Program-made: the position numbers and the translations under genes
The notes under the pieces: model-generated
Seen by the model: only the letters and a program-made list of their open reading frames with translations
What the model was told of the DNA's origin: nothing
The model's database searches: none
IMG/VR virus record: IMGVR_UViG_3300033394_000001
Coordinates: 1 to 24,031 of that record
From: a virus
DNA: 24,031 nt
Direction: 5' to 3' (one strand)
In this document: piece after piece, positions 1 through 24,031 of the stretch
Layout: every line of letters starts with the position of its first letter
How positions within the stretch are numbered: the stretch's first letter is position 1

Positions 1-1
1 T

Positions 2-196
2 CGTCTCGAGCAAAATAGTCTCTCGGCGCCGCTTGCTCGCGGCCTCGGCGAACATCTCAATCTGGGGCCACGTCATGCTCATCAGCTCGGCGAATCGGTA
101 TCCGCAGCTGATGAGGAAGTCGAACGCCTCTGAGAGCGATTGGACTGGAGCGGAGCCCGCGCGATGAGCCGCATGCCCTGCACGAGCTCCACTACT
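2..196 (-). CDS. Tail assembly chaperone, frameshift extension (gpT-like), partial
   Basis: This is the -1 frame that continues from the slippery site in the upstream chaperone and runs off the left edge of the window without a stop. After the shift it reads through a short linker and then a convincing protein segment with the motifs EAFDFLISCGYRFAEL and MTWPQIEMFAEAASKRRRE. That segment is typical of the second half of siphophage tail assembly chaperones, a helical part containing a conserved MTW. In lambda-like phages the G product and the longer GT product together coat the tape-measure protein while the tube polymerises. The zero frame over the same bases ends in a serine/arginine-rich tail that does not look like conserved protein, which supports the shift. 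The partner gene for the tape measure would lie just left of the window. The coordinates give only the extension, because it has no start codon of its own. Confidence 0.8.
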
Positions 197-558
197 TTTG
201 GGATAGCACCGCCCCCGTCCGGCTTGACTAGAGACGTCTCGATCACCGCCTCGCACAGAGTGATGAAATCGTCCCACGTCGCGCGGCTGTCGAGCTCCTC
301 AGGCGTCCATCCGAGCGTGAGCTCGACGATCGCGCGCATTTCGGGCATCGCGAGATCGAGCAGCCGCTGCACTTCGATCTCGCCGCTCACGCCCTCGGCC
401 TGCAGTTTCTTGAGCAGCGACCCGACCAGGCCCATGCCGCGCGCGCCGGTCGTGATGTTCCACTCCGCGACCGCCACGATGCGGCCCGTGCTGAGCCGCA
501 CTTCCTTCACGGGGAACAGAATTTTGAGCTCCTGCTCCGCCGTCTTTCGATTCGCCAT
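82..558 (-). CDS. Tail assembly chaperone, short form (gpG-like)
   Basis: The gene encodes a 158-aa protein placed directly after the major tail protein, the usual position of the siphophage tail assembly chaperone. The first 120 residues look like a structured protein, with VKEVRLSTGRIVAVAEWNIT near the N-terminus and a helical TPEELDSRATWDDFITLCEAV segment around residues 85-105. After residue 121 the zero frame becomes low-complexity and stops at 82. The ATG at 558 is preceded by GGGGGTGCGATAA, an acceptable ribosome binding site. The gene is separated from the tail tube gene by a strong terminator, so it may have its own promoter or depend on read-through. Codons 120-121 (CCA AAA) form part of a CCCAAAA slippery heptamer, so a minority of ribosomes should make a longer fusion. 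The functional call rests on synteny plus the frameshift, since the family is poorly conserved in sequence. Confidence 0.8.
   Translation of the reverse strand: MANRKTAEQELKILFPVKEVRLSTGRIVAVAEWNITTGARGMGLVGSLLKKLQAEGVSGEIEVQRLLDLAMPEMRAIVELTLGWTPEELDSRATWDDFITLCEAVIETSLVKPDGGGAIPKVVELVQGMRLIARAPLQSNRSQRRSTSSSAADTDSPS
196..202 (-). promoter_or_regulatory. Programmed -1 ribosomal frameshift site CCCAAAA
   Basis: On the minus strand the heptamer C CCA AAA lies in the zero-frame phase required for X XXY YYZ slippage, with CCA as codon 120 and AAA as codon 121. After the slip no stop occurs in the -1 frame down to the window edge. The -1 frame then encodes a much more protein-like sequence than the zero frame. 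Downstream, TGGAGC and GCTCCA could pair across about 33 bases as a weak stimulatory structure, but this is uncertain. Confidence 0.8.
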
Positions 559-587
559 TTATCGCACCCCCACTGCGCAACGTACAA

Positions 588-607
588 CACCGCAACGCCG
601 TGCGGTG
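588..607 (-). other. Inverted repeat in the leader of the tail chaperone gene
   Basis: CACCGCA and TGCGGTG form a 7-bp perfect stem around a 6-base loop, 30 bases upstream of the chaperone ATG. It could be a leader hairpin or part of a two-step terminator with the stronger hairpin upstream. No convincing promoter was seen between the terminator and the start codon. Confidence 0.35.
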
Positions 608-656
608 GCACGCTTTTTCGGATTTCTCGCACCTACGAAAGCCTGAGTCCGAACGC

Positions 657-696
657 AAAAACCCCCCGCCCGCGCCGAAGCACGAACGGGGGGTTT
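657..696 (-). terminator. Rho-independent terminator after the tail tube gene
   Basis: On the minus strand a stem with six C facing six G is followed by TTTTT and then GCG. The arms AAACCCCCCG (659-668) and CGGGGGGTTT (687-696) pair perfectly around an 18-base loop. A second GGGGGGTTT lies next to the first at 697-705, giving two alternative partners for the same C-run. The hairpin lies about 60 bases after the tail tube stop codon, in a 198-base gap (559-756) that holds no gene. It would end or attenuate the capsid-to-tail-tube transcript before the chaperone gene. Confidence 0.8.
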
Positions 697-756
697 GGGG
701 GGTTTGGAGTCCAGGCAGGCACGACGCCTGGAACACCAGCGAGAGAACCTCTTGCG

Positions 757-1854
757 CTATGGCGTCTCGGGATAGACCTGCATCGTGCCGAACCGCACCT
801 GACCGCCGGCATCGAACAGGTCGATCGCCAGCTGAGAGACCTGGAATTCGTCGCGGTTGAACGTGAACGAGTCGTCCGTGAGCCGCACCGAGCTCAGGGG
901 AATCGTCCACAGCATGTTGATGCCAACGTCGGTGAGCAGCCGCACGCGCGTCTGCCCCTGGAATACAAACTGCGTGAAGGGCTTGAGCTGATCGTGATCG
1001 ACCAGCACGTGATCGTAGGCGGCTTGCATTGGCTGGAAGTTTTTGAACTCGTCCGAGGCGCCATTGAACGAGAGCACGCGCACCCGGCCGGGCTTTGGGT
1101 CGACGGTGAAATCGGTATTCAGCACGGTCGCAAACGTCGGCTCGTAGGTCGCCTCGATCAGCACACCGCTCGCGGGCGCCTCACCCGCGGGATAGGTGAT
1201 CTGCCCGCCCGTCGCGACGGCACCCGTCACGATGGCGATCTCTCCAGCCATCGGCGTAGAGCCGGCGACGAGGTCGCCTGTGCGGTCGACCACCGTCAGG
1301 CCGGTTGTCTCGCGGTACAGCGAGACGTCGCCGATGACGTTGATTTTGAAATCCAGTGTGAAGTCGCCCGTCGTCTCTCCGAACGTCCCGCCCTGCCCCG
1401 TGCCCACGCTCTCGAGCACGATCTCATCCGCCGTCACGACGACCGTTGAGTCATCGAGCAGCTGATTCGTCAGGTCCAGGAAGTCCTCGGGATCGTCGGT
1501 CAGCACGAACGGGTCGCCGACGACCGAATTCGCGGCCGCTCCGACGATGTTGACCAGCGTCGACGAGCCGAACATCAGTTGCATGTTCTCTGGGCTGTGC
1601 TGGAACAGCCCGACGTTCAGCACCGCATCGAATTGGCGCACGAGCTCGCGCACCTTGACCGAGACGCCGCTTTGCGCCGATCTGAGCGTCACGAGCTCGA
1701 GCGACTTGGCAATCTCTGCCGAGTCGACGATGCCGAGCGATCGGAACGGACCAAAAGCACCGTTCCCAAGGTTCGGCGCGAACTCAATAAACGGCATGCC
1801 CAGCTGCAGAAAATCCACAGTGAGCGTATCGACTGGACGAGGTTCTACGGACAT
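757..1854 (-). CDS. Major tail (tube) protein
   Basis: The gene encodes a 365-aa protein located between the tail-completion genes and the tail assembly chaperone, which is the tail tube position in siphophages. The N-terminal half contains a fold opening typical of tail proteins, with LVTLRSAQSGVSVKVRELVR followed by a helix and the LMFGSS turn. The middle contains a beta-rich insertion with TVVDRTGDLVAGSTPMAGEI, resembling Ig-like or tube insertion domains. The C-terminal part contains QPMQAAYDHVLVDHDQ and ends in beta strands. The start is well supported by AGGAGG about nine bases before the ATG. It overlaps nothing and is 16 bases from the preceding gene. It should polymerise into the tube around the tape measure. 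It is longer than a minimal tube protein of about 200 aa, consistent with an added surface domain. The call is from synteny and general character. Confidence 0.72.
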   Translation of the reverse strand: MSVEPRPVDTLTVDFLQLGMPFIEFAPNLGNGAFGPFRSLGIVDSAEIAKSLELVTLRSAQSGVSVKVRELVRQFDAVLNVGLFQHSPENMQLMFGSSTLVNIVGAAANSVVGDPFVLTDDPEDFLDLTNQLLDDSTVVVTADEIVLESVGTGQGGTFGETTGDFTLDFKINVIGDVSLYRETTGLTVVDRTGDLVAGSTPMAGEIAIVTGAVATGGQITYPAGEAPASGVLIEATYEPTFATVLNTDFTVDPKPGRVRVLSFNGASDEFKNFQPMQAAYDHVLVDHDQLKPFTQFVFQGQTRVRLLTDVGINMLWTIPLSSVRLTDDSFTFNRDEFQVSQLAIDLFDAGGQVRFGTMQVYPETP

Positions 1855-1870
1855 ACAAGCAGCCTCCTAG

Positions 1871-2389
1871 CTAGCTAAAGATGATGGGCTTTGAGCGCAC
1901 CGTGAACGACTGCGTCGTGCGGTAGCGTCCGTCACGTCCGTCGGCGTCTCTACCCAGTCGAAACGGCGGGAAATCCGCCGTGATACGCCAGATTCTGATT
2001 CCCCTGAATACACCCCGCGCCAGAGGATTCGCACCGTTGCTCTGCCCGCCGTTTTCCTGCAGCCGCTCGTAGATCTCGCGCTGCGTCTGCATGACGCTCT
2101 CGTAGCTCGGGTGTCTGCACTGAATTGTGATGGTGTTGGTTTCGCCGAGCAGCAGCTGCGGCTCGAGACCGCCGTCCGTGAACACCGTGATCGCGAGCTG
2201 CGCCGTCGTCTGGTACGGGGTCAGGTCCAGCAAGCCGTCGGTGTCATCGGTCGGCACGGGCGGCTCCTGCTGCACGAAGATCACACGATTCGCGGGGTCC
2301 GGATCGTCGTACAGACCGCCGAACGAAGCGAGCGGCGCGGGCGGAGCGCTGAGGTACTCTGCAATCGCCTGCTCCAGACCGATCGACAT
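1871..2389 (-). CDS. Tail terminator / tail-completion protein candidate
   Basis: The gene encodes a 172-aa protein with SIGLEQAIAEYLS at its start, a central beta-rich part (TAQLAITVFTDGG, NTITIQCRHPSYES) and a following helix with MQTQREIYERLQENGG. This resembles the tail terminator and minor tail proteins that cap the tube and join it to the head, in which an N-terminal helix, a sheet and a QCR-type strand occur. Its place after the HK97 gp10-like protein and just before the tail tube fits that role. A good GAAGGGGCAGCC site precedes the ATG. No direct family signature was recognised, so the role is by position. Confidence 0.55.
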   Translation of the reverse strand: MSIGLEQAIAEYLSAPPAPLASFGGLYDDPDPANRVIFVQQEPPVPTDDTDGLLDLTPYQTTAQLAITVFTDGGLEPQLLLGETNTITIQCRHPSYESVMQTQREIYERLQENGGQSNGANPLARGVFRGIRIWRITADFPPFRLGRDADGRDGRYRTTQSFTVRSKPIIFS

Positions 2390-2401
2390 GGCTGCCCCTT
2401 C

Positions 2402-2791
2402 CTAGCTGAGCGCCTGCCGGATTTCGCGCTCGACACGGCGCCGAAATCGCTCAATGAACAGCCGCCGCTTTGCGTCGAGCGCACGGCTCAAAAACTTGCG
2501 ACCCGCATTCGGCTTGAGCGCGGTCACGGGTCCAGGATTGAAAAATCCCTCGTGCTGGTAGAGCGCATATTCTTCGCTGTAAAACACCGTGTGCGTGATG
2601 AGGTTTTTTTGCCGGTCAACGCGCGTGCCGGCTGTATTGATCATCAGACCCGTTAGCTGTGGTGCCAGGTCGCGCGAGTCTGAGAGCGTCTCCTCGGCCG
2701 CACCCTGCTGCTCGTCCTCGAGCCCTGCGAGCGCCGCCTTGATGGCGCGGTCGATGTTTTTCTGAACCTGGCGCCGCCCTGTGAGCGCCAC
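2402..2791 (-). CDS. HK97 gp10-like neck / tail-completion protein
   Basis: The gene encodes a 129-aa protein that begins with a basic helical segment (RRQVQKNIDRAIKAALAGL) followed by a central VFYSEEYALYQHEG motif and a C-terminal GRKFLSRALDAKR helix. The YxxYQHEG pattern followed by a flexible loop and a FLxxAL helix is characteristic of HK97 gp10-like minor head-to-tail proteins. It starts with GTG three bases after the preceding stop codon and ends 12 bases before the next gene, so it belongs to the same operon. It probably helps complete the neck or tail end during assembly. Confidence 0.65.
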   Translation of the reverse strand: MALTGRRQVQKNIDRAIKAALAGLEDEQQGAAEETLSDSRDLAPQLTGLMINTAGTRVDRQKNLITHTVFYSEEYALYQHEGFFNPGPVTALKPNAGRKFLSRALDAKRRLFIERFRRRVEREIRQALS

Positions 2792-2794
2792 CGA

Positions 2795-3151
2795 TCAGCC
2801 GATCTCGAGCAGCAGGTGATCGAGCTCCGAGCCCACGTAGAACGGGGACACACGGCGGATCAGCTGGCGCTTTTTCAGCACACCGCGAAAATCGGTGTAT
2901 TGCAGGTGGTCGCCTTCCATTACATCCAGCACCTCGCCCTCGCAGTCTGTCGGGTCCAGCCGAAACGCTGCCGTGATCTGGTGCTCCCGTCCGTCCGGAT
3001 CGCGGATCACGTGCGTCGACGGCTCGGCGTGCGCCATGAGATTCGCGGCGAGCAGCGTCGGCGCTCCGACCTCGTCGCTGCCCGGTCCCGCGCGGTTCGG
3101 TCGGTAGATCGCCAGGTCGCATACGTTGAACGCATCGGCGCAGATCGACAC
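2795..3151 (-). CDS. Head closure / stopper-like connector protein
   Basis: The gene encodes a 118-aa protein rich in beta strands, with DLAIYRPNRAG near the start, an EPSTHVIRDPDGREHQITAAFRL strand pair and a GDHLQYTDFRGVLKKRQLIRRV hairpin. The last of these resembles the DxLxxxG...VxxV core of SPP1 gp16 / stopper-like head completion proteins, although similarity is weak. It starts with GTG four bases after the upstream connector gene and is followed within three bases by the gp10-like gene. Its place between the gp6/gp15-like adaptor and the gp10-like protein agrees with the usual order adaptor, stopper, completion protein. Confidence 0.55.
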   Translation of the reverse strand: MSICADAFNVCDLAIYRPNRAGPGSDEVGAPTLLAANLMAHAEPSTHVIRDPDGREHQITAAFRLDPTDCEGEVLDVMEGDHLQYTDFRGVLKKRQLIRRVSPFYVGSELDHLLLEIG

Positions 3152-3155
3152 GGCG

Positions 3156-3614
3156 CTACCAGCCCGCCCAGAGCAGGCTTACCGGCCGCGGTGTGGGCTG
3201 CGTCGAGCCCGGATCGTCATGCATCCCGCGCCAGAACGTCGGCTGTACGCGGTCGGTATCCAGCGCATCGCGTTCCTTTTCGGCGATCGACTGGCCGCCG
3301 GCGTAGATCGTCGCACCCTGATCGGCCTGCGCGCGCAGCTTGGCCGCCAGCGCGGCATAGTTCTTGGACAGCTCGGCCAGCTGCTTTGAGCTCCCGCCCA
3401 CGCGGTACGTCACCGATTTCGCGAAGTGCGCACAGAGCGCATCCGCCGCAGCGGCCGCGGCGTAATAGAGCCCGCACTCGGAGTCGAGAAAGAACTGGAT
3501 TTCCGCGTCGAAGAGTTTCGCCGACGCGCATTCGGTCTCGCCGACCAGCAGACGAACGGCATCAATCGGCCGTCCAGTTGGGTTGCAAGTGTACGTCTTA
3601 CCACTCGATGCCAT
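3156..3614 (-). CDS. Head-tail adaptor (connector) protein
   Basis: The gene encodes a 152-aa mostly helical protein. An early VRLLVGETECASAKLFDAEI segment is followed by the helix QFFLDSECGLYYAAAAAADA and the helix KSVTYRVGGSSKQLAELSKNY. The pattern RLLIGD...DEEI..FL......AAA.....A..vG..s.....l...Y is shared by adaptor proteins such as SPP1 gp15 and HK97 gp6, which bind beneath the portal. Its place after the capsid gene and before the stopper candidate fits. A GC-rich RBS (AGAGAGGG) lies upstream of the ATG. The last 25 residues are proline-rich and probably disordered. Confidence 0.7.
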   Translation of the reverse strand: MASSGKTYTCNPTGRPIDAVRLLVGETECASAKLFDAEIQFFLDSECGLYYAAAAAADALCAHFAKSVTYRVGGSSKQLAELSKNYAALAAKLRAQADQGATIYAGGQSIAEKERDALDTDRVQPTFWRGMHDDPGSTQPTPRPVSLLWAGW

Positions 3615-3627
3615 TCGTCTGCCCTCT

Positions 3628-3644
3628 CTAGCCTAGTTGGCTAG
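3628..3644 (-). other. Short hairpin between head genes
   Basis: CTAGCC and GGCTAG form a perfect 6-bp stem with a 5-base loop that covers the stop codon of the gene to the right and sits just before the AGAGAGGG ribosome binding site of the adaptor gene. There is no T-run, so it is more likely a structured junction than a terminator. Confidence 0.35.
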
Positions 3645-3943
3645 TCAGTCTCGCTATCGGGTGCCTGCCTGCGGCGGGCGGGTCGCGGGGCGGGCTCGGG
3701 CTCCGGGCGCAGTGCAGGGTCCGACCCTGCGGCTGCACGCGGCACCGCCTGAGGCGGCACACCGCTTAGCCCCTTCACTCCGATGCGGCCGGCTTGTATT
3801 TCGCGCGCGAGCGCGTTTCCGGGCCAGCTGCTGGCCTCTGGGATCACCTCGCCCGGCTGGACGACCCGCAGGCGCGGCCGCCCTCGCTGGTCCAGTGTGA
3901 GGCCCTGCACCTTGCAATGCTGCAGTGCGATGTATTCAGCCAT
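3641..3943 (-). CDS. Small head-associated protein of unknown function
   Basis: The gene encodes a 100-aa protein with a folded N-terminal half (EYIALQHCKVQGLTLDQRG, then QPGEVIPEASSWPG) and a disordered C-terminal half rich in proline, alanine and arginine. It lies between the major capsid protein and the head-tail adaptor, where short capsid accessory proteins are common. The AAAGGCGGTAGGGC stretch before the ATG is a strong ribosome binding site. I do not recognise a family. The basic tail could bind DNA or the inner head surface, but this is inference only. Confidence 0.65.
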   Translation of the reverse strand: MAEYIALQHCKVQGLTLDQRGRPRLRVVQPGEVIPEASSWPGNALAREIQAGRIGVKGLSGVPPQAVPRAAAGSDPALRPEPEPAPRPARRRQAPDSETD

Positions 3944-3955
3944 GCCCTACCGCCT

Positions 3956-5026
3956 TTAGCTGATCGGTGCGAGGAACAGGTGCCCGAGCTCGTTCGCCAC
4001 GATGCGCGTGTCGAACGCGAGCTCGCATTCCACGCGGTCAGCCTTCAGATGCGCCATGCGAAAGCGCATCATGCGGCTGGCAAACGCCGAGGCGCCGAGC
4101 AGCCCAGTCCATGCGAACGTGTAGCCCGCGGACGGTACGGCCAGCCCTGGATTGCGCGCGCGGTGCACCAGCAGCGCGTTGTCGCCGACGATGAAGTCAG
4201 ACGCCTCGGCGAGACCCTCAGCTGCTGAGTTCTGCACCGCCTCGGCGACTAGCACCTCTTCGAGCTCGAGCACCGCAGCGAGATGCGCGCGCGAGACCGT
4301 CGCGATGCCGCTCGTCTGTCCCGCGTTGATGCGCGTCACAAAATCCGGGTGATCCTGCAGCACCGCCCAGACCCGAGGACTGAGTACCAGCACGTTCGGC
4401 TTTCGGCCGGTCGCAGCCTGCCGATTGATGATCTCGGCTCGAATGTCTGCGATCGGAGTCGAGCCGACCGCATCCCAGAGCGTGCCAGGCGTATTCTCAC
4501 CCGCCCACACACCCGTGATGAAATACGACTCGGCCCAAGTGACGTCGCGCAGAATCATGCACTGCGACATGAGGAAGCGCGTCGCATCCTCATCCGGCCG
4601 CAGCTCCGCATCGGAGTTCGAGCGCTCCTCGTCCGCGATGTCCTTGTGTACCGCGAAGACGTCGCAGAAATACAGGTCCCGGGTAAGCCCGTAGCCCGAG
4701 CCGGCGGACTCGGTCGCGGGTGCACGGCGGCGCGCTTCGCTTCGGTTGAAATCTGCCCGGCTGTACGTCGTGAACATGTTCGACTGAAAATTGACCGGGA
4801 CGACTGGGAACACCTTGTCTGCAATCCAGACGTCCTCGGTCTGCGCGAAGTCGATCGAAATATCGGTCAGCGCACGGTCGACGTGCACGTCCGACGCGGT
4901 CGGCTGCAGCTTGGCGAAGCGCGTGCTGCGCCCCGCCGCGGTGCCACGCGAGCGGATCGGAAAATTCCGAGTCTTCGCGTAGCGAGCGCGCCTGCGCGCG
5001 CTCCCATACTGTTGAATGTCTCTCAT
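3956..5026 (-). CDS. Major capsid protein
   Basis: The gene encodes a 356-aa protein that forms the icosahedral shell. Residues 45-110 contain an ALTDISIDFAQTEDVWIADK segment and the VFPVVPVNFQSN motif, followed by TTYSRADFNRSEARRRAP. This matches a group of phage capsid proteins in which W(I)ADKVFPVVPV and a following Y-S-K/R-ADW-like motif are conserved. A later VFAVHKDIADEERSN segment is also typical. The length is normal for an HK97-fold capsid, and no long N-terminal delta domain is apparent, in keeping with a separate scaffold gene. It follows the decoration gene, and a GAGGAGTTTTCGAC site precedes the ATG. The C-terminal half (FAWTGLLGASAFASRMMRF) is also typical of this group. Confidence 0.88.
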   Translation of the reverse strand: MRDIQQYGSARRRARYAKTRNFPIRSRGTAAGRSTRFAKLQPTASDVHVDRALTDISIDFAQTEDVWIADKVFPVVPVNFQSNMFTTYSRADFNRSEARRRAPATESAGSGYGLTRDLYFCDVFAVHKDIADEERSNSDAELRPDEDATRFLMSQCMILRDVTWAESYFITGVWAGENTPGTLWDAVGSTPIADIRAEIINRQAATGRKPNVLVLSPRVWAVLQDHPDFVTRINAGQTSGIATVSRAHLAAVLELEEVLVAEAVQNSAAEGLAEASDFIVGDNALLVHRARNPGLAVPSAGYTFAWTGLLGASAFASRMMRFRMAHLKADRVECELAFDTRIVANELGHLFLAPIS

Positions 5027-5061
5027 GTCGAAAACTCCTCGAGCTGAGCGCCGAAGCGCAA

Positions 5062-5436
5062 TTAGTTGAGCTGCCCGCCGCGTAGTAGTTCGACGGTGAT
5101 GATCTCGCCCGCACCGGCAGAGCCCAGCCGCGCGATGCCCGCGACCCGGTCGCCCGACGCCGCATCGACTGCGCGTCCCGTTGCGTCCGAAGTGACCTCC
5201 GCGCCGATCGTCACGGCGTCGCCGGAGACGACCTTAGAGAGTCCGTCGGACATATACGCGACCGCTCGGTCAATCGCGCTTGCGTTGTTGTCCTGCGCCA
5301 CACCGATCACCGCCACGCCAGCACCCGCCAGCACCGCGCGCCCGTTGCCGTCGACCGCGAGAAAACGAAACTGCGCACCGCTTAAGTCCCCGGCAGCGTC
5401 GATGCTGTGCAGATCACCGGGAGTCTGAAAAGCCAT
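5062..5436 (-). CDS. Head decoration protein (DUF2190-like)
   Basis: The gene encodes a 124-aa beta-rich protein with repeated small motifs such as GVAVIGVAQDNNAS, SGDAVTIGAEVTSD and GDRVAGIARLGSAGAGEI. This pattern, with VxGD-type turns and an ending of IITVELLRG, resembles DUF2190-type decoration proteins that sit on the capsid surface between scaffold and major capsid genes. The start used is the ATG at 5436, preceded by a strong GGAGGTTTTCACT site. An in-frame start five codons upstream is less likely. It is followed 35 bases later by the capsid gene. Confidence 0.72.
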   Translation of the reverse strand: MAFQTPGDLHSIDAAGDLSGAQFRFLAVDGNGRAVLAGAGVAVIGVAQDNNASAIDRAVAYMSDGLSKVVSGDAVTIGAEVTSDATGRAVDAASGDRVAGIARLGSAGAGEIITVELLRGGQLN

Positions 5437-5453
5437 AGTGAAAACCTCCAATA

Positions 5454-5468
5454 TCGGCGCATCGCCGA
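5454..5468 (-). other. Hairpin in the leader of the decoration gene
   Basis: TCGGCG and CGCCGA pair perfectly around a 3-base loop. The hairpin lies in the 61-base interval between the scaffold stop codon and the decoration ATG. A second, imperfect stem GCGGGAC/GTCCGC lies at 5481-5496. Neither has a T-run. They may stabilise or separate the highly expressed decoration and capsid messages. Confidence 0.4.
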
Positions 5469-5497
5469 AGTTTGAGTGAAGCGGGACTCAGTCCGCG

Positions 5498-6655
5498 CTA
5501 GTTGACGTTCTGCTCGTCCCTGTAGTCCTCATACAGATCGGGATTGTCACGCATGACCTGCACGCGGCACTTCTCGATGCTCATGGCTGGATTCTTCTCG
5601 TGCATCGCCTCGGCGAGTTTGCAAATTTCCATGTACGCGGCGTCGCCCTCTGGTGCCGCATCGCCCAGTGCGGTGCCGAGCTCATCGAACAGCCCGCCGC
5701 TGCGCCGGATGGCAGCAGCCTGCGCCTCGAAGCTCTTGACGAGCTCTGCGCGCACGCTCTCGTCTTCGATTTTCCACAGCTTCTCGATCAGCGCTTCGCG
5801 AGGCTCGGGCATGCCCTCGAGGTCGCCTACAGACTTTGCGAACGCTGCGCGCGCGGCGCTGGCCTTGAGCACCGAGACGTCTGCGAGCATCGCCTTGGCC
5901 TGCGCCTCGGCTCTATCTGCGCGATCGTGTGCGGCTTTGAGCAGCGGCTCAACGCTCTTCCTGATCGCCTCGGGCAGACCCTCGAGCGGGTCGAGCTTCT
6001 TGGGCTCGTCTTTGGTGCCCTTCAGCTTCGCAATGTCTGCGGTGAGCGTGGCGATCTGTGCGCTCTGCTCTTCGCTCTTTTTGACTGCGGCTTCGACGGC
6101 CGCGCGATCCTCTGGGCTCAGCTTGCTGAGATCCATCCTGTGACCCTCCTGCGTTGAGCCGGTCGACTTGTCCGGCGGTTGGAATTGAAACAGCGCTGCG
6201 AGCGTGCTTGCTACTTCGTGCACGTCCGGACGGAACAGCCCGCCCATGCGCTTGACGATGCGGCCAGCCATGATGGCGGCCAGATCCGTATCGATGCTGC
6301 CGACGAATTGGCCGATCGTCTCGCGGATGCGGTCCTCGGCCGGGCCCTGGTCGCCCTGCTCGACGAATAGGATCGTCCAGACCGAGTGGCTGAGATCATC
6401 GATCCGCGATCTGATCACTTCGACGATCTGGTCGCCCATGCGATCCTGGCGGATCTCGTCAAAAAGCCGCTTCTCGATCTGCTCGGCCGACTCGCGCGCG
6501 CGCAGTAGATCTCGCACGCGCTGTGCGACCTCGCCGACCTCGCCAGACCGGGCGCGCTTGAACAGCGAGATGAGCGCGGGCGGATTGTCGCCCTCATCGA
6601 CCAGAGACACCTCATCGATCACTACGTCGCGGAGCCATTCCCTAGGCAGCGGCAT
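5498..6655 (-). CDS. Capsid scaffolding-type protein with N-terminal XkdF-tail motif
   Basis: The gene encodes a 385-aa protein from the ATG at 6655, which has the AAAGGAA binding site upstream and overlaps the protease gene by 14 bases. The N-terminus holds VIDEVSLVDEGDNPPALISLFKR, a motif normally found at the end of XkdF-type phage proteases (DEVSLVDxPANxxA). The rest is strongly helical. Residues of about 180-240 form an Ala/Glu/Lys-rich segment with DLSKLSPEDRAAVEAAVKK and SAQIATLTADIAKLK, which suggests coiled coil. The remainder is charged and contains a FDELGTALGDAAPEGDAAYM segment, often seen in scaffold-like proteins of this type. Placed between protease and decoration genes, it most likely guides capsid assembly and is removed by the protease. 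The split of the XkdF-type motif from the protease domain is notable. Confidence 0.7.
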   Translation of the reverse strand: MPLPREWLRDVVIDEVSLVDEGDNPPALISLFKRARSGEVGEVAQRVRDLLRARESAEQIEKRLFDEIRQDRMGDQIVEVIRSRIDDLSHSVWTILFVEQGDQGPAEDRIRETIGQFVGSIDTDLAAIMAGRIVKRMGGLFRPDVHEVASTLAALFQFQPPDKSTGSTQEGHRMDLSKLSPEDRAAVEAAVKKSEEQSAQIATLTADIAKLKGTKDEPKKLDPLEGLPEAIRKSVEPLLKAAHDRADRAEAQAKAMLADVSVLKASAARAAFAKSVGDLEGMPEPREALIEKLWKIEDESVRAELVKSFEAQAAAIRRSGGLFDELGTALGDAAPEGDAAYMEICKLAEAMHEKNPAMSIEKCRVQVMRDNPDLYEDYRDEQNVN

Positions 6656-7049
6656 CGACTGATTCCTTTCGTGCACTGCCACCGATTGAGAACGCCCGGA
6701 ACCTGCGCGACTTCACGCCCTCCCATGCATCGTCATCGGTGACTTTGAATCCGATGAACCATCCGCGTTTCTTCGATACGATTCCGAGCGCCTGCGCGAT
6801 CTCGTCTGTGATGACGATCGAGTGGCAGACCTCGCCAGCTGAGCGTTTGTGCATCTGCCCGCCGATACGCGACTCGAGCATGAAGCCCTCTGCGGCTTTC
6901 TCGATGTCGGCGATCGAGACGGCCTGCCCGCTGTGATCGATGACCTGCGCACCGCTCTCATCGTTCGATACGTAGCCCCAACCGAATACGATGCGGCGCT
7001 CCGCGTCCAGCTTCTCGATTTCGACGCGGTGCTGTAGCTCTCCGGCCAT
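6642..7049 (-). CDS. XkdF-like prohead protease domain
   Basis: The gene encodes a 135-aa protein matching the Bacillus XkdF-type putative phage serine protease. Features include RIVFGWGYVSND near residues 19-30, the VIDHSGQAVSIADIEKAAEGFM segment around 36-57, and GGQMHKRSAGEVCHSIVI at 63-80, holding a likely catalytic His67 and Ser77. The GWFIGFKVTDDDAWEGVKS motif and the closing FRAFSIGGSA strand are diagnostic of the family. It starts four bases after the head morphogenesis gene, with AAAGGG upstream. Unlike most XkdF proteins it stops at the end of the protease domain. The EVSLVD-type tail sits at the start of the next gene in another frame. It should process scaffold and capsid proteins during head maturation. 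Confidence 0.85.
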   Translation of the reverse strand: MAGELQHRVEIEKLDAERRIVFGWGYVSNDESGAQVIDHSGQAVSIADIEKAAEGFMLESRIGGQMHKRSAGEVCHSIVITDEIAQALGIVSKKRGWFIGFKVTDDDAWEGVKSRRFRAFSIGGSARKESVDAAA

Positions 7050-7052
7050 CTC

Positions 7053-8276
7053 TCAACGCCCTTTCTTCGGTGAGGTAGTGCGCCAGTGCGGGCGCGAACG
7101 TTTCTTGCGGCGTGCAGCGATGGGCACGCGGAACGGTCCCGGCTGCCCAGAGCCGGGCAAGCTCGGGAACGGCAGAATCGTGGCGCCAGAATCATCTTGT
7201 AGGTCTGGCACGAGGCCACGGCCGAGCGCAGCGGCCGCGCCGGCGAGCGCAGCACCGATCAGGAACAGCGGCACTGCCGCGCCGCCTCTACCTGGCGGCC
7301 TGGTCCCCGGTATGGTTCCCGATCGGCTCTCGTCGCTGCCCGACGGGTCCGGGTCGTCGCCATACTCCAGGAAACATCGACACGAAACATGCCCGGGCGG
7401 ACTGAGTCCGACGAAGCCGCGGCTCGAAAAGCTGTCGTTGAACCGGATCGTCACGCCGTGCAGAGGCTCGCAGATGGGGCACACACGGTCATCCAGGACG
7501 GTGAACCACGTCTTATAGAGCAGCGACGTGTCGACTTGATTGCTCGCTGCGGCCTGCTCCCAAAAACCGCGCTCGCCGTGCTGGATCGCGACCTGCGTCT
7601 CGTTCTCGGCGATGTTGCGCCCGCGCTGGCGCAGCAGCCGATTGCGGTAGTTCTCCACGTCTTCGGCGATCGCCTCGCGCGCGAGCGCGGTATCCGCCTG
7701 CTCGCTGACGATGCGCTGCGCGGTGATGCGCTCCTCGAAGCGCGCGAGCGCTTTGGCCTGCTGGCGTGTGAGACCTACTTTCTGCCCGATGTCGCGCGCG
7801 GCCTGCGTCGGCGAAAAGCCCTGCGTCAGACTGTCCGCGACGATCTGGTTCACGGCTTTGCGGGTCTCGGCGTTGATCCCCACGATGCGCTGGCCGCCCT
7901 GCCCGCGGATGAACCGCTCGGCGATGTCGGTGATCAGACTGGGGTCGATATCGATCGAGGGCGCACCCGAGAAGCGCAGCCCCAGCCGTGCACCGCCATC
8001 GATCGCTTCGCGAAATTGATTCGACAGCGCGGTCGCAATGTCCGCCTGGATCGACGCCAGCCCTTCCTCGGGCACGCCCAGCACCGTGCCTGTGAGGATG
8101 CGCCCGAGCAGCTCCTCGGTTACGTCGAAGCGTCCGCGCTCGATGATCTCGAGATACTCGCGCTCAAACTTCGCTGCGAGCGCCTCGCGCAGCTCGCGGT
8201 TCGCCTGCCGTTCCTTGCGGCTTACCTTGGCGATCGGCCCGCGCCTGCGGGATTTCGCAGCCGCGAATCGAAACAT
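7053..8276 (-). CDS. Head morphogenesis protein (SPP1 gp7 / Mu gpF family)
   Basis: The gene encodes a 407-aa protein from the ATG at 8276, which has GGGAGAG upstream and is preceded by a stop codon 12 bases away. Residues 1-250 are helical and charged. Residues 255-303 hold the signature of the SPP1 gp7/MuF family. The sequence DDRVCPICEPLHG (Cys266, Cys269) is followed by LSPPGHVSCRCFLEY (His296, Cys299, Cys301), which probably binds a metal. These minor capsid proteins act inside the head next to the portal. The C-terminal hundred residues are an extension with a hydrophobic stretch (AAVPLFLIGAALAGAAAALG) and a very basic end, of no recognised family. The gene lies between the portal and the protease, as in Mu- and SPP1-type phages. 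Confidence 0.85.
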   Translation of the reverse strand: MFRFAAAKSRRRGPIAKVSRKERQANRELREALAAKFEREYLEIIERGRFDVTEELLGRILTGTVLGVPEEGLASIQADIATALSNQFREAIDGGARLGLRFSGAPSIDIDPSLITDIAERFIRGQGGQRIVGINAETRKAVNQIVADSLTQGFSPTQAARDIGQKVGLTRQQAKALARFEERITAQRIVSEQADTALAREAIAEDVENYRNRLLRQRGRNIAENETQVAIQHGERGFWEQAAASNQVDTSLLYKTWFTVLDDRVCPICEPLHGVTIRFNDSFSSRGFVGLSPPGHVSCRCFLEYGDDPDPSGSDESRSGTIPGTRPPGRGGAAVPLFLIGAALAGAAAALGRGLVPDLQDDSGATILPFPSLPGSGQPGPFRVPIAARRKKRSRPHWRTTSPKKGR

Positions 8277-8287
8277 GCAGGCTCTCC

Positions 8288-8542
8288 CTAGAGTGGGTCC
8301 GGATCGCCCGGCCGCCGTGCGCGCAGCGTCAGGCAGCGTTTGCATTCGAGGGAGCGGCGCAGCACCAGATGCGGCGTCTGTCCGCCGCAGCGTCTGCAGG
8401 CCGCTTGCGCCAGGTATCCCGCGCACTGCGCGCCCATCGTCTCGCCGGATCGGCCGGCTGGTCCGCGTGCCGGCCTGCTCGCCTGCGGCCGGCTGGCTGG
8501 ACTGCCCAGCTGTACGCTCGCGCGGCTAGTCGGAGAGGTCAT
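8288..8542 (-). CDS. Small zinc-finger protein (Com-like position)
   Basis: The gene encodes 84 aa from the ATG at 8542, overlapping the portal gene by 17 bases. A second possible ATG at 8440 has a GGCGAG site and would give 50 aa. The first third is low-complexity. The C-terminal part contains CRRCGGQ and, 14 residues later, CKRC, the pattern of a one-finger zinc ribbon. Phage Mu has the zinc-finger protein Com, which is a translational activator of mom, and small Com-like proteins are common near the head genes of Mu-like phages. The stop lies 11 bases before the next start codon. I cannot tell whether it binds RNA or is a capsid accessory factor. Both frame and start are less certain than for the neighbouring genes. 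Confidence 0.6.
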   Translation of the reverse strand: MTSPTSRASVQLGSPASRPQASRPARGPAGRSGETMGAQCAGYLAQAACRRCGGQTPHLVLRRSLECKRCLTLRARRPGDPDPL

Positions 8543-9908
8543 CGGTCGTAGCCGGCGGCTTGGGCGGCTGCGGCCCGGGCAAAGGCGGCAGCGGCAGCTC
8601 GGACGGATCCTCGTCCGGCAGGCCCGCCTGCTGGCGCAGGTGGCGCTGCGTGGCCGGTCCCGTGAGGTCGATTCCGGCGTTCGTGAGCTGCGCGACGTAC
8701 GCTCCCAGCTTCTCGATCGATACGCTTTCGATGTCGCCGTGCGCCAGCGTCGGCGTCTCATCGGCTACGAACGCGTTCAGCTCGAGCAGCCGTGGGATCG
8801 CGAAGCGGTTGAACTGCTCGACGATCGCCTCGAGAAACGCCCCGATGGCCACCGCAAACAGCTCAGTCTTGCTCTCAGCGAGCGCGAATGATCCGGTCTG
8901 CCCCGCCTGCCCCAGCATCAGGAAATCGGCGAGCACGGTGCCCACAATGCGGCGGTCGTAGCGATTGATGATCGCGTCGGTGTCGAACTGCCGCTGTCCG
9001 CCGGTTGTGAGCAGCTCGATTTTGTAGGTCTGGTTGCCCTTCTCGTCGTATGCCAGCGGAAATACGATGCCCTCTTTTTCATCGCGGCGAATGTTCGTCA
9101 CGATCTGCTCGATTTCCCTGCGCAGTGCGCGCTGCTCGTCTGTGCAGTTCGGGTTTAGCAGCTTGGGCGGCACGAGCGCCATCGGCAGGCCGGTCAGGTC
9201 GCGGTCGACGCCGATTGCCTCGATCGTCTCGATTTTGGTTTTCATGTACCAGGGCCGGTAGGCGTTGCGCAGGATGCTGCGCCCTTCTGGATTGCCTTTG
9301 TGCGCGCTCGGACGAAACAGCAGCAGCCGCTGAATCGGGATGACGCGGATGCGGAAATCCGGCAGCGCCTGTTGATGCAGCCCGATCACGTCGCCGTGCT
9401 CGTCGAACAGCCACCGCTCGATGGTTTCCTGCGCGCGCAGCGCGAGCCGCTTCCAGCCGATGCGCCCGTCTCGGTGTTTGGATCCGAGCGCCGGGTCGAT
9501 GTTGCGGCCGCTCCTGCGTTTGTAGACCTCCTCGATCGGTGCGAAGCCAGCCCAGAGCATCGAGAGAATCTCGGAGAGCGTATCGTCCCACGTGTCATGC
9601 ATGTCGAAGAGGCAGCTCTCGACGAATTCGGCGATATCGACGTCTCGTGGCGACTCGCTCGCCGGCTCTACGCTCCAGTCTACTTGCCGGATGAGCATCT
9701 CGATCGCGAACAGCAGCGCGCCGATGACCGGGTCGTTGTCGCGCATCTGCTTGAGCACTTTGATTCCGCGCTTGCCGCGCAGCTCGGGCAAGAACTCCTC
9801 ATGAATCATTCCGCCGTGCTGCTCGAGCCCAGAGACTCCGAGTGCTTCGAGCGGGTCGGTGCGGTCCGCTCCCGGCAGGAGCTTCAGCACACTGTCGTCT
9901 GTGGCCAC
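8526..9908 (-). CDS. Portal protein (DUF935/Mu gp29-like)
   Basis: The gene encodes a 460-aa portal protein, forming the dodecameric ring at one vertex through which DNA enters and leaves. The N-terminal part carries GIKVLKQMRDNDPVIGALL and an EMLIRQVDWSVEPAS segment typical of the wing/stem region. The centre contains HKGNPEGRSILRNAYRPWYMKTK and GVDRDLTGLPMALVPPKLL, which match the DUF935/Mu gp29-like pattern G-NP-G-x-L-L-R...W...K...EFGxP. The last 50 residues are proline-rich. The start is GTG at 9908, overlapping the terminase TAG stop by one base, which implies coupled translation. It stands directly between the large terminase and the Com-like and MuF genes, the expected order. Confidence 0.86.
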   Translation of the reverse strand: MATDDSVLKLLPGADRTDPLEALGVSGLEQHGGMIHEEFLPELRGKRGIKVLKQMRDNDPVIGALLFAIEMLIRQVDWSVEPASESPRDVDIAEFVESCLFDMHDTWDDTLSEILSMLWAGFAPIEEVYKRRSGRNIDPALGSKHRDGRIGWKRLALRAQETIERWLFDEHGDVIGLHQQALPDFRIRVIPIQRLLLFRPSAHKGNPEGRSILRNAYRPWYMKTKIETIEAIGVDRDLTGLPMALVPPKLLNPNCTDEQRALRREIEQIVTNIRRDEKEGIVFPLAYDEKGNQTYKIELLTTGGQRQFDTDAIINRYDRRIVGTVLADFLMLGQAGQTGSFALAESKTELFAVAIGAFLEAIVEQFNRFAIPRLLELNAFVADETPTLAHGDIESVSIEKLGAYVAQLTNAGIDLTGPATQRHLRQQAGLPDEDPSELPLPPLPGPQPPKPPATTDDLSD

Positions 9909-11287
9909 TACATTGCCCCCCAGGGTGAACTGCGGTCGGCCTTGCCAATACCGCTCACGCTCTGCACCTCGTCGAGTTTACTGCCCATCAGCTCGGTGAT
10001 CGCCCACACCAGAGCATCGAGCCGGCCGGGCGAGTAGTCCGACTGTCCCGGCACAAAATTGCAGCATTGATCCTCCAGGTCGGTGAAATATCCGACGTGG
10101 TGCACCCGTCCCTGCTCGTAGAGCCCGACGATCGGCTCGGCCCGGATCGCCTTGCCGCGCGATGCGTTCACAGCCTTGTAGGGGAATTCCTCGCGGACGG
10201 TGCGCAGGGTGATCTCGACGAGCTCGCCGCCGTTGTTGACCTCGCCGACGATGCGGTCGGCGCTCTGTGCATCGAACACGTCGAGCACCTTGTGCGACCA
10301 CTGGAGCGGACCCATGTCGCCGCTCTCATCCTGCAGCACGTAGAAATGCGAGGTGAGCTTGCCGCGCGCGTTTCGGTGCCAGGAACGGCCCGCCGCCACG
10401 ATGCCAACCTCGTCCGCATCCTCGCCGGTCGTGGTGTTGGGATCGACCGCGACGACGATGCGGTCAAGGTCCGGCGTCACTTCGCCCGCGCCCAGTCGGT
10501 GATCGTCGAAGAGCTTGCGGCCCCAGAGCGCGCCGTCGGCCTCGTCGAGAATCTTGGCAAAGATCTCCTGTTGGCCTTTGGTCGTCCCTGCGTTCTTCTC
10601 GATCACCTCATCGAAAAACGAGGGTGCGAGATTGCGCTGGTTGTCGTACGTCGAGCCGCCCGTGACCACAGTGTGATCACGCGCGTACAGCTCCTTCAGG
10701 AAGCGCAGCGGCCTCGGGGTCGTGGTGATGCACAGACGCGGCTTTGGGCCCGCGCGCAGCGTATACATCAGGTTATCCCATGACGCGCGCAGCCGGACCC
10801 AGGATGCGAGCTCGTCCGCCCATGCGAATTCAAACTCCGGACCGCGGATCGAGTCGGGTTTCTCGGCCGAACGGCACAGCACTTTCGAGCCGTTCGGGAA
10901 GATCAGCCGGCGGTTGCTGGGCTCGTATTTGGGCATCTCCCAGGGCGCGCAGCACGCCAGGATGCCGGAGGGCCCCTCGATCATGACGTCGCGGATGTCG
11001 GCCGCGGTGCGCGCGATGATGCCGCCTCGGCGTCCAGGCGCGCGCAGCGCCTCTTTACGAATCCACTCTGCGCCCGTCCGGGTCTTCCCAAATCCGCGGC
11101 CTGCGTTTAGCGCCCAAATGAACCAGGGCCCTTCGGGCTCGCACTGCTCGGGGCGTGCAAATTCGCCCTCCCAGTCGAACAGACTCGCGGCGATTTCGCG
11201 CTGCTCCTGCTCGCCCAGGTCGGTGAGCAGCGTGCGCACCGCATCGTCCGGCTCATCGATGAGCTGCTCGAGGAGCTCGCTACGCAA
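9908..11287 (-). CDS. terL: Terminase large subunit
   Basis: The gene encodes a 459-aa DNA-packaging motor ATPase and nuclease. The ATPase part has a Walker A motif GRGFGKT at residues 63-69, Walker B FEFAWADE at 152-159 and the coupling motif ITTTPRP at 187-193. The nuclease part has VAVDPNTTTGEDADEVG with Asp282 as first metal ligand, then GEVNNGGE at 348-355 and DALVWAITEL at 424-433. The first possible start is a TTG at 11287, because a stop precedes it. A GTG at 11239 is an alternative, and neither has a good binding site. The gene is followed without gap by the portal. It lies more than 10 kb downstream of the small subunit, which is unusual. Confidence 0.92.
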   Translation of the reverse strand: MRSELLEQLIDEPDDAVRTLLTDLGEQEQREIAASLFDWEGEFARPEQCEPEGPWFIWALNAGRGFGKTRTGAEWIRKEALRAPGRRGGIIARTAADIRDVMIEGPSGILACCAPWEMPKYEPSNRRLIFPNGSKVLCRSAEKPDSIRGPEFEFAWADELASWVRLRASWDNLMYTLRAGPKPRLCITTTPRPLRFLKELYARDHTVVTGGSTYDNQRNLAPSFFDEVIEKNAGTTKGQQEIFAKILDEADGALWGRKLFDDHRLGAGEVTPDLDRIVVAVDPNTTTGEDADEVGIVAAGRSWHRNARGKLTSHFYVLQDESGDMGPLQWSHKVLDVFDAQSADRIVGEVNNGGELVEITLRTVREEFPYKAVNASRGKAIRAEPIVGLYEQGRVHHVGYFTDLEDQCCNFVPGQSDYSPGRLDALVWAITELMGSKLDEVQSVSGIGKADRSSPWGAM

Positions 11288-11636
11288 CTACGGGAAGCAC
11301 CGATGAGCGCTGCGCTTTGAGCCCTGGTCCGCCGTCAAAGTCGATCGTGACGAGCACGATCTGCCCGGCCGCGAAGCCGTTCGCAGCGTCGATAAAGACG
11401 CTGGTCTGGTAATCGTTCGACGGCGGACTGACCTCGGGCATCGGCACGGGTCCCAAAATCGGCAGACCCGTGCCGTGGTCTGTGAACGAGACGGTCACCG
11501 TGGCACCCGTCACCTCGCTCGGAGGTGTGTCCGCCTCGTTCAGCGCATCGAGAAACTGGAACAGCGCATCGGAGTTGAACGCCATGCTACCGCACTCGGT
11601 GAGCGTGATGCCGTTGACGAGTGCGTTGCATGCCAT
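11280..11636 (-). CDS. Phage structural or fibre-accessory protein
   Basis: The gene encodes a 118-aa protein starting at the ATG at 11636, with GTGAGG just upstream overlapping the stop of the previous gene. It begins MACNALVNGITLTECGS and has beta-type segments such as ATVTVSFTDHGTG and SVFIDAANGFAAGQIVLV. The GFAAGQ phrase recurs in the accessory protein at 17228-17833, suggesting related tail or fibre folds. It ends eight bases inside the terminase gene. Its position between the fibre region and the terminase makes a tail-tip accessory role likely, but no family is recognised. Confidence 0.6.
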   Translation of the reverse strand: MACNALVNGITLTECGSMAFNSDALFQFLDALNEADTPPSEVTGATVTVSFTDHGTGLPILGPVPMPEVSPPSNDYQTSVFIDAANGFAAGQIVLVTIDFDGGPGLKAQRSSVLPVVA

Positions 11637-11638
11637 AG

Positions 11639-11866
11639 CTACCTCACCCGCTCCGCGATGTCCTTGGCGTACTCCGCGAGCCATCCATTGGTATATTGAT
11701 ATTCCATCCCGGGCGTCAGCTTGAGAAGCACAGATTCGACCTTTCCGGGTGAGAGATGTCCGTCGCGCATGAGCCAATAGAGCAGCGCAACGAGCGGGTC
11801 TGACGATGAGACGGACCCTGAGCGCTCTCGCATAGCCTCATTGGATCCGCCCACCGACTCCGCCAT
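11639..11866 (-). CDS. Small protein of unknown function
   Basis: The gene encodes 75 aa and starts immediately after the TAA stop of the previous gene (TAAATG), so it is translationally coupled. The N-terminal third is polar and probably disordered. The rest forms two likely helices (SDPLVALLYWLMRDGHLSPGK and GWLAEYAKDIAERVR). The pattern LVALLYWLMRDGHLSPG resembles small phage proteins found next to tail and fibre genes, but I cannot name it. No transmembrane segment is evident. Confidence 0.55.
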   Translation of the reverse strand: MAESVGGSNEAMRERSGSVSSSDPLVALLYWLMRDGHLSPGKVESVLLKLTPGMEYQYTNGWLAEYAKDIAERVR

Positions 11867-12439
11867 TTATACGCCCAGCATCTCGTGATTTACGAACACC
11901 TTGAGCGTATCGTCGGCCGTCTTGTCGAACGACGCGGCGAATGCGTAGCCCGTGAGCAGCGGCTCGGAAGCGCCCGGAGAGGTGTTCGTGATCGAGCCGT
12001 GCGTGATCCCGGCCTGCGTGAAGTCGCCCTGCGTCCAGCTCGTGCGCCAGGTCACCACGTCGATGCCGGTCGTGCCCGAATTGTCGGCATCTCCGTCGTC
12101 GGTCTGCGGATACGATCCGTCGATCGCTTTCTGCGTCGCGGTGACGACGGTGAAATCGGACCGATCGGCTGTCTTGCCGGGCGTCCCAGCCGTCGCCAAT
12201 TCCATGATGGGCGTTCCGAAATTCGTCGGCGTCTCGCCCGCACCCTGCTCGGCGTAGTATTGATCCCCGAGGTCGGTGACGATGTTCGACGCAGGGATGA
12301 CGAGCAAGCCGCTGGGCCTGTGCAGCACCGCGAAGACGTTTCTGTGTCGCGGCTGGAGCGCGTCGAAGCGGCGGAACCATAGGCCCGCACGGCTGCGCAG
12401 CACGCCCTCGAGTCCGTCTACTGCTGATCTGATGAGCAT
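11867..12439 (-). CDS. Phage structural protein of the tail/fibre region
   Basis: The gene encodes a 190-aa protein with a strong GGAGGATTTGCACCG site before its ATG. From residue 45 the sequence is typical of a family seen beside tail-fibre genes in many phages. It has SNIVTDLGDQYYAEQGAG, then GTPIMELATAGTPGKTADRS and SYPQTDDGDADNSGTTGIDV, ending in SFDKTADDTLKVFVNHEMLGV. The beta-rich pattern, with repeated GxA/GDxDN turns, suggests a surface-exposed structural protein. Its role in the particle is unknown, with a tail-tip or fibre-associated place likely from its neighbours. Confidence 0.65.
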   Translation of the reverse strand: MLIRSAVDGLEGVLRSRAGLWFRRFDALQPRHRNVFAVLHRPSGLLVIPASNIVTDLGDQYYAEQGAGETPTNFGTPIMELATAGTPGKTADRSDFTVVTATQKAIDGSYPQTDDGDADNSGTTGIDVVTWRTSWTQGDFTQAGITHGSITNTSPGASEPLLTGYAFAASFDKTADDTLKVFVNHEMLGV

Positions 12440-12459
12440 CGGTGCAAATCCTCCGGCGT

Positions 12460-12675
12460 CTAGTGGATAGAGCGGGCGCTGCCGCTCGGAATGTCTCTGA
12501 GCACTGCGCTGACGTGTTCCTTGACGGGCTCGCGCGAGTTCGCGCCGCTGCGCCCGGGCTTCGCAGCGCGCTCCTGCAGCACGTTTGAGACCGCGAGCAG
12601 TACGACTAGCGTTACGAAGCCGCCCGCAGCGAATGCGATCAGGAGCAGCAGCAAGCTTCCGAAGACGCCAAACAT
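12460..12675 (-). CDS. Small membrane protein
   Basis: The gene encodes 71 aa with a hydrophobic N-terminal half (SLLLLLIAFAAGGFVTLVVLLAV), long enough for one or two membrane segments, followed by a polar basic tail. The GAGGG seven bases before the ATG is a good ribosome binding site. It sits 18 bases after the giant fibre gene and 20 bases before the next gene. A single hydrophobic helix plus a charged cytoplasmic tail could be a pinholin- or spanin-like protein, or a membrane anchor. No family can be assigned. Confidence 0.6.
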   Translation of the reverse strand: MFGVFGSLLLLLIAFAAGGFVTLVVLLAVSNVLQERAAKPGRSGANSREPVKEHVSAVLRDIPSGSARSIH

Positions 12676-12693
12676 ATTACAGCCCTCGCTTTT

Positions 12694-15600
12694 TCACGGT
12701 TCATCGATGCGGACAGTGCCGCGCACCGCACTCTGCCCCATGCGCACACGGCCGGACACGGTGCCAGCGCCGAAGATCGCGGACGCTGAGACGGCGGCTC
12801 GGATGATCGCGCGTCCGATGAGCTTGCCGACCGTGCCGAGCGCGTCCAGCTGACTCTCGAGCACGCTCACCAGGTCCTCGGCGACGCGGACGATGCCGCG
12901 CACGCGGACCGCCTCGTCGAGCAGGCTCTCGAGCTCGGTGTGCACGCGCGCGAGCGCGCGGCTGCGTGTGGCGACTTCGATCGACCGGACCAGGTCCTCG
13001 GCGATGCGGACGAGCCCGAGCGCGTGCGCACTGCTGTGCACGATCTGGACGGCGTGCGTGACGGCGCGCAGCAGTCCGCGGCTGTGTGTGGCGCTCTCGG
13101 GCAGCTGCTCTGCCTCATCGACGCTCTTGAGCAGCCCCAGCGCGTGCCGCGCGCTCTCAGTGAGCTGCACGAGCGCCGAAACCGCTCGGCTGAGGTCCCT
13201 TGGGGCCCGCGTGCTCTCGCCCCGCTGCACGAGCTCATCCGATAGACGTGCGAGCGTGCGAGTGCGCACAGCGCCCTCTATCAGCGTCACCAGGGCGCCC
13301 ACGGCCCGAATCAAGCCGACCCGCCGGGCGAGCGTCTCAGCGAGCTGCACCGTCTCGCTGACCGCCTTGCGCAGCCCGGTGACGCGCAGCGCCTGCTCTA
13401 CGATCTGGACCGGCTCGCTGTGCTGGCGCATGCGACCGCGCAAAAGATCAGCAGATTCAAGCACTTGCACGACTTCCGAGAGCGCCCGTGCGAGCGTGCG
13501 GGCACGCACCTGCGCGTCGGCGAGCTGCACGAGCTCATCGATAGCGCGGACGGCGCTCCGCAGCCGAGCGATCGTTTCGGCGACCGAGAGCTGCTCATCC
13601 CTGAAGCGAAGCAGCCCGCGCACCCGGCTCGTCGACTCAGAAAGCTGCAGCGCCTCGTCGGCCGCGCGCACCAGGCCGCGCACCTGCAGTGCGCTCCCCA
13701 GCACCTGTAGCGCCTCGTCGGCCACGCGCACAAGCGCGAACATGCGCGCCACGCTCTGGGCCAGCCGCTCTGTCTCATCGACCGCGCGGGCAAGCGTCCG
13801 CACGCGCTCCGCGTCCTCGAGCGCATTTTCGAGCTCATCGGTCGCACGCACCAGTCCGCGGATCGCGGCGAGCGTTTGCGCGACCTGCACGAGCTCACCG
13901 TGCGCCCGGACGAGTCCCAGCGCGCGCACTGCGCCCTCGCTGCTCTCGATCACGTCGGCGAGCACGCGGACGAGGCCACGTACGCTGACCGAGTCTTCGA
14001 GCAGCTGCAGCGCCTCGTCGATGACTTGCACAATCTTCGCGACGCCGGCCTGGACGACGTCCTCGAGTATTCGTTCCGTCTCGTCGACGGCGCGCACCAG
14101 GCCGCGCAACTTGGCTGCGCTCTCGGTGAGCTGCACGAGCTCGGATATGGACCGGATCAGCGTCCGCGCTGCGGCGTGCGTCTGTGCGAGCTGCTCGAGC
14201 TCCTGGACCGCTCTGGCGAGCGCGCGGGCGCGCACGGCGCTCTCTGAGATGCTCTGCGACTCGCTGACCGCTCTGGCGAGTGCGCGGATGCGGGCGAGTG
14301 TCTCGCCGAGCTCCAGCGCTTCGCTGACCGCTTTGCAGATGGCGCGAATGTGCGCCACGTCCTCGGCGATCTGCTCTGGCTCATCGACCGCGCGCGAGAG
14401 CGCGCGCATGCGCGCAGACGTCTCGTCGGCTGTGATGCTCTCGCCCGCCAGCCGCGCCATCGTGCGCACGCGGAGCACGTCCTGCTCGGCCGTGACGGAT
14501 CCGTCCCGGGTCCGCGCCATCGTGCGCGCACGCCCGGGCACCTCGGCGAGCGTCACCGCGTCGCCTGCAGCGCGAATCAGTCCGCTCGCGCGCGCGATGC
14601 TCTCGGCCACATCGACCGCCTCGCTGATCTGGCGGATCAGTGCACGCACGCCGGCGCGCGTCTCGTCTGGGCTGAGCTCCTCGCTGCGCTGGCGCGAGAG
14701 CTCGCGTGCGGCGAGCCGCGTCTCATCCAGCTCGACCGTCTCGCCGTGCACCTGCGCCAGCAGCGCGCCCGAGACGTTCTCGATCACGCAGTGCAGCTGC
14801 GCGCGGCCGGCTGCAAGGACGAATTGCCAGGAAATGGCATAGCCCGTGTCCGAGTAATTGACCATCAGCGCGCCGAGGTCGGTCGACACTGTGCGGCAGC
14901 GCAGCACGTGCTGCAGCAGATGCTCCTGCTGTTCGTTCGACGTGCTCTGACCGTCTTCGGAGTTGACCTGCACGCAGCCGATCACTGCAGGCTCGCGGTC
15001 GTTCGCCGCTACGTAGCTGAGCGACTGCGGGCCCGCATCGACGTCCTGCTCGAGCGTCCCGACGGTTTGCACGCGAGAGCCTCCGAACAGGATGCAGTGC
15101 GGCCTCCAGCCGATGTTGCGGTCGACGATTCCGGTCCCCGTCGGGCTGGACACAAAGCCGAATTCGGTGCGCGCACCCGGCCAGCGAATGGCGAGATAGG
15201 CGACCTGGACGGTGCCGGGCGTGTCCTGATGGTTGACCAGGCGGAATCCCGCATCGCGCTCGGGCTCTGCTTTGACTTTCCATTGCGCACCGCTGGCTGA
15301 GCTCACGCCGGCCACAAAGCCGCTGTCTGCGGCGCTGACGGGTGCCGTCGTCGTCACGCCACTCGGGATCGTGTGACAGAGCATTGCCTGCTCGGTGGCC
15401 GCGCCCAGCCGCGTGCGCAGCCGTGCACCGCCGAACGTATAGCTCGCACCTGTGATTGCCGAGTCGTTCAGCTGACCTCCGGCGCCGGCCATGAACAGCA
15501 CGTCCGGGTCGCCGATCGAGAGCGCGACCGAAGACACGTTCCCGCGCCCTGGCACGGTCGCGATCCCTGCCTGGATCTCGAGCTCTTCGCCTGCGAAAAA

Positions 15601-16989
15601 CAGGAAGTCGACGAGGTACGCCACACCGTTCGTTGCGCCGATGTTGATACGGATCCCATCGGGCACGAACGCATCGAGGTTCGCCTCGACCGCGACCGCG
15701 CCGGCCGTGCCGCTGCCGGTCTGCAGCAGCATGATCAGCTCATCGCTAGCCCCGCGGCTGTGCACCTGCGTCGTACCCACTGCGTCTACGGAGCGCATAG
15801 CGCAGGCCGCCTGCGCGGGTCCGGTAGCGCTCGCAAAGCCTCTGCAGACCGATAGATTATCGGTCAATCCTCCCGCGGTGCCGGTCCGTGTGATGCCCAG
15901 CACGAGCACGCCTTTGGGCGTACGTCCACCGAGCGTGTTGTTCGTGGCCGTGATGGTCTGCAGCCCGGTCGATGTGTTGAGCGCCACGCGCCTGTGCACC
16001 GCAGCCACGCGCGGCCGCGTATCCACCACGATCACGCGTTTCGCTGCACTGCGATTCCCGCCGTTGTCGGTGACGAATACGTACATCCGCCCTTGCGCGA
16101 TCGCACCGCGATTCGCGGTGAAGGTGATGGACGAGGCGGACCATGACGTGACGGTCTGCGTCACTTTCGTCGCAGCCGCGTAGTTGGAGCTGCTGGCGAG
16201 CTCTACCGTTCCTGCGCCCTGCGTGGCCCCAAACAGGCTGCCCGCTGCGACCGTGCTGGCACCCTGCGCGATCCAGGTATCGGCTGCCTGCGGCGATGCC
16301 GTGACGCTCGAGACCGAGATACGCGCCTCGGGAATCCGAATCGAGATGCCGTTGTTCTCTTCGCTCGAGTTCGGATTCCACGTGCGCGTGGCGGATGCAC
16401 CCGGCGATGCCTGGATCTCGATTGCGCTCGCCAGCGAGACGTCCGCGCCGAACGTCCCGCCGTTGCTCATCGTGGCCTGAATAAACGTCGTGCTGCCGGG
16501 TGCGATGTTCGATTCGGTACCCGGTACCTCATCGTCGTCGATCAGCGCGACGCGCAAGATCGCCTCATTCGAGTAGACCGTCGTGACGGACGGGGATACA
16601 GGGTCGCCCGAGCCTTGCGGATTCTCGGCAATCTGCGCAATGCCGTGCACGCCCGAGTCCGGGTCGTAGCCGCGAATCGCGATGATCTGTCCGACCATCA
16701 GCGAAGAGGTCGAGCACGTCCAGGTATACGAGGCCGGCTCGCTGCTCGCGATGCGCGTCTGGATCAGCAGCTCGGGCACGCTCGGAGGTGAGCCGCCCGA
16801 GATGTAGCGCCCGCCGGGCTGCCGGGTCCAGTCCTTGTGATGGTCCGTTACGCCGTCTTCGTTCTCCCCCTGCGCGATGAGCGCTACGAGCAGGTCCCCG
16901 TCTGCGTGCGTGGGCACCGACACCGCGAGCGAGGTGACCTCGGAGCTGCCGGACGTGGCCTCGGCGTTGCCGATCACGGTTACCGCCAC
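12694..16989 (-). CDS. Giant fibre-like tail protein with 20-residue repeats
   Basis: The gene encodes 1431 aa. Residues 1-220 resemble a phage tail domain with GDLLVALIAQGENEDGVTD and a later GQIIAIRGYDP segment. Residues around 225-320 (VTSWSASSITFTANRG, MYVFVTDNGGNRS) look like an IPT/TIG-like fold used in phage tail proteins. Residues 330-758 are beta-rich and of unknown type. Residues 759-1380 are 31 units of a 20-residue repeat of the form RxRGLxRAVxExVQLxExxA, with one two-residue insertion in unit 12. The last 50 residues (SASAIFGAGTVSGRVRMGQS) are again beta-type. The start is GTG at 16989 behind a run of seven G. It probably forms a long fibre at the tail tip for host recognition, but it is unlike known fibres in sequence. 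Confidence 0.72.
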   Translation of the reverse strand: MAVTVIGNAEATSGSSEVTSLAVSVPTHADGDLLVALIAQGENEDGVTDHHKDWTRQPGGRYISGGSPPSVPELLIQTRIASSEPASYTWTCSTSSLMVGQIIAIRGYDPDSGVHGIAQIAENPQGSGDPVSPSVTTVYSNEAILRVALIDDDEVPGTESNIAPGSTTFIQATMSNGGTFGADVSLASAIEIQASPGASATRTWNPNSSEENNGISIRIPEARISVSSVTASPQAADTWIAQGASTVAAGSLFGATQGAGTVELASSSNYAAATKVTQTVTSWSASSITFTANRGAIAQGRMYVFVTDNGGNRSAAKRVIVVDTRPRVAAVHRRVALNTSTGLQTITATNNTLGGRTPKGVLVLGITRTGTAGGLTDNLSVCRGFASATGPAQAACAMRSVDAVGTTQVHSRGASDELIMLLQTGSGTAGAVAVEANLDAFVPDGIRINIGATNGVAYLVDFLFFAGEELEIQAGIATVPGRGNVSSVALSIGDPDVLFMAGAGGQLNDSAITGASYTFGGARLRTRLGAATEQAMLCHTIPSGVTTTAPVSAADSGFVAGVSSASGAQWKVKAEPERDAGFRLVNHQDTPGTVQVAYLAIRWPGARTEFGFVSSPTGTGIVDRNIGWRPHCILFGGSRVQTVGTLEQDVDAGPQSLSYVAANDREPAVIGCVQVNSEDGQSTSNEQQEHLLQHVLRCRTVSTDLGALMVNYSDTGYAISWQFVLAAGRAQLHCVIENVSGALLAQVHGETVELDETRLAARELSRQRSEELSPDETRAGVRALIRQISEAVDVAESIARASGLIRAAGDAVTLAEVPGRARTMARTRDGSVTAEQDVLRVRTMARLAGESITADETSARMRALSRAVDEPEQIAEDVAHIRAICKAVSEALELGETLARIRALARAVSESQSISESAVRARALARAVQELEQLAQTHAAARTLIRSISELVQLTESAAKLRGLVRAVDETERILEDVVQAGVAKIVQVIDEALQLLEDSVSVRGLVRVLADVIESSEGAVRALGLVRAHGELVQVAQTLAAIRGLVRATDELENALEDAERVRTLARAVDETERLAQSVARMFALVRVADEALQVLGSALQVRGLVRAADEALQLSESTSRVRGLLRFRDEQLSVAETIARLRSAVRAIDELVQLADAQVRARTLARALSEVVQVLESADLLRGRMRQHSEPVQIVEQALRVTGLRKAVSETVQLAETLARRVGLIRAVGALVTLIEGAVRTRTLARLSDELVQRGESTRAPRDLSRAVSALVQLTESARHALGLLKSVDEAEQLPESATHSRGLLRAVTHAVQIVHSSAHALGLVRIAEDLVRSIEVATRSRALARVHTELESLLDEAVRVRGIVRVAEDLVSVLESQLDALGTVGKLIGRAIIRAAVSASAIFGAGTVSGRVRMGQSAVRGTVRIDEP
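12850..14715 (-). repeat. 31 tandem 60-bp units encoding 20-aa repeats
   Basis: The coding sequence repeats with a period of exactly 60 bases over 1866 bases, apart from a 6-base insertion in unit 12. Units are diverged in DNA sequence but keep the encoded consensus RxRGLxRAVxExVQLxExxA. No identical unspaced copies or spacers exist, so this is a protein-level array and not CRISPR. The divergence argues for selection on the protein and against very recent duplication. Confidence 0.9.
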
Positions 16990-17021
16990 GCTGCCCCCCC
17001 GTTGCCTATTGCTGCGCTATC

Positions 17022-17057
17022 GACCGATCGATAATGTTCTGCCGTGATCGGCCGATA
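17022..17057. promoter_or_regulatory. Operator-like double 12-mer in the 16990-17227 gap
   Basis: GACCGATCGATA (17022-17033) and GATCGGCCGATA (17046-17057) are direct repeats with three differences, 24 bases apart centre to centre. The second contains the perfect palindrome ATCGGCCGAT. The interval between the tail accessory gene and the giant fibre is otherwise empty on the minus strand. On the plus strand GATAAT (17030-17035) is a five-of-six match to a -10 box, with TTGCTG 15 bases upstream. The arrangement suggests a regulated promoter, direction uncertain. Confidence 0.4.
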
Positions 17058-17088
17058 GGATGGGTACACAGACACGGGAGCCCGCACC

Positions 17089-17256
17089 ATGATCCGACAC
17101 CAGAACGCCGCTCAGCCGATCCAGACCCGCGCGATGTTTGGCGCGCTTGATTTTGCCGAGCTGCTCTGCGAGCTGCTGTTCGAGGCATGGCGCGAGCATC
17201 TCGAACGCGGCACGGCGGAGGAAGGTGTTAGGGCGCAGTCCCGCCGAGCTCGTTGA
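17089..17256 (+). CDS. Possible plus-strand small protein
   Basis: The reading frame encodes 55 aa from the ATG at 17089, which has GGGAG seven bases upstream and a GATAAT -10 box further back. It contains ALDFAELLCELLFEAWREHLER, a good amphipathic helix, and high GC at third codon positions. It overlaps the end of the minus-strand accessory gene by 29 bases. A minus-strand frame over the same bases (17199-17017) has poor third-position bias in its second half and no binding site. This would be the only plus-strand gene in the window, and the call is tentative. Confidence 0.4.
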   Translation: MIRHQNAAQPIQTRAMFGALDFAELLCELLFEAWREHLERGTAEEGVRAQSRRAR

Positions 17257-17833
17257 CCGCCACGATGACGCGCGCGGTCGCTTCTGGGCCCGTGCCGTAG
17301 AGCACGCGCTCGAGCACCGCACCGCTCGCTACCACCTCGTTCGTCAGCAGGTCGCCCGTCACATCGATGCGGGTCGTGGTGCCGCCCGCTATGCGGTAGA
17401 TCCCGTTATTGGGGCCCGAGGCGCCCGGCACGGTGACTAGGCGAAAGCTCTGGCCGGCTGCGAATCCGTCTGCGGCGAAGCTGCCTGCGCTGCGCGTGAT
17501 GGTATCGGGACCAGCCTCGACGTTCGCGATTGTGATCTGCGGATTGCCGGTCATGACTACACCATCGTTCACCAGCAGCTCGCCGATGCCGGCAATGTCT
17601 TCGATCACGCTGGCGAGTTGCTCGCGCGCGGCAGCATTCGCGAGCGTCTGCGCCCAGCCGATGAGCGTAGACAGCTCGGACTGTTCGGATGCGCTCATGC
17701 CGAACATAGCGTGCAGCTGCGCGGGTGTGAGCTTGCCGCGGATCAGCTCGCGCATCGCAGAGCCGAAGGACATGACGGGAATGCGCGCCTCGCCCTCGGC
17801 GAGCCGGCCGATGAGTCGTTCAAACAGGCCCAT
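17228..17833 (-). CDS. Tail or fibre accessory protein
   Basis: The gene encodes a 201-aa protein starting at the ATG at 17833, with AAAGGAAG upstream and a 14-base overlap with the preceding gene. The first 90 residues are helical (SAMRELIRGKLTPAQLHAMFG, LSTLIGWAQTLANAAAREQL). Residues from about 105 hold a beta-type domain with TITRSAGSFAADGFAAGQSF, GPNNGIYRIAGGTTTRIDV and GDLLTNEVVASGA, a pattern common in small repeat domains of phage tail proteins. GFAAGQ recurs in the protein at 11280-11636. It lies just upstream of the giant fibre and probably belongs to the same tail-tip set. Confidence 0.65.
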   Translation of the reverse strand: MGLFERLIGRLAEGEARIPVMSFGSAMRELIRGKLTPAQLHAMFGMSASEQSELSTLIGWAQTLANAAAREQLASVIEDIAGIGELLVNDGVVMTGNPQITIANVEAGPDTITRSAGSFAADGFAAGQSFRLVTVPGASGPNNGIYRIAGGTTTRIDVTGDLLTNEVVASGAVLERVLYGTGPEATARVIVAVNELGGTAP

Positions 17834-18275
17834 GAGCTTCCTTTCGGCCGATCGGCACATCGTGAAATAGCGGGTCGTAGCGCTGCGCACGGCGCAGTGC
17901 GGTGTCCACCGAGCCCTCGTCCTGCTCGATCGCAAAAACGTCGTAGCAGCCCTCTGCGAGCGCACCGAGCACGGTAGAGCCCGAGCCATCGAACCAGTCA
18001 CAGTCTATCGCCCATCGCATGGGCTCCGCTCCGAACGCGTCTGTCAGATGTCCGCGCGGCAAACTGCATAATTTCAAGTCGGAGATCTCGAAGCTCACCG
18101 ATTCGCGGTGACAATCCGCGCGGTAGCGCGTGATGCGCAATGCAGAATTGCGCTCGATCGAGAAGCGCTTCACGGGCCTCCTACAGATGGCGCACCACGG
18201 GGGCTCTACTTGCCCCATGCCTACGGCAACCTCTGAGTCGACCGTGCGGCTCAGATCCGCAACAAAGCCGTTCAC
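17820..18275 (-). CDS. Zinc-ribbon protein with methyltransferase-like SAM-binding tail
   Basis: The gene encodes a 151-aa protein coupled to its upstream neighbour by an ATGA overlap and overlapping the next gene by 14 bases. The N-terminal half resembles small phage zinc-binding proteins, with CAIC at residues 28-31, DCH at 54-56, then C70. The C-terminal half has DWFDGSGSTVLGALAEG (residues 93-109) and YDVFAIEQDE (111-120), followed by a helix with ALRRAQRYD. This matches motif I (FxGxGxT) and the acidic end of motif II of beta-type DNA methyltransferases, where they form the C-terminal SAM-binding end. No DPPY-type catalytic motif is present. It may be a relic, a half enzyme or a SAM-binding regulator. 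The hypothesis of homology is strong in pattern but untested. Confidence 0.55.
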   Translation of the reverse strand: MNGFVADLSRTVDSEVAVGMGQVEPPWCAICRRPVKRFSIERNSALRITRYRADCHRESVSFEISDLKLCSLPRGHLTDAFGAEPMRWAIDCDWFDGSGSTVLGALAEGCYDVFAIEQDEGSVDTALRRAQRYDPLFHDVPIGRKEAHGPV

Positions 18276-18511
18276 GGCTCGGGGTCGAGCGAGTCGTGAT
18301 GCATCGCGATTCCTTGATTCGCGCGAAAGCGCACAGCCTCGAGCTCGGTGAGCGCAAGCGCCTGCTCACGCGAGAACGGCACGAGATTGCGGATGAGCTT
18401 GGCGAGCTCGTAGCACGCCTCGTTGACTGCATCGTGACGCACGACCGCCTCTTTCGTCGGTGCGTGATACCGGAAGCGCTCGAGCAGCTCAGCATCGGTC
18501 GGTGCGGGCAT
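18272..18511 (-). CDS. acb2: Acb2-like anti-CBASS cyclic-nucleotide sponge (DUF7681-like)
   Basis: The gene encodes 79 aa, a normal length for Acb2-family proteins of about 65-95 aa. Key features are FRYHAPT at residues 13-19, a central helix, VPFSREQALALTELE at 44-58 and RFRANQGIA at 61-69. The order F-x-YH-x-P, P-x-SRE-x-ALALT-x-LE and x-x-AN-x-x-IA is the hallmark of the small phage proteins that include Acb2. Acb2 forms a hexamer binding cyclic di- and trinucleotides made by CBASS immune cyclases, so it blocks the downstream effector. The ATG at 18511 has GAGGTG just upstream, and the gene overlaps the next by the ATGA junction. Ligand-binding residues were not checked against a structure, so the assignment is by pattern. 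Confidence 0.7.
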   Translation of the reverse strand: MPAPTDAELLERFRYHAPTKEAVVRHDAVNEACYELAKLIRNLVPFSREQALALTELEAVRFRANQGIAMHHDSLDPEP

Positions 18512-18514
18512 CGG

Positions 18515-18751
18515 TCACCTCTTTCGCGGTTTGCCCCAGCGGGTGCTGTGCACGTGACAGCAGACCGGCGCGCGTTTGCGCGGTGGCGGAGGAGGAGGAG
18601 GAGGGCGCGGGCCAACCGGTGCGCGGGTCTGCGGCTTTGGATTGTCCACGACGCGGCGCCCTGCGCCATCACTGAGCTGGAGTCGGATCGACTGCACGAG
18701 GCAGATCAGCCCGAGCGCGAACAGCACTAGCGTCCAGTCCCCCTCGGTCAT
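18515..18751 (-). CDS. Small membrane protein with polyproline tail
   Basis: The gene encodes 78 aa starting at the ATG at 18751, which overlaps the stop of the previous gene (ATGA). One membrane segment (WTLVLFALGLICLVQ) near the N-terminus is followed by a basic segment, then a run of eight prolines, and a short tail with a Cys pair (VCCHVH). Such a layout is seen in small phage membrane or spanin-like proteins, but there is no clear lipobox and no match to a known spanin. Its stop overlaps the AGGTGA ribosome binding site of the Acb2-like gene, so the two are coupled. Confidence 0.6.
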   Translation of the reverse strand: MTEGDWTLVLFALGLICLVQSIRLQLSDGAGRRVVDNPKPQTRAPVGPRPPPPPPPPRKRAPVCCHVHSTRWGKPRKR

Positions 18752-19176
18752 GGCGCAGCATAACCCTCGCGGTCGGGTTTGGGCACGATCGAGCCGCCGC
18801 CGAACAGGCGCAGGCCGGACCAGCGTGCGTAGCAGCGCGCACGGTAGAGCCAGCCCATGCCGAAGCGGGCCTGCCCTGCGAGCGCGAGCAGCAGCCGCCT
18901 GTGATGATCGTCTGCGAGCCGGCGTAGGTAGGACGCTTCCCACGGTGAAATCAGGTTTCGGTACTGCACAGAGCGCAGCACGTAATACCAGAAATCATGA
19001 ATCGGTGCGGGCAGATCCGACCACGCTACCGTGGTGACACCGATGACAACGCCGCAGATGCGATCGGTCGATAGGCTCGAGCCGTCGGAGCCGTGCCAGC
19101 CTGCGCCAATGGCGTCGTCCCACTCCTCGCGCGAGGGCGCACGGCCGCAGCGCACGCGGATTACACCCACGGTCAC
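18748..19176 (-). CDS. DUF1353-like protein
   Basis: The gene encodes 142 aa with a GTG start nine bases after the holin-candidate stop codon. Near the centre, LPAPIHDFWYYVLRSV, followed by LRRLADDHHRRLLLALAG and then LYRARCYARWSGLRLFG, matches the DUF1353 pattern (IHD-xx-Y, then R-xxAD-xxxxxxL, then R-xxY-xxVR-xxG). DUF1353 proteins are often found near phage lysis genes and their activity is uncertain. Here it follows the holin candidate, consistent with that setting. The match is by motif order only. Confidence 0.55.
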   Translation of the reverse strand: MTVGVIRVRCGRAPSREEWDDAIGAGWHGSDGSSLSTDRICGVVIGVTTVAWSDLPAPIHDFWYYVLRSVQYRNLISPWEASYLRRLADDHHRRLLLALAGQARFGMGWLYRARCYARWSGLRLFGGGSIVPKPDREGYAAP

Positions 19177-19185
19177 GGCGGGACG

Positions 19186-19392
19186 CTAGGGATTTTTGCG
19201 GCGCAGCCAGCTCATGAGCAGGCCGGGCAGCCCGGTAGCGAGCACTACGGCCGCTGTGACGATCTGCGGGTCGTAGTCGTTGTGTGCGGAGATCGCTGCG
19301 GCGAGCGTGGCGAGCGCGGCAATTGTGGCGCTCTCGCCCTCGACGCGGGCGTTACTCTGCTCGGCCTTCGGTGTTTGGCTGCGCGGCTGCAT
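19186..19392 (-). CDS. Holin candidate
   Basis: The gene encodes 68 aa with a strong AGGAGGGCACCCGC ribosome binding site before the ATG at 19392. Two hydrophobic segments are visible, ATIAALATLAAAISA and IVTAAVVLATGLPGLLMSW, followed by a basic C-terminal end LRRKNP. The size, two helices and charged tail are typical of small phage holins that form pores at lysis. No endolysin gene is recognised nearby, so the lysis role is inferred from architecture alone. Confidence 0.5.
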   Translation of the reverse strand: MQPRSQTPKAEQSNARVEGESATIAALATLAAAISAHNDYDPQIVTAAVVLATGLPGLLMSWLRRKNP

Positions 19393-19404
19393 GCGGGTGC
19401 CCTC

Positions 19405-19851
19405 CTAGAGCCATGTTTCGACGATGACGGGATCGTCCTCGGGTGAGCGCGGAAGCAAGACGAGCCCGGGCGGGATCGAGGCGCGCGCCAGCTGGATCGT
19501 CTGCGTAAGCGCCCACGGTCTGATGTCGGCCAGTGGCGCGCGGACGCCCGGCACCACGCGCCAGCGGCGGACGACGTAGGCGTACTGCGGCCAGTCCTTG
19601 GGCCGCTGGTAGATCACGTAGTTCAGGAGCTCGGCCTGCGTGCTGTCCGCTTCCGGCGCGGCTGGCGGAGCGCTCCCGCACCCGGCGCAGCCCGCATCGC
19701 CGGACGCATGCGACTCCTCGCACGTCCGCGGAGCGCCCTGGATCTGCTCGGCTGTACGTCCGCAGCGCACGCAGCGCAGATGCGGGAAGCACAGATGATG
19801 CCGCTCGATCGCCACCTGCTCGAGCAGCGGGTCGGGAAGCGGCCGGCGCAT
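19405..19851 (-). CDS. Zinc-ribbon protein with C-terminal domain of unknown function
   Basis: The gene encodes 148 aa and starts at an ATG overlapping the stop codon of the upstream gene by one base (TGATG). The N-terminal half has HLRCVRCGRTAEQ, a following Cys and a later CAGCG pair, suggesting a zinc site. The C-terminal half contains YVIYQRPKDWPQYAYVVRRW and ends IPPGLVLLPRSPEDDP. This is a pattern seen in small phage proteins in which Y-x-RP-xD-xP...VVRRW and IP-x-GL-xxLPR recur. The function is unknown. Confidence 0.65.
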   Translation of the reverse strand: MRRPLPDPLLEQVAIERHHLCFPHLRCVRCGRTAEQIQGAPRTCEESHASGDAGCAGCGSAPPAAPEADSTQAELLNYVIYQRPKDWPQYAYVVRRWRVVPGVRAPLADIRPWALTQTIQLARASIPPGLVLLPRSPEDDPVIVETWL

Positions 19852-20054
19852 CAGCGTAATTTTCGGACCGCGCGCAGCACGCGCGCGAACTGCACCGCGA
19901 CGACGGACTGCCCGGCAAGGAACAGTCCTGCGGCTGTGAGCAGGCGCCCGTACGCGAGCGCCAGCAGGGCGAGCGACGCTGCGATGACGACTACGGGCAG
20001 GGCGAGCGCCCAGATCTCCCAGCGCAGCGCCTCCAGGCGCTCCTGGCGCGTCAT
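19851..20054 (-). CDS. Small protein with two membrane helices
   Basis: The gene encodes 67 aa and is coupled to the preceding gene by ATGA. Two hydrophobic segments, IWALALPVVVIAASLALLAL and LLTAAGLFLAGQSVVAVQF, are separated by a short loop, with basic ends on both sides. It could be a second holin or antiholin, or an inner-membrane accessory of the lysis region. The candidate holin lies two genes further on. Confidence 0.6.
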   Translation of the reverse strand: MTRQERLEALRWEIWALALPVVVIAASLALLALAYGRLLTAAGLFLAGQSVVAVQFARVLRAVRKLR

Positions 20055-20359
20055 GGGTCCAGCTCCTGGCGTCCCCTCAGATCGTCCAGTGCCTTCAGAT
20101 CGTCCAGTGCCTCGGCGTAGCCTTCACGCGCGGCGCGCTGAGCCTCTTTATGGGCCTGTACGAGCGCGACCCGCAGCCCGCGGCGCTCTGCGTCCAGATG
20201 CTCGATCAGTTCTGCGGCCGCATCGAGCAGCCCATCGAGGACGACCTCGCGGCCGGTGATGCGCTGCTGCAGCTCCCGCAGCTTTCGCGGCACATCGGGC
20301 AGCACGGCCTCGAGCTGCCGCGCTCGCCGCAGCCTGGCGATCAAGCTGCTGTCACACAT
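20051..20359 (-). CDS. Helical coiled-coil-like protein of unknown function
   Basis: The gene encodes 102 aa and is rich in Ala, Arg, Leu and Glu, predicted as long helices, with LPDVPRKLRELQQRITGREV and AAAELIEHLDAERRGLRVAL segments. The end contains ALDDLKALDDL, made by a perfect 18-bp tandem duplication. Its start overlaps the preceding gene by eight bases and its stop overlaps the next start (ATGA). No family was recognised. Its place before small membrane genes would fit a lysis accessory role. Confidence 0.55.
   Translation of the reverse strand: MCDSSLIARLRRARQLEAVLPDVPRKLRELQQRITGREVVLDGLLDAAAELIEHLDAERRGLRVALVQAHKEAQRAAREGYAEALDDLKALDDLRGRQELDP
20077..20112 (-). repeat. Perfect 18-bp tandem duplication within a coding region
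   Basis: The 18-base unit TCAGATCGTCCAGTGCCT occurs twice without a gap, encoding ALDDLK-ALDDLR. The length is a multiple of three, so the frame is kept. An exact repeat of this length suggests a recent slip duplication. Confidence 0.9.
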
Positions 20360-20702
20360 CGCGCCAGACCTGCTCGCCGCGATAGAGCATGAGCGAGAAG
20401 CGTGCGCTCAAGTCGTCGGCGAGCAGCTCGCCGGGTGGTTGCCCATCGAATCCGTTGCGCCAGACGGGCGGAGTCGAATGCGAGTCTAAGTAGTAGTCGA
20501 GCAAACCCGCGTGCGGCGCCCGAAAGTACACGATCGCGACGGGATAGGGCTCCGTTTTGCGGGACATGCAAGAGATCCAGGTGGGATGCGCAGCCAATAC
20601 CCACGGCCGATACTCGAGAAATTCCGGGCGGTTGCCCTCCGCTGGCATGCGGAAGTGTGCGAGCGCCGCGGCGAGCGTGGCGTGTGCGTAGTCCTCAGCC
20701 AT
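20352..20702 (-). CDS. Phage protein of unknown function
   Basis: The gene encodes 116 aa from the ATG at 20702, which has AAGGCCGAG upstream and overlaps the previous gene by eight bases. It contains LAHFRMPAEGNRPEFLEYRPWVLAAHP, the aromatic segment YPVAIVYFRAPHAGLLDYYLD, and ends in ARFSLMLYRGEQVW. These are typical of a compact globular protein. The family is not recognised. Confidence 0.55.
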   Translation of the reverse strand: MAEDYAHATLAAALAHFRMPAEGNRPEFLEYRPWVLAAHPTWISCMSRKTEPYPVAIVYFRAPHAGLLDYYLDSHSTPPVWRNGFDGQPPGELLADDLSARFSLMLYRGEQVWRDV

Positions 20703-21018
20703 CGGGCTCGGCCTTGCGCGCACGCACGATCTTCACGTCCGAGTAAAAGACTTTGAGCAACTCGGTGAGCTGATCCATCGTGCGCCGCTGATCGCTCGGA
20801 TCGATTCCGCGCGCCTCGGCATACGTGCGCAGCAGCACCGTGCCGATCGTCAGCGGGAAGTCGTATTCCACGCCTTTTTCGACGATCTGGGATTTCAGTG
20901 CAGAGGCGCGCAGCAGAAACGCGGTGCCGAGCTGCCGCACTGCGGCCTGATCGTCCAGCAGATCCGCGTCGCCCAGCTCCAGCAGCCGGCGCTCCTCGTC
21001 GGTGATCCGCTCACTCAC
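20695..21018 (-). CDS. Helical protein of unknown function
   Basis: The gene encodes 107 aa from a GTG at 21018, eight bases inside the previous gene. Leu-, Glu- and Asp-rich helices dominate, with ERITDEERRLLELGDADLLDD and TMDQLTELLKVFYSDVKIV. A KGVEYDFPLTIGTVLLRTYAEARG segment forms the centre. A longer upstream frame exists but is composed of low-complexity sequence. The function is unknown. Confidence 0.55.
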   Translation of the reverse strand: MSERITDEERRLLELGDADLLDDQAAVRQLGTAFLLRASALKSQIVEKGVEYDFPLTIGTVLLRTYAEARGIDPSDQRRTMDQLTELLKVFYSDVKIVRARKAEPDG

Positions 21019-21592
21019 CGGCCGGCCCCGATGGCGCGCGCGGCTCGTCGTCGTCGTCCCGACTTTCGCTTCCCAAGCGGCACTCGAATTCGTGCTCAAA
21101 CCACAGATAACCGTGGGGGTATCCCGTCTGCGGATCGATCGGGACGCCTCGAAAATTTCGTGCCAAATCCGCCAAATTTGACACATCCGCCGGAAATTCG
21201 TTACTACCGGGGGTAGGTGTGCCGGCTCGGCCGGATCTCCGAAGCGTTCCCCCCGCTTCGGGGGCAGCTTCAAGGAGATTCGGCTTTCGGGTCGTGTCAA
21301 TGCTTTCGCACTGCCTTTGCTGTGCCCTTCGCGGTCCCGACGCAGTGAGCTCCGAATGCTCGTGAGCCGCCGCTTTCGCTCCGCGCTCCGCCCTCGTTGC
21401 CCCGTGCTGCCCATGCCGGAGCGCCGCAGACTCGCGCTGCTCGCTTGCGTCGCACGCTCCCTCGCTGCGCTCGCTCGCGTCTCGCTCTCTTAAATCCAAG
21501 GGCATCGGATCGCTGGCTGGAGCTGTCCGCTCGGCGTGCGGCTTCGCGCGAGCATACGGTGGAGCGTCATTGCGGCCATTCGCCTCGCTCAT
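21011..21592 (-). CDS. Small phage protein with disordered N-terminal half
   Basis: The gene encodes 193 aa and overlaps the terminase small subunit by ATGA. The first 130 residues are polar and low-complexity. The C-terminal part is clearly protein-like, with SNLADLARNFRG, then DPQTGYPHGYLWFEHEFECRLG, and a final acidic-basic tail. The true start could be well downstream of the ATGA overlap. I cannot assign a family. Confidence 0.5.
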   Translation of the reverse strand: MSEANGRNDAPPYARAKPHAERTAPASDPMPLDLRERDASERSEGACDASEQRESAALRHGQHGATRAERGAKAAAHEHSELTASGPRRAQQRQCESIDTTRKPNLLEAAPEAGGTLRRSGRAGTPTPGSNEFPADVSNLADLARNFRGVPIDPQTGYPHGYLWFEHEFECRLGSESRDDDDEPRAPSGPAGE

Positions 21593-22278
21593 TCGCGGCC
21601 GCGCGAGCGCTTGAGCTGCTCAATCTTCTGCATGATGATGCTGCGCAGATCGGCCTGCACTTCGACGGGTCCACCATCGGGCCCGGAGAACTCCACGCTC
21701 TTGATGTCCGCCTGACCGGCGTGATTTTTGCCGAGCCAAATGAGCAGCGCTGGATTGAGCTGCCGCGCGCTTTTGAGCTGCAGCTGCTTGACGTCGAGCT
21801 CGATCGCCGCGCGACCCGCATCGAACGCTTGCCGCACTGCGCCGCCCTCGGCGAGCCGCTGCTCGAAGAGGCTCTTCGAGACGTGCAGCAGCCGCGCGAT
21901 CGAATGCTGCGTGATGCCCTGCGCCGCGAGCTCGTATACGTCGCTGGGGTCGAGCTCGATGCGCGGTTTCCCGCGCCACTCGCCGGGCGCTCTGGGCTCT
22001 AGGGTCCGCGCGGGTTTCGTGGAGCCCGGCCTGCGCTCGTGGAGCTTCTGGCTTGTGCCGCTGCCCTCTCCGGCGAGCAGGCGGGGAATCCACGGCTCGC
22101 TGTCCGGCGCTGCGGCCTCGGGTGGCTTCGCTGCGCTGCGTGAGGCACTGCGCGCTCTCGGGCGCTTCGGTCTGGGGGTCGCGGGCGGGTCGTCCTTGGG
22201 CGGCTCGCCGCCGCCGCCGCCGCTCTTTCGCGGATTCTTGCGTGCGGCCTTGCGCCTTGTAGGCTTTTCCTGAGCCAT
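21589..22278 (-). CDS. terS: Terminase small subunit
   Basis: The gene encodes about 229 aa from the ATG at 22278, and a GTG three codons upstream is also possible. The first 100 residues are a basic, proline-rich, probably disordered extension. Residues from about 110 contain a helix-turn-helix (DVYELAAQGITQHSIARLLHV), a helical segment, then LIWLGKNHAGQADIKSVEF and FSGPDGGPVEV. These match the C-terminal pattern of small terminases (FLxKNxxGWxDK...SGPDGGPxEV). The protein recognises the packaging site and directs the large subunit. It lies directly downstream of a promoter and about 10 kb upstream of the large subunit gene, an unusual separation. Confidence 0.8.
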   Translation of the reverse strand: MAQEKPTRRKAARKNPRKSGGGGGEPPKDDPPATPRPKRPRARSASRSAAKPPEAAAPDSEPWIPRLLAGEGSGTSQKLHERRPGSTKPARTLEPRAPGEWRGKPRIELDPSDVYELAAQGITQHSIARLLHVSKSLFEQRLAEGGAVRQAFDAGRAAIELDVKQLQLKSARQLNPALLIWLGKNHAGQADIKSVEFSGPDGGPVEVQADLRSIIMQKIEQLKRSRGRE

Positions 22279-22287
22279 TTCGGGCAC

Positions 22288-22296
22288 TTATCCACA
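22288..22296 (+). other. Perfect DnaA box TTATCCACA
   Basis: TTATCCACA, the consensus DnaA binding site of Escherichia coli, lies immediately before the terminase start codon. One site alone is not an origin. It may be chance or a DnaA-regulated or host-linked control point. Confidence 0.4.
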
Positions 22297-22299
22297 AAT

Positions 22300-22319
22300 C
22301 AGCTGTGTGCAGCTGCGTG
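22300..22319. repeat. Tandem 10-bp repeat CAGCTGYGTG
   Basis: CAGCTGTGTG and CAGCTGCGTG lie in direct tandem in the leader of the terminase small subunit gene. A 10-base period places the sites on the same face of the helix. Small terminase proteins often bind near their own gene, so a packaging or control site is possible. Confidence 0.5.
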
Positions 22320-22339
22320 CGCGATCTTCCCGACGATAC

Positions 22340-22352
22340 CGACATAATGTCG
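22340..22352. promoter_or_regulatory. Operator-like palindrome over the -10 box
   Basis: CGACATAATGTCG has perfect 6-bp arms around a single central base and overlaps the -10 hexamer of the promoter. This is a typical place for a repressor operator. Confidence 0.6.
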
Positions 22353-22371
22353 ATTTCATGAGAGTTGTCAA
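22344..22371 (-). promoter_or_regulatory. Sigma70 promoter for the leftward terminase operon
   Basis: On the minus strand a perfect TTGACA (22371-22366) is followed after 16 bases by CATTAT (22349-22344), a four-of-six -10 match. The start site would fall near 22337, giving a leader of about 60 bases before the terminase ATG. It sits in the 125-base interval between two coding regions and is the best promoter seen. Confidence 0.65.
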
Positions 22372-22403
22372 GCATTTGCGTCGTTGTATTGCCCATTGAG
22401 TAA

Positions 22404-22745
22404 TCACTTTTCAATCACTCCCTGCGCAGCTTTTAGCAGCTCCACGCAGGTACGTCGATTCGCTTGTAAACTTTTCGTTCTGCGCTGAAATTTCTGCACG
22501 ATCTGCGCGCCGATTCGGCGGATCGTGCCTCGCAGATGCGCGCTGCGTGCGGACGGGTGCGCGCCTCGATGCAGCGGCTCGGGCGGCTCGCACGGCTCGT
22601 CATCGTGCAGCGGATTCGGTCCGATCGGCCTGGCGTGGTCGCAGCGGTGCGTCCAGACGCCCAGGATCAGGAGCCAGCGCTGCGGCTCTGCGTGCCGGGA
22701 GCTCCCGCAGCGCGGGCAATCGGCGAGCATCGCAGCGGCGCTCAT
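22404..22745 (-). CDS. Small zinc-ribbon protein
   Basis: The gene encodes 113 aa from the ATG at 22745 that overlaps the upstream stop (ATGA). A longer start is possible but unlikely. The N-terminal CPRCGSSRH and a later HRC form a plausible zinc site. A polar linker with EPCEPPEPL follows, and a basic helix (RIGAQIVQKFQRRTKSLQANRR) ends the protein. It is the last gene before the promoter. The function is unknown, and a nucleic-acid binding role is possible from the basic helix. Confidence 0.55.
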   Translation of the reverse strand: MSAAAMLADCPRCGSSRHAEPQRWLLILGVWTHRCDHARPIGPNPLHDDEPCEPPEPLHRGAHPSARSAHLRGTIRRIGAQIVQKFQRRTKSLQANRRTCVELLKAAQGVIEK

Positions 22746-23281
22746 GCGCGCCCCTTGGGCCCGCGCCCGGCCGCATTCATCCACTCCCTCACCCGCTCGG
22801 GCATCGCTTCGCTCACCGGCGGCGCGGCGATCGGTGCCGGGTCGAGCTCGCGGCGCAGCAGCGGCCGGAACGTGAACACCCGCTCTTTACTGGGATCACA
22901 GCCGATCTGATGCGCCAGATCGACGAGCGCGCCCAGCGCGCTGGTGCCGACCCCGTACGCCTCGCCCAGCACGTGATCGCTCCGCAGGGCGTACCACTTC
23001 GCCGGCCGAACGATCACGGCGCCCGCCAGGTGCGCATAGATTCCGGCGTCATCATCATTGCAGCCCCATTTCTCGGCGAGCCTGAGCACCTGGTCCCAGT
23101 CGCAGCCCGCTACGCGCGCCTCGATGAGAACGTCCCAGGCGTTCATGCGATCTGCGAGGTCGATCGGCCACATCGCGCGCACGCACGTGCTCTCGCGCAG
23201 ATCGAGCTCAGTGCCGGGCAGTTCGCGCTTGTAGATCAGCGACCCATTTTCGTGCAGGTAAAACCAGCCGCTACGAGCCAT
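22742..23281 (-). CDS. Phage protein of unknown function, two-part architecture
   Basis: The gene encodes 179 aa from the ATG at 23281, with GAGGG upstream and an overlap of 11 bases with the preceding gene. The N-terminal part has GWFYLHENGSLIYKRELPG, CVRAMWPIDLADRMNAWDVLIEA and LRLAEKWGCNDDDAGIYAHLAG, a pattern I recall from small proteins of unknown function in proteobacterial phages. The C-terminal part, KWYALRSDHVLGEAYGVGTSALGALVDL, resembles the small W-C/Y-A-L...GxGxTxxxALxxL domain often found in phage early genes. The two parts could be independent modules. Confidence 0.6.
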   Translation of the reverse strand: MARSGWFYLHENGSLIYKRELPGTELDLRESTCVRAMWPIDLADRMNAWDVLIEARVAGCDWDQVLRLAEKWGCNDDDAGIYAHLAGAVIVRPAKWYALRSDHVLGEAYGVGTSALGALVDLAHQIGCDPSKERVFTFRPLLRRELDPAPIAAPPVSEAMPERVREWMNAAGRGPKGRA

Positions 23282-23633
23282 CGGTGCGCCCTCGCGGATC
23301 GAACGGCGGCACAAGCGCCTCGCGCAGCGCGATGACCTTGCTGCAGCGCCCACACGCACGCGGCTCGCAGAGCCCGTAGTGGCACAGCTGATCCGTCAGG
23401 TCGGTTCCTAGCTCGGCAAACGGCCGCGCGGCTCCAACCAGCTGCTCATAACCGCGGATCTGCCGGAGCAGCTCCGATTCACGCTGGGTCTTGGCGCTGA
23501 CCACCTGGAGATAGCTCGCGGTCGCATCGGCGAGCAGCATGACCTCGCGGGCCAGCGCCTCCGCGTCGTGCTGCAGGTCCGCGGTCGGCTCCAGGCCGCA
23601 GTGGCGCAGCGCCTGCTCAATGATTCCGGACAT
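23271..23633 (-). CDS. Small Cys-rich protein, paralogue of its upstream neighbour
   Basis: The gene encodes 120 aa with an AAAGGCGGGAAA site before the ATG at 23633. The first half is helical with SGIIEQALRHCGLEPTADL and LAREVMLLADATASYLQVV. The C-terminal part contains ELGTDLTDQLCHYG, EPRACGRCSKV and REALVPPF. The Cys-x-x-Cys plus CH pattern suggests a metal site. It aligns with the C-terminal part of the preceding gene (A-E-x-G-x-D-L, CH-x-G, C-x-RC, L-R-x-A, PF), so the two are duplicates. Confidence 0.6.
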   Translation of the reverse strand: MSGIIEQALRHCGLEPTADLQHDAEALAREVMLLADATASYLQVVSAKTQRESELLRQIRGYEQLVGAARPFAELGTDLTDQLCHYGLCEPRACGRCSKVIALREALVPPFDPRGRTDGS

Positions 23634-23663
23634 TTTCCCGCCTTTCTTGCCCCCAACAAACCT

Positions 23664-23688
23664 CGACTGAACGTGAGGCGTTCAGTCG
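23664..23688. terminator. Perfect 10-bp hairpin in the gap between small genes
   Basis: CGACTGAACG and CGTTCAGTCG pair perfectly around the five-base loop TGAGG. It lies directly after the stop codon of one gene and 30 bases before the next start. The downstream minus-strand sequence AGGTTTGTTG is a weak T-run, so it may act as a partial terminator or an RNA processing site. Confidence 0.5.
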
Positions 23689-23689
23689 T

Positions 23690-23908
23690 TTAGCTGCGCT
23701 TAGGCTTCGCCCGCGGCCATCCGAACGGGCGCATCGCGGTGCGCAGCCGCAGCACCAGGCGACAGCGCGCGCACTCGTTCGCCGTGCTGATGCCGAGGTG
23801 ACACTTGCGCCGCCGCAGGTCCTTGCCGAATTCGGCAAGCGGCTCCGCGGCCTCGAGCAGCGCGGTCACGCGCTCGGCAAATTCGAGCGGCTCGCGCGGC
23901 TCGCGCAT
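23690..23908 (-). CDS. Small Cys-rich protein, duplicated module
   Basis: The gene encodes 72 aa starting at the ATG at 23908, which overlaps the upstream stop by one base (TGATG). An alternative GTG lies just upstream. It contains EPLAEFGKDLRRRKCHLGI and NECARCRLVLRLRTAMRPF, the same CH and C-x-x-C plus LR-x-A-x-x-PF module as the next gene. It lacks the long helical N-terminal part of that paralogue. Confidence 0.6.
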   Translation of the reverse strand: MREPREPLEFAERVTALLEAAEPLAEFGKDLRRRKCHLGISTANECARCRLVLRLRTAMRPFGWPRAKPKRS

Positions 23909-24031
23909 CACCGCAGCATCCGGTCGAGCGTATCGCGGTGCAGCTCGTCGGCGATCGCCTCGGCCGCGCGATCGAACTCGGCGCGTGCGCGCGCGCTCTG
24001 CTCCCGCGGCTCGATGACCCTCTCATTCGCA
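23908..24031 (-). CDS. Partial coding region at the right edge
   Basis: An open frame enters from the right edge and ends at a TGA that overlaps the start of the next gene. The visible 40 residues are helical and charged (RVIEPREQSARARAEFDRAA, then EAIADELHRDTLDRMLR). The start lies outside the window. The protein could be another small early phage protein, but no assignment is possible. Confidence 0.55.
   Translation of the reverse strand, partial: ANERVIEPREQSARARAEFDRAAEAIADELHRDTLDRMLR

Follow-up and report, generated by a model that had tools for sequence, protein, structure and literature searches.

Which cells a virus can reach depends on its fibers and stalks. The shafts of known fibers are built from repeats of about 15 or 8 residues with hydrophobic and glycine patterns; the triple β-spiral has a repeat of about 15 residues with hydrophobic core positions, and the triple-stranded β-helix of the gp5 type follows an 8-residue VxGxxxxx motif. 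We analyzed a 24,031-nucleotide stretch of viral DNA (IMG/VR record IMGVR_UViG_3300033394_000001; hereafter, the window), which represents part of the genome of an uncultured siphovirus-like phage. One of its genes encodes a 1431-residue protein, the last 45% of which is built from a 20-residue unit repeated about 32 times. As a long repetitive spacer in an appendage, the array would be analogous to the two β-structured shafts, but it departs from the triple β-spiral in its period of 20 and its charged conserved positions, and from the gp5-type helix in that 20 is the dominant period. A heptad coiled coil does not describe it either, because a register of 20 residues is not divisible by 7 and a helix would rotate by 200° per unit. 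The unit appears to form a spacer rod that is widely shared and has so far gone undescribed.

Parsed in register, the array comprises 30 clear units of 20 residues, one of 22 residues and a degenerate last copy (Table 1). Residue autocorrelation over this region is highest at lag 20 (0.33–0.34), followed by lags 40 and 60. Identity at lag 20 is 0.338, compared with a shuffle mean of 0.099 (SD 0.012) and a highest value of 0.159 in 5000 shuffles, which confirms the 31 repeat units described in the initial annotation; the single 6-base insertion noted there is likewise real and accounts for the 22-residue unit. That annotation located the array correctly, but its bounds (12850–14715) trimmed about one unit in total relative to the in-register parse, and its consensus, RxRGLxRAVxExVQLxExxA, is better written as (D/S)E-x-V-Q-L-x-E-(S/T)-x-A-R-x-R-G-L-x-R-A-V. 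Mean pairwise identity between units is 32% at the protein level and 49% at the DNA level (best pair, 60%), and codon position 3 is the least conserved. Identity is constant with distance along the array (0.355 for neighbors and 0.356 for units 15 apart) and there has therefore been no recent tandem amplification; the units are old and diverged. Tandem Repeats Finder did not detect the array in the window DNA, where the copies are too diverged. An antisense open frame of 649 codons (12893–14842, plus strand) spans the whole array; most likely it arises from the codon pattern of the repeat where the DNA is GC-rich, and it should not be taken to indicate a gene.

Table 1. Features of the repeat-gene locus, with a giant archaeal relative (window coordinates unless another source is given)
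Feature	Position	Strand	Description
TerS-like	21589-22287	minus	PHROG 309
Repeat protein ORF	12694..16989	minus	1431 aa, GTG start, single open frame
N-terminal part	14746..16989	minus	residues 1-748, beta-rich modules
20-residue repeat array	12820..14745	minus	residues 749-1390 (C-terminal bound approximate); 31 clear units and 1 degenerate
22-residue unit	14020..14085	minus	residues 969-990, 6-base insertion; the single such unit
C-terminal tail	12697..12819	minus	residues 1391-1431, basic, short
71-aa protein	12460..12675	minus	directly downstream of repeat gene; one hydrophobic N-terminal segment, from sequence
c5 partner protein	11867..12439	minus	190 aa; conserved family near repeat gene in many loci
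165-aa protein	11280..11777	minus	between c5 and terL; position as c0 of relatives
Terminase large subunit	9908..11287	minus	Pfam PF03237/PF17289, PHROG 979
Portal protein	8526..9908	minus	PF06074, PHROG 113
Giant Nitrososphaeria repeat protein	G003:C2:150284-160735		3483 aa

The window is contained, with two differences and an offset of 605, in a contig of 59,688 bp (IMGVR_UViG_3300033404_000002; G001), the ends of which overlap by about 55 bases, so that it probably represents a circularly closed genome. The repeat gene is identical in this contig and in 3300033400_000003. On the minus strand, the TerS-like gene is followed by small genes, the repeat gene, the genes for the 71-aa protein, c5 and the 165-aa protein, and terL; portal, head morphogenesis, major capsid, major tail and tail assembly chaperone-like genes come next. 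The repeat gene therefore sits between the TerS-side genes and terL, just upstream of terL, and outside the main tail module. The window TerL is nearest to those of Brevundimonas, Microcystis and Pseudanabaena phages. Further along G001, a long tape-measure-like ORF precedes tail-tip and fiber genes. A 529-aa frame (47398–48984, stop to stop) has a C terminus that is C1q/TNF-like by eye, and another protein of the tail-tip and fiber genes matches PHROG 1491 (“tail fiber protein”).

Searches of the 1431-aa protein against Pfam and NCBIfam gave no match and no tail domain, and no model in either collection covers the 20-residue repeat. In PHROGs, the sole match was a sub-threshold one to a tape-measure family (PHROG 10613, E = 0.012); a match to a tail-fiber family was sought in all three collections and none was found. 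PHROGs does hold the repeat as unnamed fragments. PHROG 12240 (387 positions), an unnamed viral family of unassigned function, covers some dialects of the repeat and matches arrays at loci L048 (3.5e-18), L058 (2.5e-14), L016 (3.8e-11) and L041 (3e-9), with no match to the window protein. When the whole protein, its array, the consensus and the arrays of L015, L016, L036 and L048 were used in tblastn against cultured phages (INPHARED), no convincing match was obtained. Matches of 26% identity in Staphylococcus fell within the ClfA gene and probably reflect serine-rich sequence. Peptide-pattern scans with whole proteins retrieved nothing beyond the same phage and near-identical contigs. Scattered Pfam matches on relatives (EF-hand, YicC and others) were below or near cut-off and not common to them, and we regard these as compositional.

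Relatives that escaped ordinary similarity searches were recovered with a degenerate DNA pattern of about 38 bits representing the motif. Scanning IMG/VR with it located the repeat in 53 stretches, all of which lie within ORFs with a dominant lag of 20 or 40 (22 in one); dozens of unrelated, uncultured viruses thus carry the repeat. We trained a circular profile on 59 ORFs; the 1254 units that it describes have acidic residues at positions 2 (92%) and 8 (86%), basic residues at 12, 14 and 18 (70, 64 and 93%) and hydrophobic residues at 4, 6, 16 and 20 (82–91%). The window protein belongs to the family so defined, with 30 units that fit the profile (score 643). A second profile, A2, finds the array in G001 at 2e-43, a value to be read with the window rows that A2 contains. 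GC content of the array loci ranges from 33 to 64% and the array-bearing viruses differ in TerL type. In about 20 loci, the array gene is followed by c0, c1 (nuclease-like), c6, c2 and terL. The closest relative of the TerL of this large group is that of Halogranum tailed virus 1 (32% identity), and its hosts may therefore be archaea; judged from TerL relatives, arrays would occur in viruses of both bacteria and archaea. The 165-aa protein of the window was tested as a c0 homolog and has no detectable homology to it despite the same position.

Unit number varies considerably from lineage to lineage: complete viral ORFs have a handful to about 47 detected copies, and an archaeon has over 120. 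Arrays of close relatives, by contrast, are nearly conserved unit by unit. Those of L032, L038 and L050 are largely colinear, at about 50–100% identity. The arrays of L015 and L055 both comprise 40 units, but units 3–11 occur in different block order at constant total length; this reflects either intragenic recombination or mis-assembly, both loci being from one metagenome.

The repeat also occurs in cells. Applied to cellular genomes (257 Gb), the pattern gave six matches, three of which are true arrays (an Anaerolineae contig, a Nitrososphaeria archaeon and an uncultured archaeon). The other three (an ABC transporter and other ORFs lacking period 20) are chance matches. The Anaerolineae contig, locus L075, is prophage-like, with a c5 gene next door. 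The Nitrososphaeria protein (Table 1) has an N-terminal hydrophobic segment and a β-rich N terminus. A very long array follows, of which the 2666 residues fetched initially yielded 122 units, and after it come a C-terminal domain and a membrane helix; the gene is located among ordinary chromosomal genes. The signal or membrane segment at one end and the membrane segment at the other indicate that the protein is extracellular. Profile matches below 1e-10 were found in 25 of 150 genomes of the class Nitrososphaeria, usually in ORFs of 1000–4000 aa; in spot checks, lag 20 was best in most of the loci fetched, and the antisense frame had been picked in a few. These surface proteins share the 20-residue unit and a long extracellular stalk architecture with the window protein, but they are cellular and membrane-anchored, have chromosomal neighbors and in many cases carry S/T-rich second halves. 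The 20-residue repeat looks like a real and widespread family, of which the databases and open papers that we searched contain no description, although it may have been published elsewhere.

The c5 protein is linked to the repeat protein across very different viral lineages, including the window. Genes for c5 are found near arrays in over a dozen loci besides the window (including L025, L028, L034, L047, L050, L056, L065, L067 and L075). Across 12 members of the family, 21 columns are invariant; the consensus is NIVTNDGDxYYA ... KTSSDTLKVFVNHTMNG. The family has no Pfam model, and the L067 member weakly matches PHROG 4176 (tail fiber protein). At L094, a small membrane-anchored protein with a GHNVITNAG stretch is encoded directly upstream of a giant archaeal repeat protein (6610–7155, plus strand). 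It was considered as c5-like and set aside, since the hhalign match (probability 17%, E = 0.0014 over 47 columns) is too weak. Other neighbors of viral arrays are of fiber type: a tail-collar/Gp10_C protein (PF21939, E = 3e-28) adjoins the L067 array, and the protein beside the L016 array (5128–7122, plus strand) matches tail-fiber PHROG 21412 (E = 1e-61). The latter has long repeats of its own (FTDADHSKLNAIEA...). Arrays of L016 and L067 are thus located in fiber clusters, whereas the window gene precedes terL.

Residues 1–319 of the repeat protein are related to Maribacter phage Panino protein WZE63617 (E = 1e-9 in a small local search and 2e-5 in the phage collection), with which residue 1 aligns, supporting the GTG start. 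Residues 243–324 are related to the TIG/IPT domain of Marinobacter phage PS3 protein ATN93352. Both homologs are unannotated and both lack the array: in its place, the Panino protein has a LamG-like domain (judged from sequence) and the PS3 protein has Ig-like domains. The PS3 gene is syntenic, occupying the same place before terL, between endolysin and terL, and its product shares the β-sandwich/IPT part. Phage fibers usually evolve by keeping the N-terminal part and swapping the C-terminal one. Viral members of the repeat family share an architecture of N-terminal module, array and short tail, in which the module is either a 45–130-aa stretch rich in FQxNVF motifs or a set of β-sandwich-like domains. 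C-terminal tails of many relatives (L015, L023, L033, L037, L042, L043, L067 and L073) show a 9-residue periodicity, often K/R-rich; this is a property of those relatives.

The fold of the array was probed by structure prediction and by conservation, and these signals conflict. AlphaFold2 modeled eight window units (49 aligned segments) as one long helix (pLDDT 78, pTM 0.29) and 11 units of L015 as helices with breaks mostly at unit positions 4–5 (pLDDT 61, pTM 0.30). Set against the β-solenoid or helical rod envisaged in the initial annotation, the models show neither disorder throughout nor a solenoid, and the helices have low pTM. An α-helical rod, with one amphipathic helix and a short break per 20 residues or a continuous helix, would also account for the hydrophobic moment of positions 6–20, which peaks at 100–110° in 28 of 40 arrays (170–180° in eight), and it agrees with a PDB profile search in which no match was significant and the best were mostly designed helical proteins. 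Against it stand the low pTM and the S/T/V/I-rich character of residues 1–9; in a continuous helix, the rotation per unit would leave no hydrophobic stripe. Furthermore, even positions are more conserved than odd ones in 38 of 40 arrays, a figure that, we stress, is partly circular because the search pattern used even positions (outside the pattern's matches, the window array still gives p = 0.009), and i,i+2 couplings are stronger than i,i+3 and i,i+4 couplings. Such local couplings, the strict alternation E2-V4-I6-E8/R12-R14-L16-R18-I20 (partly ascertained by the same pattern) and the polar T/S-rich second halves of archaeal dialects suit a β-structured rod, solenoid or trimeric fiber, with charged E/R ladders; yet AlphaFold2 placed no strand in either dialect, and positions 13, 16, 17 and 20 are better suited to a helix. 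We hold the helical and the β-structured rod each only tentatively, at somewhat short of even odds. The array could also be a linker that is disordered or weakly structured and in which composition alone is maintained. Such a linker would explain the high divergence of units and the low-pTM models; it is quite improbable given an exact register over 640 residues, a single profile for all 1254 units with 92% acidic residues at position 2 and 93% basic residues at position 18, and rare indels that favor the 20|1 boundary (13 of 28). A 40-residue A/B alternation was sought and none was found, so all units are equivalent. One may speculate that each unit combines a short extended stretch (1–8) with a helix (about 9–20), which would reconcile the signals. 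These weightings concern the array fold alone and are separate from that given below for the appendage.

We propose, with a probability of about 0.6, that the product of the gene is a long appendage of the virion, namely a fiber with an N-terminal module, a spacer rod of 20-residue units and a short tail. This reading is favored, on indirect grounds, because arrays of relatives adjoin proteins with tail-fiber profiles and because the N terminus matches phage proteins. The β-sandwich/IPT part (residues 1 to about 745) would be the anchoring or assembly module, a placement suggested by its being common to phage proteins with quite different C-terminal domains. The array would form an elongated spacer and the short basic tail would close the far end, with c5 as a dedicated partner that probably either belongs to this structure or is required for it. 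The designation “tail protein” in the initial annotation accordingly survives as a fiber-like appendage but not as a component of the tail module, in which the gene does not lie, and no tail or virion profile matches the protein. Also counting against an appendage, the 59.7-kb genome has probable fiber genes of its own, and AlphaFold2 models with pTM of about 0.3 are at odds with β-like conservation. The separation from the tail module would instead suit a non-virion protein made from the pre-terL block, a secreted or surface-displayed adhesin acting at the host surface or at lysis, as would the endolysin genes near the PS3 and Panino homologs and the anchored cell-surface proteins of archaea. 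We consider this unlikely, since no signal peptide or membrane anchor is evident in the 1431 residues and viral relatives encode the array beside fiber-type genes. That the protein is the tape measure, as the sub-threshold PHROG match might hint, is scarcely credible: its N terminus is β-rich, its position is wrong, and in G001 an ORF at 57104–59686 plus 1–428 (no profile match) follows the chaperone-like gene, the usual tape-measure position.

Within the proposed fiber, unit number plausibly sets reach, because copy number varies between lineages and is nearly conserved between close relatives; this spread fits a spacer of selected length. A broader scenario, possible though doubtful, is that an undescribed extracellular-rod fold has passed back and forth between the surface proteins of Nitrososphaeria and tailed viruses that infect bacteria or archaea, usually together with c5, as a mobile stalk-plus-partner module. 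Dozens of viral contigs and also surface proteins of archaea carry the repeat, yet it is absent from Pfam and NCBIfam. A common type of appendage would thus have been invisible to annotation, and a repeat profile would annotate many “hypothetical” viral proteins. Elsewhere in the window, an exact two-copy tandem repeat of 18 bases is found at 20077–20112, inside a small minus-strand ORF.

What the first reader, a model, noticed from the sequence alone, without database searches (positions are those of the whole stretch)
18272..18511. Acb2-like anti-CBASS protein in a late-gene cassette
Seen: a 79-aa protein with FxYHxP, then P-x-SRE-x-ALALT-x-LE and x-ANxxIA in order. Established: these are hallmarks of the small phage proteins that include Acb2, a hexameric sponge for CBASS cyclic di- and trinucleotides. 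Inference: this phage carries an anti-CBASS factor embedded between a membrane protein and a zinc/SAM-type protein. If so, its neighbours are candidates for further counter-defence or lysis-linked functions.
Basis: partly seen in the sequence, partly recalled or inferred. Interest (0 to 1): 0.75.

Follow-up and report, generated by a model that had tools for sequence, protein, structure and literature searches.

The report
Acb2-family phage sponge, rearranged pocket
A small phage gene encodes a protein of the known Acb2/Tad1 family, whose studied members soak up bacterial alarm molecules, but its binding pocket has lost an arginine that nearly all relatives keep and gained one at the facing position, so it probably soaks up signals in a slightly different way.

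Summary
A 79-aa ORF lies on the minus strand at 18511-18272, with a good ribosome-binding site and the motifs described. It is a confident member of Pfam PF24729, Acb2/Tad1 hairpin (E=1e-13, 51.6 bits, cut-off 27). AlphaFold (pLDDT 92) gives the Acb2 protomer plan, and the best-ranked PDB folds are T4 Vs.4-cGAMP and Acb2, although no Foldseek E-value is significant.

Against the solved T4 Vs.4-cGAMP contacts, Tyr8 (Y15 here) and most hexamer-interface positions are kept. The phosphate-region lysine K23 (Arg/Lys in all but a few relatives) is N30, and R79 is Q66. Arginine instead appears at R61, which equals T4 S74, a position whose mutation disturbs cGAMP binding.

Across 199 family members the two states exclude each other: basic residue at 30 without R61 in 176, R61 without a basic 30 in 23, no exceptions (two frame-broken sequences left out). 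Positions 30 and 61 face each other in the hairpin. This looks like one pocket arginine supplied from either helix, and it defines a layout not seen in any solved member found here.

Best reading: a hexameric cyclic-nucleotide sponge with a re-tooled pocket and unknown ligand. Family known; pocket variant apparently undescribed; function untested.

The parts
18272..18511 (-). acb2-like gene, 79 aa, PF24729 Acb2/Tad1 hairpin protein
   Evidence: ORF; Pfam E=1e-13, 51.6 bits vs cut-off 27; AlphaFold pLDDT 92 with helices 6-13, 20-43, 48-70
18512..18524 (-). ribosome-binding site AAAGAGGTGACCG just before the ATG
   Evidence: sequence read directly
18467..18469 (-). codon of Y15, equal to T4 Vs.4 Tyr8, a base-stacking cGAMP contact; conserved
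   Evidence: gap-free alignment; contact from PMC10097602
18422..18424 (-). codon of N30, equal to T4 K23 and PaP2 K26; Arg or Lys in nearly all relatives, lost here
18329..18331 (-). codon of R61, equal to T4 S74; arginine gained at the facing pocket position
   Evidence: S74N disturbs cGAMP interaction (PMC10097602)
18314..18316 (-). codon of Q66, equal to T4 R79, a cGAMP contact; changed here
   Evidence: contact from PMC10097602
18302..18304 (-). codon of M70; Arg in 144 of 151 relatives
17820..18275 (-). downstream neighbour, 151 aa, GTG start overlapping the acb2-like stop by 4 bases; Cys-pair region and a DxFxGSG-like motif resembling DNA-methyltransferase motif I; no significant family hit
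18515..18751 (-). upstream neighbour, 78 aa, one predicted membrane segment and a proline-rich tail; no family hit

Best explanation
This is a hairpin-only protein of the Acb2/Tad1 family from a tailed phage of unknown host. Inferred mechanism: six copies pack through the long helical hairpins. Pockets formed between pairs of protomers then bind and hold a cyclic oligonucleotide immune signal such as a CBASS product, so the host effector is not switched on. In this protein the positive charge that type members supply from helix 2 (K23 in T4, K26 in PaP2, Arg in most relatives) comes instead from R61 on helix 3, directly opposite. Shown here: family, fold, retained tyrosine and assembly positions, and the mutually exclusive R30/R61 pattern. 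Inferred: hexamer, ligand binding, sponge activity and anti-CBASS effect. The ligand is not known and may differ from that of Acb2.
For: Pfam PF24729 E=1e-13, and 51.4 bits in the 59.7-kb parent contig with none of 14 control genomes ringing. AlphaFold pLDDT 92 with the Acb2 plan. Foldseek ranks 1-4 of the PDB are Vs.4-cGAMP and Acb2 chains, TMq 0.55-0.60. The family profile finds PDB 9ptq 'Acb2 homolog 43' (E=1.4e-9) and Tad1 chains. Of the T4 positions needed for hexamer formation (L29, A66, A73, A77; PMC10097602), L36, A53 and A64 carry the same residue and V60 is the second commonest in the family. Y8, a cGAMP base-stacking residue, is Y15. The loss of basic 30 goes with R61 in 23 of 23 cases, and R61 is absent in all 176 sequences with basic 30. 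Both positions lie in the cGAMP site of T4 Vs.4: K23 contacts cGAMP, and S74N disturbs cGAMP interaction. A scan not conditioned on either position gave 4 new sequences of one state and 6 of the other, no mixed state.
Against: Four columns that are over 90% conserved differ here (N30, R63, Q66, M70), which could also mean loss of function. The Foldseek E-values are not significant (0.6-1.7), as expected for a small helical protein. No member of the R61 layout turned up in the PDB search, and none is known to me to have been assayed. T4 F82, whose mutation costs more than 25-fold binding, is A69 here and Ala in nearly all of the short relatives.
Confidence: 0.66

Rival explanations
1. The protein keeps the fold and oligomer but has lost nucleotide binding, for instance as an escape from a host system such as Panoptes that is triggered by Acb2.
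For: Four near-invariant columns are changed, two of them equal to cGAMP contacts of T4 Vs.4. Natural T-even phages carry acb2 loss-of-function changes, and T4 escapes Panoptes by losing Acb2 (PMC12657218, PMC12657230).
Against: The ORF is intact with a good ribosome-binding site. Assembly positions and Y15 are kept, and the lost Arg is matched by R61, as in 22 other intact proteins from diverse viral contigs. Plain decay would not give a gain restricted to one facing site.
Confidence: 0.15
2. It is a sponge for a different signal (gcADPR isomers, other cyclic nucleotides or a new messenger), so it works like Acb2 but does not act against CBASS.
For: The hairpin domain is shared with Tad1, which binds gcADPR as well as cyclic oligonucleotides (PMC12043709). 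The pocket charges differ from all solved members found.
Against: It lacks the N-terminal beta domain of Tad1 that helps form the gcADPR pocket; only about 14 residues precede the domain.
Confidence: 0.17
3. The short hairpin protein has a structural or regulatory phage role and no nucleotide ligand.
For: Most relatives (PHROG 1454) are listed as unknown function. Some genes sit among structural genes, for example next to portal in Gordonia phage Schomber and tail genes in S-2L.
Against: Residues at the known ligand-pocket positions are among the most conserved in the family, and gene neighbours vary widely.
Confidence: 0.05

Closest known systems
Acb2 of T4 (Vs.4, PDB 7uq2) and of Pseudomonas phage PaP2 (p26, PDB 8h2j/8ixz)
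   Same: PF24729 domain; short helix plus long hairpin; Tyr at the stacking position; most assembly positions
   Different: About 16% identity to T4 Vs.4. Shorter loop between the long helices. No basic residue at K23/K26 or R79/R85, arginine at S74/M80 instead, no F82.
Acb2 homolog 43 (PDB 9ptq)
   Same: Solved short hairpin-only relative of 76 aa, six chains in the entry; best PDB hit of the family profile, E=1.4e-9
   Different: Has Lys at positions 30 and 66 and Met at 61, so the usual layout. Paper not held; ligand data not seen.
Short PF24729 / PHROG 1454 proteins of actinophages and Paenibacillus phages, published as putative Acb2 in Microbacterium phage Statler (PMC13348362) and mycobacteriophages Xandras and BigBubba (PMC11953737)
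   Same: Length, YHxP and SRExxLALTxLE motifs, fold. These papers already annotate such actinophage genes as Acb2 or CBASS antagonist. The sequences compared here come from other phages of these host groups, not from the named ones.
   Different: The relatives sampled here nearly all carry Arg30 and Arg70 with no Arg61; this protein has N30, R61, M70.
Tad1 (PDB 7uav, 8kbb-8kbh)
   Same: Shares the C-terminal hairpin and its SRE..ALT.xEE motif
   Different: Tad1 has an N-terminal beta-sheet domain, absent here

Membership tests
PF24729 Acb2/Tad1 hairpin family | Curated Pfam score above cut-off (27 bits) | tested here: met
   51.6 bits, profile positions 2-57 of 58
PF24729 Acb2/Tad1 hairpin family | Long antiparallel two-helix hairpin | tested here: met
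   Helices 20-43 and 48-70, pLDDT 92
Acb2 (Vs.4/p26 type) | Short N-terminal helix plus two long helices | tested here: met
   Helix 6-13 plus hairpin; top PDB folds are 7uq2 and 8h2x, E-values not significant
Acb2 (Vs.4/p26 type) | cGAMP contacts Y8, H11, K23, R79, F82 | tested here: not met
   Only Y8 is kept (Y15); the others are P18, N30, Q66, A69 (contacts from PMC10097602)
Acb2 (Vs.4/p26 type) | Hexamer-interface residues L29, A66, A73, A77 | tested here: met
   L36, A53, V60, A64: three identical, one A to V, the second commonest in the family
Acb2 (Vs.4/p26 type) | Hexamer in solution | not testable with these tools
   No multimer prediction offered; no assay
Acb2 (Vs.4/p26 type) | Tight binding of cyclic di- and trinucleotides, inhibition of CBASS effectors | not testable with these tools
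   Needs purified protein
Tad1 | N-terminal beta-sheet domain before the hairpin | tested here: not met
   79-aa protein, all helical, domain starts at residue 15

The most novel reading that the evidence does not exclude
PF24729 sponges come in mutually exclusive pocket layouts. In one of them, which includes this protein, the essential cation moves from helix 2 (position 30) to helix 3 (position 61) and the second basic residue (66 or 70) is usually lost. This layout marks a different ligand preference from every Acb2 or Tad1 so far solved.
Probability: 0.35. Interest if true: 0.6.

Novelty: new variant of a known kind. Interest (0 to 1): 0.42.

Why it matters
Sponge proteins decide whether CBASS, Thoeris and Panoptes signals reach their effectors, and their specificity is what the arms race selects on. 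Acb2-type annotations are now transferred to many phages by profile hits alone. The pattern found here is a simple two-position read-out (30 and 61) that splits the family into testable binding classes, and it warns that a PF24729 hit does not by itself imply the Acb2 pocket.

Tried and rejected
- Sequence-only search of the PDB with the single protein gave nothing useful. The family profile was needed.
- PADLOC and NCBIfam had no hit.
- A wide alignment that included T4 had no stretch conserved enough to scan with.
- Plain gene decay was considered because four near-invariant residues differ. It became less likely once R61 proved to replace R30 in all 23 cases.
- The 30/61 table excludes two sequences whose reading frames look broken: L116 (Cys30, no R61, unrelated N-terminus) and L049 (C-terminus out of frame). 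With L116 kept there would be one sequence lacking both.
- Independence is weaker than the raw count suggests. On the best tree, built without columns 30, 61 and 70, the traits change 6 times with 6 independent pairs, all opposite. Only one pair rests on well-supported branches, so fewer origins are not excluded. The naive Fisher p of 1e-30 ignores relatedness.
- Sampling: one search selected on R61 itself; one search selected on neither position.
- The nearest terminase relative, Brevundimonas phage Strzyga, shows no annotated counterpart near its terminase. Its unannotated ORFs were not scanned.
- Foldseek matches outside Acb2/Tad1 (complex II, ESAT-6 and others) are generic helical hairpins and were discarded.
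- The promoter scan of the region was uninformative.
- The original Huiting 2023 and Cao 2024 papers are not held, so statements on PaP2 K26 rest on the alignment to T4 K23 and on recall.

Full report
WHAT IS THERE. The ORF lies on the minus strand, 18511 to 18272, ATG start, 79 aa. AAAGAGGTGACCG precedes the start, and the stop overlaps the next gene's GTG by four bases, so it sits in a tightly packed, co-directional gene run. The window is an IMG/VR virus record of 24,031 bp. It matches positions 606-24636 of a 59,688-bp contig (IMGVR_UViG_3300033404_000002) at 99.992%. A third contig carries the same 79-aa protein. The long contig appears to begin and end inside the tape-measure gene (by inspection), so it is probably near a full circular map. 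It encodes terminase, portal, RecT, a YqaJ recombinase and a primase-helicase. I saw no integrase, but I did not search all its genes. The best terminase match among isolated phages is from a Brevundimonas phage, 47% identity, so the host is unknown.

FAMILY AND FOLD. Pfam PF24729 (Acb2/Tad1 hairpin) is hit at E=1e-13, 51.6 bits against a cut-off of 27; PHROG 1454 at 4.7e-18. T4 Vs.4 and the phage relatives tested hit the same Pfam family. AlphaFold on 55 homologues gives mean pLDDT 92 with helices 6-13, 20-43 and 48-70. [quoted passage not shown] Foldseek places Vs.4-cGAMP and Acb2 chains first to fourth in the PDB, but with E-values of 0.6-1, as expected for a small helical protein. A profile search of PDB sequences finds 9ptq 'Acb2 homolog 43' (1.4e-9) and Tad1 chains (1e-4). 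There is no Tad1-type N-terminal beta domain.

POCKET AND ASSEMBLY. Jenson et al. (PMC10097602) report that in hexameric Vs.4 the cGAMP contacts are Y8 and F82 (stacking) and Y8, H11, K23, R79 (hydrogen bonds and salt bridges). S74N disturbs cGAMP interaction, and L29, A66, A73 and A77 are needed for the hexamer. The alignment is gap-free across Y8-K23 and across T68-F82. Assembly positions map to L36, A53, V60, A64, all common in the family. Y8 maps to Y15. But K23 maps to N30, R79 to Q66, F82 to A69, and S74 to R61. In 151 homologues column 30 is Arg or Lys in 148, column 63 is Trp in 142 and column 70 is Arg in 144; this protein has N, R and M there.

THE ARGININE SWITCH. R61 was first seen only in this protein and in L017 and L125, the other intact sequences lacking a basic residue 30. 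A scan for the motif [VA]RMWAN, which selects on R61 only, brought in many further family members, none with a basic residue at 30. All ten tested exceed the Pfam cut-off. A scan on residues 50-59, which touches neither position, gave four new sequences with R30 and no R61, and six with N/S30 and R61. The combined table of 199 sequences is 176 basic-30 without R61, 23 R61 without basic-30, and none in the other two classes. The two broken sequences left out are named under Tried and rejected. In the model's hairpin (helices 20-43 and 48-70) residues 30 and 61 are opposite each other, since 30+61 = 43+48. A second basic residue behaves alike: it sits at 66 in T4, PaP2 and 9ptq, at 70 in most short relatives, and at neither in 21 of the 23 R61 proteins. 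On the best tree, built without these columns, the two traits change together six times, but branch support is poor and fewer origins cannot be excluded. Related R61 proteins (L227 type) have no match in isolated phages at E 1e-5, and a profile of R61 proteins found no closer PDB relative than 9ptq at E=0.012.

HOW IT MOST LIKELY WORKS. A hexameric sponge that holds a cyclic nucleotide immune signal, with the phosphate-binding arginine supplied by helix 3. Fold, family and residue pattern are shown by computation. Assembly, binding, ligand identity and anti-CBASS effect are inferred. Loss of binding and a different ligand are the serious rivals.

WHAT IS KNOWN. Acb2 and Tad1 as sponges are established. 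Short Acb2-like genes in actinophages are already annotated in print (Statler, PMC13348362; Xandras and BigBubba, PMC11953737). I found no description of the 30/61 alternation in the open-access papers held, which exclude several key subscription papers. The member is therefore ordinary; its pocket layout is the new part.

Noticed in passing
window 12694-16989, minus strand: A 1431-aa protein whose second half is an array of about 30 imperfect repeats with an exact 20-residue period (34% identity at lag 20, 32% at lag 40), of the form RxLARAVxExxQLxESxxRx. No Pfam search was made; PHROGs gave only a weak match. It lies between the acb2-like gene and terminase.
   Followed up: partly
L007:2989-3204 (Cyanophage S-2L, record about 35196-35411): S-2L, the phage with 2-aminoadenine DNA, carries an unannotated PF24729 gene between two tail genes.
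   Followed up: partly
L009, L010 (Paenibacillus phages Likha, Bob); L005, L011 (Mycobacterium phages Sparky, Farewell): Acb2-like genes lie next to HicAB or RelBE-type toxin-antitoxin genes in unrelated phages. Several Paenibacillus phage copies are misannotated as phosphomannomutase.
   Followed up: no
window 17820-18275, minus strand: The 151-aa downstream neighbour has a Cys-pair region and a motif like DNA-methyltransferase motif I (DWFDGSGST...) but is too short for a full enzyme; only sub-threshold hits.
   Followed up: no
L125 (IMGVR_UViG_3300022719_000283): An R61-type Acb2-like protein on a 618,736-bp viral contig, possibly a huge phage; nearly the same protein as in the 102,757-bp contig of L017.
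   Followed up: no
G001 (59,688-bp contig), both ends: The tape-measure gene appears to be split between the two contig ends, suggesting a complete circularly permuted map although the contig is classed as linear.
   Followed up: partly
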